Shown here: one piece after another, positions 1 through 64,000 of the stretch
Layout of the letters: each line of letters starts with the position of its first letter
How positions within the stretch are numbered: position 1 is the stretch's first letter
NCBI GenBank assembly: GCA_002284875.1
Contig: CP015604.1
Span: 372,001-436,000 of the forward strand
Direction of reading: 5' to 3'
Source: Actinobacteria bacterium IMCC26103
GTDB lineage: Bacteria > Actinomycetota > Actinomycetes > Nanopelagicales > Nanopelagicaceae
Length of the DNA stretch: 64,000 nucleotides
Program-made: the position numbers and the translations under genes
The notes under the pieces: generated by a model
Seen by the model: only the letters and a program-made list of their open reading frames with translations
Database searches by the model: none
What the model was told of the DNA's origin: nothing

Positions 1-141
1 AAAATCGCTGGAATCACCAATGAACGTGGCAATGTAGTCGGTTTGATGCCCCACCCAGAACACGCGATCGATACTTTGACTGGCCCAACTGCCGATGGTT
101 TAGCTTTCTTTACATCGGTGCTGACTGCGATGGTGAAGTAA
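1..141 (+). CDS. purQ: Phosphoribosylformylglycinamidine synthase, glutaminase subunit PurQ (3' end only)
   Basis: The left edge cuts this gene, leaving the last 46 codons. The residues GLMPHPEHA, followed by a short tail, are the conserved C-terminus of PurQ, the glutamine amidotransferase that feeds ammonia to PurL in purine step 4; the His and Glu of this segment complete its Cys-His-Glu triad. The TAA stop shares one base with the purL start codon, so the two are cotranscribed and probably translationally coupled. Confidence 0.93.
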
Positions 142-2372
142 TGGCTTTAGATACCGTCGCAATAGCTAAAACTAATCCCGATACAAAGCAACCATTTGCC
201 GAACTTGGGTTAAAAGCTGATGAATATGCGCGTATTAAAGAGATTTTAGGACGCCGCCCCACATCTTCAGAGTTAGCGATGTATTCGGTCATGTGGTCAG
301 AACACTGTTCTTATAAATCTTCGAAAGTACATTTAAAACAATTTGGGGATAAGGCAGTTAAAACTGATGCGCTATTGGTTGGTATCGGTGAAAACGCTGG
401 CGTTGTCGATGTTGGTCAAGGCTATGCAGTAACTTTTAAAATTGAATCACATAACCACCCATCTTTTGTTGAGCCTTATCAAGGAGCAGCAACAGGTGTT
501 GGCGGAATTGTTCGTGATATTTTGACGATGGGTGCTCGTCCAATTGCGATTATGGATCCACTTCGTTTTGGTCCGGCAGATGCTCCCGACACTCGTCGCG
601 TCTTACCCGGAATAATCGCAGGCGTTGGTGGTTATGGTAACTGCTTAGGTCTTCCAAATATCGGTGGCGAAGTTGTCTTTGATGAGACATATATTGGCAA
701 CCCGTTGGTAAATGCACTCTGTGTGGGCGTGATGAAACATAGCGATATCAAACTCGCTAAAGCCGCTGGCGCCGGAAACCTAGTCGTTCTATATGGTGCA
801 AAAACGGGTGGTGATGGCATCGGTGGCGTCTCAGTTTTGGCATCTGAAACATTTGATGCAACTGGTCCTGCTAAGCGCCCTGCTGTGCAAGTGGGAGATC
901 CCTTTGTTGAAAAAGTTTTAATCGAATGCTCACTTGAAATTTTTGCTGAAGATCTAGTTGTTGGTATCCAAGACCTTGGCGGGGCAGGCTTATCTTGCGC
1001 AACCAGCGAACTAGCCTCCGGGGGTAGCGGGGGAATGAAGGTCGAACTAGATCGAGTTCCGTTGCGCGATGCCACCTTGTCACCAGAAGAGATTTTGATG
1101 TCTGAATCACAAGAGCGTATGTGTGCAATCGTTGAACCCAAGCATATTGATCGCTTCTTAGAAATCTGTAAGAAATGGGATGTAACGGTAACCGTTATTG
1201 GTGAAGTAACCGATGGTGAAAGATTAGAAATTACTTGGCACGGTGAGCTAATTGTCGATGTACCACCTCGTACCGTGGCCCACGATGGTCCGGTATATAA
1301 CCGCCCATTAGGAAAACCTGACTATATAGATCGCGTTAACGCCGAAATTATTAACGTGCCTCGTCCTGAGACTGCAGATCAAATTAAAGATACCGTTCTT
1401 AAATTAGCTGCTACCCCAAATCTGGCAGATAAATCTTGGGTGACATCACAATATGATCGCTATGTTCAAGGAAATACCATTCAATCCCAACCTGATGATT
1501 CTGGAATGGTTCGCATCGATGAAAAGACAAACTTGGGTGTGGCCATTGCAACTGATGCCAACGCTAACTGGTCATATTTAAATCCTTATGAAGGAGCAAA
1601 GCTTGCGCTTGCGGAGGCTGCGCGCAATATTGCAACCGCGGGCGCAAAACCACTAGCCGTTACAAACTGCCTTAACTTTGGATCCCCCGAAGATCCTGGT
1701 GTGATGTGGCAATTTGCGGAATCTGTGCGCGGACTTGCCGATGGTTGTTTCGAAATGGGTCTGCCAGTAACAGGTGGCAACGTCTCTTTCTACAATCAAA
1801 CTGGATCTGTTGCTATCTTGCCAACGCCAGTTATTGGCGTGCTCGGGGTTATCAATGATGTGCGCACCAGAACACCGATGAGTTTTGATCGTGCTGGCTT
1901 GGAACTATTTTTACTTGGCGATACCGAAGATGATCTCGCCGGCAGCGAATGGGCTTATATGCACGGCCAACGTGGTGGAAAGGCGCCGATCGCTGATTTG
2001 CAGCGCGAAATGCGCTTAATTGACCTGCTTGTGGCGGGCCGAACTTCACAGATATTTACTGCAGCACATGATCTAAGCCAAGGCGGATTAAGTGCAACCT
2101 TAACTGAGATGGTGCTGCGCCATAACGTTGGTGCAAATATCGCTATTGAAAATGTGGGAACTACTTTAATTTCTGAATCACCAGGCCGAGTGGTTGTTGC
2201 AGTAGAGCCAACAAAAGCTGCTGCGCTTTTGGCTTTGGCGGCTAAGCAGCAAATAACAATTACCAAAATCGGCGCAACTGGTGGCGATAGTCTAGTAATA
2301 AATGGTGCAGATATTTCACTAAGTGAACTTCGCAAAGCCCATACCGAAACCTTCGAAAAGTTATTTGGATAA
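141..2372 (+). CDS. purL: Phosphoribosylformylglycinamidine synthase, large subunit PurL
   Basis: Converts FGAR, ATP and ammonia to FGAM in cytosolic purine synthesis. At 743 aa it is the small PurL type that works as a PurL-PurQ-PurS complex. [10 protein letters not shown] near residue 52 and the [10 protein letters not shown] segment near residue 97 are the family's ATP and substrate motifs, and the second AIRS-like half carries [11 protein letters not shown] and [10 protein letters not shown]. It overlaps purQ by one base and is followed after 2 nt by the sterol-carrier homologue. PurS is not in the window and probably lies left of it. Confidence 0.98.
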
Positions 2373-2374
2373 AT

Positions 2375-2671
2375 ATGCGCGATCCTGAAGTTCTCGAAGC
2401 TGTGAAGCAGACCCTTGCTGCACTTGTAGAACGCTCGCCTGGTCGAGCCATCGAAGTTCGCATCCCACCATATGCAGCTGTCCAATGTGGTGACGGTCCA
2501 ACACACACCCGTGGAACTCCGGCAAATGTGATTGAGATGAACGCAGATACTTGGTTGGCTCTTGCCTTTGGCGATCGCACATGGGCAGATGCGATGTCAG
2601 CGGGGTTAATTAAGGCATCGGGTGCGCGTGCTGATTTAACGCAACTTTTGCCGATTAGGATTAAGCCATGA
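2375..2671 (+). CDS. Bacterial sterol-carrier-protein-like protein (SCP_3 family)
   Basis: A 98-aa soluble protein resembling the short SCP-2-like proteins often found beside purL in Actinobacteria. Visible features are the RIPPYAAVQCGDGPTHTRGTP segment and a Trp-rich middle (TWLALAFGDRTWADAM) typical of the fold. The natural ligand is unknown in the family, and no role in purine synthesis is established despite the conserved location. It starts 2 nt after purL, and its TGA overlaps the purF ATG (ATGA), so it sits inside the purine operon. Confidence 0.8.
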   Translation: MRDPEVLEAVKQTLAALVERSPGRAIEVRIPPYAAVQCGDGPTHTRGTPANVIEMNADTWLALAFGDRTWADAMSAGLIKASGARADLTQLLPIRIKP

Positions 2672-4155
2672 CGCGCCGCCCAGATGGTTTGCTCAACCAC
2701 AACGTCTTAGATGACGATAAAGCCCCGCAAGATGCATGTGGTGTCTTTGGAGTTTGGGCACCCGGCGAAGAAGTTGCGAAGTTAACTTTTTATGGTCTCT
2801 ACGCCTTGCAACATCGTGGCCAAGAATCTGCAGGTATTGCCGCAAGCGACGGTGAGCGAATTATAATTTACAAAGATATGGGCTTAGTTTCGCAAGTCTT
2901 TACCGAAACTGATTTAGCAAGTTTGACTGGTGATTTAGCGATCGGACACTGTCGCTACAGCACCACAGGTTCCAGTACTTGGGTCAATGCTCAACCAACG
3001 CTGCGACCCACTAAATACGGCACTTTGGCGCTGGCTCACAATGGAAATTTAACTAATACCGGCGATCTGGCTGAGATGGTGCAGAAACTTGAAGCCGATT
3101 CTGCAAAGAACGGTCGCGGTGCAACAACTGATACTGAAATCATGACCGCGCTAATTGGTCTGCAAGATGAGAAGAACGTTGAAGCTAGCGCGATCGCAGT
3201 ATTGCCAAAGCTAGAAGGTGCATTCTCACTCGTCTTTATGGATGAGAAAACTTTATATGCTGCGCGCGATCGCCATGGTGTTCGTCCATTAGTAATTGGC
3301 AAACTAGATCGCGGCTGGGTTGTGGCTTCTGAAACAGCTGCGCTAGATATTGTCGGAGCCGCATTTGTGCGCGAAGTCGAACCTGGAGAATTTTTAGCGA
3401 TTAATGAAGATGGAATTCGATCGCAGATGTGGGCAAAGCCAGATCCCAAAGGCTGCCTCTTTGAATATGTTTACTTAGCACGACCAGATACAACAATTGC
3501 TGGACAAGGCGTTCATGCAACGCGCGTACGAATTGGAAAGCGTTTAGCGATTGAAGCACCGGTCGAAGCAGATTTGGTAATTCCAGTTCCTGAATCCGGG
3601 ACACCAGCGGCGATTGGTTTCGCTCAACAATCTGGAATTCCATATGGACTTGGGTTAGTTAAGAATTCTTATGTTGGTCGAACCTTTATTCAGCCTTCAC
3701 AAACTATACGTCAGCTCGGAATTCGTTTAAAGCTAAATCCACTCCGTGAAATTATTGAAGGAAAGCGAATCGTTGTTATTGATGACTCGATTGTGCGCGG
3801 TAATACCCAGCGTGCGATTGTGCGGATGCTCCGGGAAGCAGGTGCCTACGAGATCCACGTTCGTATCTCCAGCCCACCAGTTGAATGGCCATGTTTTTAC
3901 GGTATTGACTTTGCATCGCGTGCAGAACTAATTGCTAGTGGTTTAGAGATTGAAGAGATTCGCCGTTCTATTGGTGCAGATTCTTTGAGTTACGTCTCGC
4001 TAGAAGGGCTAATTCAAGCCACGACAATTACCGAAGAAAAGCTCTGTACCGCTTGTTTTACTGGTAAATATCCCATCTCGGTTCCAACCGATATGTCTGA
4101 AGGCAAGATGCGCCTTGAGATCACTGAAACCGTTAAAGACCATGAGCACATATAA
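2668..4155 (+). CDS. purF: Amidophosphoribosyltransferase PurF
   Basis: Catalyses the committed step of purine synthesis, PRPP plus glutamine to phosphoribosylamine. The 495-aa chain has a 23-residue leader before Cys24 (ACGVFG), which would be removed to expose the N-terminal nucleophile. The PRPP loop VIDDSIVRGNT is present. Cysteines in GCLFEYVY, PCFYGID and LCTACFTGKYP match the [4Fe-4S]-binding, propeptide-containing PurF type. It overlaps the upstream gene by 4 bp, and purM begins inside its 3' end. Confidence 0.98.
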   Translation: MTRRPDGLLNHNVLDDDKAPQDACGVFGVWAPGEEVAKLTFYGLYALQHRGQESAGIAASDGERIIIYKDMGLVSQVFTETDLASLTGDLAIGHCRYSTTGSSTWVNAQPTLRPTKYGTLALAHNGNLTNTGDLAEMVQKLEADSAKNGRGATTDTEIMTALIGLQDEKNVEASAIAVLPKLEGAFSLVFMDEKTLYAARDRHGVRPLVIGKLDRGWVVASETAALDIVGAAFVREVEPGEFLAINEDGIRSQMWAKPDPKGCLFEYVYLARPDTTIAGQGVHATRVRIGKRLAIEAPVEADLVIPVPESGTPAAIGFAQQSGIPYGLGLVKNSYVGRTFIQPSQTIRQLGIRLKLNPLREIIEGKRIVVIDDSIVRGNTQRAIVRMLREAGAYEIHVRISSPPVEWPCFYGIDFASRAELIASGLEIEEIRRSIGADSLSYVSLEGLIQATTITEEKLCTACFTGKYPISVPTDMSEGKMRLEITETVKDHEHI

Positions 4156-5197
4156 AGATTCAGGCGTCGATATCGATGCCGGAGATCGCGCCGTTGAATT
4201 GATGAAATCATCAATTGCTAAGGCAACTCGCCCAGAAGTCATGGGTGAAATCGGTGGTTTTGCTGGACTATTTGATGCCAGTGCGCTGAAGAAATTTAAT
4301 AAGCCGCTACTTGCTACATCAACTGATGGCGTTGGCACCAAAACCGAGATTGCCCGCCAGATGGGAATCTACGACACGATTGGCGAAGATTTAGTTGCCA
4401 TGGTCGTTGATGATCTAGTTGTTTGTGGTGCCGAACCTTTATTTATGACTGATTACATCGCGGTTGGAAAAGTAATTCCCGAACGTATCGCTGAAATCGT
4501 CAAGGGAATTGCGCGCGGTTGCGAAAAAGCTAACACCGCTTTAATTGGTGGAGAAACTGCAGAACATCCCGGTTTACTAAAAGAAGATGAATTTGATATT
4601 GCAGGAGCCGCGACCGGTGCAGTAGATGCCGATAAACAATTAGGTTCTCATCGCGTCAAAGCCGGCGATGCAATCATCGCAATGCCAGCAAGTGGCTTCC
4701 ATGCAAATGGATATTCACTTATCCGCCACATTTTGGCTACGCAAAAGTTAGATCTTCAGAAGCGGTACGAGGGATTTAATAAATCACTTGGCGAAATTCT
4801 TTTAACTCCAACTGAGATTTACACCTTGGATTGTTTGGCTTTGATTAAGTCACAGGCAGAAAATATCCGAACTTTTTCACACATCACCGGTGGCGGATTA
4901 GCCGATAACACTGCCCGCGTTATTCCAGATGGTTTAATCGCAAAATATGACCGCACCAGTTGGGCGCTCCCCCTAGAGATGAAATTTATGGCCGATGTGG
5001 CAAAGGTTCCCCAACCAGATATGGAGCGGACCTGGAATTGTGGAATCGGCATGGTCGCCATCGTCGATCCTGATATTGCAGACTTGGTGATCAAATCGCT
5101 GGCGGCGCGGGGGATGAAGGCATGGGTAGCAGGCTCAATTCACGCTCAAAGTGGCCCAGGAGCCGCTGCTTTGGAAGGTAACTACCTGACGCGATAA
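4142..5197 (+). CDS. purM: Phosphoribosylformylglycinamidine cyclo-ligase PurM (AIR synthetase)
   Basis: Converts FGAM and ATP to AIR, the step after PurL. I place the start at the ATG at 4142, giving 351 aa that begin MSTYKDSGVDIDAGDRAVE, the usual PurM N-terminus; a longer reading from 4115 adds nine unconserved residues inside purF. The segments LLATSTDGVGTK, GGETAEHPG and ITGGGLADN mark the AIRS fold. The gene overlaps purF by 14 bp and closes the purine run. Confidence 0.97.
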   Translation: MSTYKDSGVDIDAGDRAVELMKSSIAKATRPEVMGEIGGFAGLFDASALKKFNKPLLATSTDGVGTKTEIARQMGIYDTIGEDLVAMVVDDLVVCGAEPLFMTDYIAVGKVIPERIAEIVKGIARGCEKANTALIGGETAEHPGLLKEDEFDIAGAATGAVDADKQLGSHRVKAGDAIIAMPASGFHANGYSLIRHILATQKLDLQKRYEGFNKSLGEILLTPTEIYTLDCLALIKSQAENIRTFSHITGGGLADNTARVIPDGLIAKYDRTSWALPLEMKFMADVAKVPQPDMERTWNCGIGMVAIVDPDIADLVIKSLAARGMKAWVAGSIHAQSGPGAAALEGNYLTR

Positions 5198-5241
5198 CCT
5201 ACGCGCCTTGAGGAAAATAACGCTGGTAAGGAGGTCGCCCA

Positions 5242-5418
5242 ATGGGTCGCGGCCGTGCAAAAGCTAAGCAAACAAAAGTAGCAAGAGATCTCAAGTACAA
5301 CTCTCAGGAGATGGATCTAGATCGCCTTGCTAAAGAACTCCATGGCGAAGATGCTTCAAATAAATCTCGCGATGATGAAGATCCATTCGCTGAGGGTAAT
5401 TACATCCCGCGTGCCTAA
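5242..5418 (+). CDS. DUF3073 family small protein
   Basis: A 58-aa protein beginning MGRGRAKAKQTK and ending in an acidic stretch plus EGNYIPRA. That pattern, a basic Lys/Arg head and an acidic Asp/Glu tail, matches the DUF3073 proteins found just after purM across Actinobacteria. Function is unknown; the charge pattern suggests nucleic-acid or ribosome association, which is inference. A strong AAGGAGG ribosome site at 5228-5234 fixes the start. Confidence 0.88.
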   Translation: MGRGRAKAKQTKVARDLKYNSQEMDLDRLAKELHGEDASNKSRDDEDPFAEGNYIPRA

Positions 5419-5429
5419 TTTCTCACGTG

Positions 5430-5435
5430 TAAGTT
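5430..5435 (+). promoter_or_regulatory. Leaderless-type -10 element (TAAGTT)
   Basis: A TANNNT hexamer ends 7 nt before the GTG at 5443, so the transcript could begin at or next to the start codon. No Shine-Dalgarno sequence lies between. Confidence 0.45.
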
Positions 5436-5442
5436 AATTGCC

Positions 5443-6258
5443 GTGAGACCAACTCCATACGTCGCATCTCTGCGGATCTACGAACCACTTTCTGCTTTCG
5501 AACCCGCAGATCGTTTGCGTTGGCAAGGTTTAACTGCAGATGAAGGATCAAAGCGCACCGAACAAGAGCTAGCGCTGCGCCGTTTAGTTTTCCCTGAACC
5601 ACCGGCTGGTCGTCCCGATGGTGTGCACATTTTAGATCTAGATGGAGTTCGTTATATCTCACCTTGGTCAACAGCAACTCGATGTTGGGCAGCCCTTGAT
5701 GATTTCAAAGAAACTCTGCCATCATCAGTTACCCCGTTTTTTATTCCGCAATCTTTAGAAGATGTAATTACTGCAGGCGTTGATTTGATGGAAGATCGTG
5801 TTCCACATATCTTGACTGAAAATTGGGTTATTCCACCACGGTGGTTCTCGCTATTTATGGCAGAAGATCGCGTGCGCGGCGAAGATGAAGATGGGCTCTT
5901 CTGTATTCTGCGCACCACAATTGCTGATGCCAAAGCACGTACTGAAGTTGCACACCAAACAGTCCGTAGCGCATTTGGTGAAGGATCAGTCGAAGCCGAA
6001 ATCGAACACTTACTTGAATGGCTCGATATGTTTCACAATAAATCACTCGTCGAACTCGATTACGGTGGCTTAGCAAATTACTTAGACCACGGACTGCGCT
6101 TAGCCGGTGAAGAAGGCTTGGAGGCAGATACATCTGTAGAAGATGTATTGCTTTCGCTATCTGGACTTGCCGCAGGCGATGGCGAGATGGCTGGTAAAGG
6201 CTACGAGCGCCTAGTTTCGCGTTGGCGCATCGTTCAAGGCTTTGAATCTGCGATTTAG
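5443..6258 (+). CDS. Conserved actinobacterial protein of unknown function, upstream of bldC
   Basis: A 271-aa soluble protein with a GTG start. I do not recognise a named domain. It has no signal peptide or membrane helix; it is acidic, with a Trp/Pro-rich centre (NWVIPPRWFSLFMAEDR, near residue 126) and a helical C-terminal half. Position between the DUF3073 gene and bldC matches actinobacterial gene order as I know it, so it may be a conserved partner of that locus. The GTG start is supported by a -10-like hexamer 7 nt upstream. Confidence 0.8.
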   Translation: MRPTPYVASLRIYEPLSAFEPADRLRWQGLTADEGSKRTEQELALRRLVFPEPPAGRPDGVHILDLDGVRYISPWSTATRCWAALDDFKETLPSSVTPFFIPQSLEDVITAGVDLMEDRVPHILTENWVIPPRWFSLFMAEDRVRGEDEDGLFCILRTTIADAKARTEVAHQTVRSAFGEGSVEAEIEHLLEWLDMFHNKSLVELDYGGLANYLDHGLRLAGEEGLEADTSVEDVLLSLSGLAAGDGEMAGKGYERLVSRWRIVQGFESAI

Positions 6259-6363
6259 CGTTAATTAATTCTTTGTAAGTATTGCTATTTACGCTCACTT
6301 TGGCGGATACTTCCGACACTCGTTACAAATCGGACATCTCAAAAAGGCAAGAGGAGAAGAGTT

Positions 6364-6564
6364 ATGAACCGTCTGCCAGATGCAGAAATCTTGCTCACTC
6401 CTCGCGAAGTCGCTGAGCTATTTGGCGTTGATCCCAAGACCGTTACTCGATGGGCAAAGGCCGGCAAGTTAACTTCGATTCGCACACTTGGTGGACACCG
6501 CAGATTCCGCAAATCTGAAGTAGATGACCTGCGTAACAACTACTTTAAGAGCGAGACCAAGTAA
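6364..6564 (+). CDS. bldC: BldC, MerR-like helix-turn-helix regulator
   Basis: A 66-aa DNA-binding protein. The core LLTPREVAELFGVDPKTVTR, then WAKAGKLTSIRTLGGHRRFR, is nearly identical to Streptomyces BldC, a head-to-tail binding developmental regulator. Unlike classical MerR proteins it has no effector domain. A purine-rich ribosome site (AGAGGAGAAG) precedes the ATG. The 105-bp upstream gap is long for this window and probably holds its promoter. In a non-sporulating plankter it presumably regulates something other than sporulation. Confidence 0.95.
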   Translation: MNRLPDAEILLTPREVAELFGVDPKTVTRWAKAGKLTSIRTLGGHRRFRKSEVDDLRNNYFKSETK

Positions 6565-6571
6565 ATAGTTT

Positions 6572-7612
6572 ATGGAATTTTCAGTACTGCAATTTATTTT
6601 ACTTGGCGCGCTCACATTCGCCTTTGTCGGTGCGCTCACACCCCTGATGCGCAAACTTGCGTTAAAGATTGGCGCAGTTGATGTGCCAAATCTGGCTCGT
6701 AAAGTTCAGAAAGAACCGGTTCCATATTTAGGCGGAGTTGCAATTGCTATCGGCGTGGTTTGCGCCTCATACGGCTCTCTTCTAGCAACTGATTTCACAA
6801 TGGAGACATTTCGTTTAGCTAGCTTTGTATTGGTTCCAGCAATTGCGATTTCGGCGATGGGTTTGGTCGATGATTTACGTGGCCTAGAACCTTGGCCGCG
6901 TTTAATTGCGCAAACAGCAACCGGCGTAATAGTTGCGGTAATTCTGACTTCCACCGACACAATGGGTGTTGCATTCAACAATACCTTTCTTAACTATGCA
7001 GTCTCTGTCTTATGGATAGTTGGGGTCTGTAATTCAATTAACTTCTTTGATAATTTAGATGGTGGTGCTGCCGGTACGGTTGCAGTAATTTCAATCTTCC
7101 TCTTCTTTATTGCCTACGATCGCCAGCAAGTATTGGTCAGCGCTCTGGCGATTGTTACAGCAGGTGCAACAGCAGGCTTTTTAATGTGGAACCGCGCCCC
7201 AGCCAAGATCTACATGGGAGATGCCGGAGCGCTCTTTCTGGGCATCATCATCTCGGTATTAACTATTCGCCTAAGCCCAGGCGTTGTTCCTCAAGTAAAA
7301 TCCTTTGCTATTCCTTTGGCGCTAATGGCGGTGCCGATTCTTGATACAACAGTTGCCGTCACATCCCGTATTTATCGCGGTATTTCACCCTTTCAAGGCG
7401 GCAGTGACCATCTCTCGCACCGCTTGATGCGCGTTGGATTAACTAGACGATTAACTGCATTTACTTTATGGGGCTTAGCCGCCTTCTATGGTGGACTGGC
7501 GTTAGCGATCTATATCTGGCCAGATACTGCTGGATATCAATTAATGGCAATTGGTGGCGCTGCATGGCTCTTTAAATTGGTCTACTTCTTACGAATTCCA
7601 TCTGAGGGGTAG
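6572..7612 (+). CDS. WecA/TagO-like undecaprenyl-phosphate sugar-1-phosphate transferase
   Basis: A polytopic membrane enzyme of 346 aa in the MraY/WecA family, moving a UDP-sugar (typically GlcNAc-1-P) onto undecaprenyl phosphate to start cell-wall glycopolymer or O-antigen synthesis. Diagnostic segments are FLGGVAI-like PYLGGVAIAIG, MGLVDD, NFFDNLDGGAAG, MGDAGALFLG and the His motif HLSHRLMRVGL. Only 7 nt separate it from bldC. Sugar specificity cannot be read from sequence; the absence of other mur genes nearby argues against MraY. Confidence 0.9.
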   Translation: MEFSVLQFILLGALTFAFVGALTPLMRKLALKIGAVDVPNLARKVQKEPVPYLGGVAIAIGVVCASYGSLLATDFTMETFRLASFVLVPAIAISAMGLVDDLRGLEPWPRLIAQTATGVIVAVILTSTDTMGVAFNNTFLNYAVSVLWIVGVCNSINFFDNLDGGAAGTVAVISIFLFFIAYDRQQVLVSALAIVTAGATAGFLMWNRAPAKIYMGDAGALFLGIIISVLTIRLSPGVVPQVKSFAIPLALMAVPILDTTVAVTSRIYRGISPFQGGSDHLSHRLMRVGLTRRLTAFTLWGLAAFYGGLALAIYIWPDTAGYQLMAIGGAAWLFKLVYFLRIPSEG

Positions 7613-7615
7613 ACT
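7610..7615 (+). promoter_or_regulatory. Leaderless-type -10 element (TAGACT)
   Basis: A TANNNT hexamer overlapping the wecA-like stop codon, 6 nt before the ATG at 7622. Confidence 0.45.
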
Positions 7616-7621
7616 GCTGAC

Positions 7622-7810
7622 ATGGCTAACAACGATGATGTAAAAGCGAGAATGCTCGCTGCCCTTGAAGCGAAAAAAGGCAAGAAGGGTGCACCTGGAA
7701 CACAGAACCATGCCGAAGGTGGTTCCAAGATTCGCGGTGGCCAACGCAGTGGTGGTGCACCACAAGTACAGCGCAAAGCAGGGCCTTCAGGTTCAGGATC
7801 TGCTGGTTAA
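7622..7810 (+). CDS. DUF5302-type small basic protein
   Basis: A 62-aa protein: a short N-terminal helix (MANNDDVKARMLAALEAKK) then a disordered Gly/Ser/Gln-rich basic tail (SKIRGGQRSGGAPQVQRKAG). The layout resembles the DUF5302 family of Actinobacteria, whose function is unknown. It has no Shine-Dalgarno sequence and a -10-like hexamer 6 nt upstream. A hairpin follows it, but its T-run faces the tRNA side. Confidence 0.65.
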   Translation: MANNDDVKARMLAALEAKKGKKGAPGTQNHAEGGSKIRGGQRSGGAPQVQRKAGPSGSGSAG

Positions 7811-7820
7811 TTTCTAAAGT

Positions 7821-7851
7821 AAAAAACTCTCCAAGCAAAGCTTGAAGAGTT
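7821..7851 (-). terminator. Rho-independent terminator of the tRNA cluster
   Basis: Read on the minus strand, a 12-bp stem with one mismatch (7825-7836 pairing with 7840-7851, 3-nt loop) is followed by TTTTTT. It lies downstream of tRNA-Phe and is the clearest intrinsic terminator in the window. Confidence 0.8.
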
Positions 7852-7905
7852 AATTGGTGAACCTAAATTGATGTAAAAACTAGATTTAAAAGTTTTTAAA
7901 AGTTG

Positions 7906-7979
7906 TGGCTCGGGACAGGATCGAACTGTCGACCTCACGATTTTCAGTCGCGCGCTCGTACCAACTGAGCTACCGAGCC
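7906..7979 (-). tRNA. tRNA-Phe (GAA)
   Basis: A 74-nt cloverleaf on the minus strand: acceptor GGCTCGG pairs with CCGAGCC, discriminator A, anticodon loop CTGAAAA and T-loop TTCGATC. The 3' CCA is not encoded. Last of three tRNAs transcribed leftward. Confidence 0.96.
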
Positions 7980-8072
7980 ATTATTAAATTTTTAAATCAT
8001 TAAAAAAGAAGAGAGTGTGTGGACACTCTCTTCTCGTCCAATGAGTTCAGATGTCTTACGACATTGAACACG

Positions 8073-8146
8073 CGACCCGGACGGGACTTGAACCCGCGAC
8101 CTCCGCCGTGACAGGGCGGCGCGCTAACCAACTGCGCTACCGGGCC
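8073..8146 (-). tRNA. tRNA-Asp (GTC)
   Basis: A 74-nt cloverleaf: acceptor GGCCCGG against CCGGGTC with one G-T pair, discriminator G, anticodon GTC in the loop CTGTCAC, T-loop TTCAAGT. Middle gene of the Glu-Asp-Phe cluster. Confidence 0.96.
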
Positions 8147-8217
8147 TTAAAGAATGAAAACATAAGTGGCTCTTATGTCACCTTAAAGCCGATTTGCCAG
8201 ATAAATCTAGCCTTGCG

Positions 8218-8290
8218 TGCCCCCAACGGGATTCGAACCCGTGTTACCGCCGTGAAAGGGCGATGTCCTAGGCCCCTAGACGATGGGGAC
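8218..8290 (-). tRNA. tRNA-Glu (TTC)
   Basis: A 73-nt cloverleaf: acceptor GTCCCCA against TGGGGGC, anticodon TTC in the loop CTTTCAC, T-loop TTCGAAT. First gene of the cluster and nearest its promoter. Confidence 0.96.
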
Positions 8291-8314
8291 GTTTGAGGCT
8301 CGCAAATCGTACCC

Positions 8315-8344
8315 GTTATAGGGGTGCAGACCAAAATCGGTTAA
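8315..8344 (-). promoter_or_regulatory. Probable promoter of the Glu-Asp-Phe tRNA cluster
   Basis: On the minus strand TTAACC (8339-8344) and TATAAC (8315-8320) are spaced 18 bp apart, and the -10 lies 24 nt before the tRNA-Glu 5' end. It is a fair sigma-70-type match placed where a tRNA operon promoter should be. Confidence 0.5.
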
Positions 8345-8379
8345 ATGCCTGCCCAGATATCGCAGTAATAAACGATATT

Positions 8380-9105
8380 TTACAGAAGTGCCCACTGAAT
8401 TGTGATTGAGACTGTCACATCTTGCTGTCCAAGATCAACAACAGTTGCCGAAGAATCAGCAGATTTTGCCATCGCCATCATTGGTGGATAGTTCACTGGA
8501 GATGAGTTTTCAACCAAGTAATTAACTCGACCCAACTTTGTGCCAAGTAACTTTGCATAAGAATTCGCCTTTGCCTTTGCGTTTTTAACTGCATTGGCAC
8601 GCGCAGATTCAGTTGCATTGGATGAATCGAGAACAAAAGGAGTAACTCCTTGGATCTGTAAATCATCGCCACCGGCTGCAACTACAGCGTCAACAACGGC
8701 CCCAGCATTTTCCGCATTTTTAATAGTTACAAGAAAACTTTGTGAACCACGGTAGCCAACTAAGACCGAACCTTTATCTTGGGTGTAGTTATATTCTGGA
8801 TAAACGGTGATGCTGGCAGTTGCTATATCACCTTTAGTAATTCCGCTCTTTGTTAACGCAGCACGAACCGCAGCGGCGACAGTTGATGTCTTGGCAAGTG
8901 CATCCTTATTTGATCCTGTTACGACAGAAACATTCGCATTCAAACGTACCGCATCCGGGGTCACCTTCACTGAACCTTCCGAGTTAACAGTGACATATCG
9001 TGTAGCAGGAGTTGCTGCGCTAGCAGGCGGCGAAAGCGCCGCAGCTCCCATCAGAGTTAATGCGGTGGCTAAGGCGGCGATCTTACGGAAACGAGTTGTA
9101 GTCAT
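8380..9105 (-). CDS. Secreted SIMPL-domain (DUF541) protein
   Basis: A 241-aa exported protein with an N-terminal signal peptide (Arg-rich head, hydrophobic core, PPASAA near residue 30). The mature part matches the SIMPL/DUF541 family of periplasmic or surface proteins with no settled biochemical function: VTVNSEGSVKVTPDAVRL at the start, a GYRGSQSFLVTIKN strand, and an SARANAVKNAKAKANSYAKL helix. Monocistronic. A GATACT hexamer 6 nt upstream of the ATG may be its -10. Confidence 0.87.
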   Translation of the reverse strand: MTTTRFRKIAALATALTLMGAAALSPPASAATPATRYVTVNSEGSVKVTPDAVRLNANVSVVTGSNKDALAKTSTVAAAVRAALTKSGITKGDIATASITVYPEYNYTQDKGSVLVGYRGSQSFLVTIKNAENAGAVVDAVVAAGGDDLQIQGVTPFVLDSSNATESARANAVKNAKAKANSYAKLLGTKLGRVNYLVENSSPVNYPPMMAMAKSADSSATVVDLGQQDVTVSITIQWALL

Positions 9106-9166
9106 GTCTTAAGTATCCCCTATTTACTTATGAGTGGCTGCGGAGGACCTTAGAGAATTATGTGAT

Positions 9167-10297
9167 TTAGAGGGTGCGATATAAGTCAGCGTGATCTTTA
9201 AGCATGCGGTCCAATGAGAAGTATTGCTCTGCACGGGCTTTACCCGTTTCGCCCATTATCTTGCGCAGTTGCGGATCGCGTACCAATTTCTCAACAGCAT
9301 TGGCCATATCAGCAGGGTTGGTTGGGGTTAGATACCCATTACTTTCATTGATGACGATATCTGAAATAGATCCAACATTTGTCGCAACAATCGGCAAACT
9401 AGCTTGTGCTGCCTGAATCAAAGTAAGTGGAATACCTTCATTATCCGAGGTAAGAATTGCAATATCGCTTGCGGCAAATATCTGATCGATGTCACTGCGC
9501 CAGCCAAAGAAAGTTATCTTCAATTGCTCCTTTTGTGAGCGCTCTTTTGAACTTTCAAAGAGCTCGCCTTCACCAGCGACCAAGAAATGCACATCTAGCC
9601 CACGTTGTTTACATTCCTTCGCCACATCCAATAAACGATCAGGGCGCTTGATCTGGGTTAGGCGTCCCACAAAAGTTATATAGAGAGTTTGCGAGCTAAT
9701 CCCCAGCGCGCTCTGTGCTGCTGCTTTGGCAAAAGTCTTTGGTGCCGGCAACCCAGGAAAGAAGACGCGATACTTATTTGTACTGCCGATACCTGCAGCA
9801 ATCAAGTCATCTCTGACCTTGCTACCGATTGCGATCAATACGCTGGTGCGAGCAGCCAAAATCTTCTCAATTAAAATTACAATTTTAGTGGTTAGGCCGT
9901 TGAAGTAACCGTGTAGTAAGTGCCCATGGAAAGTGTGGATTCGAACTGCACCTCGGCCGGCGAACAAGGAAGCCAAGCGGCCTAATACTCCAGCTTTAGC
10001 GGTGTGAGTATGAATCAAATCAGGTTTGTATTTCCGGATGAGCGAAACCAAACCAAAGAAAGCTTTTAGATCTGCGAGCAAAGATACAGAACGACCCAAT
10101 CCTGCAATACGAGTGGCCTTAATATCTTTTGCAACAGTATCTAAGTAATCGGCTTCATTCTCATCGCAAAAACCGGTAACTAAAATCTGCTCAAATGCTG
10201 ACTTATCCAGCCCGCGCATTAACTCGGCCACAATTACAGCAGGTCCGCCCACATTCATGCGGGCGATGATCTGCATTACCTTTACCTGCGTGGCCAT
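9167..10297 (-). CDS. Family 4 glycosyltransferase
   Basis: A 376-aa GT-B fold enzyme, probably cytosolic, adding a sugar to an envelope glycan or lipid. The start MATQVKVMQIIARMNVGGPA carries the glycine-rich acceptor loop; HTHTAKAGVLGRL and the C-terminal DNEGIPLTLIQAAQASLPIVAT, with the E-x7-E region, are typical GT4. I choose the ATG at 10297 over one 39 nt upstream because the extra residues are unconserved and would overlap the divergent sua5 promoter. Donor and acceptor cannot be told. Confidence 0.88.
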   Translation of the reverse strand: MATQVKVMQIIARMNVGGPAVIVAELMRGLDKSAFEQILVTGFCDENEADYLDTVAKDIKATRIAGLGRSVSLLADLKAFFGLVSLIRKYKPDLIHTHTAKAGVLGRLASLFAGRGAVRIHTFHGHLLHGYFNGLTTKIVILIEKILAARTSVLIAIGSKVRDDLIAAGIGSTNKYRVFFPGLPAPKTFAKAAAQSALGISSQTLYITFVGRLTQIKRPDRLLDVAKECKQRGLDVHFLVAGEGELFESSKERSQKEQLKITFFGWRSDIDQIFAASDIAILTSDNEGIPLTLIQAAQASLPIVATNVGSISDIVINESNGYLTPTNPADMANAVEKLVRDPQLRKIMGETGKARAEQYFSLDRMLKDHADLYRTL

Positions 10298-10336
10298 GTG
10301 GTTATCTTCTCGCAAAAAGGCGCGATAATTGCGCAC

Positions 10337-11302
10337 ATGACTAGTGGTGAATTCGTCTCTAATTGCACCGCTGATGCGCTCTCATCTGCCGCCCAATTAC
10401 TCAAGGCTGGTGGTTTAGTCACACTCCCAACCGAGACCGTTTATGGTCTAGGAGCAGATGCGACTAATCAAGCAGCAGTCTCACGAATCTATAAAGTAAA
10501 AGGACGTCCTGCCGATCATCCGCTAATCGTGCATATCTATTCCATGCAATCACTCGGTGAATGGGCTGATGAAATCCCTAGTTATGCAATTTCGCTAGCT
10601 CGTGATTTTTGGCCGGGGCCGATGACTTTGGTCTTAAAGCGATCGATGCTCGCAGAAGACTTTGTAACTGGCGGCCAGCCGACGGTTGGACTTCGGGTGC
10701 CTGATCACGTTGTAGCGCTCGCCTTATTATCGGCATTTGAAAAGATCGGCGGAAAAGGAATTGCTGCGCCAAGTGCCAATCGCTTTGGACATGTCTCGCC
10801 AACGACTGCGCAAGCAGTGCAAGAAGAACTCGGCGAATACTTGGACTCAACAGATTTAATTCTCGACGGCGGACCATCAAGTGTTGGCGTTGAATCAACA
10901 ATTATCGATTGCACATCAGGTGCGCCACGAATTTTACGTCCCGGTGCAATCACTGGTGAAATGATTGAAACTTCGACGGGGTTAAAAGTTTCTACTACCG
11001 TAAGCGATATTCGAGTAAGCGGTTCACTTGAAAATCATTATTCACCTGCAGCAACCGTCTCCTTAAATCGGATACCTGAATCAGGTGAAGGCTTTATCGC
11101 TCTTTCAGAAGAGCAAACGCCGAATGGCGTGATTCGTTTAGCGTCACCAAATTCGGTTGAAGAGTTTGCACGATTGATGTACTCGGCACTTCGTGATGCA
11201 GATGCCAAAGGAGTTAAATCCGTTGTGGTGATCGAACCAATTGGCGATGGATTGGCTCTGGCAATCCGCGACCGCTTAATGCGAGCGTCAAAAGGGCGAT
11301 GA
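10337..11302 (+). CDS. sua5: Threonylcarbamoyl-AMP synthase (Sua5/TsaC)
   Basis: Makes threonylcarbamoyl-AMP from threonine, bicarbonate and ATP for t6A37 tRNA modification. The 321-aa protein has the YrdC core (TLPTETVYGLGADA, RIYKVKGRPADHPLIVH, PSANRFGHVSPT) followed by a shorter Sua5-type C-terminal domain. I place the start at 10337 (MTSGEF); a -10-like GATAAT lies 7 nt upstream, and only 39 bp separate it from the divergent glycosyltransferase start. The longer reading from 10298 is less likely. Confidence 0.93.
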   Translation: MTSGEFVSNCTADALSSAAQLLKAGGLVTLPTETVYGLGADATNQAAVSRIYKVKGRPADHPLIVHIYSMQSLGEWADEIPSYAISLARDFWPGPMTLVLKRSMLAEDFVTGGQPTVGLRVPDHVVALALLSAFEKIGGKGIAAPSANRFGHVSPTTAQAVQEELGEYLDSTDLILDGGPSSVGVESTIIDCTSGAPRILRPGAITGEMIETSTGLKVSTTVSDIRVSGSLENHYSPAATVSLNRIPESGEGFIALSEEQTPNGVIRLASPNSVEEFARLMYSALRDADAKGVKSVVVIEPIGDGLALAIRDRLMRASKGR

Positions 11303-11355
11303 ATCTCCGCTAAGATACGGCAGGTGTTCGGCGCATAATTAGCTGAATTACAGTG

Positions 11356-11428
11356 GGGCCTTTAGCTCAGTCGGTAGAGCAACGGACTTTTAATCCGTGG
11401 GTCGTCGGTTCGAGCCCGACAGGGCCCA
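11356..11428 (+). tRNA. tRNA-Lys (TTT)
   Basis: A 73-nt cloverleaf: acceptor GGGCCTT against AGGGCCC with a G-T pair, anticodon TTT in loop CTTTTAA, T-loop TTCGAGC, discriminator A, no encoded CCA. It sits alone between sua5 and the minus-strand oxidase accessory genes. Confidence 0.96.
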
Positions 11429-11445
11429 CTTGTGCAGGTAAGGCG

Positions 11446-11742
11446 CTATTCGGGGCGAGGAATACGTGGGATATCACCACGCATAATGCGCCGGAACATA
11501 TAAATTGAAACCGCAGCAAAGAATGGCCACTCGAAGGTGTAAACCCAGGCGCGCCAGTGGCCTTCTTTAGCGCGACCAAATTCGTACCAACCAACTAGCA
11601 AGCAAAGCGGAATTACCGTGCAGAGAGTTCCGATAAGGAAATACTTTTGTTTCTGCGTGAGTTCAATAGCTTCTTTAATTATCTCTGGATTGGCATCATC
11701 TCGCACCCATTGTGGCGCTTCAAACTCTTCTTCGTTAGACAC
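11446..11742 (-). CDS. Small two-helix membrane protein next to CtaG
   Basis: A 98-aa protein with a GTG start at 11742 that overlaps the ctaG stop. It has an acidic soluble head (SNEEEFEAPQWVRDD), then two hydrophobic segments (about residues 38-56 and 66-81) and a basic tail RIPRPE. I do not recognise the family. Translational coupling to ctaG and the divergent oxidase operon suggest an accessory role in oxidase assembly or structure; that is inference from position. Confidence 0.7.
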   Translation of the reverse strand: MSNEEEFEAPQWVRDDANPEIIKEAIELTQKQKYFLIGTLCTVIPLCLLVGWYEFGRAKEGHWRAWVYTFEWPFFAAVSIYMFRRIMRGDIPRIPRPE

Positions 11743-12559
11743 CTGAGGCTCGCCGTTCTGCCGCAATTTCCACATCGACTTCAAGAGATTTGCGTTCTTC
11801 TGACTTAATCCAATGATAAACAGCCAGTGCGATCCAGATAGCATCAATGATCATGGCGCCGGACCACATTAGCGATCCACCTCTGCGCTGGTCATCAAGG
11901 GTGTACATATCTTCATATAAAGAACTGCGGGATACATATATAAAGAAGCCCGTTAGCGTTTCAGGGACCATCATTAAGAATAAGGAAATTACAGAAAGTG
12001 CCTGCGAAAGTCTGCGCTTTTCATACTTTCGGTCAAGTAAATTAAAGTAAAAGAGGTATGGCAAAGCAATATAAAGAGGTAGTTCTAGATAGGTATGCGC
12101 CCAAGGATTATCCATTATGAATTTATGTGGCGTAGGTAAATGCACACCAATCATTAGCGCTGCATAAAGGAACCAACTCAATACCGGATGCGTAAATAAC
12201 TTAAATATTCGATTTTTAGGAGAGAAAGTATTAGGCGTGCCAATTACCAATAGCGGACCGCTAATCATCATTAAAGTTATATGTTGAATCATATGAAGGG
12301 AGAAGTAATCCATAGCTCGCGCACCGATAGGGGTAATGACCACAGCGAAGATTGTGGCTATTCCTGAGAGAAAACTGAGACTCTGCTTTTTAGTCACATT
12401 CGCGTTGCGTAAATAGAGAAAAATTAAGAATACGAGCGGGAGAGTAATTTCTGGGGCGATTTGCCACGATGACCACACGCTTAATTGATGGTTATGCATC
12501 TCCATAATTAATTGAGAGTAGACCTGAATTAAAAAAATAAAAAGAGAAATACTCAGCAA
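11735..12559 (-). CDS. ctaG: CtaG-like cytochrome c oxidase assembly protein (caa3_CtaG family)
   Basis: A polytopic membrane protein (about 7 helices) of the Pfam caa3_CtaG type, implicated in copper delivery to the CuB site. Conserved pieces include SLHMIQHITLMMISGPLLVIGTP, PTPHKFIMDNPWAHTYLE and TGFFIYVSRSSLYEDM. The longest reading starts with a TTG at 12559 (274 aa); an ATG at 12505 would give MEMHNHQLSVW, a more family-like N-terminus, so the start is uncertain. It is divergent from the oxidase operon. Confidence 0.85.
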   Translation of the reverse strand: MLSISLFIFLIQVYSQLIMEMHNHQLSVWSSWQIAPEITLPLVFLIFLYLRNANVTKKQSLSFLSGIATIFAVVITPIGARAMDYFSLHMIQHITLMMISGPLLVIGTPNTFSPKNRIFKLFTHPVLSWFLYAALMIGVHLPTPHKFIMDNPWAHTYLELPLYIALPYLFYFNLLDRKYEKRRLSQALSVISLFLMMVPETLTGFFIYVSRSSLYEDMYTLDDQRRGGSLMWSGAMIIDAIWIALAVYHWIKSEERKSLEVDVEIAAERRASGV

Positions 12560-12594
12560 ACTCTATTTAATTGCAAAACTTCGGCGTACCCTGC

Positions 12595-12610
12595 TGTGAA
12601 CGCGATCACA
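12595..12610. promoter_or_regulatory. Crp/GlxR-type operator (TGTGA-N6-TCACA)
   Basis: A perfect TGTGA-N6-TCACA palindrome, the consensus for cAMP-Crp and actinobacterial GlxR. Its centre is about 41.5 bp upstream of the inferred oxidase transcription start, the class II activator position, and it could also affect the divergent ctaG gene. Confidence 0.7.
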
Positions 12611-12637
12611 TGACAGTGACCCTCCGTCGATTAGCAA
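12610..12637 (+). promoter_or_regulatory. Putative promoter of the oxidase operon
   Basis: ATGACA (12610-12615) and TAGCAA (12632-12637) are spaced 16 bp apart and overlap the Crp-type palindrome at the -35. The weak -10 fits an activator-dependent promoter. Confidence 0.35.
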
Positions 12638-12656
12638 TAAACGTGAGAGGCAATAA

Positions 12657-13448
12657 ATGGAACGGAAAGTTTTTGGTGCGCTTGGGACTGTAATTATTGG
12701 AATAGCTGTAATCGCTGGCATAGGAACATATGTAGCAGCAGCTAAAAACGATCCGGGTATCACGCAAGCAACCCCAGCTGGTTCATTTACTGCCGAAGAT
12801 GGAAAGAGTTATCCGCAAGTTAAATTGAATTTAAATGTTTATCCAAATAGTGGTTTTGGTGGACACCATGGTGCAGGCGGCGGTGCTCATCCAGATTGGG
12901 TTAGTTATGCACTCGGTGGCCCAAACGGTGAAATATTAGCTGATGCAAAATCGGGAACTAATTTTCAAGTTCCTCCTCACACAGCGGTAACTATTACGGT
13001 TTACCAGTATGACTCTGGTGAAACTCTAAATAACGATTTCTTTGCCTATGTTCGTGGAACCGTTGGTGGAACTGCAAAGTTTGTTAAGAGCTATGACACA
13101 AAAGCTAAAGCAAATGCATCTCCAGAAACTGTTATAACTAATATCCCAGCCGACATGGTTGGGCATACTTTCACTCTCCACGGTATGTCAGATGGCAAAG
13201 ATCAACTATTTGTCAGCGTTCCGCTGATGATGTCTATCGATGAAGAGGTTGGAGCCGCTGAAGAAGGTGCCACTGAGAGTGGATATGTTCAGAATCCAAC
13301 CAAAACCACCTTTACCTTTATTACTGGTGATGAAGGCGAATATGTTTGGAACTGCGAATTCCCATGTGGTGACGGCACAATCGCAAGATTTGGTAATGCA
13401 ATGTCTGCAATGGGTTACATGTCCGGCCACTTTATTGTGAAGGCATAA
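12657..13448 (+). CDS. Membrane-anchored cupredoxin-like protein of the oxidase operon
   Basis: A 263-aa protein with an N-terminal membrane anchor (residues 7-29) and an exported domain. Visible: a Gly/His-rich loop (GGHHGAGGGAH, 69-78), GHTFTLHG with His170 and His175, and a C-terminal segment with Cys233 and Cys237 (NCEFPCG) ending MSGHFIV. The CxxxCG spacing equals the CuA motif, but the His and Met expected 4 and 7 residues later are absent; Met249, 252, 255 and His258 follow instead. It probably binds copper and passes electrons to subunit II. No exact family recognised. First gene of the operon, with a GAGAGG ribosome site. Confidence 0.72.
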   Translation: MERKVFGALGTVIIGIAVIAGIGTYVAAAKNDPGITQATPAGSFTAEDGKSYPQVKLNLNVYPNSGFGGHHGAGGGAHPDWVSYALGGPNGEILADAKSGTNFQVPPHTAVTITVYQYDSGETLNNDFFAYVRGTVGGTAKFVKSYDTKAKANASPETVITNIPADMVGHTFTLHGMSDGKDQLFVSVPLMMSIDEEVGAAEEGATESGYVQNPTKTTFTFITGDEGEYVWNCEFPCGDGTIARFGNAMSAMGYMSGHFIVKA

Positions 13449-13455
13449 GGAGAAA

Positions 13456-14271
13456 ATGATGAGCGATCTTCGTAGCCCAGAGCAAGATTACTTCAAAGGT
13501 AAGTGGTGGAAGCGTAAAGATGTCAAACAAGTCATAGTCCTATGGATTGTTTTCACCGCAATGATTGGATACTTCTCAAGTAAATTCCAAGTAATTGCGA
13601 TGGGTAATCCTGCTTCCGAAACTATGGAAAATGTAATTAATTTGATTACCTTATTTACCTGGGCATCTTCACCAGTCGCAGGTTTTGTGGCAGCTCTTGC
13701 AATTCAAGCGCTATCTCAGCGGCGCCATCATGGTGATAATCCACCACCAGAGGCTGAACACAGCATAAGTGACTCTCCACGTGCAACAGCAACATGGCTA
13801 GTTATATCTGCCTTGCTCTGTTTATTCGCATTGATTGTTGGATTGATTGCACTGCAGAAGGATGATCAAGCCCTATTAGATCGAAATGCGATTCATGTAA
13901 ACGTCACAGGACAGCAGTGGGCTTGGAATTATGACTATCCAGGCAGTACTGGCGTCAGATCAAATGTTTTGCATTTACCGGTTGATCAACCGGTGGTATT
14001 TCATGTAACAAGCAAAGACGTTAAGCACTCATTCTGGGTTGTGCAAATGGGAGTAAAGATCGATGCAAATCCAGGTTACGTGACACAAACGGCCGTTACT
14101 CCCAATAAAATTGGGACCTTCGATATCAGATGCGCTGAACTCTGCGGACTTTTGCATGCATATATGCAAAATAAAGTTATCGTAGAAAGTAAAGCTGATT
14201 ATGAAAAATGGCTAGCTAGCCAACCGGATACTGGACATACAACATGGACTCCGGAAGGAGCTATCGAATAA
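13456..14271 (+). CDS. ctaC: Heme-copper oxidase subunit II (CuA protein)
   Basis: A 271-aa subunit that takes electrons from a cytochrome c or cupredoxin. The CuA ligands are complete: His191, Cys226, Glu228, Cys230, His234 and Met237 (HSFWVVQMG and CAELCGLLHAYM). QQWAWNYDYP is the aromatic entry patch. Three hydrophobic segments (about 24-43, 60-84, 112-133) are visible where the family usually has two. AAGGAG precedes the ATG; a second ATG follows directly. Its TAA shares one base with the subunit I ATG. Confidence 0.95.
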   Translation: MMSDLRSPEQDYFKGKWWKRKDVKQVIVLWIVFTAMIGYFSSKFQVIAMGNPASETMENVINLITLFTWASSPVAGFVAALAIQALSQRRHHGDNPPPEAEHSISDSPRATATWLVISALLCLFALIVGLIALQKDDQALLDRNAIHVNVTGQQWAWNYDYPGSTGVRSNVLHLPVDQPVVFHVTSKDVKHSFWVVQMGVKIDANPGYVTQTAVTPNKIGTFDIRCAELCGLLHAYMQNKVIVESKADYEKWLASQPDTGHTTWTPEGAIE

Positions 14272-16127
14272 TGACTACTTTCGCAACCAAGAACGAGAAG
14301 AAAGCACTGATTGAAAGGTTAAATGTTTTTACTGCATTTGCTCTTGGCACAATCGCAGCAATTGTTGTATGGCGACTTTCGCTAGCTTTCTTGCCTGCTG
14401 ATTCTGAATCGGCGCCACTATTTACCCGCGAAGATAAAATCACGCTTCTTTCAATGATCGCGTGGTTCATCGGCTTCATGACTGGAATTGGCGCACTTAT
14501 CGCTCCATTTAGATGGGTACAAGGAAAAGATTTGACCCATGAAGAAAATATGTTTTATGCCGGAAAAGATTTGGGCATCAAACGATATTTCAGATATACA
14601 ACAGACCACAAAGTCGTTGGAATCCAGTACCTAGTTATAACTATGGTTATTTTCGGTATTGGCGGAATTCTTGCCATGCTTATTAGAACAAATCTAGGTA
14701 CTCCAGAAGGTGGTTGGATTCATCCGCAGGCATATAACTCGATTGTTGGTACACACGGAATCATCATGATTGTTGGAACAATCATCATGGTCACCGGACC
14801 ATTTGGTAACTACATAATGCCGATCATGATCGGTGCTCGAGATATGGCATTCCCTCGCCTTAACGCACTTAGCTTTTGGCTAATCGTCGCAGCAGCTATT
14901 CCACTTATCTGGGCGCAATTTATTGGTGGAATCTCAACAGGTTGGTCGGCGTACAACCCACTAGCTGGTCAAGCTCCGCTGGGCATGAATGGTTACATAA
15001 TGTTTATCTGTATCTTTGCAATTTCAACAATGGTTGCTGGTGCAAATATCACAACCACTGTCGTACGCATGCGTGCGCGAGGTATGACCTGGAACCGTAC
15101 GCCGATCTTTATCTATGGCGTCGTGGCATCAGTTGCGCTTGCACTTCCGGCATTCCCAGTATTTTTCTTATCCCAAGTTATGTCCGGTATGGATAGAGCG
15201 CTCGGAACTTCCTTCTACAACACAGCGCTCGGCGGCAGCGGTTGGCTCTATGAAAATCTTTTCTGGATCATGGGCCATCCTGAAGTTTATGTAATTTTGA
15301 TTCCCGCAGTTGCAGCTCTAATGGAGATGGCTCCAGTGTTTACGCGACGTCCACTCTTTAGTTTTAACGTTGCAGTAATGGGTATCGCTGGAATTTCTGG
15401 CCTTTCAGTACTTGTTTGGGCACACCATATGTATATGAGTGGATGGGCTCCATTGCTAAGCGCACCATTTATGTTGACTACCGAATTGATTTCCATTCCA
15501 ACCGGAATGCTCTTCTTAGTTCTAGTTGGAACCCTGTGGCGCGGCAGACTTTGGATGACCGTTCCTACGCTTTCAATCTTTGCGCTGCTATGGAATTTCA
15601 TGATCGGCGGAATTACTGGAATTTATCTATCTGATGTTCCAGCAGATGCCTTCTTACACGGCTCAATGTTTGTGACAGCACATTTCCATTACACGTTAAT
15701 GGGTGCAGGACTTACGGGAGCTATCGCCGCCTTAATTTATTGGTTCCCAAAGATGACCGGAAAGATGATTAATAAGCGTCTATCTTGGATCGCTTTTTGG
15801 CTTACTCAAATCGGTTTCAACGTGGCATTTATGGGCATGTTCTTCGTGGGCTTACAAGGTCAGCCTCGTCGCGTAGAAGCTTATGCTGAGATTTTTAACA
15901 AGGGTAACCTGATCACGACAATAGGTGCCTACACAATCATGATCGGAATGCTGATACTTCTGTATGCAGTAATTGATTCATGGCGCAGTGGAGTTAACGC
16001 TCCAATGAATCCATGGCAAGCCAAGACTCTGGAATGGACTGTTGCTAATCCTGTTCCTCTAGAAAATTTTGAGGTGTTACCAATTGTTACATCGGATGCG
16101 TATGGATATGGAAAGGCTAAATCATGA
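14271..16127 (+). CDS. ctaD: Heme-copper oxidase subunit I, A-type with altered K-channel
   Basis: Catalytic membrane subunit, 618 aa. Present: low-spin heme ligands His162 and His473, high-spin heme His471, CuB ligands His336, His385 and His386, cross-link Tyr340 (GHPEVY), D-channel Asn180, Asp191, Asn198 and Glu338, and Arg533-Arg534. Absent: the K-channel Lys (Leu414 in PTGML) and Ser (Met351), and the Mg-site Asp (Gly464 after His463). About 90 residues with two extra helices precede the usual TTDHK start. I start at 14271 behind GGAAGGAG rather than at 14244. Probably an oxygen reductase; an NO-reducing role cannot be excluded. Confidence 0.95.
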   Translation: MTTFATKNEKKALIERLNVFTAFALGTIAAIVVWRLSLAFLPADSESAPLFTREDKITLLSMIAWFIGFMTGIGALIAPFRWVQGKDLTHEENMFYAGKDLGIKRYFRYTTDHKVVGIQYLVITMVIFGIGGILAMLIRTNLGTPEGGWIHPQAYNSIVGTHGIIMIVGTIIMVTGPFGNYIMPIMIGARDMAFPRLNALSFWLIVAAAIPLIWAQFIGGISTGWSAYNPLAGQAPLGMNGYIMFICIFAISTMVAGANITTTVVRMRARGMTWNRTPIFIYGVVASVALALPAFPVFFLSQVMSGMDRALGTSFYNTALGGSGWLYENLFWIMGHPEVYVILIPAVAALMEMAPVFTRRPLFSFNVAVMGIAGISGLSVLVWAHHMYMSGWAPLLSAPFMLTTELISIPTGMLFLVLVGTLWRGRLWMTVPTLSIFALLWNFMIGGITGIYLSDVPADAFLHGSMFVTAHFHYTLMGAGLTGAIAALIYWFPKMTGKMINKRLSWIAFWLTQIGFNVAFMGMFFVGLQGQPRRVEAYAEIFNKGNLITTIGAYTIMIGMLILLYAVIDSWRSGVNAPMNPWQAKTLEWTVANPVPLENFEVLPIVTSDAYGYGKAKS

Positions 16128-16732
16128 GTTTAGATACACATGCAAACCCTCATCACGAACACCCTGATGTAGTCGGTAGCCGTAACCGCTTAGGAGTAAT
16201 TCTCATTCTGGTCGCAGATATCGCTTTTGCGCTCAGCGTTCTCTTCGTCTTCTTCTACCTAAAAGGTCAGAATGTAAACGATATGTGGTTACCAAAAGCA
16301 ACAGAAGATACTCCGGCGATTGTTCCACTTTCCAGTATGAGTTCTTGGAATGTGACAGCGATTGCTGCCTTCGGATTAATTGCTCACCAATTCGGTTTGC
16401 GCGGGGTTCGTGCGGCTAATCAAACCCAGTTAAAACTCGGTGGTTTAGTTGCACTTATCGCAGCAGTAGTAGCAACTGTCTATCAAAATATGCAGATCGC
16501 AAATGCGCCTTTCACTTTTTACTCTGGCGCATACGCATCTTGTTATTACTTGATAACGATTCTAAATATGGTGCACTTAATTCTGACCGTATTTATCGCA
16601 CTCGGTAACTGGAACCGCTCCAGACTTGGAATCTATGCGCACGATCATTGGCATGTAGATATCGTCAATGTCTGGTGGGTATGGATGACTGTGTCATCAT
16701 TGCTGGGTGCATTCGCCCTCTCCTTCGCCTAA
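16124..16732 (+). CDS. ctaE: Heme-copper oxidase subunit III
   Basis: A 202-aa membrane subunit with five visible hydrophobic segments, matching CtaE-type subunit III. Conserved hallmarks are FVFFYLKG early and the C-terminal HDHWHVDIVNVWWVWMTV, close to the family's H-x-D-x-VW ending. Subunit III protects the D-channel from turnover damage, which fits the intact D-channel here. It overlaps subunit I by 4 bp. There is no separate subunit IV gene. Confidence 0.93.
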   Translation: MSLDTHANPHHEHPDVVGSRNRLGVILILVADIAFALSVLFVFFYLKGQNVNDMWLPKATEDTPAIVPLSSMSSWNVTAIAAFGLIAHQFGLRGVRAANQTQLKLGGLVALIAAVVATVYQNMQIANAPFTFYSGAYASCYYLITILNMVHLILTVFIALGNWNRSRLGIYAHDHWHVDIVNVWWVWMTVSSLLGAFALSFA

Positions 16733-17612
16733 AAATAGCTGGGTAGTTCCTTATCTAGCCCTGGGCGCTGTTTGGGGATGCTCCTTTATCTTCATCAAGC
16801 TTGGCCTTGATTTCCTAACGCCATTTGGAGTCGCCTTCGGTCGATGTGCTCTAGGTGCAATGACGTTATTGGCTTGGGCGAAATATAAGAAAATTTCACT
16901 TCCAAAATCAGGAAAGTTATGGGCCCATCTCTGGGTGGTATCACTCATGCTCAATGTAATTCCGGGCGTACTTTTTGCACTCGCCGAAACCGAAGTAACT
17001 TCAATCTTGGCTGGAATCATTAACGCAGTAACACCCCTAATGACTCTGATCGCAATCATGGTCGTCACCCGCGATGAGAAGCCAAAGTTTTATCAAGTTC
17101 TTGGTATTGGTATCGGTTTTATTGGCGTATTAACCGTGCTTGGCGCATGGCAAGGCCTTGGCGACAATCCGCTGTGGGCGATTCTCGTGTTACTAGCGGC
17201 AGTAACTTGTTATGGATTTTCCTTTCCGTACTCCCGTCGCTTTGTTATCCCACATAAGTTGCCATCAGAATCAATTGCGGCTGCCCAAGTTACAACGGGT
17301 GCGCTAACTCTCCTCCCATTCTTCTTATTCGATGGGATAGCAAGAGATGAATATCGACCAGGTCCCGTGTTAGCAATGTTGGCGTTGGGAATTTTTGGTA
17401 GCGGCTTTGCCTATATCTGGAACTTTAAGATTATGGCGATCGCAGGAAGTGCAATAGCAAGTAGCGTTACTTATATAACTCCAATAGTTGCGGTAATTGT
17501 TGGAGTTGTATTTCTGCAGGAGAGCCTATTTTGGTATGAACCTGTTGGTGCGTTAATCGTTTTATTAGGCGCAGCTATTGGACAAAATCGAATAAAGCTA
17601 AGTAAGAACTAA
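16707..17612 (+). CDS. EamA-family (DMT superfamily) transporter
   Basis: A 301-aa inner-membrane protein with ten hydrophobic segments in two EamA repeats; ALGAVWGCSFIFIKLGL opens the first and GFGSGF-like GIFGSGFAYIWNFKIM lies in the second. The family exports metabolites or amino acids; the substrate is not readable. The GTG start at 16707 lies inside subunit III, so it is probably read through from the oxidase operon without a functional link. Its stop overlaps the convergent Ni/Co permease stop by 4 bp. Confidence 0.88.
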   Translation: MHSPSPSPKNSWVVPYLALGAVWGCSFIFIKLGLDFLTPFGVAFGRCALGAMTLLAWAKYKKISLPKSGKLWAHLWVVSLMLNVIPGVLFALAETEVTSILAGIINAVTPLMTLIAIMVVTRDEKPKFYQVLGIGIGFIGVLTVLGAWQGLGDNPLWAILVLLAAVTCYGFSFPYSRRFVIPHKLPSESIAAAQVTTGALTLLPFFLFDGIARDEYRPGPVLAMLALGIFGSGFAYIWNFKIMAIAGSAIASSVTYITPIVAVIVGVVFLQESLFWYEPVGALIVLLGAAIGQNRIKLSKN

Positions 17613-18796
17613 TCGATCTTCCAACCTTCGTTAATAGGACCTAAATCAACTCCCGCCGCAGCATGATTGCTAACTTCACCACGTTCAAGCTGCGCCGCAT
17701 GAGCGGTGTTATGCCAACGCTCTTCGATCTTGCCAAAGCGCCAGAGCAATAAAGCTACGCTCCAAACTACGGCGAATGCCCCAACTATGAAGTACCCGGC
17801 GCTATTTAGATTAAATGCAAGTGCAAAATCCCAGAAACCACCTGAAAGATTTAACTGATTGGCTAGTACTTGGCAGATTTCCAGGCCACCAACATAGAGC
17901 GCCACCGCAACTGATAATCCAGTAATAATGATGTTGTAGTAAACCTTACGGACTGGTTTAGAAAATGCCCAACCATAGGCAAAGTTCATAAATGAACCAT
18001 CGATTGTGTCTAGCAAACTCATTCCACCAGCGAAGAATAGCGGTAGCGAAATAATTGCCCACCACGGCAGGCCTGCAATTACTGATGAACCAGCCAAAAC
18101 CAATAAACCAATTTCAGTTGCAGTATCAAAGCCAAGCCCGAAGAGAATTCCAAGCGGGTACATCTTCCAGCTCTTATCGATACGACGGGCGATTGGGCCG
18201 AAGAAACGCATCAATAATCCACGAGAGTTTAAATGTTTTTCTAACTCTTCTTCGTTATATAAACCTTTGCGCATTTTTAGAAATACGCCAACTATAGAAA
18301 CCAAGATCATCAAGTTAAGGATGGCAATTAACATTAAGAAAGTGCCAGAAACTGTCGTTCCGACAAGTCCGGTGTAATGGTGCAGGGTTGAATCTTCATC
18401 TTTTAGTTGCGAGCCAAGGGCTTTAATTCCAAAGTTCAAGAGAATTGCTAAAGCGGCAACAACTGATGAATGTCCGAGTGAGAAGAAGAAGCCAACTGCC
18501 AAAGGACGCTGTCCTTCAGACATTAACTTTCGCGTTGTGTTATCGATTGCGCTGATGTGATCGGCATCGAAGGCATGGCGCATTCCTAAGGTGTATGCCA
18601 GCGCTGCAGTGCCCCAACCGAATAAAGTTCCATCGGCTAGCTCGTAATTTCCGTTAGTTGCTTGCCACATCAATAAGGCGCCAGCGATATGTAAGAAGGC
18701 GATAAAGCCGAACATCGCCGCCATCCGGCGCCACTCATCCCGTGTTAGGCGCTCGCGCAGGGGAATGCGAGGTGCTTCCTTAACAATCGTGTTCAT
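17609..18796 (-). CDS. HoxN/NixA-type nickel/cobalt permease
   Basis: A 395-aa NiCoT-family secondary transporter. The signature RHAFDADHISAIDN carries the metal-binding HX4DH in helix II; LGHSSVV and LGFDTATEIGLL are the other family motifs. I place the start at the ATG at 18796, which has an AGGAG site. Ni versus Co cannot be told from sequence, but a Nur-type box upstream favours nickel. No nickel enzyme is in the window; a Ni superoxide dismutase or urease elsewhere would be the likely client. Confidence 0.95.
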   Translation of the reverse strand: MNTIVKEAPRIPLRERLTRDEWRRMAAMFGFIAFLHIAGALLMWQATNGNYELADGTLFGWGTAALAYTLGMRHAFDADHISAIDNTTRKLMSEGQRPLAVGFFFSLGHSSVVAALAILLNFGIKALGSQLKDEDSTLHHYTGLVGTTVSGTFLMLIAILNLMILVSIVGVFLKMRKGLYNEEELEKHLNSRGLLMRFFGPIARRIDKSWKMYPLGILFGLGFDTATEIGLLVLAGSSVIAGLPWWAIISLPLFFAGGMSLLDTIDGSFMNFAYGWAFSKPVRKVYYNIIITGLSVAVALYVGGLEICQVLANQLNLSGGFWDFALAFNLNSAGYFIVGAFAVVWSVALLLWRFGKIEERWHNTAHAAQLERGEVSNHAAAGVDLGPINEGWKID

Positions 18797-18822
18797 TGGG
18801 CTCCTGATGGGGGTAGGCCTAG

Positions 18823-18839
18823 ATGCAAATGACTTGCAA
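18823..18839 (-). promoter_or_regulatory. Nur-type nickel-responsive operator
   Basis: The sequence is ATGCAA-N5-TTGCAA, an inverted repeat with TGCAA/TTGCA arms that matches the Streptomyces Nur box as I remember it (tTGCaa-N5-ttGCAA) at 11 of 12 positions. It lies 26 bp upstream of the permease ATG and between plausible minus-strand -35 TTGCCT and -10 CATCTA elements, a repressor geometry. Confidence 0.6.
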
Positions 18840-18908
18840 GAAGGCAAGGGTAAGCCAGGCTAGTTGAGCCTGTCCACTTGAAATCGGCCACCTATCCTTT
18901 ACTTACTC

Positions 18909-20258
18909 ATGATTCGAATCCTGCTATCACTCTTACTCGGTTTAGGTTTGATTACCGCTCCTGCAGCAAAGGCCGATAGTTGTTCCAGCTTAAGAAGCGG
19001 TTGGGTCGCAGATGAAAATAGCAAAGCAGGAAGTAAGCAATGGAATCAGGATGTGCCATTTCGCCTGAGTGCAGATTTCTCACGTCGCAAAAGCGCTAAT
19101 CGGATCGAAGGGTATTTCAACGCAACTTCACTGCGTTGTGGTCAAGCAGCAATGCTTACCTTAATAGGCGCGCCAAAGGCAACGGCAACTATCTACCGAA
19201 CTGGTTACTACCAGGGAATCGGCGCTCGCCAAGTTGAGAAATTTTCGATTTCCGGTGGTTGGAACTTTAAAGCAACAAGTAAATACTTGCCAGGGATTTA
19301 TCTAATAAAGCTCTCAGCCCCACAACGATTATCAAGTTTTGTACCAATAACTATTAGCGCCCCAAATTCAAAGAGTGACCTCACGTTGATTTCATCAGTC
19401 TTGACTTGGCAGTCTTATAACCAGTGGGGTGGTTACTCACTCTATAAAGGTCCAGATGGAAAGCGCGAAACGCGTGCGGACTCAGTCTCCTTTTTACGAC
19501 CATACGATGGTGATGGTTCGGGGCAATATCAATATATGGAGATGCCACTTGTGAAGAGGGCAGAAAAACTTGGTTTAAGTATTAACTATGCAACTGATCT
19601 TGATTTAGATAAAGATCCCAATTTGTTACAAAATACAGGTTCGATTCTCTTAGGCGGCCACAGCGAATACTGGACAACAAAAATGCGCGATGCTGTGGAA
19701 GCAGCCGTTGACCGCGGAGTTAACTTAATTGTCCTTGGCGGAAATACTGCATATAACCGGATAGATATAAATGGCTCTGAGATATCGAATATAAAAGAGT
19801 GGCGCACTCTCGGTCGCCCGGAAATCGATTTAATTGGTTCGCAGTATTTGGCGCTCGGATTTCATCGTGACATGGTGATTGAAACTCAGATGTGGCCCTT
19901 TGATGTACTTGCAAAAGATTCAGTAATAAAGGGCGTTGTTGGGTATGAAGCCGATTCACCTATTACTTTCCAAGGCCCACCAGTTGAGACCATTGCTCGT
20001 TCCTCAATTGCACCAAATGAAAAGACCGTTCCGGCTATGGCCACCTATTACACCCGCCCATCAGGGGCCGGAATCCTCAATATGGCTACCAATGGCTGGG
20101 TTTGTGCGATGGAGAACAAGTGCCCTTGGGGCCATCGCTTCGACCGTGCGACTCAGCTGCAAATAACTCGCGTCAGCGACAATGTTTTACGGGCAACCTC
20201 ACGCGGGCCACTTGGAAAATGGCGCACGGCGTTTACACAAAATAACGCACCTTCCTAA
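18909..20258 (+). CDS. Secreted N,N-dimethylformamidase-beta-like protein
   Basis: A 449-aa protein with a clear signal peptide (to about residue 22, PAAKADS). The mature region matches the DMFase large-subunit C-terminal family: TWQSYNQWGGYSLY, SFLRPYDGDG, LLGGHSEYWTTKMRDAVE and LIVLGGNTAYNRI. Known DMFase hydrolyses dimethylformamide in the cytosol; an exported relative probably acts on another amide or has a different role. The small alpha subunit is not encoded nearby. A TATCCT hexamer lies 10 nt before the ATG. Confidence 0.78.
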   Translation: MIRILLSLLLGLGLITAPAAKADSCSSLRSGWVADENSKAGSKQWNQDVPFRLSADFSRRKSANRIEGYFNATSLRCGQAAMLTLIGAPKATATIYRTGYYQGIGARQVEKFSISGGWNFKATSKYLPGIYLIKLSAPQRLSSFVPITISAPNSKSDLTLISSVLTWQSYNQWGGYSLYKGPDGKRETRADSVSFLRPYDGDGSGQYQYMEMPLVKRAEKLGLSINYATDLDLDKDPNLLQNTGSILLGGHSEYWTTKMRDAVEAAVDRGVNLIVLGGNTAYNRIDINGSEISNIKEWRTLGRPEIDLIGSQYLALGFHRDMVIETQMWPFDVLAKDSVIKGVVGYEADSPITFQGPPVETIARSSIAPNEKTVPAMATYYTRPSGAGILNMATNGWVCAMENKCPWGHRFDRATQLQITRVSDNVLRATSRGPLGKWRTAFTQNNAPS

Positions 20259-20275
20259 AAATTTGGGAGTAGTGT

Positions 20276-20293
20276 CACCGTAATTCACCGTAA
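20276..20293 (+). repeat. Direct repeat CACCGTAA-N2-CACCGTAA
   Basis: Two 8-bp copies start 10 bp apart, one helical turn, in the short gap upstream of the TPR gene. The spacing would suit side-by-side binding by a dimeric regulator, but no factor is known. Confidence 0.4.
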
Positions 20294-20329
20294 GGTTCGC
20301 CAGTACAACGAAAAACAACGGGGGTATCG

Positions 20330-21283
20330 ATGAGCGAAGATGAAGGCCAAGACGAGCTCGTATCAGAGGAAATGCTCTGGGATCGAATACCAGAAGTTCA
20401 CGGTGCCGATCGCGCAAATACTTATTACGAACTCTCCGCTCGAATCTTTGCTCGCGGTCAATATGATGAAGCGTTAGCACTTGCCGAAACTGCGCGCGAT
20501 ATTTTCTCTGAACTTGGTGCAACAGAATCTAGCGAAGGCCTAGCCCAGGCTTACTCTGCAATTGGTTATAACTTAAATCAATTAAAGCGGATGGATGAAG
20601 CAGCTACTGCGATGAGCAAAGCGGTTGAAATATTGCGTGCAAGTAAATCACCGCTCTCGCTTGAACTTGCCTGCACGCTAGGTGAGTGGTGGTATGCCTC
20701 AAAGAATTTTGAAAAAGTTGTGGAAATCATGGATGAGTGCGCACAAGAACATCTTGTCGATGGAAACCAAATCGGGGCAGCAAATGATTTACACCTTTTG
20801 GGTTGCGCATATCGTGAACTCAAGAATTACGATCTTGCGATATCCACTTTTAAGGAAGCGCGCCTGATCTTTAAGACCGAGAAGGAAGTTATTCAGGTTG
20901 CGCGCTGCGATCAAAAAATCGCTTCTTGCTATGTAGAAATTGGTGAAGGCGAGAAAGCGCTAGAAGCTGCGCGTAAAGCGATCGATGTATTTGAAACCGG
21001 CCATGACCACCGCCGCGAAACTTTTGCCCTATTCGAATATGGCAAAGCCGAAGTTTTAATAGGCAAATTAGATGATGGGCTAGCCACATTAGATGGCGTA
21101 TTGCAGATCATCTCTGAAGATGAGCCAAAAGACTTTGAGTTAATCCTCGATATTGAAACCCGGATGTCAACGGTTTTACGTAGCCTGGGGCGCATGGATG
21201 AAGCCAATGAAATTGATCGTCGATTAATTGCAGTTCGCGAGGCTATGGAAGATGTTCCAGCGCCGACCGATCTTGGTGATTAA
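20330..21283 (+). CDS. Tetratricopeptide-repeat protein
   Basis: A 317-aa cytosolic protein built of TPR helices from about residue 25 to 300: RANTYYELSARIFARGQYDEALALAETARDI-type units recur at roughly 40-residue spacing, including QIGAANDLHLLGCAYRELKNYDLAISTF. No catalytic domain, signal peptide or membrane helix is visible, so it is presumably a protein-interaction scaffold. Partner unknown. It converges on the MFS gene with a 4-bp stop overlap. Confidence 0.83.
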   Translation: MSEDEGQDELVSEEMLWDRIPEVHGADRANTYYELSARIFARGQYDEALALAETARDIFSELGATESSEGLAQAYSAIGYNLNQLKRMDEAATAMSKAVEILRASKSPLSLELACTLGEWWYASKNFEKVVEIMDECAQEHLVDGNQIGAANDLHLLGCAYRELKNYDLAISTFKEARLIFKTEKEVIQVARCDQKIASCYVEIGEGEKALEAARKAIDVFETGHDHRRETFALFEYGKAEVLIGKLDDGLATLDGVLQIISEDEPKDFELILDIETRMSTVLRSLGRMDEANEIDRRLIAVREAMEDVPAPTDLGD

Positions 21284-22446
21284 GCTCTATTTTTTAAATG
21301 CATTGCGGCCAGAGTTACTGCACCTGCAAATGCGCCTAGCGCTGCAATGATTAACGGAATCTGAAAAGCGCCCTTACTCCATGCAAGTCCGCCCCAAAGT
21401 CCAGCACCTAAAACTGCAAAACTCATACAAGCTTGATAAACACCTTGTGCTCGACCGCGGTTATCAACTTCGCTAATTTTTGCGACCCAAGCCTTGCCGA
21501 CTCCATCAGTAAGAGCGGGAAAGAATCCATAAATTGCAATCGCGATGATTGCAACGCTATGACTTTGACTTGAGCCCAGTAAGTAATAGGCAATGGCAAA
21601 AGCACTTAATCCAAAGGCATAAACAATTTTGGGGGAGAATTTATCTGTTACATATCCAGCTGGGTAAGCGGCTATGACGGTCACTGCGCTAAATAACATA
21701 TATGCCAGAACTACGCCCTGCGTAGAAAATCCAATGTCATGCAAGCGCAGTAATAAAAGCGCATCTGGAATATTGGTCAATTGGATCAAAGTTAAGAGCG
21801 CGATCGTACGCTTTAAAGGGCGCGATAACGGCTCTCGCTCTGCGCGTACAACCTTGCGAATTTCTTTTGAAGGTTTAACAAAAGTCTCGCGCACAAAGAG
21901 AGTCAAAATCGCAGAGATAATGGCTGGAATAAGTGCCCAAGCTGCAACGGCGCGAACATCTCCGTTAAGAAGGGCTAACCCAATTAGCGCTAGCCCTGGT
22001 CCAATTACCGCACCAATATTGTCACCGGTGCGATGAAAACCAAAAGCTTTACCTAAATCTTTACCGTCGACTGAATCTGAAATAAGTGCATCGCGTGGTG
22101 CACTTCGCATACCTTTACCGATGCGATCTGTGATTCGTCCAAGGAAAACCAACGGCCAAGCAGTTGCAACGACAATAAAGGCTTTACCTATGCCAGCAAG
22201 TGAGTAACCGCCAACTACAAACTTCTTTCTGCCAAAGCGATCGCTGGCACCGCCGGTAAGTAATTTAGTAAACCCTGCCGCAGCTTCAGCGCATCCTTCG
22301 ATCAAACCAAGGGCAACCGGCGCAGCGCCAATCACTCCTGTTAAAAGAATTGGAAGCAATGGATAGAGAAGTTCACTTGCTGCGTCCTGAGCTAAAGAAA
22401 CAAAGGTTAGGATTATTAGGTTACGAGTTAGCCAACGCTTCATCAT
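21280..22446 (-). CDS. Major facilitator superfamily transporter
   Basis: A 388-aa permease with about 12 hydrophobic segments. Motif A appears as GGASDRFGRKK between helices 2 and 3, and GRITDRIGKGMRSAPRDALI is typical of multidrug-type MFS proteins. The substrate is not readable. Its ATG overlaps the trmH-like stop by 4 bp, so the two are cotranscribed; the link may be organisational only. Confidence 0.88.
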   Translation of the reverse strand: MMKRWLTRNLIILTFVSLAQDAASELLYPLLPILLTGVIGAAPVALGLIEGCAEAAAGFTKLLTGGASDRFGRKKFVVGGYSLAGIGKAFIVVATAWPLVFLGRITDRIGKGMRSAPRDALISDSVDGKDLGKAFGFHRTGDNIGAVIGPGLALIGLALLNGDVRAVAAWALIPAIISAILTLFVRETFVKPSKEIRKVVRAEREPLSRPLKRTIALLTLIQLTNIPDALLLLRLHDIGFSTQGVVLAYMLFSAVTVIAAYPAGYVTDKFSPKIVYAFGLSAFAIAYYLLGSSQSHSVAIIAIAIYGFFPALTDGVGKAWVAKISEVDNRGRAQGVYQACMSFAVLGAGLWGGLAWSKGAFQIPLIIAALGAFAGAVTLAAMHLKNRA

Positions 22447-23087
22447 TTGGGAAGGTGCTGCAGCGCCCAGTGATACATCGCTATTGCCCCGGCAGCAGAT
22501 GCGTTCATAGATCGAGTCGAACCGTACTGTTGAATTTCATATAAAACTTCACACACCGCAATTCCTTCATCAGACATTCCAGCGCCTTCCTGTCCAAATA
22601 GAAGTACGCAAGATTCTGGAAGTTGCGAACCTTCTAGTTGTTTAGAAGATGGAACGTTATCTATTCCAATAATCGGCAAGTTATTTTCTTTGCACCAACT
22701 GGAAAAGTCAGCGATTGTTGAATGATGTATGACCTTGAGGTACTTGTCGGTGACCATCGCACCGCGCTTATTCCAATCACGTTTTCCAACGATATGAACC
22801 GCTGAGACGTTAAAGGCGTTTGCAGTACGAACTACAGATCCAATATTTAAATCATGTTGCCAGTTTTCAATTGCAATATGTAATTTATGGCGTTTGGTAT
22901 CTAGATCAGCAACAATTGCGTCAACAGACCAATATCGATAATGGTCTAGAACATTTCGGCGATCGCCATTTTCAAGTAATTCTGGGTCATATTGCGCCCC
23001 GGTTGGCCAAGGTTTCTCATGAGGTCCGACTCCGACTACGGGAAAGAATTCTCCTGGTCCGATCGTGGCAGGTGTATTCATTTCCAT
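22443..23087 (-). CDS. TrmH/SpoU-family RNA 2'-O-methyltransferase
   Basis: A 214-aa SPOUT enzyme that would methylate a ribose 2'-OH on tRNA or rRNA using SAM. All three motifs are clear: NIGSVVRTANAF, LLFGQEGAGMS and QQYGSTRSMNASAAGAIAMY, the last forming the knotted SAM pocket. It has an N-terminal extension of about 75 residues. The exact target nucleotide is unknown. A TAGAGT hexamer 6 nt before the ATG suggests leaderless transcription. Confidence 0.92.
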   Translation of the reverse strand: MEMNTPATIGPGEFFPVVGVGPHEKPWPTGAQYDPELLENGDRRNVLDHYRYWSVDAIVADLDTKRHKLHIAIENWQHDLNIGSVVRTANAFNVSAVHIVGKRDWNKRGAMVTDKYLKVIHHSTIADFSSWCKENNLPIIGIDNVPSSKQLEGSQLPESCVLLFGQEGAGMSDEGIAVCEVLYEIQQYGSTRSMNASAAGAIAMYHWALQHLPK

Positions 23088-23093
23088 ATGCGC

Positions 23094-23099
23094 ACTCTA
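23094..23099 (-). promoter_or_regulatory. Leaderless-type -10 element (TAGAGT)
   Basis: On the minus strand TAGAGT ends 6 nt before the TrmH-family ATG at 23087, with no ribosome site between. Confidence 0.5.
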
Positions 23100-23194
23100 A
23101 ACTTATTAGAGATTAAACGCTAGAAAGGGCTAAATTCTATGAAAGCTTTGTATCTCGCCCGTCATTTCACCAACGCGTGTAGCTACTAAATTAA

Positions 23195-24385
23195 ATGAAG
23201 GAATTGCTGGGGTTTAACGCTGCCATAGTTGCGGCAAGCCTTTTCCTTGCCACCAGTGCATCTGCATTTGATCCTGTTTCGGCAGCTGGAGTTTTTGCCC
23301 GCTTGGCAGCGGCGCCAGAGCTGAGCAATCCTTCAGTGTCACTAATTGATGTGAGCACAGGTGCCGTTGTGTTTGAATCCAATGCTTATTCACAACGAAG
23401 ACCGGCATCTACAATGAAATTGTTATCAGCGGCTGCGACGTTAAAGTATCTAGATCCACAAAAAGTTTTTGCTACGTCAGTTTCCCTTGGACCTATTCCA
23501 GATTCATTAGTAATTAATGGAGACTTTGATCCATGGATTTCAATGGATAATCGAGTTGCAGTGAAGATGCACCGCACCTCATTCCCTCGCCTAGCATTTA
23601 ATAGTTTAAGCGCTGCTAAGAAGAACTCAGGTGGATCAGTTAAAAAATTAAAGATTTATTACAATGATTTATATTCCAACGAAGTGGCAACCTTTAAAGC
23701 TTTTTATAGAAAACGTGGAGTCGCAGCTACCTTTGTCAAGGTTACTGAAGAAAAGGCGCTGACAATAGCTGGTGAGCAAGTTGTTTATTCTATTTCTCCT
23801 TCAGTAAAAGAGATTATGGATTATTTCCTAACTTGGAGCGATAACTTACTTGCCGAAAGAATGGCTCGATTGGCGGCTAAATCGTCAGGAAATGAATTTA
23901 ACGATAATGGTGTGGCAATTGCCTTTGCAACCTTACTGATTGAGATGGGCATCGATCCTTCAAAGATCATCGTTAAAGATGCCAGCGGGATTTCTAAAGA
24001 AAATAAAGTAACTGCCAACGTCATGGCGCAACTTTTATACAAGATTCATTCCGATCCAGTTTTAGCCAAACTAATAGATGGGCTACCAGTGGGTGGCGAA
24101 ACTGGGACTTTGCGGAGACGATATGTCGAAACTGCTCCAGATGCCGTTGGATTGGTAAAGGCTAAGACTGGCACTTTAACTGGGACGGTAAGCCTGGCGG
24201 GATATGTGCAATCCGGTGATCGCGAATACGCATTTGTAGTGATCGCTGACAAGATCAAACGGACTAACGCTGCCAGTGATCGAGCCCGCAAAACTTTAGA
24301 TCGTTACTTAGCCAAGATTGCTGCGCCGCTAATGGCACCAATTATTGATACAGCCACTGCAGTTACTGATTTGCAAACACCTTAA
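23195..24385 (+). CDS. dacB: D-alanyl-D-alanine carboxypeptidase/endopeptidase (PBP4, family S13)
   Basis: A 396-aa exported penicillin-binding protein trimming peptidoglycan stem peptides. The three active-site motifs are present: SxxK in PASTMKLL (Ser near residue 71), SDN in TWSDNLLAERM and KTG in KAKTGTLTGTVSLAGY. The N-terminus (VAASLFLATSASA) is a signal peptide. It is somewhat shorter than E. coli PBP4, with a reduced insertion domain. Its 3' end overlaps the convergent propeller gene by 23 bp. Confidence 0.93.
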   Translation: MKELLGFNAAIVAASLFLATSASAFDPVSAAGVFARLAAAPELSNPSVSLIDVSTGAVVFESNAYSQRRPASTMKLLSAAATLKYLDPQKVFATSVSLGPIPDSLVINGDFDPWISMDNRVAVKMHRTSFPRLAFNSLSAAKKNSGGSVKKLKIYYNDLYSNEVATFKAFYRKRGVAATFVKVTEEKALTIAGEQVVYSISPSVKEIMDYFLTWSDNLLAERMARLAAKSSGNEFNDNGVAIAFATLLIEMGIDPSKIIVKDASGISKENKVTANVMAQLLYKIHSDPVLAKLIDGLPVGGETGTLRRRYVETAPDAVGLVKAKTGTLTGTVSLAGYVQSGDREYAFVVIADKIKRTNAASDRARKTLDRYLAKIAAPLMAPIIDTATAVTDLQTP

Positions 24386-25442
24386 TAGATCCACCGTAAC
24401 AAGCAACCCAAGTCCGAGAAGTAGATGAATCGTAAGTAACTCCAATTGGTTCAGGACAGACTTTGATATTTTGAATCACCTTCATATCCGAAGTACGAAC
24501 TTTGGAGAGCGTTCCACTGCCGAAGTTAACAACGAAGAGCGCTGAACCATCTGAAGAGATCGCTAAGCTGCGCGCAGATTTTCCGGTGGCCACAGTCTTT
24601 ATTGCCTTATTCGTTTGCAGATCCCAAGCGATTACTTTTCCTGAAATGTTAAGAGTTGCATAGAGTTTTGTGTCATCGGCGGATAGTGAGATCGCGCGAG
24701 GGTTGGAACCAATTGGAATATAGGAAACGGTAAAGTCTTCGAGATTTATTCGGTGAATTCTATTTCCGCCCATTTCGGCGACATATGCGTACTTGCTATC
24801 ACTAGAAATGGCGATACCTCGTGGATATCGACCGATCTTTATAGATTTAATAGTCTTCTGAGTTTCCACTGAAATTACCGTCACGGTATATGAGCACCAG
24901 TTTGAGACCAGTATGTATTTATTATCAGGGGTTACCTTTACAACTTTCGGAACAGCGCCAACTGGATAAAGCGCATCAATGGCATTTGTCTCTAAATCAA
25001 TCCGGGATAAGAAACTGGTATCAAAACCCGATGCAGGGGAGCAGGTGTCGTGCCCCTCCTTATTAAATCCTTTGCCATACATAGCGTAATTAGTGAAATA
25101 TAAGTATTTTCCGTCAGGTGAGTATGCACCTTCGACTGGTGCACCTTTGTAGTCACCTGAATATTTAGAGAGTCCAAATTTGGAGAGTTGTACAGAATCA
25201 GCAACCGTCGCCTTTAACTCCATTGTTACTGCATCATAAATTGTTACGCTGTGGCGGTACATCATGTTATGGGCGCTAACTAAGCCGGTATTAGATGCTT
25301 GTACCGATTTAGGAGAAATTGCTCCCGAAATAGTTTTAAGAAGAGTTAACTTGGTTTCATCTGTTGTAGCACTTGCTGATGTTGTAAAAAGTGGGGCCAG
25401 TAAGGAGAGCGCAAATAGAAAACTCACTCTCTTTAACTTCAT
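24363..25442 (-). CDS. Secreted YncE-like beta-propeller protein
   Basis: A 359-aa exported protein with a signal peptide (SLLAPLFTTSASA) followed by repeated 40-residue blade units such as VVKVTPDNKYILVSNWCSYTVTVIS, RGIAISSDSKYAYVAEMGGNRIHRI and RSLAISSDGSALFVVNFGSGTLSKV. That is the YncE/lactonase-like seven-bladed fold. No catalytic residues can be assigned. Its start codon lies in the loop of a 13-bp hairpin, described separately. Confidence 0.85.
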   Translation of the reverse strand: MKLKRVSFLFALSLLAPLFTTSASATTDETKLTLLKTISGAISPKSVQASNTGLVSAHNMMYRHSVTIYDAVTMELKATVADSVQLSKFGLSKYSGDYKGAPVEGAYSPDGKYLYFTNYAMYGKGFNKEGHDTCSPASGFDTSFLSRIDLETNAIDALYPVGAVPKVVKVTPDNKYILVSNWCSYTVTVISVETQKTIKSIKIGRYPRGIAISSDSKYAYVAEMGGNRIHRINLEDFTVSYIPIGSNPRAISLSADDTKLYATLNISGKVIAWDLQTNKAIKTVATGKSARSLAISSDGSALFVVNFGSGTLSKVRTSDMKVIQNIKVCPEPIGVTYDSSTSRTWVACYGGSIKVFANQ

Positions 25443-25455
25443 AGAGAGTGAGTTT
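25420..25455 (-). promoter_or_regulatory. Perfect 13-bp hairpin with the propeller gene's start codon in its loop
   Basis: Positions 25420-25432 pair exactly with 25443-25455; the 10-nt loop holds the ATG at 25442. On the minus strand the stem is followed by a short T-run (TTTTC), so it can also act as a terminator for the upstream gene at 25467-25868. Confidence 0.7.
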
Positions 25456-25456
25456 A
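25451..25456 (-). promoter_or_regulatory. Leaderless-type -10 element (TAAACT)
   Basis: TAAACT ends 8 nt before the propeller gene ATG and lies in the promoter-proximal hairpin arm, so a transcript from it would lack most of that arm. Confidence 0.4.
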
Positions 25457-25466
25457 CCTACGAAAT

Positions 25467-25868
25467 TTAGTCGTCGTCGCCTTCGCGTTCTTCATGTTCG
25501 CCACGACCATCATGCTTACCGCGACCTTCACTTTCATCATCTCCACCTCCGCTTGGTAGAGCTGCAATCTTTGGTTGCTTTGGTGCAACTGGGTTCGCTT
25601 TTGAAGTAACAGGTTTCGTGGCAACAGTTGATGCCTGAGGGGTTACTTGAACCGCAGCAGGTGAAGAGTTACTTTGTATTGGAGCCACCTGTTCAGTCGC
25701 GCTTGCTGGCGCTTCATCACTTATTTGAGCAGCAATCGCTCCTATGCCCACAATTGCAAGGGCGACAGAAGCAATCAAAGCCGGAATAAGCCGAGTCGAC
25801 TTCTTTATGGTTGGAACAGAATCTGCGTCTGCAAGTTCCATCCATTCAGGCTTTTGTGGAGGTGTCAT
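25467..25868 (-). CDS. Single-pass membrane protein with charged C-terminal tail
   Basis: A 133-aa protein: a short cytosolic head, one hydrophobic helix (LIPALIASVALAIVGIGAIAA, about 27-47), an Ala/Pro/Thr/Gln-rich exported linker and a Gly/Asp/Glu/His-rich tail (GRGKHDGRGEHEEREGDDD). I recognise no family. The tail could bind metal or cations; that is speculation. AAGGGG upstream of the ATG is a likely ribosome site. Confidence 0.65.
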   Translation of the reverse strand: MTPPQKPEWMELADADSVPTIKKSTRLIPALIASVALAIVGIGAIAAQISDEAPASATEQVAPIQSNSSPAAVQVTPQASTVATKPVTSKANPVAPKQPKIAALPSGGGDDESEGRGKHDGRGEHEEREGDDD

Positions 25869-25944
25869 TTTGGCCCCTTTCGTTAAGTGAAAAGTAAGGC
25901 ATGAGCCTTAGAAGAGCCTGAGAACACCAGGCGACAATGCTGAG

Positions 25945-25950
25945 TAATCT
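25945..25950 (+). promoter_or_regulatory. Leaderless-type -10 element (TAATCT)
   Basis: TAATCT ends 6 nt before the GTG at 25957 and supports that codon over the ATG at 25969 as the ctaB start. Confidence 0.45.
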
Positions 25951-25956
25951 GTACTA

Positions 25957-26853
25957 GTGCAAGAGCAAATGAGCGTATCCCTCAGGACCAGAGCGATTTC
26001 TTATCTAGAACTGATGAAGTTAAGGGTCGTTGAGTTACTGCTTGTCACCACTTTGCCGGCAATGGTGTTAGCTCAGCAAGGGCTACCTTCACTTAAATTA
26101 ACTATTGCAACTTTAATTGGTGGAACTCTCGCAGCCGGAAGCGCCAATGCTTTCAATATGGTTATTGAAGCTGATTCAGATAAGTTGATGAAACGTACCG
26201 CTAAGCGCCCACTTGCTGCTGGTGTAATAAGCGAGACTGAAGCAACAATTTTTGCAACAATTATTGGTTTGCTTTCAATCGCGCTATTTCAAATATTTAC
26301 AACTCCGCTTGCGACTCTTTTATCTTTCATTGCGATCGCTTTTTATGTAATTATTTATACGATCGCATTAAAGAAGCGAACCCCGCAAAATATTGTTTGG
26401 GGAGGTGCTGCTGGTTGTATGCCTGCACTAATTGGTTGGGCGGCTGTGACTAACTCATTATCAATAACTGCTTGGTCATTTTTCTTAGTTATATTCTTCT
26501 GGACCCCACCGCACTTCTGGGCACTTGCAATTAAATATAAAGATGATTACGCAGCAGCAAATATTCCTATGCTGCCCGTTGTTGCTTCAAAAAGTCACTT
26601 ACTCCGCCAAATGTGGGTTTATACAATTGCAATGATTGCCTCATCGGTCGCGCTAATTTTCAATGCTGAACTTCAGAACTGGGCGATGTTAATTACAGTT
26701 CTCTTAGGTCTTGTCTTTGCCGTTCAGCTACGCGACTTAGATGAAAAATCTGATGATTACGAGAAGGCAGCTGGAAGGATTTTCCAATGGTCTATCTCTT
26801 ACTTAAGTCTATTTTCGGTAGTGCTTGTGGTGGCTCAGCTCTTAAAGGCTTGA
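25957..26853 (+). CDS. ctaB: Protoheme IX farnesyltransferase (heme O synthase)
   Basis: Attaches a farnesyl group to heme b, giving heme O, the precursor of heme A for A-type oxidases. The 298-aa polytopic UbiA-family enzyme has both aspartate motifs: NAFNMVIEADSDKLMKRTAKRPL and YKDDYAAANIPMLPVV. The GTG start at 25957 is supported by an upstream hexamer; an ATG four codons later is the alternative. It would supply the oxidase at 13.4-16.7 kb. Its 3' end overlaps metZ by 19 bp. Confidence 0.96.
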   Translation: MQEQMSVSLRTRAISYLELMKLRVVELLLVTTLPAMVLAQQGLPSLKLTIATLIGGTLAAGSANAFNMVIEADSDKLMKRTAKRPLAAGVISETEATIFATIIGLLSIALFQIFTTPLATLLSFIAIAFYVIIYTIALKKRTPQNIVWGGAAGCMPALIGWAAVTNSLSITAWSFFLVIFFWTPPHFWALAIKYKDDYAAANIPMLPVVASKSHLLRQMWVYTIAMIASSVALIFNAELQNWAMLITVLLGLVFAVQLRDLDEKSDDYEKAAGRIFQWSISYLSLFSVVLVVAQLLKA

Positions 26854-28058
26854 GTTAAATCCTTAATCAGATCATCTACATGTTCTAGCCCCACAGATAA
26901 GCGCAATACCGATGGAGTAATGCCCATCTCTGCCTGAACGTCTGGAGATAAACGGCGATGTGTCGTAGATGATGGGTGGGTAATTAGAGATTTGCTATCG
27001 CCTAAGTTGTTTGAAATATCGATTATCCGAAGAGCATCCATGAATTTAAAGGCATCTTTTTGAGAACCAGCAAATTCAATACCGATAGTGGTTCCACCGG
27101 CGCTCATCTGTTTCTGCACAGTTGTATAGTCAGGATGAGATTTAAGTCCAGGATATTTAACAGATTTAATCTCTTTACGAGTCTCAAAGAATTCGGCAAT
27201 TGCTTGCGCGTTCTGGCACATCCGTTGGACACGCATCTCCATTGTTTCAAGAGATTTTAAAAGTACCCAAGCGTTAAATGGACTAAGTGATGGTCCGGTG
27301 TGACGGTTAAAGGGAATTAGATATTCATGAATATATGAGAACGATCCTAAGACGGCTCCGGCAAGCACTCGGCCTTGGCCATCGATATGTTTTGTGGCTG
27401 AGTACATAACAACATCTGCACCTAATTGCAGAGGCTTTTGTAATATGGGAGAAGCCATTACGTTATCGACGATTACCGTTGCTCCTGCTTTATGGGCAAG
27501 GTCACTGACCATTCGGATATCAACAATCTCCATAAGTGGATTACTTGGTGATTCGATAAAGACAACTTTGGTTGGCTTAGCTAAAGCTGCCGCCCAGACT
27601 GTTGGATCATTTCCTTTAACTAAATCAACGCTTACGCCCCATTTTGGCAGGATTTCGGTTAGCACTACATGGCATGAGCTAAACATGGCAGCAGATGCGA
27701 CTATGTGATCGCCTGAACTAACTAGGCATGCGACAGATGCGAACATCGCTGACATTCCCGAACCAGTTGCTACGCAATATTCGGCGCCTTCAATTGCAGC
27801 TAAACGTTTTTCAAACATTTGAACCGTTGGATTGTGGAAGCGGCTATATAAGTAATGATCAGTTTCGTCCGCGAATGAATCGAAGGCTTCTTGCGCCGAT
27901 GAATATGTAAAGCCGCTATTTAAATAGAGCGCTTCAGAGGTTTCACCAAATCCAGAGCGAGCAAGACCTGCGCGCACAGCATCAGTTTGTGGATTTACAT
28001 CCCAATCCGGCACTGGTCTCTGATTGCGTGGCTGATAGCCCCAAGTCTCTTTACTCAC
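26835..28058 (-). CDS. metZ: O-succinylhomoserine sulfhydrylase (MetZ type)
   Basis: A PLP enzyme of the Cys/Met-metabolism family making homocysteine from an activated homoserine and sulfide. The 407-aa chain has the PLP-Lys motif YSATKHIDGQGR, the phosphate-loop region ATGSGMSAMF and SRFHNPTVQMFEKRLAAIEGA near the N-terminus. The HIDGQGR variant favours MetZ over cystathionine gamma-synthase. I choose the GTG at 28058 (VSKETWGYQ), which has a -10-like TAGAAT 7 nt upstream, over an extension of seven residues. Confidence 0.9.
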   Translation of the reverse strand: MSKETWGYQPRNQRPVPDWDVNPQTDAVRAGLARSGFGETSEALYLNSGFTYSSAQEAFDSFADETDHYLYSRFHNPTVQMFEKRLAAIEGAEYCVATGSGMSAMFASVACLVSSGDHIVASAAMFSSCHVVLTEILPKWGVSVDLVKGNDPTVWAAALAKPTKVVFIESPSNPLMEIVDIRMVSDLAHKAGATVIVDNVMASPILQKPLQLGADVVMYSATKHIDGQGRVLAGAVLGSFSYIHEYLIPFNRHTGPSLSPFNAWVLLKSLETMEMRVQRMCQNAQAIAEFFETRKEIKSVKYPGLKSHPDYTTVQKQMSAGGTTIGIEFAGSQKDAFKFMDALRIIDISNNLGDSKSLITHPSSTTHRRLSPDVQAEMGITPSVLRLSVGLEHVDDLIKDLTQAFKS

Positions 28059-28065
28059 ACCGATA

Positions 28066-28071
28066 ATTCTA
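28066..28071 (-). promoter_or_regulatory. Leaderless-type -10 element (TAGAAT) of metZ
   Basis: TAGAAT on the minus strand ends 7 nt before the metZ GTG. It lies in the same 37-bp gap as the divergent ABC promoter. Confidence 0.45.
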
Positions 28072-28083
28072 AGGTGCAATTGC

Positions 28084-28089
28084 TATATT
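28084..28089 (+). promoter_or_regulatory. Leaderless-type -10 element (TATATT) of the ABC operon
   Basis: TATATT ends 6 nt before the ATG at 28096 and is the strongest -10 match among the short-spaced hexamers. Confidence 0.55.
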
Positions 28090-28095
28090 CAATAC

Positions 28096-29004
28096 ATGTC
28101 TAATCTAGCCATCTCAGTTAAAGATCTGAGTAAGAAGTACGGATCCAGCCTCGCCGTTTCCCATACCAATTTTGAAGTTCCGCTCGGCACTATCTGTGGC
28201 TTTGTGGGTCCCAATGGCGCAGGCAAGACCACAACGATCCGCATGCTGCTTGGGCTTATCTCTCCAACTGGCGGTGATGCCCAAATACTTGGAGAACCAA
28301 TTACATCTCCGGATAAGTATCTAGCAAGCGTTGGCGCGATGATTGAAGGACCAGCTTTCTATCCCGCACTCTCTGGCGCCGAGAACTTGCGAGTTTTGGC
28401 AACGCTTGGTGGATTTGCGCAAGAGCGAGTAGATCAATTACTTGAACAAGTTGGCTTAGCCGATCGCGGTGGTTCCAAGTACAAAACTTATTCGCTGGGC
28501 ATGAAACAACGTTTAGGAATTGCCGCTGCCCTTCTACCAAACCCAAAGTTACTGATTTTAGATGAACCTACCAACGGTTTAGATCCTGAAGGAATTCAAG
28601 AGATTCGTCAATTACTGCGTTCACTTGCAGATAAAGGCACCACAGTCTTTGTTTCTTCGCATTTATTATCTGAGCTCGAACTAATAAGCGAATACTTGGT
28701 TATGTTACGAAAAGGTGAAGTCGTATTCGCCGGACCGATTCAAGATCTCTTCGATCAGCAACAACCATTTATGATTGTCAAAACTCAGAATGAGCAAGAT
28801 TTAGCGAAGATAGTTGTAATTGCGCAAAGCGCAGGACATAAAGCGCATCTACGCGATGGAAGCGCGCATATCGAAGGTCCAGCGGAATGGGCAGGCACTC
28901 TAAATAAATTGGCATTTGATAGTGGAATTCTTATCACCCAACTTTCACCACAGATGCCAAATCTAGAAGAAACTTTCTTTGAGCTGACGGGAAATCAGAA
29001 ATGA
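28096..29004 (+). CDS. ABC transporter ATP-binding protein (export type)
   Basis: A 302-aa ATPase with Walker A GPNGAGKTT, signature YSLGMKQRLGIA and Walker B LLILDEPTNGLDP, plus a C-terminal extension (about residues 215-302) typical of the DrrA/CcmA-like drug or lipid exporters. It pairs with the overlapping permease gene. Substrate unknown; peptide antibiotic or lipid export are the family's usual roles. Confidence 0.93.
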   Translation: MSNLAISVKDLSKKYGSSLAVSHTNFEVPLGTICGFVGPNGAGKTTTIRMLLGLISPTGGDAQILGEPITSPDKYLASVGAMIEGPAFYPALSGAENLRVLATLGGFAQERVDQLLEQVGLADRGGSKYKTYSLGMKQRLGIAAALLPNPKLLILDEPTNGLDPEGIQEIRQLLRSLADKGTTVFVSSHLLSELELISEYLVMLRKGEVVFAGPIQDLFDQQQPFMIVKTQNEQDLAKIVVIAQSAGHKAHLRDGSAHIEGPAEWAGTLNKLAFDSGILITQLSPQMPNLEETFFELTGNQK

Positions 29005-29804
29005 TTCGCAGCATCGCCCGAATTTTCTTCGCCGAATGGCGGAAATTGCGCCGCCCAACTTTGCTACTCGGAACCCTTGGCGCCGTTGCTTTCTTTAGCA
29101 TCTTGGTGTCCTCAGTGCTCTTCTTAATGATCGATTCTCCCCAAGGAAATGGTGATCGCGGTGTCCGCATTACGCGCGAGATGCTCTCTCTTTCAAGTGG
29201 TGCAACCCAATCATTTTCAAGCATCGGCGGACTTCTTGGCATAGTTGCGCTCTGTGTATTTGCGGCTCAAACAGCGCAAGAGTACTCACTAGGTACTTTG
29301 CGAAATCTTCTGGTCCGTCAACCTGGCCGCATCCGGATCCTGGTCGGCAAATTGGCTTCGATGAAAGTTTTTGCAATAGTAATGACTTTAGTTAGCGCCG
29401 TAATTTCTATCGCAGTTTCATATGCGCTGGCTGGCGGCAAGAATGTAGATACAGCGCTCTGGTTTAACGGCGATGGCCGTCTGGAAATCGCAAAAACACT
29501 TCTAAATGTTTATATCTCAATTTTGGGATTTGGCATTGTCGGAATGGTTTTGGGAATAGTTCTGCGATCTCCAATCAGTTCGATTTCACTTGGCGTTCTT
29601 TGGCTGCTAATTATCGAAAATATTGTTGGTGCGCTTAAATCCAGTACCTTAAATTGGTTGCCTGGAAATCAACTATCGACTATCGCAACTGGTGGCAGCC
29701 AAAGCGTTTCATATTCCCATGCTCTATCTCTATCAGCTATTTATGTGAGCGTTGCTTTAGTGATTGCAACGGTTCTCTTTACCAAGAGAGATGTATCCAA
29801 CTAG
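29001..29804 (+). CDS. ABC transporter permease
   Basis: A 267-aa membrane protein with about six hydrophobic segments of the ABC-2 type. It contains the family's TAQEYSLGTLRNLLVRQPGRIRILVGKL loop, which couples to the ATPase. It overlaps the ATPase gene by 4 bp, so the two form one exporter. No periplasmic binding protein is present, consistent with export. Confidence 0.9.
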   Translation: MIRSIARIFFAEWRKLRRPTLLLGTLGAVAFFSILVSSVLFLMIDSPQGNGDRGVRITREMLSLSSGATQSFSSIGGLLGIVALCVFAAQTAQEYSLGTLRNLLVRQPGRIRILVGKLASMKVFAIVMTLVSAVISIAVSYALAGGKNVDTALWFNGDGRLEIAKTLLNVYISILGFGIVGMVLGIVLRSPISSISLGVLWLLIIENIVGALKSSTLNWLPGNQLSTIATGGSQSVSYSHALSLSAIYVSVALVIATVLFTKRDVSN

Positions 29805-29876
29805 CGACACTTGACGCAAACTCCGAAGTTAATCAGCGAACTGATTTATTCTGAGGGCTTACTTGTTGGGGGTTTT

Positions 29877-31082
29877 GTGTCGCATCGCAGTAAAGCCGCA
29901 GCGCTAGCCATAATTTTTGGGCTAACGCTTACGACTACCCCTGCAATCGCTGCAACCCCTAAACCGACTTTGGCGCAGATCGAAGCGGCTAAGAAAGCTG
30001 AGTTGGCTAAAAAAGCTGCAGCCGATGCCGCCGCCAAGAAATTAGCCGCAGCAAATCAAACTCTGCGGACCTTAACTGCCAAGGCAAATGCGGCACAAGC
30101 TTTATACCTAAAAGCAAAGCAAGAGCTCGCAGTTGCAACTGCAGCCGCAATTGCTGCAGCAGCGCACGCCCAAGAAACGCAACAAGCTGTTACAGAAGCG
30201 CATCGCGTAATCGGAAAGATGGCAGCGAGTGCCTATATTTTGGGAGGTTCGCTTACTGAGATCGAACCTTTGCTCAGTGCAAATGGACCTCAAGATTTAA
30301 TTGATCAAATTACTACTTTAGATAAATTGGGAACGCAGAACACAATGGCTCTTGAGCGCTACAAAGCTGCAGAGGTAATTGCTCGTGAGGCAAAAGCCAA
30401 AGCAGATACAGCGAAGATTGTTCAGGAAAAAGCGACTGCCAAAGTTGCTGCTGCCAAGAAGGTTGCCGATGATGCTAGAACGTTGCAACAAAAAGAAGTT
30501 GATAAGTTGCAAGCGATCCAGGATAAGTTAGCGCGTGAATTAGCCAGTGCGAAGCGGGTTCGAATTACCCTCGAGCAACAACGCGCATTGGCCTTGCTTG
30601 AAGAGAGCTTGGCAAATACTGCGGCGAATACCGCAGGACAGAAGAAAATTTGGCCAGACATTGGATTTAAGGGACGCTCCACAATTCGCACAAGTGAGGC
30701 ACAACGCGCGGTTGCGGTGGCATTTGCGAAGAAGCAAGTTTTAGCGCGCAAGCCATATATCTGGGGAACGCAAGGTCCTAACTCTTTCGATTGTTCTGGC
30801 CTGGTATATGCCGCATATAGATCTGCCGGTTTAAATTGGCCAGATTGGGATCGCCTTAACTCAGCGCTTTACGCTGGTTACACAAAACATGTCTCGCTCA
30901 ATGAGCTCGTTCCTGGCGATCTGCTCTTTTATTCATATAAAGGCACCATCTCTTCAATCCACCACATCACCATCTATGCAGGTGACGGGATGATGTGGGA
31001 GGCCAACTCCAAAGGTAAAGGCTTGCTTTACTCCAATATCTATAGTGTTAACGGGCTTATGCCATTCGGCGGTCGGGTCTAG
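29877..31082 (+). CDS. Secreted NlpC/P60 (C40) peptidoglycan hydrolase with coiled coil
   Basis: A 401-aa exported protein starting at the GTG at 29877 behind a GGGGG stretch, with a signal peptide (TLTTTPAIAA). A long Ala/Lys-rich coiled coil (about residues 30-270) is followed by the catalytic domain YIWGTQGPNSFDCSGLVYAA with the nucleophile Cys, then HHITIYAGDGMM with the catalytic His. This architecture is that of RipA-like enzymes cutting stem peptides at division. The longer reading from 29811 is unlikely because it adds an unconserved head before the signal peptide. Confidence 0.9.
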   Translation: MSHRSKAAALAIIFGLTLTTTPAIAATPKPTLAQIEAAKKAELAKKAAADAAAKKLAAANQTLRTLTAKANAAQALYLKAKQELAVATAAAIAAAAHAQETQQAVTEAHRVIGKMAASAYILGGSLTEIEPLLSANGPQDLIDQITTLDKLGTQNTMALERYKAAEVIAREAKAKADTAKIVQEKATAKVAAAKKVADDARTLQQKEVDKLQAIQDKLARELASAKRVRITLEQQRALALLEESLANTAANTAGQKKIWPDIGFKGRSTIRTSEAQRAVAVAFAKKQVLARKPYIWGTQGPNSFDCSGLVYAAYRSAGLNWPDWDRLNSALYAGYTKHVSLNELVPGDLLFYSYKGTISSIHHITIYAGDGMMWEANSKGKGLLYSNIYSVNGLMPFGGRV

Positions 31083-31085
31083 AGT
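31080..31085 (+). promoter_or_regulatory. Leaderless-type -10 element (TAGAGT) of tilS
   Basis: TAGAGT begins at the stop codon of the NlpC/P60 gene and ends 6 nt before the tilS ATG. Confidence 0.5.
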
Positions 31086-31091
31086 TATCCC

Positions 31092-32054
31092 ATGTCTTCG
31101 GCGCTGCTAGAACTACGAAATGCAGTCCGACCTTTCTTAGAGAATCTAACCGCCGGTGATTGCGCACTTGTTGCAGTTTCTGGCGGCGCAGATTCGCTAG
31201 CCCTGGCATGTGCGCTAATCAAGGAAGCACCTGAACTCGCCATCACATTAATTGCGGTAACAGTTGATCACCAATTGCAATCTGGATCTAATGAGCAAGC
31301 GAAGAAAGTACAAACGCAACTAAAAGCGCTGGGATATCAAGAAGTAATCATTGAAAAAGTTTCAGTTGTCGAAAAATCAGGGTTAGAAGCAGATGCGCGT
31401 TCTGCCCGATATACAGCACTAGATTCCATCGCACATGCTTATGGCGCAACTCAAATTTTCTTAGGACATACCCGAGATGACCAAGCTGAAACTGTTTTAC
31501 TCGGATTAGCGCGCGGCTCTGGAACTCGTTCTTTATCAGGAATGGCAACAGTCAATGGAAAATATGTTCGTCCGTTTTTACAGTTAACTCGCGCGCAAAC
31601 TGTCGCCGCCTGCCAAGAAGCAGATCTACAACCGTGGAGCGACCCACATAATTTAAATGAGAAATTTTCGCGCGTGCGAGTTCGCAACAAAGTAATGCCG
31701 GTAATGGAAGAAGAAATTGGCCCGGGCATCGCTGCCGCTTTGGCGCGAAGTGCTGCGATTTTGCGCGATGATGCCGATGCGCTAGATGAGATGGCGCAGG
31801 CAGTTATTTCACGCGTTGATTTGAGTGATCTAGATTGCGCCGCCTTGGCCGAGCTACCGCGAGCGATCCGCTCACGCATCCTCCGGGCCGCCATTTACGT
31901 GGCAGGAGCCCCCAGTGGCTCGCTGAGCGCAGATCACCTCGCCGCAGTTGAGGCGCTGGTCACTTCTTGGCGCGGCCAAGGAGAGGTGAGCCTGCCAGGT
32001 GGTGTGAAGGTTGCTCGGATTTCGGGCAGACTTTCGCTCTTAGCCCGTCCATAA
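31092..32054 (+). CDS. tilS: tRNA(Ile)-lysidine synthetase TilS
   Basis: Converts C34 of the CAU-anticodon tRNA-Ile to lysidine, an essential decoding step. The 320-aa protein has the PP-loop SGGADSLALA near residue 30, the LGHTRDDQAETVLLGLARGSGTRSLSGM segment and RVRNKVMP. It lacks the long C-terminal domains of E. coli TilS, as usual in Actinobacteria. It heads the tilS-hpt-ftsH-folE series. Confidence 0.96.
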   Translation: MSSALLELRNAVRPFLENLTAGDCALVAVSGGADSLALACALIKEAPELAITLIAVTVDHQLQSGSNEQAKKVQTQLKALGYQEVIIEKVSVVEKSGLEADARSARYTALDSIAHAYGATQIFLGHTRDDQAETVLLGLARGSGTRSLSGMATVNGKYVRPFLQLTRAQTVAACQEADLQPWSDPHNLNEKFSRVRVRNKVMPVMEEEIGPGIAAALARSAAILRDDADALDEMAQAVISRVDLSDLDCAALAELPRAIRSRILRAAIYVAGAPSGSLSADHLAAVEALVTSWRGQGEVSLPGGVKVARISGRLSLLARP

Positions 32055-32071
32055 ATCTCCCCTCGAGATTT
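32053..32071 (+). other. Short hairpin between tilS and hpt
   Basis: A 7-bp perfect stem (AAATCTC with GAGATTT) and 5-nt loop start inside the tilS stop codon. No T-run follows, so it is more likely an RNA-processing or pause element than a terminator. Confidence 0.4.
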
Positions 32072-32091
32072 GAAATTGAAGGAGTCCCTAA

Positions 32092-32643
32092 GTGGATCTA
32101 GCTGCTGTCGGCACGGATGTAGAACGCGTAATCGTTACTGAAGAGCAAATAAAGTCAAAGGTTGCCGAACTCGCAGCACGCGTTGATGCAGATTACAAAG
32201 ATCGCGACTTACTTCTTGTTGGTGTGCTTAAAGGTGCGATCATGGCGATGGCAGATTTAACTCGCGCAATGCAACGTCATATTGATATGGATTGGATGGC
32301 GGTTTCGTCATACGGATCCGGAACCAAGTCAAGTGGAGTTGTTCGCATTCTTAAAGATTTAGATCGCGATATCACCGGCCGCAATATCTTGATTGTCGAA
32401 GATATCGTCGATTCAGGGTTAACTCTCTCTTGGTTGCGCGCCAACTTAATGTCGCGGGGCGCAGCAAGTGTCGAAATTTTGGCAATCCTTCGCAAGCCTG
32501 CGGCGGCGAAGGTTGAAGTTGAATGTAAATATGTTGGCTTTGAAATTCCACCTGACTTCGTTGTTGGTTATGGGTTAGATTTCAACGAGAAGTACCGCAA
32601 TCTCTCATTCGTCGGCGTGCTGGCTAAGCACATTTATTCATAA
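32092..32643 (+). CDS. hpt: Hypoxanthine phosphoribosyltransferase
   Basis: Salvages hypoxanthine and guanine with PRPP to IMP and GMP. The 183-aa protein has the PRPP motif ILIVEDIVDSGLTL, the flexible-loop region VSSYGSGTKSSG and the base-pocket FEIPPDFVVGYGLDF. It uses a GTG start behind AAGGAG. Confidence 0.96.
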   Translation: MDLAAVGTDVERVIVTEEQIKSKVAELAARVDADYKDRDLLLVGVLKGAIMAMADLTRAMQRHIDMDWMAVSSYGSGTKSSGVVRILKDLDRDITGRNILIVEDIVDSGLTLSWLRANLMSRGAASVEILAILRKPAAAKVEVECKYVGFEIPPDFVVGYGLDFNEKYRNLSFVGVLAKHIYS

Positions 32644-32659
32644 GTACGAACTAAATATT

Positions 32660-34714
32660 ATGGAGAAGAAGAATTTGCTAAAAAAACCATCCAAGAATAA
32701 AGCTTCGGGTAAGAAAGCTGCTAAGAAAGTTCCAGCTACTCGTGCTGGCCGAATCTTACGAGGACCACTCTTCTGGATAGTTGTAGCAATTCTTGGCGTA
32801 TCGATTTTCGGTCAGGTCTCCAGCGTTGGAAATCGCTACACCGAGATCGGCACTTCTCAAGCACTCGATGCAATTGCACAATCTAAAGTCGAATCTGCTC
32901 TTGTAATTGATAAATCTCAGAAGCTGCAATTAATTCTCAAGCCGGGCAATTTAATCAATGGATCCAGCAAAGTTGAAGCTTCATACGTTATTCGCCAAGA
33001 GCCCACAATTGTCGATGCTTTAACTGGCAATCCACCAGCAAAGGGTTGGAATGTAAGCGTTCCTTCGCAATCGCTATTTGTCTCATTCCTATTTTCTATA
33101 GCCCCAATTCTTTTAATCGGGTTCCTGTTCTTCTTCTTAATGAGCAACGCCCAAGGTGGCAATAAGGTCTTCTCTTTTGGTAAATCACGCGCGAAACTGC
33201 AAGATAACGATGTCCCGCAAAATACTTTTGCAGATGTGGCTGGTGCAGATGAAGCAATAGCTGAGCTAGAAGAGATAAAAGATTTCTTAGCTAATCCCGC
33301 GAAGTACGCACTACTTGGTGCGAAGATTCCTAAGGGAGTTTTGTTATACGGTCCTCCCGGAACAGGTAAGACTTTATTAGCGCGCGCAGTTGCTGGCGAG
33401 GCAAAAGTTCCTTTCTATTCGATCTCAGGTTCTGACTTTGTAGAAATGTTTGTCGGCGTAGGCGCTGCTCGAGTGCGAGATTTATTTGCGCAAGCAAAAG
33501 CAAATGCTCCAGCCATTGTCTTTGTCGATGAAATCGATGCCGTCGGTCGCCAACGTGGAGCCGGCATGGGCGGTGGCCACGATGAACGTGAACAGACTTT
33601 AAATCAACTACTAGTTGAAATGGATGGCTTCGAAACTGGTGGACAAGTAATTCTGATTGCCGCCACCAACCGTCCTGACGTTTTAGATCCGGCGCTCTTG
33701 CGCCCGGGCCGCTTTGATCGCCAAATTGCGGTTGACCGTCCTGATCTAAAGGGTCGCGAAGAAATTCTTAAAGTACATGCGAAGACAAAACCACTTTCTG
33801 ATGAAGTTGAACTTCGCAATTACGCACGTCGGACACCAGGATTTACCGGCGCCGATCTTGCAAATGTATTAAATGAAGCGGCTTTACTGGCTGCTCGTGA
33901 AGGCAAGAAAGCCATCTCTAACTTGCAAATTGATGAAGCTATTGACCGCGTTATGGCTGGCCCACAACGTAAATCACGGATTATGTCTGATGATGAGCGC
34001 CGCGTTACCGCTTATCACGAAGCCGGCCATGCACTTGTTGCGCATGCACTTCCACACACAGATCCAGTACACAAGATCACGATCATGCCGCGCGGTCGCG
34101 CACTTGGTTACACAATGGTTCTGCCAGAAGATGACAAGTACTCAACAACTCGCAATCAATTGCTAGATCAATTGGCGTATTCACTCGGCGGTCGCGCTGC
34201 TGAAGAATTAATCTTCCATGATCCATCTACCGGTGCATCTAATGACATTGAAAAAGCAACTGCGCTAGCTCGTTCCATGGTTACGCAATATGGAATGACC
34301 GAAGCAATTGGTGCAATTAAGTTAGGCACAGATGCTTCCGAACCATTTATGGGTCGCGATTATGGACATCAAAGAGATTACTCTGAAAACGTGGCAGCAA
34401 AAGTTGATGCAGAAATTCGTAAACTAATTGAGAACGCTCATCAAGAAGCCTTTGATATATTGGTAGAAAATCGTGCCACGTTAGATGCAATGGTGCTGCA
34501 GCTGCTTGAGAAGGAGACTCTCAATAAAGAAGAGATAGCTGTGATATTTAATAAAGTTAACTCTTGGCCACGACGTCCAGCATGGACTGGCTCAGCAACT
34601 CGTATTCCATCTTCGCAACCACCAGTTGCTGTTCCGGAAAGAGTAATCACTGATAATGCTGCAGAGAAAAAACCATCTCGCGTAAAGAAGAGCGCGAAGA
34701 GAGAAAGCAACTAA
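32660..34714 (+). CDS. ftsH: ATP-dependent zinc metalloprotease FtsH
   Basis: Membrane-bound AAA+ protease that degrades unassembled membrane and regulatory proteins. The 684-aa chain has two N-terminal helices (about 31-50 and 136-160), Walker A GPPGTGKT, Walker [12 protein letters not shown], the second region of homology ending RPGRFDRQ, and the zinc site HEAGH. The tail is basic and probably disordered. folE begins 2 nt after its stop. Confidence 0.98.
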
Positions 34715-34716
34715 GC

Positions 34717-35328
34717 GTGAGCGATGTAACGCCGATTTCTATGGGTCCAGAAGGCGGACGAGCCCAACACCCATACGATGAAGCCCGCGCCACCGCTGCG
34801 GTTCGCGAACTTTTGCACGCACTAGGTGAAGATCCAGATCGTGAAGGCCTGCAAGAGACTCCAGCGCGTGTAGCGCGGGCGCTTAAAGAGAATTTTGAAG
34901 GACTTTGGAAATCACCAGAAGATGTTCTGACAACTACCTTTGATATTGGACATGAAGAGCTAGTAATTATCCGCGATATCGAAGTCTTTTCACATTGTGA
35001 ACACCACCTAACTCCCTTTCACGGAGTTGCGCACGTTGGTTATATCCCACGCGGAAAGATAACTGGACTATCTAAAGTTGCACGTTTAGTAGATTTATTT
35101 GCACGACGTCCGCAAGTACAGGAACGCTTAACCACACAAATTGCTGATGCGATGGTAAAGATTCTCGATCCGATGGGCGTTATTGTGATTATCGATTGTG
35201 AGCATTTATGTATGTCGATGCGCGGAGTTCGCAAGTCACAGGCCCGTACAACAACTAGCGCCGTTCGTGGTGTATTACGTGATCCTGCCACTCGCGCAGA
35301 AGCAATCAGCCTAATTACCAAAAGTTAA
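34717..35328 (+). CDS. folE: GTP cyclohydrolase I FolE
   Basis: First enzyme of folate synthesis, turning GTP into dihydroneopterin triphosphate. The 203-aa protein has the zinc and substrate motif [20 protein letters not shown] and the C-terminal [15 protein letters not shown] start. It begins the contiguous fol block. Confidence 0.97.
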
Positions 35329-35349
35329 ATTCTGATAGTTGGCAACTCT

Positions 35350-36111
35350 ATGAAGATAATGGGAATCCTGAATGTCACACCAGATTCCTTTGCCGATGGT
35401 GGAAAGCACAACACATACGAAAAAGCAGTTGCCCGCGGATTGGAAATGATCGTCGAAGGCGTTGACATCGTTGATATCGGTGGTGAATCCACCCGCCCGG
35501 GTGCTGATCGCGTAACAGCGCTAGAGGAACAAAGGCGTGTTATCCCTGTAATCGAAAAATTGGCACAAACTGGAATTCCAATCAGCATTGACACAATGCG
35601 TGCGCAGACTGCTGAACTCGCAATTACTGCAGGAGCCAACATCGTTAACGATGTAAGCGGAGGATTAGCCGATGGACTTATGCACGAGGTCGTTGCGGAA
35701 ATGGGCTGCCCTTATATTTTGATGCACTGGCGCGGGCACTCTAAAGATATGAATAACCGCGCTTTTTATGGCGATGTCGTAAAAGATGTAATAGCTGAGT
35801 TAAATATTCAAATAGCTGCCGCGCTGCGCAGTGGAATCGCCAAGAACAATCTAATAATTGATCCTGGGCTAGGTTTTGCAAAAGATGCTGCGCAAAATTG
35901 GGAGATCCTAAACCGGATAGATGAAATTACCGATCTCGGATTCCCAGTATTAATCGGGGGATCGCGCAAGCGCTTCCTGGGTGGTGACACTCCGGATGAA
36001 CGGGAAGCGGCGACAATTGCGTTAACCGAGACCCTGCTTGCGAAAAATATTTGGGCAGTTAGAGTTCATAGCGTGAGCCCACATAAGAAATTAGTTTTAG
36101 CAAATGGCTGA
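35350..36111 (+). CDS. folP: Dihydropteroate synthase FolP
   Basis: Joins p-aminobenzoate to hydroxymethyl-dihydropterin diphosphate. The 253-aa TIM-barrel protein shows GILNVTPDSFADGG, DIGGESTRPGA and the phosphate-binding GGSRKRF. It is the sulfonamide target. It overlaps folB by 8 bp. Confidence 0.97.
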   Translation: MKIMGILNVTPDSFADGGKHNTYEKAVARGLEMIVEGVDIVDIGGESTRPGADRVTALEEQRRVIPVIEKLAQTGIPISIDTMRAQTAELAITAGANIVNDVSGGLADGLMHEVVAEMGCPYILMHWRGHSKDMNNRAFYGDVVKDVIAELNIQIAAALRSGIAKNNLIIDPGLGFAKDAAQNWEILNRIDEITDLGFPVLIGGSRKRFLGGDTPDEREAATIALTETLLAKNIWAVRVHSVSPHKKLVLANG

Positions 36112-36460
36112 TCTAATTGAAATAAAAGGAATTAAATCCTTTGGCTTTCACGGAGTATTTGAATCTGAAAATATTAAAGGACAAGATTTCTTCGTAGATG
36201 TTTTACTTGAATTAGATCTCACTCGTGCCAGCGTCACCGATGATGTAACTGACACAGTTAATTATGCAGAAATCACCGATTTGGTTGTGGAGGAAATTAC
36301 CGGCGAACGTGTGGCGTTAATTGAAAAGTTAGCGGGCCGGATAGCCACCCGAATTAAAGTTGTTTTTCCTCAAGTTGCAACTGTGTCTGTTACGGTGCAT
36401 AAGCCACAAGCGCCAGTTAGCGCGCAAGTAAAAGATATTTCAGTAACAATTACCCGATGA
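36104..36460 (+). CDS. folB: Dihydroneopterin aldolase FolB
   Basis: Cleaves dihydroneopterin to hydroxymethyl-dihydropterin. The 118-aa protein has the usual opening IKGIKSFGFHGVFESE with the GFHG loop, TVNYAEITDLV and the C-terminal HKPQAPV. It overlaps folP and folK. Confidence 0.95.
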   Translation: MADLIEIKGIKSFGFHGVFESENIKGQDFFVDVLLELDLTRASVTDDVTDTVNYAEITDLVVEEITGERVALIEKLAGRIATRIKVVFPQVATVSVTVHKPQAPVSAQVKDISVTITR

Positions 36461-36903
36461 AAGCGGTAATCGCGCTAGGCGCCAATATTGGTAACCCGAG
36501 AGAACAGATGGATCTAGCGGTTGCGATGCTCCGTGAGGCTACTGATTTCAAGTTAGTTTCTGAGTACTTTTCCACCAAACCAGTTAGCGATATTGCTCAA
36601 CCGGATTACTTAAATGCAGTGTGCATCGTCGAAAGCGAGCTACCTGCCACAGATTTACTGGCTTTATTGCAAGGAATTGAGAAAGCGCTGGGTAGAGAAC
36701 GCATTGAAAAATGGGGACCGCGGACAATCGATTTAGATCTCATCCAATATGGATCAATGCTTAGTGCAGCCGATGAATTACAACTTCCTCATCCACGCGC
36801 ACATGAGCGCCGATTTGTTATAGAACCATGGCACTCCATTGAACCCGATGCGATCTTGCTAACCCAGGGCAAGATTTCAGAGATTTTGGAGCAATTGCCG
36901 TAA
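36457..36903 (+). CDS. folK: Hydroxymethyl-dihydropterin pyrophosphokinase FolK
   Basis: Activates the pterin for FolP. The 148-aa protein has ALGANIGNPREQ at the start, GPRTIDLDLIQYG and LPHPRAHERRFVIEP. The DUF3180 gene that commonly follows folK in Actinobacteria is missing; only 54 bp separate it from panC. Confidence 0.96.
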   Translation: MKAVIALGANIGNPREQMDLAVAMLREATDFKLVSEYFSTKPVSDIAQPDYLNAVCIVESELPATDLLALLQGIEKALGRERIEKWGPRTIDLDLIQYGSMLSAADELQLPHPRAHERRFVIEPWHSIEPDAILLTQGKISEILEQLP

Positions 36904-36957
36904 GGCTCTAAACTTAGAACCATCACCGCCCGGTACCTGAAAGGACTGGAGCCCGAT

Positions 36958-37779
36958 ATGAAGATAGTTACCAGCGCATCTGAATTAGATGAGGGCTGCA
37001 CTTTTATTCCCACAATGGGAGCGCTTCATGCTGGCCACGCTTCGTTATTTCAATTGGCCAAGCGAAAGAGCGACTTTGTAGTTGCAAGTATCTTTGTAAA
37101 TCCAATGCAATTTGAAAATTCAATAGATTTAGATTTGTATCCCCGCACACCAGATCAAGATATCGAGCTTGCTGCTGCATCGGGGGTTACGCATTTATGG
37201 TTACCAACCCAGAGTGAAATTTATCCAGAGAATTTTCCGAAAGTAAGCGCTGGCCCAATCGGCGAGAACTTTGAAGGTGCAAATCGCATTGGACATTTCG
37301 ATGGAGTAGTCACTGTTGTATCGCGCCTCTTTCAATTGGTGCGTCCGGCTCGAGCTATTTTTGGTGAGAAAGATTTCCAGCAGTTGGCGCTGATAAAAGA
37401 ACTCGCCCAACGTAGCTTTAAAGAGATTGAGATTCTGGCCGCTCCAACGATTAGAGAAAGCGATGGGCTAGCTCTCTCGTCCAGAAACGTTAGGTTGAGC
37501 CAAAGCGATCGCACCACAGCAGTTGTTATGTATCGGGCGCTGCTGGCAGCTAAAGAAGGTAAAGATATTGCTTCGTCACTTTCTGCGATGCATAGGGTAT
37601 TTAAAGAAATACCAGCCTTCAAATTAGATTATGCGCAAATTATCGATGAAGATAACTTTGCAATTGCGACAGATTCCACCCCAAACCAGCGTGCGATTAT
37701 CGCTGGCTGGCTTAATGGGGTGCGTTTGATCGACAATATGCAGATGAGCCCAGCCCTTATTAGTGCAGGTGCGCGATGA
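36958..37779 (+). CDS. panC: Pantothenate synthetase PanC
   Basis: Condenses pantoate and beta-alanine with ATP. The 273-aa protein has PTMGALHAGHASLF, FGEKDFQQLALIKEL and LALSSRN. CTGGAG precedes the ATG. No panD follows, so beta-alanine must come from elsewhere. It overlaps nadB by 4 bp. Confidence 0.96.
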   Translation: MKIVTSASELDEGCTFIPTMGALHAGHASLFQLAKRKSDFVVASIFVNPMQFENSIDLDLYPRTPDQDIELAAASGVTHLWLPTQSEIYPENFPKVSAGPIGENFEGANRIGHFDGVVTVVSRLFQLVRPARAIFGEKDFQQLALIKELAQRSFKEIEILAAPTIRESDGLALSSRNVRLSQSDRTTAVVMYRALLAAKEGKDIASSLSAMHRVFKEIPAFKLDYAQIIDEDNFAIATDSTPNQRAIIAGWLNGVRLIDNMQMSPALISAGAR

Positions 37780-39389
37780 AGTTACTTGCACCAGAACCTG
37801 GATGGACCGCTACCGCCGATGTGATTGTGGTTGGCTCAGGAATTGCTGGACTTACGACTGCGCTACAGGCGCGTACTTATGGACTCTCTGTTCTAATAGT
37901 TACCAAATCAAAAGTTAATGAAGGCTCTACTAAATGGGCGCAAGGTGGAATAGCGGCAGCGCTTGGTCCGGGCGATACACCAGATCAACATTTAAAAGAT
38001 ACTTTGGTAGCAGGTGCTGATCTATGTGATGTCGAAGCGGTACGCGTGCTTGTAACCGAAGGTCCTGAAGCAGTTCGTAAATTAATCGAACGCGGCGCGA
38101 TCTTTGATACCGAAGATTCTGGCGAAATTTCGCTGACTCGTGAAGGCGGACATTTACGCAATCGCATCCTGCATGCAGGTGGTGATGCAACTGGCGCTGA
38201 AGTATCGCGCGCGCTTTTGGCAGCTGTTCACGATGACCCAGAGATCGAAGTAGTAGAAGATGCACTTGTATTAGATGCGCTCAAGGATTCTAATGGCGCA
38301 GTTTGCGGAGTGACCCTGCATGTGATCGGTGCCGGAAGTCGTGATGGCGTTGGCCGTGCGCTTGGTAAAGCAGTTGTCTTAGCAACCGGTGGACTAGGAC
38401 AGGTATTTGCACAGACCACAAATCCTTCGGTTTCAACTGGTGATGGAGTTGCACTTGCGCTGCGTGCTGGTGCGAAAGTTGCCGATGTAGAATTTATTCA
38501 ATTCCATCCCACAGTTTTATGGCTCGGCGATAATACGCAAGGACAACAACCACTTATTAGCGAAGCCGTTCGTGGCGAAGGCGCATATTTACTGGACGAT
38601 GCCGGTGATCGCTTCATGTTAAACGAACACGAATTAGCCGAATTGGCACCGCGCGATGTCGTTGCGATTGCGTCGATGCGCCGAATGAATAAGACAGGTG
38701 CGCACCACGTGTGGCTGGATGTGCGCCATTTAACTGGATTTGAAAGCCGCTTCCCAACTATTTACGCCTCTTGTCTGGCCCATGGAATTAATCCGAGTAA
38801 AGATTTAATTCCTGTTGCACCTGCTTCACACTATGCATCTGGTGGAGTCCGTGTTGATTTAAATGGTCGTACTAGCGTCAAAGGGCTATATGCATGCGGC
38901 GAAACCGCCTGTTCTGGTGTGCATGGCGCCAATCGATTAGCTTCCAACTCGCTCTTGGAAGGTTTGGTATTTAGCGCACGAATTGCGGCAGATATCGCGG
39001 CAAATTTACCTGCACAATCAGAGCCAGTAGCAGATGCTTCTAAAGCAATTCTCTTAGACCCAGCAACGCGCCGTGAACTACAGCTGAGTATGAGTCGTGG
39101 TGCAGGTGTATTGCGTTCCTCAGATTCGCTTTTGCAAACCAGCGCTGACTTAACTCGTATCCAAGATCGAACTAGCAAAAACCCTTGCGTTGAAGCTTGG
39201 GAGACAACTAACTTATTTCAATTAGCAGAGGCGATTCTTAAGGCTGCGCTGATTAGACAAGAAACGCGCGGATCACACTGGCGCGAAGATTTTCCAAATA
39301 CCGAAAGCAATTGGCGCAAAAGAATTGTTCAAGAGTTAGATCGCAATGGGAACTGGGCCACTAGCTATCAAGGGGTAGGTACAAAGTGA
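37776..39389 (+). CDS. nadB: L-aspartate oxidase NadB
   Basis: FAD enzyme oxidising aspartate to iminoaspartate for de novo NAD synthesis. The 537-aa protein has a Rossmann GSGIAGLTTALQA start, STKWAQGGIAAALG, the APRDVVA catalytic Arg segment and GGVRVDLNGRTS then YACGETACSGVHGANRLASNS. nadA is not in the window. It overlaps nadC by 4 bp. Confidence 0.97.
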   Translation: MKLLAPEPGWTATADVIVVGSGIAGLTTALQARTYGLSVLIVTKSKVNEGSTKWAQGGIAAALGPGDTPDQHLKDTLVAGADLCDVEAVRVLVTEGPEAVRKLIERGAIFDTEDSGEISLTREGGHLRNRILHAGGDATGAEVSRALLAAVHDDPEIEVVEDALVLDALKDSNGAVCGVTLHVIGAGSRDGVGRALGKAVVLATGGLGQVFAQTTNPSVSTGDGVALALRAGAKVADVEFIQFHPTVLWLGDNTQGQQPLISEAVRGEGAYLLDDAGDRFMLNEHELAELAPRDVVAIASMRRMNKTGAHHVWLDVRHLTGFESRFPTIYASCLAHGINPSKDLIPVAPASHYASGGVRVDLNGRTSVKGLYACGETACSGVHGANRLASNSLLEGLVFSARIAADIAANLPAQSEPVADASKAILLDPATRRELQLSMSRGAGVLRSSDSLLQTSADLTRIQDRTSKNPCVEAWETTNLFQLAEAILKAALIRQETRGSHWREDFPNTESNWRKRIVQELDRNGNWATSYQGVGTK

Positions 39390-40210
39390 CTGAGCAAGAG
39401 CTAATTAAAGCCGCGCTAGCAGAAGACCTTGCTGGGGGAGTAGATATAACTTCGCAAGCAACCATTGCAGCCGATGCGACATCGGTTGCAGATTTAGTGG
39501 CCCGCATGGATGGCGTAATTGCTGGAATCAATATCGCCCATGCCGTTTTGGCTGAAGTTGGTCTAACCGATGTGACGCTCTTTAAGAAAGATGGAGATCA
39601 GGTAAAAGCTGGTGACGTACTAATCACGGTCCGCGGAAATACTCGCGCGATCTTGCTAGCCGAACGCACCGCACTTAACTTCTTTGGCCACTTAAGTGGA
39701 ATCGCTACCTTGACGAGTAAATGGGTGGCAGAAGTTTCTGGAACAAAATGTCAGGTCCGTGATACTCGTAAAACCACGCCTGGTATGCGAAACTTTGAAA
39801 AATATGCAGTTCGTATGGGCGGCGGCACCAACCATCGAATGAACTTAAGCGATGCCGCACTAATTAAAGATAATCACATCGCTGCTGCTGGTGGAGTTGT
39901 TGCAGCTTTTGCACAGGTCCGCACCGCCTATCCAAAAGCTGAAATTGAGATCGAAGTGGATAACTTGGCGCAATTAAAAGAGGTATTACCGCAGCGGCCT
40001 GATTTAGTTCTGTTGGACAACATGTCTCCAGAATTATGTGCGCAAGCAGTGGCGCTGGCAAAGGGCACTTGTAAGTTAGAAGCATCAGGTGGAATCTCAA
40101 TCGCCAATGCGCGTGCGTATGCCCAATCAGGCGTGGATTACATCGCAATCGGAGCGCTAACACATTCGGCGCCAGTCTTTGATATCGGCCTAGATCTGAG
40201 AGCGGAGTAG
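39386..40210 (+). CDS. nadC: Quinolinate phosphoribosyltransferase NadC
   Basis: Makes nicotinate mononucleotide from quinolinate and PRPP. The 274-aa protein has RDTRKTTPGMR, YAVRMGGGTNHRMNLSD then AALIKDNH, and ASGGISIANARAYAQSGVDYI. GTG start overlapping nadB; coaX starts 2 nt after its stop. Confidence 0.97.
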   Translation: MTEQELIKAALAEDLAGGVDITSQATIAADATSVADLVARMDGVIAGINIAHAVLAEVGLTDVTLFKKDGDQVKAGDVLITVRGNTRAILLAERTALNFFGHLSGIATLTSKWVAEVSGTKCQVRDTRKTTPGMRNFEKYAVRMGGGTNHRMNLSDAALIKDNHIAAAGGVVAAFAQVRTAYPKAEIEIEVDNLAQLKEVLPQRPDLVLLDNMSPELCAQAVALAKGTCKLEASGGISIANARAYAQSGVDYIAIGALTHSAPVFDIGLDLRAE

Positions 40211-40212
40211 CT

Positions 40213-40977
40213 ATGTTATTAACAGTTGACGTGGGAAATACAAATACCGTTTTAGGTATTTTCCAAGGCGAAGAATTAGTTCGCTCATGGCGAGTTAAGA
40301 CTGATCCACGCACAACAGCAGATGAGTTGTGGCTGCAATATCACGCTCTAGTAACCGGCTATGAAATTACTGGGCTCTCTATCTGTTCTACAGTTCCAGC
40401 GACTTTGCGCGAATTGCGCACCATGATCGCAACTTATTTTGCAGATGTGCCAACTACTATCGTTGAGCCTGGTACCAAAACTGGTGTGCCACTTTTAGTT
40501 GATAATCCGAAAGAAATTGGCGCCGATCGCATCGTCAACACTCTGGCAGCACATACTCTTTATGGTGGCCCAGCGATTGTCGTGGATTTTGGAACCTCAA
40601 CAAATTTAGATGTTGTCTCACCGAAAGGTGAATTTCTAGGTGGCGCACTTGCACCAGGAATTGAAATTTCAGTTGATGCCCTTGCTGCGCGCGCAGCACA
40701 ATTGCGTAAAGTTGAACTTATCCGCCCCAAGAATGTAATTGGCAAGAACACAGTTGAGGCTCTGCAATCTGGAACTATCTTTGGTTTTGCCGGACAAGTA
40801 GATGGTTTAGTCGATCGCATTGTTGCCGAATTGGCGTTGAGCTATGACGGCGCCCCAACAGTTATTGCAACTGGTGGACTGGCACCGCTGATAATTGGCG
40901 TTGCCGAAACTATTGATGAGCATGAGCCTGATCTCACCTTGATTGGCCTGCGCCTTATCCACGAGAGAAATATCTAA
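40213..40977 (+). CDS. coaX: Type III pantothenate kinase CoaX
   Basis: First step of CoA synthesis from pantothenate, insensitive to CoA feedback. The 254-aa ASKHA-fold protein has DVGNTNTVLGIF, GADRIVNTLAAH, DFGTSTNLDVV and PGIEISVDALAARAAQL. Clustering with panC gives a pantothenate-to-CoA unit. Confidence 0.96.
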   Translation: MLLTVDVGNTNTVLGIFQGEELVRSWRVKTDPRTTADELWLQYHALVTGYEITGLSICSTVPATLRELRTMIATYFADVPTTIVEPGTKTGVPLLVDNPKEIGADRIVNTLAAHTLYGGPAIVVDFGTSTNLDVVSPKGEFLGGALAPGIEISVDALAARAAQLRKVELIRPKNVIGKNTVEALQSGTIFGFAGQVDGLVDRIVAELALSYDGAPTVIATGGLAPLIIGVAETIDEHEPDLTLIGLRLIHERNI

Positions 40978-40996
40978 TAGGTAGACTCTCGCCATT

Positions 40997-42511
40997 ATGA
41001 GTGAAGAAGAGCAGCCCGTAGCCTCAGTAGAAGATGATCTACCTGAGCAACTGCGTATCCGACGCGAAAAACGCGCTGGGCTGATCGATCGCGGAGTTGA
41101 GCCATATCCAGTCTCTGTTGCACGAACATCAACGCTGGCAGAAATTCGCGCTAAATATGCAACTCTGGAAACTGACTCAACAACTGGTGATATTCAAAGC
41201 CTTACGGGTCGAGTAATTTTTAAGCGCGATACTGGAAAACTCTGCTTTGCAACTTTGCGTGAAGGCGATGGCACTGAACTACAAGCGATGCTCTCACTCG
41301 ATAAAGTCGGCGAAGAAACGCTAAATTCTTGGAAGAGTGATATTGACCTCGGCGATATCGTCAGCGTTACTGGAGAAATTATTACCTCCAAGCGCGGAGA
41401 ACTTTCTATTCTGGCTAATAGCTATGCGATAGCTGCTAAATCACTTCGCCCGTTGCCAAATGATCACAAGCCAATGTCTGAGGAAACGCGCGTGCGTATG
41501 CGTTATGTAGATTTAATTGTCCGCGAAGAAGCGCGTACTAATGCGCGCCTGCGCCCAGCTGTAATGCGTTCACTGCGCGAGACTTTCCAAAAAGAGAACT
41601 TTGTTGAAGTCGAAACTCCGATGCTTCAGGTTATGCACGGAGGCGCAGCAGCTCGCCCATTTAAATCTTTCAGTAATGCCTACGATATGGATCTCTACCT
41701 GCGCATCGCACCTGAACTATTTTTAAAGAGATGCGTTGTCGGTGGAATTGAACGTGTCTTTGAGATCAACCGAAACTTCCGCAATGAAGGCGCTGATTCT
41801 TCTCACTCACCAGAGTTTGCGATGATCGAGAGTTATCAGGCATATGGTGATTGGCGTTCCATCGCTGATTTAACTCGTACCCTCGTGCAAAATGCAGCGA
41901 TGGCAATTGCCGGCTCACATGTGGTTACACATCACGATGGTCGTCAAGCAGATCTCGGTGGCAAGTGGCGCGAGATTTCACTTTACGACGCAATCTCAGA
42001 AGGCGTTGGCGAGAAGGTAACTGCGCTTACTTCACTCGATGATTTAAAGAAGATTGCAAGTAAATTAGGCATGAAGATCGATCCTAAGTGGATCACTGGC
42101 AAGCTGGCAGAAGAGATCTTTGAGCATGTTGCTAAGGATCAATTGATTGCACCAACTTTTGTGATGGGCTTCCCGGTTGATACATCTCCGCTAGTTCGTG
42201 CTCATCGCGAACTTCCGGGCGTTGCTGAAAAATGGGATTTATATGTCGATGGCTTTGAACTTGCTACTGGATATTCCGAATTAATTGATCCAGTAATCCA
42301 GCGTGAGCGTTTAGTTGAACAAGCAACGCTTGGCGCAAAAGGTGATTTAGAAGCGATGCAGGTAGATGAAGATTTCTTGCGAGCTATGGAATTTGCTATG
42401 CCACCTACTGGTGGAATGGGAATGGGCGTGGATCGTTTGCTTATGGCGCTAACTGGTTTAGGAATTCGCGAAACAATCTTGTTCCCGTTGGTAAAACCTG
42501 AAATCGAATAA
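40997..42511 (+). CDS. lysS: Lysyl-tRNA synthetase, class II
   Basis: The 504-aa protein has an OB-fold anticodon domain (about 55-150) and the class II core: motif 2 around [20 protein letters not shown] and motif 3 [14 protein letters not shown]. There is no lysylphosphatidylglycerol-synthase extension, unlike the LysX found at this position in some Actinobacteria. Confidence 0.97.
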
Positions 42512-42513
42512 TT

Positions 42514-43008
42514 ATGATCTTTATTCGTCCAGCGCGCACGGCTGATGTTAAAGCCATCCGCCAACTAGTTGATTCATATGCAGCACCTGGCCAGATGTTA
42601 ACTAAAGAAACTGTAACGCTTTACGAAAGCGTGCAAGAATTTACAGTTGCAGAAGTAGATGGAAAAGTTGTCGGCTGTGGTGCGTTGCACGTACTTTGGG
42701 ATGATTTAGCTGAAGTTCGTACAGTTGCAGTTGAGAAAACTTTTCACAAACAAGGTATTGGCCATCAAATTCTAGAAAAAATTATTGAAAGAGCGCGCGA
42801 AGTCGGAGTCGATAGAATTTTCTGTCTAACATTTCAAACGCAATTCTTCGGCCGCCATGGTTTTATTGAGATTGAAGGAACCCCGGTTGCACCAGAGGTT
42901 TATCAAGAGCTCCTTCGTTCCTACGATGCCGGTGTGGCCGAGTTCTTGGATCTGGAAGCAGCTAAGCCCAATACCTTGGGCAACACGCGGATGCTGCTAA
43001 CTCTTTAG
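42514..43008 (+). CDS. argA: ArgA-type amino-acid N-acetyltransferase
   Basis: A 164-aa GNAT protein resembling actinobacterial N-acetylglutamate synthase, the first step of arginine synthesis. The acetyl-CoA loop appears as VEKTFHKQGIGHQILEKII, preceded by AEVRTVAV, and FCLTFQTQFFGRHGF is the C-terminal substrate segment. No amino-acid kinase domain is fused, as in mycobacterial ArgA. It starts 2 nt after lysS. Confidence 0.88.
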   Translation: MIFIRPARTADVKAIRQLVDSYAAPGQMLTKETVTLYESVQEFTVAEVDGKVVGCGALHVLWDDLAEVRTVAVEKTFHKQGIGHQILEKIIERAREVGVDRIFCLTFQTQFFGRHGFIEIEGTPVAPEVYQELLRSYDAGVAEFLDLEAAKPNTLGNTRMLLTL

Positions 43009-43141
43009 GCCCTAGCGCTAGATTTTTTAGGGAATATTGCCCCCAAATCTGGGGTTCTAGTGGGTGCAAGCGGTCCACCTCGCGCCTTCCCTACGCTGGG
43101 TTATAGGCTTGTCACAGTTACCAATAAAAGGAGTCCTGCCG

Positions 43142-45637
43142 ATGTTTGAGCGCTTTACCGATCGAGCCCGACGAGTAGTTGTCTTGGCTCAAGAAGAAGC
43201 ACGCATGCTCAACCACAATTACATCGGCACCGAACATATTCTGCTCGGCTTGATCCACGAAGGCGAAGGCGTTGCCGCTAAAGGTCTGGAAGCGCTCGGT
43301 ATTTCACTCGAAGGCGTGCGCGCCCAGGTAGAAGAAATCATCGGTCAAGGTCAGCAAGCACCGAGCGGACATATTCCATTTACTCCGCGCGCCAAGAAAG
43401 TTCTTGAACTATCTCTTCGCGAAGCTCTGCAATTAGGACATAACTACATCGGCACCGAACATATCTTGCTCGGACTAATTCGTGAAGGCGAAGGCGTTGC
43501 CGCACAAGTACTTGTAAAACTCGGCGCTGATTTAAATCGAGTCCGCCAACAGGTAATTCAACTTTTATCTGGCTACCAAGGTAAAGAAGCCGCTACATCA
43601 GGACCTGCCGAGGGAACACCATCTACTTCGCTTGTCTTGGATCAATTTGGCCGCAACTTAACCCAAGCAGCACGCGAAGGAAAACTTGATCCAGTAATCG
43701 GTCGCGAAACTGAAATCGAACGCGTTATGCAAGTTCTTTCACGTCGCACCAAAAATAACCCAGTCTTAATTGGCGAACCAGGCGTTGGTAAAACGGCTGT
43801 AGTTGAAGGTTTGGCGCAAGCGATCTTCAAAAACGATGTGCCAGAGACTTTGAAAGATAAGCAGCTTTATTCACTAGATCTCGGCGCACTCGTTGCCGGT
43901 AGCCGCTACCGCGGAGATTTTGAAGAACGCCTCAAGAAAGTCTTAAAAGAGATCAAAACTCGCGGCGATATTATTTTGTTTATCGATGAAATCCACACTC
44001 TTGTGGGTGCTGGAGCTGCAGAAGGCGCAATTGATGCAGCAAGCATCCTTAAGCCAATGCTTGCTCGTGGTGAACTACAGACAATCGGTGCAACTACTTT
44101 GGATGAATACCGCAAGCATGTTGAAAAAGATGCTGCGCTAGAACGTCGCTTCCAACCAATTCAAGTAAAAGAGCCATCAGTTGCTCACACCATTGAGATT
44201 CTTAAGGGTCTTCGCGATCGTTATGAAACCCACCACCGCGTATCAATCACCGATGGCGCACTTGCAGCTGCTGCAAATATGGCAGATCGCTATGTCTCTG
44301 ATCGTTTCTTGCCAGATAAGGCAATTGACCTAATTGATGAAGCTGGATCACGTCTGCGCATTAAGCGTATGACTGCACCTGCTGAACTCCGTGAATTCGA
44401 TGAAAAAATTGCGGATGCTCGAAAGGCGAAAGAATCTGCAATTGATGGCCAAGACTTTGAAGGTGCTGCGGCGCTGCGCGATAAAGAGAAGACTCTTATT
44501 GCAGAAAAAGTGGAAGCTGAAAAGAATTGGAAGGCAACTGATCTCGACAAAGTTACTGAAGTTGATGAAGAGCTAATCGCTCAAGTTCTATCTGCTTCAA
44601 CTGGTATCCCAGTATTTAAATTAACTGAGGAAGAGACCGCACGTCTGCTGCGTATGGAAGATGAACTCCACCGCCGTGTGATTGGCCAAGATCAAGCGAT
44701 TAAAGCTTTATCACAAGCAATTCGCCGTACTCGTGCAGGGTTAAAAGATCCAAAACGTCCTGGTGGTTCATTTATCTTCGCTGGTCCTTCAGGTGTTGGT
44801 AAGACAGAACTTTCACGCACTCTTGCCTCATTCCTATTTGGTGACGAGACTGCACTTATCCAATTAGATATGTCTGAATACTCAGAGCGCCACACAGCAT
44901 CTCGTTTATTCGGTGCACCTCCCGGATATGTCGGTTATGACGAAGGTGGACAGCTAACTGAAAAGGTTCGCCGCCGTCCATTCTCAGTTGTCTTATTCGA
45001 TGAGATCGAAAAGGCTCACCCAGATATCTTTAACTCGCTTCTTCAGGTTTTAGAAGATGGCCGCTTAACAGATGCGCAAGGTCGCACCGTTGACTTTAAG
45101 AACACGGTAATCATCATGACTACCAACCTCGGTACACGCGATATTTCAAAGAGCCTCGGACTTGGCTTTGCCAATATTGATGATGATCTAACTAATTACG
45201 ATCGCATGAAGGGCAAGGTTCAAGATGAACTCAAGAACCATTTCCGCCCCGAGTTCCTTAACCGTATCGATGATGTAATCGTCTTCCATCAATTGACGAA
45301 GGATCAGATTATTCAAATTGTTGATCTCATGATCGCTAATTTAGATGATCGTCTAAAGGCAAAAGATATGGGAATCGAACTTACTCAAGCCGCTAAAGAT
45401 CTATTGGCAGCTCGTGGTTACGACCCACTTCTTGGCGCTCGTCCACTGCGACGCACAATTCAACGCGAGATCGAAGATTCACTTTCTGAGCGAATCCTCT
45501 TCGGTGAACTCAAGGCTGGCGAAATTATCGTCGTAGATGTCGAAGGTGATGGCGCAGAAGCTAAATTCACATTCACTGGCGCCACAAAATCTACGATGCC
45601 AGATTCACCTGAAGATCTAGCTGCAGCAACTAACTAA
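43142..45637 (+). CDS. clpC: ClpC ATPase, unfoldase of the Clp protease
   Basis: AAA+ unfoldase feeding ClpP and also acting as chaperone. I start at 43142 behind AAAAGGAG, giving 831 aa from [11 protein letters not shown]; the 26 residues of a longer reading are unconserved. Domains: two Clp-N repeats ([11 protein letters not shown] twice in the first 110 aa), AAA1 with GEPGVGKTA, a UVR-like [13 protein letters not shown], and AAA2 with [11 protein letters not shown]. The lsr2 gene that often precedes clpC in Actinobacteria is missing. Its stop overlaps the convergent oxidase by 4 bp. Confidence 0.98.
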
Positions 45638-46986
45638 GGAATCTTCTTTCCCGGATTTAAAATTGAATTCGGGTCAAATACCTTCTTAACTGCGCGCTGG
45701 AGTTCAACTACAGTTGTTGAGATCTCATTGGCTACAAAGCCTGCCTTAATCGAACCAATTCCGTGTTCACCGCTTGCGGTGCCACCAAGTGATTGCGCGA
45801 TTTCGACGATATCGCTAAATGCTTTCTGGGCGCGTTCTGCTGCAGCCAAATCACCATGGTCGTGAACGATCGTTGGGTGCATATTTCCATCACCAGCATG
45901 GCCGAATATGCCAATCACCAGATTTCTTTCTTTACTTAACGCTTCAACTTTTGTGACAAATTCGGCGATCTTTGTAATCGGTAGCGCAACATCATCTAGC
46001 AACGTAGCGCCCATACGTTCTAGCGCTGGATATGCCAACTTACGAACTCGAATTAAATCTGCGGCATCTGCTGGATCATCTGAATAAACACCATCAATTA
46101 AATCAAAGCCCTTGCAGGTATTTAACGCTGCTTCACACAGTGAATGGTTCTCATCTAATTGCATCAATAGAACGCTGCCGGCAACTTCAAAGCCAAGGGG
46201 ATGCCATGCTTCAACTGCTTTCAAAGTTGTTTGGTCAACAATTTCTAGCATTGATGGGCGATATTGCAATAAGGCCGCAGCAGCACTTGCCGCCTTTGTA
46301 ATATTTGGGAAGGTTGCAATCAGAGTCGCCGGGGCAGCCGGACGAACTACTAAATTTAAAGTTAGCTCGGTGATAATGCCTAAAGTTCCTTCGGAGCCAA
46401 CAAAGAGATGAAGTAAGTTATAGGTAGTAACTGATTTCTTAGTGGCGCTACCGAGTTCAATAATTTCACCGCTAGCCAATACAACCTGCATCGCGCGCAC
46501 ATGTGCTGCAGTCACTCCATATTTAACACAACACATACCGCCAGCATTAGTTGCCGCATTGCCACCAAGGGATGACCAATCTCGGCTCGCTGGATCTGGC
46601 AGATAAGCCATTCCAACTTCCTTAGCCGCGGTATCTAGATCAAGGTTAATTACACCTGCCTGAACGCGAGCGATTTGATTTACAGTATCTATCTCTAAAA
46701 TCTGGTTCATCTTTTCAAGAGAGATAACTAGCGAATCTGACGTGGCATTGGCACCACCAGATAATCCACTGCCAGCTCCACGCGTTACAACTGGAATCTT
46801 ATTTTCATTGGCATATTTCAACGCAATGGAAATTTCACTTGCGCTGCGCGCCAGTAAGACAGCAAACGGGGGAGCGCTAGTTGCAAAGGGTGCTTGATCG
46901 CGCGAATAAGAGATGGTGATATCTAAATCAGAGATTAGTGAGCAATCTGGGCCCAGCAGTTTAGAAAGCGCTGCGAGATGGCTCAT
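45634..46986 (-). CDS. FAD-binding oxidase, GlcD/D-lactate dehydrogenase family
   Basis: A 450-aa flavoprotein oxidising a 2-hydroxy acid such as glycolate or D-lactate. The FAD-binding VVTRGAGSGLSGGANATSDSL and PDPASRDWSSLGGNAATNAGG are clear, and the C-terminal IFGHAGDGNMHPTIVHD and SGEHGIG are the substrate-cap motifs. No GlcE or GlcF gene is adjacent, so the electron acceptor is unknown. Glycolate from algae would be a plausible substrate in surface water. Confidence 0.92.
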   Translation of the reverse strand: MSHLAALSKLLGPDCSLISDLDITISYSRDQAPFATSAPPFAVLLARSASEISIALKYANENKIPVVTRGAGSGLSGGANATSDSLVISLEKMNQILEIDTVNQIARVQAGVINLDLDTAAKEVGMAYLPDPASRDWSSLGGNAATNAGGMCCVKYGVTAAHVRAMQVVLASGEIIELGSATKKSVTTYNLLHLFVGSEGTLGIITELTLNLVVRPAAPATLIATFPNITKAASAAAALLQYRPSMLEIVDQTTLKAVEAWHPLGFEVAGSVLLMQLDENHSLCEAALNTCKGFDLIDGVYSDDPADAADLIRVRKLAYPALERMGATLLDDVALPITKIAEFVTKVEALSKERNLVIGIFGHAGDGNMHPTIVHDHGDLAAAERAQKAFSDIVEIAQSLGGTASGEHGIGSIKAGFVANEISTTVVELQRAVKKVFDPNSILNPGKKIP

Positions 46987-46993
46987 GCGCGCA

Positions 46994-46999
46994 ACTTTA
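46994..46999 (-). promoter_or_regulatory. Leaderless-type -10 element (TAAAGT)
   Basis: TAAAGT on the minus strand ends 7 nt before the GlcD-like ATG at 46986. Confidence 0.45.
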
Positions 47000-47018
47000 T
47001 CGCCTTTTCAAAAGAGAG

Positions 47019-48386
47019 TTATTCTCCGGTGATTTTGACTCTTTGTAGCGCCTGATCGAGGCGAGATACTTCAAAGATCTCCATGCCATCGATCTTTACA
47101 TCGCTGCCTGCTGGCACAAGTGCCCGCTTAAAACCTAAGCGATAAGCCTCCGCTAATCGGCGCGAGACCCCGCTTACCTTTCGGATCTCACCAGCTAAAC
47201 CAACTTCACCGATTGCAACAAGATCTGCGGGAAGTGCTAACGCCTTTGCTGCAGATGCCACAGCAAGTGCCAGTGCTAAATCTGCAGCAGGTTCGGACAT
47301 CTTCATACCGCCGACCGTTGCCGCATAAACATCGCGACCGCCAACGCGCACATTTGCACGAAGTTCGAGAACTGCAAGCGTCATTGAAGTACGTGCAGAA
47401 TCTAATCCGCTGGTAACGCGTCGAGCATTTCCAAAATCATTTTCGCGCCCTTGGCTAACCAGAGCTTGAATTTCGGCAAGTAATGGGCGACGGCCTTCGA
47501 GCGTCACAGTTACACATGTACCCGGGACTGGTTCGGCATGGCGCGAAGTAAATAAACCAGTTGGGTCTAGCACGCTCTCGATTCCGGTATCACTTAGATC
47601 AAAGCAACCGACTTCATCGGATGCACCAAAACGATTTTTAATGGCGCGGATTAAACGCAGACGGGAATGGCGTTCGCCTTCAAATTGCAAGACAACGTCA
47701 ACTATATGTTCGAGTAAGCGTGGACCTGCGATAGAGCCATCTTTAGTGACGTGGCCGACCAGTAACAAAGTGATATCGCGATCTTTACAGATTCGAATTA
47801 GCGCACCTGCAACTTCGCGAACTTGAGTGACGCCTCCAGGTGAGCCATCTGCGGCTGAAGAACCAATTGTCTGCACGCTATCGATAATTAAAAGTTCAGG
47901 TTTAACTGAATCGATATGAGCGATGACAGCTCCGAGATCGGTCTCAGATGCTAAAAATAATTTGGGATCTACGGCGTTAATTCTTTCGGCGCGAAGTCGA
48001 ACTTGTGATGCTGATTCTTCACCGCTGATGTACAACGCAGGAATTCCTTTAGCGGCAGTTTGCGCGGCAACAGATAAGAGGAGAGTTGATTTACCAACGC
48101 CTGGTTCGCCCGCCAGCAATATTGCTGCCCCTGGTACTAACCCTCCGCCAAGTACGCGATCTAGTTCGGATACACCTGTTGGGCGAGCACGCGCCGAAGA
48201 TAGATCAACATCTCCGATAGGTATTGCAGCATGGGTAACTTTGCCGGGAACAAGTGAGAGTTTCTTAGGCGCAGCAATTTCTTCAACGCTGCCCCAGGCT
48301 TGGCATTCACCGCAGCGACCAACCCATTTTTGTGAGGTCCAGCCGCATTCTGCGCAACGGAATGGATCCTTCTCAACCTTAGCCAT
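47019..48386 (-). CDS. radA: DNA repair protein RadA
   Basis: RecA-like branch-migration helicase. The 455-aa protein has the zinc finger CAECGWTSQKWVGRCGECQAW, Walker A GEPGVGKST, the RadA-specific KNRFG (residues KNRFGASDEVG) and a Lon-like C-terminal domain (KMSEPAADLALALAVASAA). disA, its usual actinobacterial neighbour, is not here. Confidence 0.97.
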   Translation of the reverse strand: MAKVEKDPFRCAECGWTSQKWVGRCGECQAWGSVEEIAAPKKLSLVPGKVTHAAIPIGDVDLSSARARPTGVSELDRVLGGGLVPGAAILLAGEPGVGKSTLLLSVAAQTAAKGIPALYISGEESASQVRLRAERINAVDPKLFLASETDLGAVIAHIDSVKPELLIIDSVQTIGSSAADGSPGGVTQVREVAGALIRICKDRDITLLLVGHVTKDGSIAGPRLLEHIVDVVLQFEGERHSRLRLIRAIKNRFGASDEVGCFDLSDTGIESVLDPTGLFTSRHAEPVPGTCVTVTLEGRRPLLAEIQALVSQGRENDFGNARRVTSGLDSARTSMTLAVLELRANVRVGGRDVYAATVGGMKMSEPAADLALALAVASAAKALALPADLVAIGEVGLAGEIRKVSGVSRRLAEAYRLGFKRALVPAGSDVKIDGMEIFEVSRLDQALQRVKITGE

Positions 48387-48393
48387 AAGCCTT

Positions 48394-48399
48394 AGCCTA
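48394..48399 (-). promoter_or_regulatory. Leaderless-type -10 element (TAGGCT) of radA
   Basis: TAGGCT on the minus strand ends 7 nt before the radA ATG, without a ribosome site between. Confidence 0.45.
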
Positions 48400-48413
48400 G
48401 AGGAAGGTACTGA

Positions 48414-49223
48414 CTACTTCCCAGCGGCAACTGATGCTGGGTGTTGAATAACAAATAGCGGCAGTGAACGAGCCTTAGCATCGTTAATTCCCTTAACGCG
48501 CTTATCGCAATGCTCAGCAAGAACAGCGTATGCCGCCTCACCCATCAAAGCTTGTAGTTCAGTGCGGTTAGAGATGTAAACCGGTTCGCTACCAACATGA
48601 GCATCAGTATTGCTAGTGCAGTACCAATCAAAATCATCTCCGCCATCGCCCCATGCAAGTCTTTCGTACTCACCAATTACAGTTACAGAATATTCGCGCT
48701 CGCCGACTTCGCGAGTTTCAAAACTGCGGCGAAGCGGAAGCTGCCAGCAAACATCTGGCTTGGTATCAACAAAGTGGCGATTTTCTTTCTGTGCCAAGTG
48801 ATGAAGTACGCAACCAAATGAACCAGTAAATCCTGGAGCTTCATAACCTTTACGATTTAAGAAGATACAACCATCATCTATCGTACGAGTCTTACGTTCT
48901 TTATCTTCATCTAAATCTGAAATACGTAGTTGACCATTTGGCTTCTTAGGACGGGCTTGTTCAAAGAATTGCCACATCTCGGGAGTTAAATCTGCAGCTG
49001 CTTTACGCACGCGTTCTTCATCATCTTCATCCGAATACATTGCACCTTCTGTGCAACAGCCAGCATTTGGTCGATCTTCAAAGACGCCTTTGCAGCCGTC
49101 GCCATAAATACAGGTCCAATATGAAGTCAGCCAAGTAAGGTCACATTTAAAGATTTCTTCCTCATCATTGGGGTCGGTAAATTCCACCCAATCGCGTGCG
49201 AAACCTGGCTTTATTTCTGACAT
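48414..49223 (-). CDS. Cysteine-rich protein of unknown function
   Basis: A 269-aa soluble protein with ten cysteines, five of them within residues 27-57 (Cys27, 38, 44, 56, 57) and more at 119, 138, 159, 202 and 239. The cluster, together with GCVLHH, suggests a bound metal or Fe-S centre, and the layout vaguely resembles DUF3109-type proteins. I cannot name it. Two Trp-rich stretches (WLTSYWTCIYGDG and WYCTSNTDAHVG) look conserved in kind. It starts 30 bp from the divergent proC start; radA follows it. Confidence 0.72.
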   Translation of the reverse strand: MSEIKPGFARDWVEFTDPNDEEEIFKCDLTWLTSYWTCIYGDGCKGVFEDRPNAGCCTEGAMYSDEDDEERVRKAAADLTPEMWQFFEQARPKKPNGQLRISDLDEDKERKTRTIDDGCIFLNRKGYEAPGFTGSFGCVLHHLAQKENRHFVDTKPDVCWQLPLRRSFETREVGEREYSVTVIGEYERLAWGDGGDDFDWYCTSNTDAHVGSEPVYISNRTELQALMGEAAYAVLAEHCDKRVKGINDAKARSLPLFVIQHPASVAAGK

Positions 49224-49231
49224 AGTCGCAG

Positions 49232-49237
49232 AGCCTA
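49232..49237 (-). promoter_or_regulatory. Leaderless-type -10 element (TAGGCT)
   Basis: TAGGCT on the minus strand ends 8 nt before the Cys-rich gene ATG, only 4 bp from the divergent proC hexamer. Confidence 0.45.
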
Positions 49238-49241
49238 CGCG

Positions 49242-49247
49242 TACTCT
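49242..49247 (+). promoter_or_regulatory. Leaderless-type -10 element (TACTCT) of proC
   Basis: TACTCT ends 6 nt before the proC ATG at 49254. Confidence 0.5.
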
Positions 49248-49253
49248 TTCGCT

Positions 49254-50063
49254 ATGGCTAATTCAGAAAAACAGGTCGCCGTCATCGGTGCCGGGGTAAT
49301 GGGCGAAGCCCTTATCTCTGCCTTGATTACTTATGGAATTTCACCTAGTGCGATCACTATCTCTGAAAAGCGCGCCGAACGAGCAGCTGAGTTAGCTGCT
49401 AATTACAAAGTAGCAAACGCACCATTAAGTGAAAACGTTGCCAAATGCGATCTCATTTTATTGGTGGTAAAGCCGCAAGATATGGCTAACGTATTAGAGG
49501 AGATAAAGGCTGATATCCGTACCGGATGCCTGATTATCTCCTTCGTCGCCGGCAAGCAGATTCGTTATATCGCCGATGTAATTGGTACTAGCGCCAATCC
49601 GGTAATTCGCGTTATGCCAAATACACCAACTTTGGTGGGCGCCGGAATGTCAGCGATCTCTTGTTGCGGACTTGTAACTGATGAACAACGCTCCTTTGCA
49701 CTCGGCTTCCTCGGTGCAGTCGGCAAGGTAATTGAAGTCGCTGAAGATCTACAAGATGCGGTGACGGCAACTAGCGGATCGGGTCCGGCCTACTTCTTCA
49801 GATTTGTGGAAGCGATGGTCGATGGCGCAATTGCGCTGGGGCTTTCTAAAGAAGACGCAACAACTCTGACGATACAAACCATTGTTGGCGCTGCCAAGTT
49901 GCTTGATCAATCTGGAGATACACCGACTACTTTGCGCGAGAAGGTAACTAGTCCAAATGGCACTACCTTTGCCGCCTTAAACTCTTTTAACGACTCTGAC
50001 ATCTCAGGCGTTGTCGCCAAAGCGATGAAGGCAGCCCGTGATCGCTCGCAAGAACTGGCTTAA
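49254..50063 (+). CDS. proC: Pyrroline-5-carboxylate reductase ProC
   Basis: Last step of proline synthesis, NAD(P)H-dependent. The 269-aa protein opens with the Rossmann VIGAGVMGEALI and has VIRVMPNTPTLVGAGMS and ATSGSGPAYFFRFVEAM, the catalytic and oligomer motifs. It overlaps the next gene by 26 bp. Confidence 0.96.
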   Translation: MANSEKQVAVIGAGVMGEALISALITYGISPSAITISEKRAERAAELAANYKVANAPLSENVAKCDLILLVVKPQDMANVLEEIKADIRTGCLIISFVAGKQIRYIADVIGTSANPVIRVMPNTPTLVGAGMSAISCCGLVTDEQRSFALGFLGAVGKVIEVAEDLQDAVTATSGSGPAYFFRFVEAMVDGAIALGLSKEDATTLTIQTIVGAAKLLDQSGDTPTTLREKVTSPNGTTFAALNSFNDSDISGVVAKAMKAARDRSQELA

Positions 50064-51240
50064 TAAGACTTTATTTTCCGCAGCTGTCTTTGCGGTTGCG
50101 TTAGCGCCATCGGCTGGTGCCGCGCCTAAAGCAGTTGCAATTAAGCAAATGGTGCAGATAACGCAAGATGCGACCGCTGAGGCAATGGTTGTCACAAGTA
50201 AATACATCATTACTTATGCCAACATCGTTGGGCAGAGCGCAGATATAAAGATACGAGCAATTGATTTCACGGGAGCGCAAATATGGGAGAAAACAATTGA
50301 TTCTGGCTGGGATGAGGTTGCCACCGCTATAACTGTTGATGCCCAAGGATCAATCTGGCTAGCTGGAAATAGCGCTGCTGCACAAAGTGCTGAAACTACA
50401 ACGGCAGTAACTGGAGCGTTAAACCCCGATTCAATTGCTATTGAGAGCACTACCGCCTTACGTCCAGATATGAAAATTATTGCCCTTTGGCAATTATCAA
50501 GTACTGGTGATCTATTAGCACAGGTAAATTCAACAACGTTGCAACCAGCTCTCGTGGATGCGATATCTGCAAATGCCACCGGAACTTCAGTGCTGCTGGC
50601 TAGAGATTCCGGCCAATCATTGGTATCAGTTAAAGCAGGTTCATTTAGCAAAGAGTTAACATTAGGAACAGCGAAGAGTAAGTTTAAAACTGCGCTACGC
50701 GGATCAGATGGTTCAACTTATCTTTTTGGATCAAGTAGCGAAACACTTGGGGGAAAGAAGTTAGCTGGCAAAGTCGATGGCATATTGCTGAAAGTATCCA
50801 AGACCGGAACGATTATAAGCGTTGTCCGAAGTTCGGCGCCAAAAGCCATTCGTGATTGGCAGAGCGCGACTACATCGCTATTTCTTACTGGCGTCGTTAA
50901 AAGCGGTAACACAATTGAAACAGCAGTTACAAAATTTACATCTGCCTTTGCTCCAACTTGGACTGCCCGGTTTGCATCAACTGGGCTAAGTTTGGCATCA
51001 CCTGGTGCAAGCGGTTCGGTCTTTGCAATATTTGAGCCAACCTCCTTACTTAAAGGCATTTCTGGTTTCAAGGTAAGTAAAGGGCAATCAGTTGTTCTGC
51101 AATTTGATAGCAAAGGCGTGATCAGCGGTGCATTTACTAGCGCTCAATTGAACGCACCAATCGCAGCCGGATATTCAAATGATGGCGGTATGATAGTTTT
51201 AACTGCAACAGGTGTGATTCTGCGAGGCGCAGTACGCTAA
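50038..51240 (+). CDS. Secreted beta-propeller-like protein of unknown function
   Basis: A 400-aa exported protein starting with a GTG inside proC; the signal peptide is KTLFSAAVFAVALAPSAGAA. The mature part is Ser/Thr/Ala-rich with recurring blade-like strands such as DEVATAITVDAQGSIWLAGNS and GGKKLAGKVDGILLKVSKTG, resembling SBBP-type propellers. No catalytic residues or anchors are visible. Translational coupling to proC is odd for an exported protein. It ends 1 bp from the convergent metallopeptidase stop. Confidence 0.75.
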   Translation: MIARKNWLNKTLFSAAVFAVALAPSAGAAPKAVAIKQMVQITQDATAEAMVVTSKYIITYANIVGQSADIKIRAIDFTGAQIWEKTIDSGWDEVATAITVDAQGSIWLAGNSAAAQSAETTTAVTGALNPDSIAIESTTALRPDMKIIALWQLSSTGDLLAQVNSTTLQPALVDAISANATGTSVLLARDSGQSLVSVKAGSFSKELTLGTAKSKFKTALRGSDGSTYLFGSSSETLGGKKLAGKVDGILLKVSKTGTIISVVRSSAPKAIRDWQSATTSLFLTGVVKSGNTIETAVTKFTSAFAPTWTARFASTGLSLASPGASGSVFAIFEPTSLLKGISGFKVSKGQSVVLQFDSKGVISGAFTSAQLNAPIAAGYSNDGGMIVLTATGVILRGAVR

Positions 51241-51241
51241 T

Positions 51242-53623
51242 TTAGGTAGCGCGCAGTAAAAGTAATTGGTTATTTATTCCAGAGACTAGGTAACGAATTT
51301 TATTTAAGACAATCCATGCTGAATCAAAGCCATCTGGATTCTGTTCTTTGGTGACTAGCGAAAGAGTGTTCTTTGCTATATCTACTGCGCAGAGCCTTTC
51401 CTGGCAGTTGAAAATGGTGGTCTGCCCATCGCTACTCAGGAATTTGCCAGGGGTTCCATATCCGTTTGTCGGTAAGGTTTTAAACTCGGTTGGAGCGGAT
51501 AAGTAAGTCCATCTAATTTGTTCAGCTTTCGGCAAAGTTAGCGTCGATGAGGTTAACCAAGTAGCCAGAATTCCACGCGCACCCTTTTGCAGAGCCACGT
51601 CATATCCGACAACTGCAATTGGTCCACCTGATGAATCAAGAGTTGAATATCGCCACGCTGTTGGGCTTAAACCATTTCTTTGGGCTACGCGGATCGCACC
51701 TGATGTTGCTTCTTTGCGCGTATTGATTGTGAGAACTGAGTCGTAGAGCAAAATCGTATCTTTGCCATCAAATAGAGCATCTAAATGAAAACCAACATCA
51801 CCAGTAGTTCGACCATCTGTCTTGCGATCGCCATCGACTAGTTCATAGCTCCATTCAGTTATACCCTTTGCTTTTACGGCGCCTAGCAAAATGCCTTGTG
51901 ATTCATCACGGTAGAAGACCTGCACGCCTGCTGCGCTTACAGAGCATGCGTTAGAGATACTGACATCGCTAGCGGAGCGAACTCGAATCGGATCTTCATA
52001 GCCATTTACCGCCGGACCATTGCCATCTACGACTTCATATTTAAAGGTCTTTCCATCATATGTGGCATAACGCAGGTCTTTATCAACAGAATCGGCATAG
52101 AAAATATGTAAAGTCTGAGCTTTACCATATCCGCTGACGCAAGCAGAAACTTCGCCGGTGATCGCATTTCTGGTACGCCCGGCAGAACCACCTCGTCCAT
52201 CAACAGTTAACTTGTTCCAGACTTTTCCGTTCCAGAGCGCAACCTTTAAGGCACCGTTATTTGCATCTTGATAAATAACTGCCGGGTTTGTATTAAAGGT
52301 CACGGAAGTTAAATTCTTAGCATCAGCTGCCGGATCTATGACGCTTGTCTTCCACCCTGCTTGTGGAGTGATTGCATTTGTAGTTACCGCATCAGATGTT
52401 CCTAATGAATTGGAAGCGGTAACTGTAAAGGTGTAAGAAGTACCGTTCTTTAAGCCGGGCATAACTGCTGGGCTATTGGTGAAACTCTTCTCTGCTCCAG
52501 TTTTAACGTTCTTCACGGTATAACTGGTGATTTGGGCGGCGCGAGCATTTGCCGGTGGATCAAATTTAACGATTGCACCTGAATCAGAGAGCAAGGCTTC
52601 TGCATTTCGCACAGTTTGTGGAATACCTACAGCGATACCGACGGGTGGCTTAGTTCGCAGATCTTGCATCATCGCAAGCAGAAGCGGTCCGGGCTCATGG
52701 AAAATTTCACCCGCATCTAAATTTGGGGACATAACAGCGTCACGCCCTGCTTTGGAGAATGTTGCTTCATCTAAGTGGCTAATCGAAGATCCATCCTCAT
52801 AAACCTTGGGCGTATATAGAAGTGGTTTAACTCCACCATTTGCAGCAATTCCTTGCACACCTGACCAGACCAACTTAGATGTAAGTGCTTCGCCTAGTTC
52901 AAGTGATGGTGAAGGCAAGTCCGAAAGCCTGCGCCCGTCGCCAGTCTGAACATAGGCATCGTATGGAGTTGGCTGATCAATTGAGCCATAGCCGAAGAAG
53001 TTGTCGTAGCTATCGGTAGATAGAAAACCTAAACCATGCGCCATCTCGTGAAGAATTACCGACTGTAGATCGTATTCAGATTTACTCGGCCCAACCCCAT
53101 TGCCGCGATACCAGTTAGCTAGTGAATTAACAGTAATTACCATTTCCGGGCTATCTCCATCTAAATCTTTACCAGCTAAAGCATTTGCCAATGCAGATGG
53201 ATACCAAAGGCTTGGATCTGGTGCACCTGAAAAATTAGCAAAGTAACTTCCGGGACGCGCGCTTCCTAAGATACTGAATGAAGAAGATCTACCCCATGTT
53301 GCATCAATATAAATTGGAACCTTAGAGTCAAAGTTTTCAGCCCAAGTATCTATTGCAGCTTGGACTTGTATCTTGGTCCATTCCGGAAAATTATTATATT
53401 TAACAATAAATTTTGCTTTCTTTTCCAGATGAGCAACTTTTGGCGTTGCAGTTTGCTTTGCTGATGTGGCAGGACCTGCGTAAACGCTGCCCCATTGCGT
53501 TGCGGGGCGAATCCGAACGACTGATTGCGCAGATGCGGGCGCAACTAAACCTGTGAGAAATATCGCGAAGGCGGTAGATATGGCGCTAATTCGCGTCAGA
53601 GATCTCAGATTTTTCCTCGCCAT
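51242..53623 (-). CDS. Secreted zinc metallopeptidase-like protein with FN3 and propeller regions
   Basis: A 793-aa exported protein; I start at the ATG at 53623, just before the signal peptide (FAIFLTGLVAPASAQ). The zinc site HEMAHGLGFLS lies near residue 192 (His192, Glu193, His196); the position of the third metzincin His is Ser. An FN3-like domain follows (ARAAQITSYTVKNVKTGAEKS into TSYTFTVTASNSLGTS), then a C-terminal repeat region rich in Trp and Tyr strands, probably a propeller. It may degrade extracellular protein; activity is uncertain. Confidence 0.82.
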   Translation of the reverse strand: MARKNLRSLTRISAISTAFAIFLTGLVAPASAQSVVRIRPATQWGSVYAGPATSAKQTATPKVAHLEKKAKFIVKYNNFPEWTKIQVQAAIDTWAENFDSKVPIYIDATWGRSSSFSILGSARPGSYFANFSGAPDPSLWYPSALANALAGKDLDGDSPEMVITVNSLANWYRGNGVGPSKSEYDLQSVILHEMAHGLGFLSTDSYDNFFGYGSIDQPTPYDAYVQTGDGRRLSDLPSPSLELGEALTSKLVWSGVQGIAANGGVKPLLYTPKVYEDGSSISHLDEATFSKAGRDAVMSPNLDAGEIFHEPGPLLLAMMQDLRTKPPVGIAVGIPQTVRNAEALLSDSGAIVKFDPPANARAAQITSYTVKNVKTGAEKSFTNSPAVMPGLKNGTSYTFTVTASNSLGTSDAVTTNAITPQAGWKTSVIDPAADAKNLTSVTFNTNPAVIYQDANNGALKVALWNGKVWNKLTVDGRGGSAGRTRNAITGEVSACVSGYGKAQTLHIFYADSVDKDLRYATYDGKTFKYEVVDGNGPAVNGYEDPIRVRSASDVSISNACSVSAAGVQVFYRDESQGILLGAVKAKGITEWSYELVDGDRKTDGRTTGDVGFHLDALFDGKDTILLYDSVLTINTRKEATSGAIRVAQRNGLSPTAWRYSTLDSSGGPIAVVGYDVALQKGARGILATWLTSSTLTLPKAEQIRWTYLSAPTEFKTLPTNGYGTPGKFLSSDGQTTIFNCQERLCAVDIAKNTLSLVTKEQNPDGFDSAWIVLNKIRYLVSGINNQLLLLRAT

Positions 53624-53638
53624 AGCGCCTAACGCTAT
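53622..53638. repeat. Inverted repeat ATAGCG-N5-CGCTAT at a start codon
   Basis: A perfect 6-bp palindrome overlapping the metallopeptidase ATG and a -10-like TAGCGT (53632-53637, 8 nt upstream of the ATG on the minus strand). It could be an operator; its length makes chance plausible. Confidence 0.4.
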
Positions 53639-53658
53639 CAGGGTGCGAGAATGTCTCC

Positions 53659-53994
53659 ATGTCCTCAAGTCGCAATAGTTCGGATCTGAGTCAGGTAATT
53701 GCTCGAATGAAATCTGAGCGACCTGCTGTTCTTAACTTCTCATCGGTTACTGCGCGACCTGAACCAACTCTGGAAGAGGCCCGTAGCGAATTAGCTGATG
53801 CAATCGGACAATTGGCTCACACGATTTTCTCAAAGAAGTATGGTCCATTAGTCGGCACAGTTACAAAGACAACTGCAGAGACTCTTTTGAAAAATGGCGA
53901 AGAGAATTTATATCGCGCCAAAGGCGATGCCACCTTAATTATTCAAGAGCTAGTCGATCGCGCTTTTACCTCAAAACCAGCTAAGAAAAAATGA
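53659..53994 (+). CDS. Small soluble protein of unknown function
   Basis: A 111-aa helical protein with no signal peptide: a polar head, LEEARSELADAIGQLAHTIFSKKYG in the middle, and ENLYRAKGDATLIIQELVDRAFTSK with a Lys-rich end. I recognise no family. Its ATG is 36 bp from the divergent metallopeptidase start, and the glutaredoxin-like gene overlaps its stop by 4 bp, suggesting a shared transcript. Confidence 0.65.
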   Translation: MSSSRNSSDLSQVIARMKSERPAVLNFSSVTARPEPTLEEARSELADAIGQLAHTIFSKKYGPLVGTVTKTTAETLLKNGEENLYRAKGDATLIIQELVDRAFTSKPAKKK

Positions 53995-54245
53995 GTAACT
54001 TAATAACTATTTACTCGCGCCATAACTGTCATCTATGTGAAGTGGCTGAATCAACTCTTAGTGAGTTAAAAGCGGAGTTAGATTTTGAAATCGCAGTTAC
54101 ATATATCGACGGTGATGCAGGACTAGAGAAGCTATACGGACATGAAGTTCCGGTTATTCATATTGATGGAATTCACCACGACTTTTTTAAAGTCGATCCA
54201 GTTAGATTTAGATCTTGCCTTGAAAGACATCGTCAGCATCAATAA
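53991..54245 (+). CDS. Glutaredoxin-like thiol-disulfide protein
   Basis: An 84-aa thioredoxin-fold protein with the active site NCHLCEVAEST (CxxC at about residues 11-14), the cis-Pro loop EVPVIHIDG and a short C-terminal helix. It matches the glutaredoxin-family proteins of Actinobacteria, which may use mycothiol. Its 3' end overlaps the convergent XPB gene by 38 bp, the longest such overlap in the window. Confidence 0.86.
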   Translation: MSNLITIYSRHNCHLCEVAESTLSELKAELDFEIAVTYIDGDAGLEKLYGHEVPVIHIDGIHHDFFKVDPVRFRSCLERHRQHQ

Positions 54246-55857
54246 TTCGATATGAGTAACCTTGTTCAGCCAGGAAGCGTTGACGATTCTGGGCAAAATC
54301 TTGATCGATAGTGTCACGCGAGACTACTGAATAAAACTTCGCACCGCGTCCATCAGCCTTTGGTCGAACGATGCGGCCCAATCGCTGAGCTTCTTCTTGG
54401 CGCGAACCAAAGGCACCAGATACTTGAATTGCAATCGTGGCTTCGGGCAAATCGATGGAGAAGTTAGCAACCTTTGAAACAACTAAACAGGTAATTTCAC
54501 CGGTACGGAAAGCGGCGAATAACCTTTCGCGTTCTTTGATTGGCGTCTCACCTTTAATTACTGGCACACCTAAAGTCTCAGATAAGTCATCTAATTGATC
54601 TATATATTGCCCAATAACCAAGATTTGCTCGCCTGCGTGTAGCCCGACTAACTCTTCGACAACATCGCGTTTAGTTCGGGTGGTTGCGCAGTAGCGATAG
54701 CGCTCTTCTGGTTCTGCGGTGGCATAAGAAAGACGTTCTGCTTCAGTTAAATTCACGCGAACTTCAATACATTCTGCAGGTGCGATATATCCCTGGGCTT
54801 CAATCTCTTTCCAAGGAACATCAAAGCGCTTTGGACCGATCAGTGAAAATACTTCACCTTCCATGCCATCTTCGCGGACTAGCGTTGCAGTCAAACCTAA
54901 GCGGCGGCGCGATTGAATATCGGCGGTAAAGCGAAAGATTGGTGCTGGCAATAGATGGACTTCATCATAAATAATCAAACCCCAGTCGTGGGTATCAAAT
55001 AAATCTAGGTGCGAATAAACACCATTCTTCTTCTTAGTCATAACTTGATAAGTCGCAATTGTTACTGGCCGAATCTCTTTCTTGGCACCTGAATATTCAC
55101 CGATCTCATCTTCATTTAAAGTTGTTCGGCGAAGTAATTCATCACGCCATTGGCGCGCGGCCACAGTATTGGTGACCAAAATTAAAGTTGTAGCTTTGGC
55201 GTGCGCCATCGCAGCGGCTCCGACAATTGTTTTTCCCGCACCACAGGGCAGAACAACAACGCCTGAGCCACCATGCCAGAAACCTTCTGCGGCAAGCTCT
55301 TGATAGGGACGAATCTTCCAGTCATTCTGCTTCAAGTTAATTTCATGGGCTTGCCCATCTACATAACCTGCAAAATCCTCTGCCGGCCAACCCAGACGCA
55401 ATAACGATTGTTTAATCGCACCGCGTTGGCTGGGATGCACGGCGATAGTTTCTGGATCAATACGCACACCAAGTAGTGGAGCAATCTTCTTGGCACGAAT
55501 TACTTCTTCCAAGACACCGACATCGGTTGTGATCAAAATCAGGCCATGAACAGGATCGGCTTCTAAACGCAGCCGGCCATAGCGCGACATGGTTTCGGCA
55601 ACATCGACAAGCAATGAATGTGGAACGGCATAACGCGAATATTTAATTAAAGTATCGATTACGAGCTCTGCATCATGTCCTGCAGCGCGGGCATTCCATA
55701 AACCAAGGTTGGTTAAGCGGTAGGTATGGATGTGTTCGGGAGAGCGTTCTAGCTCAGCAAAAGGTGCGATCGCGCGGCGACATTCCGTCGACATCGGATG
55801 GTCAATATCTAAAAGAAGCGTCTTATCGCTCTGAACAATTAGCGGGCCTTCACTCAT
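54208..55857 (-). CDS. XPB/Ssl2-family DNA repair helicase
   Basis: A 549-aa superfamily 2 helicase. Motif I is LPCGAGKTIVGA, motif II DEVH (IIYDEVHLLPAP), and motif VI QEEAQRLGRIVRP; an N-terminal damage-recognition-like domain covers about the first 170 residues. Bacterial XPB unwinds DNA in vitro in mycobacteria; its in vivo role in bacteria is unclear. It is the last gene of a three-gene unit, overlapping the M20 gene by 4 bp. Confidence 0.93.
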   Translation of the reverse strand: MSEGPLIVQSDKTLLLDIDHPMSTECRRAIAPFAELERSPEHIHTYRLTNLGLWNARAAGHDAELVIDTLIKYSRYAVPHSLLVDVAETMSRYGRLRLEADPVHGLILITTDVGVLEEVIRAKKIAPLLGVRIDPETIAVHPSQRGAIKQSLLRLGWPAEDFAGYVDGQAHEINLKQNDWKIRPYQELAAEGFWHGGSGVVVLPCGAGKTIVGAAAMAHAKATTLILVTNTVAARQWRDELLRRTTLNEDEIGEYSGAKKEIRPVTIATYQVMTKKKNGVYSHLDLFDTHDWGLIIYDEVHLLPAPIFRFTADIQSRRRLGLTATLVREDGMEGEVFSLIGPKRFDVPWKEIEAQGYIAPAECIEVRVNLTEAERLSYATAEPEERYRYCATTRTKRDVVEELVGLHAGEQILVIGQYIDQLDDLSETLGVPVIKGETPIKERERLFAAFRTGEITCLVVSKVANFSIDLPEATIAIQVSGAFGSRQEEAQRLGRIVRPKADGRGAKFYSVVSRDTIDQDFAQNRQRFLAEQGYSYRIIDADDVFQGKI

Positions 55858-56963
55858 TTCAGTAAATCCTTAATAAATGCATGTAGCAGGGAGCTGCGAT
55901 CTTCAATTGATTTCAAACTCAACCATTCACTAGGTGCGTGTGCACCGCCACCGATTGCACCCAAACCGTCGAGAACTTGCGCGCCAGCTGCTGCCGCAAA
56001 GTTGCCATCGCTTGCGCCACCGACTTCGGCGCAACCAAGGGGCGCCATACCAATAGATTTTGCAACTTCTTCAATCTTTTCATAGAGCGCTTTGGTAGAA
56101 GAAGGTTGTAGTGGTGGACGATTTAACCCACCTGTTACCTCTAAACGCGCACCAGTAATAGTTGCCTTTAAGGATTTGATCGCAGAATCAATGCGCTCGA
56201 GTTCAGCTTGGGCAAAAGATCGCGCATCAATTTCAAGTACCGCCAGATCTGGAACAGTATTTGCACTATTGCCTGATTTTAATAAAGTTGGAACAACTGT
56301 TGTGCCGTGTTCTCTATTTTCAAGTGCTGATAACTGCAAAATAATATGTGCGATCTCAACGGTTGCGTTAACGCCTTTGTCTGGTTCTAGCCCAGCATGG
56401 GCTGCTAGCCCATGTACCGAAATCTTGTACATAGCGGTTCCCTTGCGACCCGTCTTAACTTTGCCGTCAAGGGATGCTTCTAAAACCAATACCGCTTTGG
56501 CAGCAGAAGATAGATCCATAATTAATTTACGTGATGCAAAAGAACCAGTCTCTTCATCCGTTGTGGCAACTAGTGCAACGCGATCGGCCACATCTTCAAT
56601 ATCTTTGAGCGCATATAGCGCCTGCACAAAGCCCGCCTTCATATCGAAGACGCCCGGCCCACGGACTACATCGCCCTTTACTTCCCATAACGGTTGATAT
56701 GAACCAAGTGGCCAAACAGTATCTAGATGCGCAAGCAAGAGAATTTCTGGTTGGCTTGCGCCCCACCAAAATACGGGGCGGCCTTCAATCTCTTTAATTT
56801 GTGCAGGTGTTCCGAGAATGCGCGTTGCGATATCGCTAGCTAAGCGAACTACGTTCTGGCAGGCGGCAAGATCTTCACTTGGCGATTCACATCGCACCAA
56901 AGCTTCAATCGCAGCCAACATAGGGTCAAGTCTGCCGTACTTGGTCTCATTCGCGCTTGTCAT
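55854..56963 (-). CDS. M20-family metallopeptidase (carboxypeptidase G2-like)
   Basis: A 369-aa two-zinc exopeptidase. Zinc and catalytic residues are seen in LLLAHLDTVWPLGS, VFDMKAGF and TTDEETGS, with the Glu-Glu pair and a lid domain (about 180-290). GGASDGNFAAAAGAQ carries a later metal residue. It may cleave folate-type Glu tails or acylated amino acids. It sits between two helicase-type genes with 4-bp overlaps on each side. Confidence 0.9.
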   Translation of the reverse strand: MTSANETKYGRLDPMLAAIEALVRCESPSEDLAACQNVVRLASDIATRILGTPAQIKEIEGRPVFWWGASQPEILLLAHLDTVWPLGSYQPLWEVKGDVVRGPGVFDMKAGFVQALYALKDIEDVADRVALVATTDEETGSFASRKLIMDLSSAAKAVLVLEASLDGKVKTGRKGTAMYKISVHGLAAHAGLEPDKGVNATVEIAHIILQLSALENREHGTTVVPTLLKSGNSANTVPDLAVLEIDARSFAQAELERIDSAIKSLKATITGARLEVTGGLNRPPLQPSSTKALYEKIEEVAKSIGMAPLGCAEVGGASDGNFAAAAGAQVLDGLGAIGGGAHAPSEWLSLKSIEDRSSLLHAFIKDLLK

Positions 56964-59161
56964 ATCGCCGCCACTCCAGTTATGCGGGCAATTCTAAAGG
57001 TTTGTACCTCACCGGTCGCGTGATCTCGCGCGATGAGCGAACCAGCGGAGAGTTTTAAGGGATCGATAATGCGATGTGAAACCAGGCCATTGTTATCGGC
57101 ATATCCAATAGAAAGTGATGTGGCAGGTTGGTTCTGAAGATAGTTAACTAAGATATCTAAAGTTTCATTGGCTGTTGTTCGCGGCAATGAACCAAGCGCA
57201 TTAGCCGCAATATTGCGCAGCGTACTTTGGCGATGGCTAGATTTTTCACCTGTACGAAGTGCGCGCAGTGCACCTTCTAATTGCAATTCATCAGGACGAT
57301 CGAATTCACCAATTATTCGCGGTGGACGCGCCTTTGATTTCGCGCGCTGGATTCGGGGACCGCTGAGGAGTGCACCCTGTGAATCTTCACCCGCAGGTAA
57401 GTAACCAAAGCTTCGTAATGTCGCCATCGCATCTGCAGCATCGTGCTGGCAGATTAGAACTTCAGGTGCTATTTGGCGCAACGATAAAATATCTAAGCGC
57501 TTATCGTTAATAATTTGGGCGATCAGCGCTGAGTCTTCACAACGGATAAAGGCTGAGGTATTTCCAACTCGTAACTTGCCATGTTTCTTAGCAACATCGG
57601 CAATTAAATATTCCAGCGGTTGCGGCATTGGAGTCTTCGATGTCTTCTTTAAGAAGGCTTTGATCTCATCTCCGGTGCGGCCATGATCTAATCCACGGCG
57701 AATCGTGGCTTCACTAAAGCGATAAACGGTTGCACCGCCACGACTTTCGATTTCCGCCAGAATCGCTAACTCTTGAGCAATTTCATGTTCCAGCGGGCCA
57801 GGTGCAATTGCAGTGTGATCGCTCTGAATAAGTATGTGATCAACTGGCTTTGGTAAGTCTTGGTCAATTACATCTAAATCTTCTCCAGCTAATAGCGCAG
57901 TTGCATACTTTGAAATTGCACCTTGGCCAGTAAGTCCAAGCCATTCTGCTTCACGCAACGTCCAAAGCACGTAATCACTAGGTATTCCACCGCTGCGCTT
58001 TGCCGGAGTGCTCCATTGGGCAAGTGCAAGTAAAGAGGCAAATTGCGGCGCCGTTCCTTCACTTTCCTGAAGCAAGCGCAGCGTCAATTTACGAAGCGGA
58101 GCAGCAGCCACGCGATCTAATTCTGGTCCAAGTGGTGCAACGTTCTTTGACTCTTCTTTACCGACCAATCCACTTACGCGGGAAGTAATTAGCCAAGGCG
58201 CGACAAGTGATTGCCAGCGTGCCGACGGCGCCTGAGTTAACCAGATATCGAATTGGCTAGTTGGAAGAATTCGATCATCGGGATCGATAGTTAAGAGCCC
58301 TGCCAAGTAGCTAAGTTCTGCAACAAATGCTGCGCAATTGGCATCGACACCAAGATGCGTGGAGATAATCTTTAAGTCGCGTACGCCTAAACCACCAGAG
58401 CGCAACGCATCAGCTGGTTCTTGCGCCCAGAAATTTAATATCTCTTCGGTCCATCGTAAGAAAGTTGAGATGTTAGCAATCGCTGCTAATTGAACGCTTT
58501 TGCTATCTCGCTTATCGCCAACAAGTACCGGTGCCTTTGTGAATAACTCTTTATGGATCTTTCCACCACGTAAGTAAATAGCAACTTCGCGCGGCATCAA
58601 GACGGTATGCGAATTTGCTACAACTACAAAGTCATTTTCTAATAACCAAGCAACTCCAGCACCTGGTTTCTTTACATCCGCGATAGTCCCACGTGGTGGC
58701 CCCCAAACCATGGCATCAAGTGCTTTCTTTGCAGCCGGTGGTGCCTCATCTAATTTCTTTAAATTTAACTTCGCCATTGATTGTGGACCAAGACCGGCGC
58801 AATCGTTTCCAAGTACTTCGCGCACTGTAGTTGGAAGGTAAAGTCCATCTTTTCCTGTGTAGATAAGTCCGCGTTCAATCAAACCTGGGAGTACAAAGAT
58901 CGCAGCTTTATCTGTTAGCGATGCGATGTTCTTCTCAGTAAATGGTTCGGCAGATACCGCGCAAGCTTCGAGAACTTGATATTGCCAAGCAGTTAACGCA
59001 TCGATGGCACGTGCCAGGCTGGGGGCAGATGTTGCACGAACGGCAAGAGATGCAATATCTGGCGGTACTGGCGTTACTAGATCCGGGCGATGTGAAAAGA
59101 GCGAAATTAGGGCAGCGTCATCCAGTGTACGTAAGTAATCTGCAAAGGAGCGCGTTTCCAT
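56960..59161 (-). CDS. Helicase-associated (Helicase_C_3) protein
   Basis: A 733-aa protein of the actinobacterial family that accompanies the XPB helicase. It has no Walker motifs; winged-helix-like repeats fill the first 500 residues, and a helicase-C-terminal-like segment (LDILSLRQIAPEVLICQHDAADAMATLRSFGYLPAG) lies near residue 585. It is thought to modulate the helicase, though this is not shown. First gene of the unit, with a palindrome centred on its putative -10. Confidence 0.85.
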   Translation of the reverse strand: METRSFADYLRTLDDAALISLFSHRPDLVTPVPPDIASLAVRATSAPSLARAIDALTAWQYQVLEACAVSAEPFTEKNIASLTDKAAIFVLPGLIERGLIYTGKDGLYLPTTVREVLGNDCAGLGPQSMAKLNLKKLDEAPPAAKKALDAMVWGPPRGTIADVKKPGAGVAWLLENDFVVVANSHTVLMPREVAIYLRGGKIHKELFTKAPVLVGDKRDSKSVQLAAIANISTFLRWTEEILNFWAQEPADALRSGGLGVRDLKIISTHLGVDANCAAFVAELSYLAGLLTIDPDDRILPTSQFDIWLTQAPSARWQSLVAPWLITSRVSGLVGKEESKNVAPLGPELDRVAAAPLRKLTLRLLQESEGTAPQFASLLALAQWSTPAKRSGGIPSDYVLWTLREAEWLGLTGQGAISKYATALLAGEDLDVIDQDLPKPVDHILIQSDHTAIAPGPLEHEIAQELAILAEIESRGGATVYRFSEATIRRGLDHGRTGDEIKAFLKKTSKTPMPQPLEYLIADVAKKHGKLRVGNTSAFIRCEDSALIAQIINDKRLDILSLRQIAPEVLICQHDAADAMATLRSFGYLPAGEDSQGALLSGPRIQRAKSKARPPRIIGEFDRPDELQLEGALRALRTGEKSSHRQSTLRNIAANALGSLPRTTANETLDILVNYLQNQPATSLSIGYADNNGLVSHRIIDPLKLSAGSLIARDHATGEVQTFRIARITGVAAI

Positions 59162-59162
59162 A

Positions 59163-59185
59163 ACTTGCCTACATTACTGGCAAGT
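59163..59185. promoter_or_regulatory. Operator-like palindrome ACTTGCC-N9-GGCAAGT
   Basis: A perfect 7-bp inverted repeat with a 9-bp spacer, centred on a minus-strand TAATGT hexamer (59171-59176) that lies 9 nt before the helicase-associated ATG. This is the layout expected for a repressor covering the -10 of the helicase operon. It does not match the LexA or RecA-NDp consensus I know. Confidence 0.5.
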
Positions 59186-59214
59186 GAGGTTCTAGCGCGA
59201 ATTGGCTATTTAAC

Positions 59215-59982
59215 TCAGCGAGACTTACGGCGCGGAGTAAGTCTGGTCCCGATCCAGGCAACGCGCGAGACCATCGGCCCAAGTAAACGATTTAGAAAAC
59301 GCATCCGGCGAAAATCGTGAATCGGCCAACGTTCTTTGAGCGCGCGGATGCGCAGCTTTGCGTCAGGATTAATCGCAGATGGATTCCCAACGGTAAGCAA
59401 TAACGGTAAATCATTGTGGCTATCTGAGTAACCAAAACAATTTTCTAAATCGAAACCATGTTCTTTTGCGAGATCTTCTATCGCAGTTGCTTTCTCACGC
59501 CCGTGTAATAGCGGACCATTCATAGCACCGGTGTAGTGACCATCTTTGATCGCAGCCTTGCTACCAAGTGCACCGGTAAAACCCAAACGTTCAGCGATTA
59601 AAGTTGCCATATCTTCCGGTGCTGCAGTTACTAACCAAACTTCAACCCCATCATTTAGATGTCGTTGCGCAATTTCAATTGTGCCTTCCCAAAGTGCCGG
59701 AGAGACATACTCGTCATAAATTTCTTGGGCAACTTCCTTGATGTCAGAAACATTATGTCCGCCAATGAAATCTTGAGCTGATTTTTGAAAACGATTTATC
59801 TCATCTTGCTTCTCGGTACCCGTTAATCGAAATCTCAGATTGGCAAGGACGAATCTGGAGATATCTGATTTAGTAAAAAAGCCACGTTGGTACATGCCCC
59901 GGCCGAGAAAGTAGATAGTTGAGCCCCGCACCAAGGTGTTATCGACATCGAAGAAAGCCGCTCGCCGCGGTGTGAGTGACAT
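59215..59982 (-). CDS. HAD-IB family phosphatase (SerB-like)
   Basis: A 255-aa haloacid-dehalogenase enzyme. Motif I is FFDVDNTLVRGS, motif II WLVTAAP, and motif III-IV FGYSDSHNDLPLL. Substrate could be phosphoserine or a lysophospholipid-type phosphate; the family is mixed. It is preceded by a leaderless-type -10. Confidence 0.9.
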   Translation of the reverse strand: MSLTPRRAAFFDVDNTLVRGSTIYFLGRGMYQRGFFTKSDISRFVLANLRFRLTGTEKQDEINRFQKSAQDFIGGHNVSDIKEVAQEIYDEYVSPALWEGTIEIAQRHLNDGVEVWLVTAAPEDMATLIAERLGFTGALGSKAAIKDGHYTGAMNGPLLHGREKATAIEDLAKEHGFDLENCFGYSDSHNDLPLLLTVGNPSAINPDAKLRIRALKERWPIHDFRRMRFLNRLLGPMVSRVAWIGTRLTPRRKSR

Positions 59983-59988
59983 GTCACT

Positions 59989-59994
59989 ACCTTA
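59989..59994 (-). promoter_or_regulatory. Leaderless-type -10 element (TAAGGT)
   Basis: TAAGGT on the minus strand ends 6 nt before the HAD phosphatase ATG at 59982. Confidence 0.5.
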
Positions 59995-60031
59995 TAGATT
60001 AAGCGCGATATTGCCCCACCATAAGACGCTT

Positions 60032-60037
60032 TATGCT
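60032..60037 (+). promoter_or_regulatory. Leaderless-type -10 element (TATGCT)
   Basis: TATGCT ends 7 nt before the ATG at 60045 and overlaps the alternative ATG at 60033, favouring 60045 as the phosphatase start. Confidence 0.45.
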
Positions 60038-60044
60038 TAGCGCT

Positions 60045-60668
60045 ATGAGTTCAACAGTCCACGTAGCGCGCCACGGTGAAGTCGAGAATCCACAGAAAAT
60101 TCTCTATGGACGCCAGCCTGGATGGCGTTTATCTAACCGTGGGCAAGAGATGGCACAAGTTCTTGGTGAATGGTCAAAGTCAATTGATTTAGGCGCGCTC
60201 CATGTTTCACCATTGCAACGTGCGCAAGAGACAGCAGCGCCCATTGCAAAAGCTCATGGCATTGAAATTACAACCGATGATCGTTTGATTGAAGCTGGAA
60301 ATATTTTTGAGGGTAAGAGTTTTGAACCTGGTAGCGGAATTTTAAAGCACCCAACTGCCTGGCGCCATTTATATAACCCTTGGAAGCCATCATGGGGCGA
60401 ACCATACGAAGATCAGATAAATAGAATGTTTGCAGCAATTTTTGCAGCCCATAAGGCAGCTAATGGAAAGGATGCAATTGTTGTGTCACATCAACTACCA
60501 ATTTGGATTACGCGTAGTGCAATTGAAGGCCGTTCGATGTTGCACGATCCCCGCAAACGCGAATGCACTTTGGCCTCTGTGACAAGTATCCATTTTGATG
60601 ACGATGGCGTTATCTCTGGGCTCTCTTACTCTGAGCCAGCCGCACATTTACTACCGCCGAAGAAGTAA
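60045..60668 (+). CDS. Histidine phosphatase family protein
   Basis: A 207-aa phosphoglycerate-mutase-like protein. The catalytic His is in VARHGEVEN, with SPLQRAQETAAPIA and VVSHQLPIWI supplying the other pocket residues. I start at 60045 because a -10-like hexamer overlaps the ATG at 60033. It precedes the cytochrome c maturation genes, as in mycobacteria, where it is of unknown substrate. Confidence 0.9.
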   Translation: MSSTVHVARHGEVENPQKILYGRQPGWRLSNRGQEMAQVLGEWSKSIDLGALHVSPLQRAQETAAPIAKAHGIEITTDDRLIEAGNIFEGKSFEPGSGILKHPTAWRHLYNPWKPSWGEPYEDQINRMFAAIFAAHKAANGKDAIVVSHQLPIWITRSAIEGRSMLHDPRKRECTLASVTSIHFDDDGVISGLSYSEPAAHLLPPKK

Positions 60669-60676
60669 TTAAATCA

Positions 60677-61222
60677 ATGCGTAAGCCAACTTCCTTAATT
60701 GCGCTAACTATCTTCTCTTTAATTTCATTAACTGGATGTGGAGGTGGAACTTCTACGCCAGAAGAGAGCTTTATTGAAGGTAGCGGCGCAGTAACTTTTA
60801 TTGAAATTGTTAAAAGAAATCCGGCTCCGTCTTTATCAGGAATGACCCTTACCGGGAAGACTTTTACCTTTAACCCTAGTCAGGTGGCAGTTGTAAATGT
60901 TTGGGCATCGTGGTGCTCTCCATGTCGTGCCGAAATTCCAACGCTAATTGAATTATCAAAACAGTATCCAGATGTGCAATTTATGGGGATATTAACTCGC
61001 GATAATCCGGCGACCGCCGAAGCTTTCTCGCGCCGGCTAGCCATGCCATATCCAACATTTATCGATGATTCACTTCTGATTGGCTTTAAAGGTACTTTGC
61101 CCGCCAACGCAATTCCTTCAACGGTGTTAATTGATAAGCGTGGGAACGTTGCTGCGCGTATATCTGGTGAAGTAACGCTGACCGCGCTGAGTAAACTGAT
61201 TCGAAAGCTGGAAGCAGAATGA
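60677..61222 (+). CDS. TlpA/ResA-like thiol-disulfide lipoprotein
   Basis: A 181-aa exported lipoprotein (signal peptide with lipobox SLTGC, Cys near residue 21) with a thioredoxin fold. The WASWCSPCRAEIP redox site reduces apocytochrome c haem-binding cysteines. Followed by ccdA, with which it overlaps by 4 bp. Confidence 0.93.
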   Translation: MRKPTSLIALTIFSLISLTGCGGGTSTPEESFIEGSGAVTFIEIVKRNPAPSLSGMTLTGKTFTFNPSQVAVVNVWASWCSPCRAEIPTLIELSKQYPDVQFMGILTRDNPATAEAFSRRLAMPYPTFIDDSLLIGFKGTLPANAIPSTVLIDKRGNVAARISGEVTLTALSKLIRKLEAE

Positions 61223-61944
61223 CCAGTTTCTTCGTTGATCAACTCTTTAGTGGATTTCTATTAGCCGCATTCCCAATTGCAATTCTGGCAGGGTTAATTT
61301 CTTTTATATCGCCTTGTGTATTGCCTTTGGTACCGGGTTATCTATCTTTTGCCGCGGGTTACTCAAATGCGAAGGGTCGCGTATTTCTAGGTTCCATTCT
61401 CTTTGTGCTTGGCTTTAGCGTTCTCTTTATCTCATATGGCGCTTTCTTCGGTGGAATCGGTTCACAAATTAACGCCCATGAAGAGTTAATCACCAGAGTA
61501 CTTGGAGTGATCACGATCTTCATGGGGCTTATCTTCATGGGGCGCTTTCCAATGGCGCCAACTTTCTCTCCAAAAATTTCTACTAATGGTGGGTTAATCG
61601 GTGCACCGCTATTAGGTTTCCTTTTTGGTATTGGCTGGACACCTTGTATTGGGCCTGCGTTAGCAACCGTACAAACTCTTGCTTTTCAGGAATCTAGCGC
61701 TGCACGTGGTGCGATTTTATCCTTTGGTTACTGCATCGGATTAGGCGCACCTTTTATTGCATCGGGTCTTTACTTAGATAAATCTGCGCGGCTGCGTAAA
61801 TTCTTAACTAAGCGCGGAGACTTAATCACCAAAATTGGTGGCGCACTCCTAATACTTATTGGCATCGCACAGTTATTGGGAATCTGGACTGATTTAATGG
61901 CATCGCTGCGATCGCTTATCTCTGACTTTGCGCCGGTGATCTGA
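61219..61944 (+). CDS. ccdA: Cytochrome c biogenesis protein CcdA
   Basis: A 241-aa six-helix protein that passes electrons across the membrane to TlpA/ResA. Conserved CVLPLVPGYLSFAAG and GWTPCIGPAL carry the two redox cysteines in helices 1 and 4. Overlaps the neighbours on both sides. Confidence 0.94.
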   Translation: MTSFFVDQLFSGFLLAAFPIAILAGLISFISPCVLPLVPGYLSFAAGYSNAKGRVFLGSILFVLGFSVLFISYGAFFGGIGSQINAHEELITRVLGVITIFMGLIFMGRFPMAPTFSPKISTNGGLIGAPLLGFLFGIGWTPCIGPALATVQTLAFQESSAARGAILSFGYCIGLGAPFIASGLYLDKSARLRKFLTKRGDLITKIGGALLILIGIAQLLGIWTDLMASLRSLISDFAPVI

Positions 61945-63419
61945 TGAGTACAGAACCAGTACTTCCTGAATTAGATGCCACTGGCTTAGCGCGCTTTATG
62001 TGGCGCCAATTAACCAGCATGCGCACCGCGCTAATTTTATTAATTATGTTAGGCGTGGCCGCAGTACCTGGATCACTAATTCCACAGCGAACTCAAAATC
62101 CAATGGCGGTACGCCAATACTTTATAGATAGCCCCGAATTAGCCCGTTGGATCGAACGATTCTCCGGCTTTGCTGTTTACTCATCGCCTTGGTTTAGCGC
62201 TATCTATATCTTGCTCTTTATCTCACTAATTGGCTGCGTTCTGCCGCGCACCTTTGAGCACTTCAAGGCGATGCGCGCGCTACCACCGCTTACCCCTCGC
62301 AACTTATCGCGCATGGAATCTTTCCAAGAATTTAAAGGAACTGGGCAAGAGCTTACAGATGCACAATCATGGTTTAAGAAAGCACGTTTTCGGGTTCGCG
62401 TTGAAGGCAACAATATCTCGGCCGAAAAAGGTTATTTACGCGAGACCGGAAATTTACTCTTCCACTTGTCGCTAATTCTTATTTTGATTGGGGTAAGCGT
62501 CGGCTCGCTCTTTGGAATGCGCGGCGAGGCGATCGTTAGTAAAGGAGAACGCTTTATTAGCGTGCCAACTTCTTATGACACTTTATCTTTCGGCAAACTA
62601 GTGCACGAAGATTCGCTACAACCTTTTATTATTGAGGTAATTGATTTTAATGCTAAATATGATGCCTTAACAAATGCCCCACAGGATTACACCGCAACGG
62701 TTCGTGTAACTAATCCAGGTGAGAAAACCTCCACCATCAAATTACTTAAAGTTAATAGCCCACTTACCTTTGGAAATACCCGCGTTTATTTGCAAGCAAA
62801 TGGATATTCACCGATCGTCACCGTGCGCGATTCAACCGGCCAAGTCGCGCTGCAAGGTCCAGTTCCTTTCTTGCCACAAGATGGGAATTTACGTTCGATT
62901 GGTTCAATCAAAGTTCCAGATGCCGACCCTCAGATTGGTTTTGTAGCCAGCTTCTTGCCGACTTTTGCACGAGATGCCAAACAAGGAGGCATCTCAGTAT
63001 TTCCAGAAGCGCTCGACCCTAAATTACTTTTCTCCATCTGGGAAGGCGACCTTGGCTTAGATACAGGTGCGCCGCAATCTGTTTATCGCATAGATACATC
63101 AAAGATGAAGCGGATCGGACTTAGCTCGCTAAAGCCAGGTGAGACATTTTCATATCCACAAGGGTCAATAACTTTTGAGACGTTTGTACCTTGGGTAAAT
63201 CTTCAGATCGTTGATGATCCTGGTAAGAGCTACGCCTTATACGGTGCTATTGCTGCAATTTTGGGCTTACTTGCCTCACTCTTTGGCAGAAGGCGCCGCA
63301 TATGGATAAGGATCACATCATCTGGAGTTGTAGAAGTTGCGGGGCTGGCTAAGAATGGGGCTCCGGGGCTGGACGCAGAAATCGAAAACTTTGTTAAATA
63401 CTTGAGAAGAGAGATATAA
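61944..63419 (+). CDS. resB: Cytochrome c biogenesis protein ResB (Ccs1)
   Basis: A 491-aa partner of CcsB in the system II haem lyase complex. It has N-terminal helices (SMRTALILLIMLGVAAVPGS), a third near 165, a large exported domain and a final helix (YALYGAIAAILGLLASLFG). It shares one base with ccdA and abuts ccsB. Confidence 0.94.
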   Translation: MSTEPVLPELDATGLARFMWRQLTSMRTALILLIMLGVAAVPGSLIPQRTQNPMAVRQYFIDSPELARWIERFSGFAVYSSPWFSAIYILLFISLIGCVLPRTFEHFKAMRALPPLTPRNLSRMESFQEFKGTGQELTDAQSWFKKARFRVRVEGNNISAEKGYLRETGNLLFHLSLILILIGVSVGSLFGMRGEAIVSKGERFISVPTSYDTLSFGKLVHEDSLQPFIIEVIDFNAKYDALTNAPQDYTATVRVTNPGEKTSTIKLLKVNSPLTFGNTRVYLQANGYSPIVTVRDSTGQVALQGPVPFLPQDGNLRSIGSIKVPDADPQIGFVASFLPTFARDAKQGGISVFPEALDPKLLFSIWEGDLGLDTGAPQSVYRIDTSKMKRIGLSSLKPGETFSYPQGSITFETFVPWVNLQIVDDPGKSYALYGAIAAILGLLASLFGRRRRIWIRITSSGVVEVAGLAKNGAPGLDAEIENFVKYLRREI

Positions 63420-64000
63420 ATGCAGACTACATGGGCTTATATCTCTAACTACTTTGTTTACTCTGCCATGGGCGTATTCGCGTTATCTTTCTTTGCCCAT
63501 GCCTTTGAAACTGCTTGGGCGGTAAGAGCACCTGAACAGAGTGAAGCCACCACAGGAAGCGTTTTAGCGAAGACTCTGGATTACACACGTACCGAACGCG
63601 CTGCACGAATTGCAACTGCGATGATGGTTTTAGGATTTTTACTTTTGCTGGCTGGCGTAATTGCGCGCGGTATATCTGCAAAGCATGTGCCGTGGGGAAA
63701 TATGTATGAGTTCTCAATTACAGGAGCTCTAGCATTCACAGGCGCTTACTTAATTGCACTACGCAAACATGATCTACGTTGGCTCGGTCTATTTGTGTCT
63801 ATCTCAGTTTTGCTTACTCTCGGAACTGCAATCACATTGCTCTATCGCAACAGCGCACCGTTAGTACCTGCACTTAAATCGACTTGGTTGGTAATCCACG
63901 TTGTGGCCGCAATTATTTCAGGCGGAGTTTTCTTACTAGCAAATGTCATTGCAGCTTCTTACCTTTACTTAGAATCTATGGAATCTAAAGGTGGGCGCAA
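63420..64000 (+). CDS. ccsB: Cytochrome c biogenesis protein CcsB (5' part, cut by window edge)
   Basis: Only 193 codons lie inside the window. The start MQTTWAYISNYFVYSAMGVF, several hydrophobic helices and the WGNMYEF segment match CcsA/CcsB, the haem-handling subunit; the WWD motif would lie to the right of the edge. It directly follows resB, completing the tlpA-ccdA-resB-ccsB unit. Confidence 0.93.
   Translation, partial: MQTTWAYISNYFVYSAMGVFALSFFAHAFETAWAVRAPEQSEATTGSVLAKTLDYTRTERAARIATAMMVLGFLLLLAGVIARGISAKHVPWGNMYEFSITGALAFTGAYLIALRKHDLRWLGLFVSISVLLTLGTAITLLYRNSAPLVPALKSTWLVIHVVAAIISGGVFLLANVIAASYLYLESMESKGGR

Follow-up and report, generated by a model that had tools for sequence, protein, structure and literature searches.

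The genome of Actinobacteria bacterium IMCC26103 is a single contig of 1.46 Mb, and its relatives among the searched genomes are mainly freshwater actinobacteria, several of them named as Nanopelagicales or Nanopelagicaceae (acI). The stretch of DNA analyzed here (the window, 64,000 nucleotides, with positions counted from its first letter) carries a gene cluster for a family-A heme-copper oxidase whose subunit I lacks the K-channel lysine (Table 1). ctaG and a small protein gene are read leftward, and the genes for a cupredoxin, subunit II (coxB), subunit I (coxA), and subunit III (coxC) rightward. Start and stop codons overlap at both ends of coxA, upstream with coxB (TAATG) and downstream with coxC (ATGA). 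The order cupredoxin–coxB–coxA–coxC, together with ctaG, is kept among relatives. Next to coxC lie two genes that, from reading the sequence, we take to encode an EamA-like transporter (16707-17612, + strand) and a nickel/cobalt-transporter-like membrane protein (17609-18847, - strand); both (16707-18847) still adjoin the oxidase cluster in the closest relatives.

Table 1. Genes of the oxidase cluster and codons of the residues discussed in the text.
Feature	Position in the window	Strand	Basis or remark
Small protein adjoining ctaG, no Pfam family	11446..11847	-	Kept in most near relatives
caa3-type CtaG assembly factor, divergently transcribed, cluster-conserved	11735..12559	-	Profile match and gene order
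Membrane-anchored cupredoxin, no Pfam family	12657..13448	+	Conserved residues and model fold
Subunit II, CuA ligands intact, without the canonical K-channel-entrance Glu	13456..14271	+	Profile matches and alignment
Subunit I (coxA/ctaD-like), family-A oxidase without K-channel	14271..16127	+	Open frame from ATG, 618 aa
Tyr340 codon, cross-link tyrosine kept (P. denitrificans Tyr280)	15288..15290	+	Alignment
Met351 codon, at the K-channel Ser position (Ser291)	15321..15323	+	Alignment; 11 residues past Tyr340
Glu405 codon, helix VIII, clade-invariant	15483..15485	+	Never acidic in 18 lysine-bearing enzymes
Ser408 codon, invariant companion of Glu405	15492..15494	+	Mostly Ala or Gly where the lysine is kept
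Leu414 codon, at the K-channel Lys position (P. denitrificans Lys354)	15510..15512	+	Alignment, PTGML vs PTGIK/PTGVK
Asp455 codon (SDVP), clade-invariant	15633..15635	+	Most frequent residues in the lysine-bearing enzymes do not include Asp
Subunit III (coxC)	16124..16732	+	Profile match

Oxidases of the Genome and of the Order

IMCC26103 also encodes a canonical aa3 subunit I with the motif PTGVK (L081) and a cytochrome bd subunit. A role of the lysine-less enzyme as the sole oxidase of the cell was therefore rejected, and the enzyme is regarded as accessory because these two coexist with it. Of 151 genomes of the order, about 64 carry the lysine-less gene, always along with one or more other subunit I matches, and the enzyme is thus an accessory oxidase with a patchy distribution. 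Two order-mates (G434 and G528) have two copies of the lysine-less subunit I each, those of G528 lying approximately 4 kb apart on one contig.

Subunit I and its Proton Channels

Subunit I matches the COX1 family of Pfam (PF00115, 398 bits). The CtaD model TIGR02891 gives 520 bits, which is under its cut-off of 671, and the SoxB model 59 bits; this difference and the presence of a D-channel led to the rejection of a B- or C-type assignment. No match to ccoN was found in the IMCC26103 genome. In the AlphaFold2 model (mean pLDDT 89), two additional hydrophobic helices (residues 19-40 and 53-73) precede the usual twelve. The model superposes on the aa3 oxidase of R. sphaeroides with a Z of 53 and an rmsd of 1.2 Å over 492-498 residues, so that an error in the register, which was set by this superposition and by alignment to solved A-family subunits I, is unlikely.

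The K-channel of family A (A1) is described by the list Lys354, Thr351, Ser291, and Tyr280 (PMC3084760). From this list, only Tyr340 and Thr411 are kept in the IMCC26103 subunit, the lysine and the serine being gone; judged strictly by these residues, it is a divergent variant and not a regular A1 enzyme. Thr411 itself gives way to Val or Phe in some members of the clade described below. A preliminary description of this DNA, made by eye, had read PTGIK as changed to PTGML, with Leu414 in place of the lysine, and had placed Met351 at the serine 11 residues after the cross-link tyrosine. Alignment and superposition bear out the first reading, and the second is also correct, although the serine is the weaker marker: Thermus caa3 (2yev) keeps the lysine yet has Ala there. 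The canonical oxidase of IMCC26103 has Thr at this position. All the residues that had been called intact were found in the alignment, namely Asn180, Asp191, Asn198, and Glu338 (GHPEVY) of the D-channel, the histidine ligands of heme a, heme a3, and CuB (His162, His336, His385/386, His471, and His473), and Tyr340.

Conservation and Phylogeny of the Lysine Loss

The loss extends to all related loci that were compared (55-97% identity): position 414 is Leu or Ile in 80 of 80, never Lys, and at position 351 the same 80/80 show Met, Leu, Phe, or Ile. Tyr340 is kept in 82 of the 82 aligned sequences. The lysine and the serine are also absent in further relatives elsewhere in the phylum. The preliminary description had named two observations that would speak against it, close homologs with the lysine and a lysine one helical turn away. 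There are no such homologs among the 80 loci, and a shifted lysine was rejected, since across 42 clade members neither helix VI nor the part of helix VIII around 414 contains a Lys or Arg. Basic residues in helix VIII are confined to its ends, at 397 (5 of the 42 members) and 424 (38 members), which are 17 and 10 residues from 414 and are basic in many lysine-bearing enzymes too.

The subunit I gene is under strong purifying selection, with dN/dS values of 0.026-0.067 against six relatives. These values, together with the conservation in relatives, rule out a decayed gene, and the absence of the lysine in all 80 loci makes the trait a product neither of chance nor of decay. The loss is old and selected, and the preliminary description had likewise taken it for selected rather than decayed.

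In a tree built with the trait columns removed, the 42 actinobacterial lysine-less sequences group together with an SH-aLRT support of 100, and their neighbors are A2-like enzymes that have the lysine; the separate clade sharing the K-channel loss, which had been anticipated, is therefore present. A sister group within the Actinomycetota (L091, L092, L093, L095, and L097) lacks the lysine as well, and in it the D-channel Asp is changed to Arg or Lys and Asn198 to Glu, Asn180 is kept, and WQHH replaces WAHH. Both canonical channels are thus disrupted in this group, which keeps Glu405 and the tyrosine. Within the clade, one member from a metagenome-assembled genome (L059, palsa_747 MAG) has Gly in place of the D-channel Asp191 on top of the lysine loss.

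Outside the Actinomycetota, lysine-less family-A subunits I were sampled from plasmids, four of them (L125, L131, L132, and L133) from plasmids of Dinoroseobacter, Sphingobium, Novosphingobium, and Sulfitobacter, and another (L128) from a Halorussus plasmid. These sequences have Gln or Met at the lysine position, and two alphaproteobacterial ones (L132 and L133) combine Gln there with Glu at position 405. A single loss for all sampled lysine-less sequences was rejected by the AU test (p = 0.006), a value to be read with the long branches of the tree in mind and for a constrained group that was named after the first tree had been seen. The rejection of this joint grouping makes more than one loss of the K-channel lysine probable within the sample.

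Subunit II and the Cupredoxin

In A-family oxidases a glutamate of subunit II stands at the mouth of the K-channel, which we take to be Glu78 in P. denitrificans and Glu101 in R. sphaeroides. This residue is present in 7/7 lysine-bearing enzymes (xEIVWT, VEIAYT), a count that leaves out the P. denitrificans motif fragment, while the position is non-acidic in all 23 lysine-less subunits II compared. The CuA ligands are intact in both sets alike. As the subunit II glutamate has been lost along with the lysine and the serine, the K-channel is dismantled from mouth to end, and the case for its loss is stronger than the preliminary description could know.

The cupredoxin matched no Pfam family. In its model (mean pLDDT 81), a helix at the N-terminus is followed by a cupredoxin fold, to which rusticyanin and auracyanin come nearest. 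The conserved residues are His170, Cys233-x3-Cys237, Met249, and Met255, a pattern that is CuA-like (C-x3-C, one His) but lacks the second His. The gene is present both with clusters of the IMCC26103 type and with those of the type with an altered D-channel, and its product most likely donates electrons or serves as a second copper subunit.

Glu405, Ser408, and Asp455

The comparison set for the 42 clade members was 18 subunits I that keep the lysine, drawn from Actinomycetota, Cyanobacteria, Pseudomonadota, Bacillota, and Haloarchaea. Glu405 and Asp455 emerged as the clade-specific ionisable invariants, and among the acidic positions of helices VI–VIII only 405 parts the two sets so cleanly. 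In the wider sample, 44 lysine-less sequences have the glutamate, the 18 lysine-bearing ones do not, and three lysine-less outsiders (L125, L128, and L131) are also without it. This mutual exclusion comes mostly from one clade and from one to three independently sampled losses of the lysine, so the correlation is suggestive only. It suggests Glu405 as a candidate residue for a replacement proton path. An origin of this glutamate in the C-family was considered and rejected, since a Glu at this position is missing from all five C-like sequences of Actinomycetota that were compared. Asp455 is probably located in a loop on the outer side of the membrane, judging from the known topology.

The Question of Nitric Oxide Reduction

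The preliminary description had raised the possibility of a different chemistry, such as NO reduction. An eNOR-like or CuA-NOR-like enzyme, derived from an A-type oxidase and used for NO respiration or detoxification, would be consistent with the lost K-channel, with the extra cupredoxin subunit, and with Glu405, which lies in helix VIII at a depth like that of the NOR glutamate. In eNOR, Gln replaces the cross-link tyrosine (PMC8756737), which is Tyr340 in every aligned member of the present family. The motifs of NO reductases are H-X-Arom-X-E and HHX-Arom-Arom-X17-E (PMC3084760), and Glu280 in helix VIII of cNOR is critical for activity (PMC3431322). The cNOR/qNOR motifs are absent here, and subunit I has HPEVY and HHMYM-X15-E. 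The intact D-channel also argues against NO reduction, as does the lack of any match over the model cut-off to the copper nitrite reductase gene nirK in IMCC26103 and 150 order-mates.

The alignment of helix VIII deserves separate mention. hhalign pairs Glu405 with the NOR glutamate across a two-residue gap, with a weak score and a NOR profile of three sequences. Both families conserve a Ser/Thr six residues before a Pro in this helix, and an alignment anchored on these residues puts the NOR glutamate two positions after Glu405. Owing to the weak score, the small profile, and the difference in register, the identity of the two glutamates was rejected and is not claimed; their likeness is a lead. 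By active-site criteria, subunit I is not a NOR, and an NO reductase at this locus is highly improbable. The earlier suggestion thus fails on the retained tyrosine and on the absence of the eNOR Gln, of the NOR Glu signatures, and of nirK over the cut-off; in addition, K-channel loss in family A has already been published (PMC8239418). Nothing shows a function other than O2 reduction for the lysine-less enzyme.

Proton Supply Without a K-Channel

In A-family oxidases, the K-channel counts as essential because it reprotonates the active-site tyrosine. Lysine mutants of the A-family are nearly inactive, and for this reason function without the lysine needs a real substitute. It had been stated that the enzyme must either load protons by another path or perform a different chemistry; the first of these options holds up, with Glu405 as a candidate, and NO reduction does not.

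The best reading, which we consider probable, is that of an accessory O2-reducing family-A (A1-like) oxidase in which all protons arrive via the D-channel, via a path that ends at Glu405, or via both. That O2 is the substrate, where the electrons come from, and what Glu405 does are inferred. Electrons would most likely enter via the membrane-anchored cupredoxin and/or the CuA of subunit II, and the intact D-channel would supply protons for the chemistry and for pumping. The protons that the K-channel normally brings to the active-site tyrosine may come from the D-channel too, or from a short path ending at Glu405/Ser408, in which Glu405 with Ser408 would be the last proton-holding group.

A simpler account, to which we give clearly less weight, is an O2 reductase that takes all its protons via the D-channel, with slower turnover or less pumping, and in which Glu405 is structural, for instance a contact between helices VII and VIII. 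The full retention of the D-channel in IMCC26103 and most of the clade agrees with this, as does the fact that some plasmid-borne lysine-less enzymes lack Glu405; moreover, work cited in PMC8079940 indicates that lysine mutants still carry out the first step of reduction. However, to keep a Glu unchanged within a hydrophobic helix is costly if its role is only structural, and the sister group keeps Glu405 even though its D-channel Asp is Arg or Lys and one Asn is Glu. A third route would deliver the protons for the tyrosine site from the outer side, via the Asp455 loop and Glu405. These are the two clade-specific acidic invariants, and cNOR, with its critical helix-VIII glutamate, draws protons from the periplasm (PMC3431322). 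Such a route would nonetheless squander proton-motive force in a cell with a small genome and presumably a meager energy supply, and it seems very doubtful.

Relation to Known Enzymes and Significance

Compared with canonical A1 enzymes (the aa3 oxidases of P. denitrificans and R. sphaeroides, and the actinobacterial bcc-aa3 CtaD), the IMCC26103 oxidase has the same fold, heme/CuB ligands, cross-link Tyr, D-channel with Glu338, CuA-containing subunit II, and subunit III. It differs by lacking the K-channel Lys/Ser and the entrance Glu of subunit II, and by adding the invariant Glu405/Ser408/Asp455, two N-terminal helices, and the cupredoxin subunit. Thermus caa3 and other A2 oxidases (SHPAVY) are relevant because the lysine-bearing neighbors closest in the tree are of an A2-like kind and share an N-terminal extension; unlike the IMCC26103 enzyme, with its GHPEVY, the A2 oxidases keep the Lys (and the subunit II Glu where checked) and have no Glu405, although lysine-less SHPAVY members also exist. 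eNOR, cNOR, and qNOR share the heme-copper fold, NORs also having a helix-VIII glutamate at a similar depth, but NOR and eNOR lack the tyrosine, the NOR motifs are missing from the IMCC26103 enzyme, and nirK was not found over the cut-off in the 151 genomes.

Degli Esposti et al. (PMC8239418) have described family-A enzymes that lost the K-channel repeatedly and, in lineages other than the present one, a "2TM" COX1 with two additional helices at the N-terminus, caa3-type ctaG, and membrane-bound cupredoxins. The "2TM" group has in common with the present cluster the two helices, the caa3-type ctaG, the cupredoxins, and changed K-channel residues; the paper centers on archaea and iron-oxidisers that are acidophilic, and the main-text sections consulted do not treat the freshwater actinobacterial clade. 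A literature search of incomplete coverage found no published account of the clade, of the matching loss in subunit II, or of Glu405. K-channel loss in family A is hence known, and the actinobacterial clade, the loss of the subunit II Glu, and Glu405 are apparently new. A bolder proposal, which can be put forward only tentatively, is that Glu405 and Ser408 form a new proton-delivery element that takes over from the K-channel in a large family-A subfamily not described before, together with a dedicated CuA-like cupredoxin, and that in one sub-group this element would sustain catalysis even with a rewired D-channel (Asp to Arg/Lys, Asn to Glu).

From the point of view of annotation, a missing lysine alone is no ground for naming such genes as NO reductases. 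A conserved natural enzyme family in lake bacteria, without the K-channel and with the rest of the enzyme kept, is a ready test of the minimal proton inputs of aa3-type oxidases, and the same family could show which residue substitutes for the K-channel.
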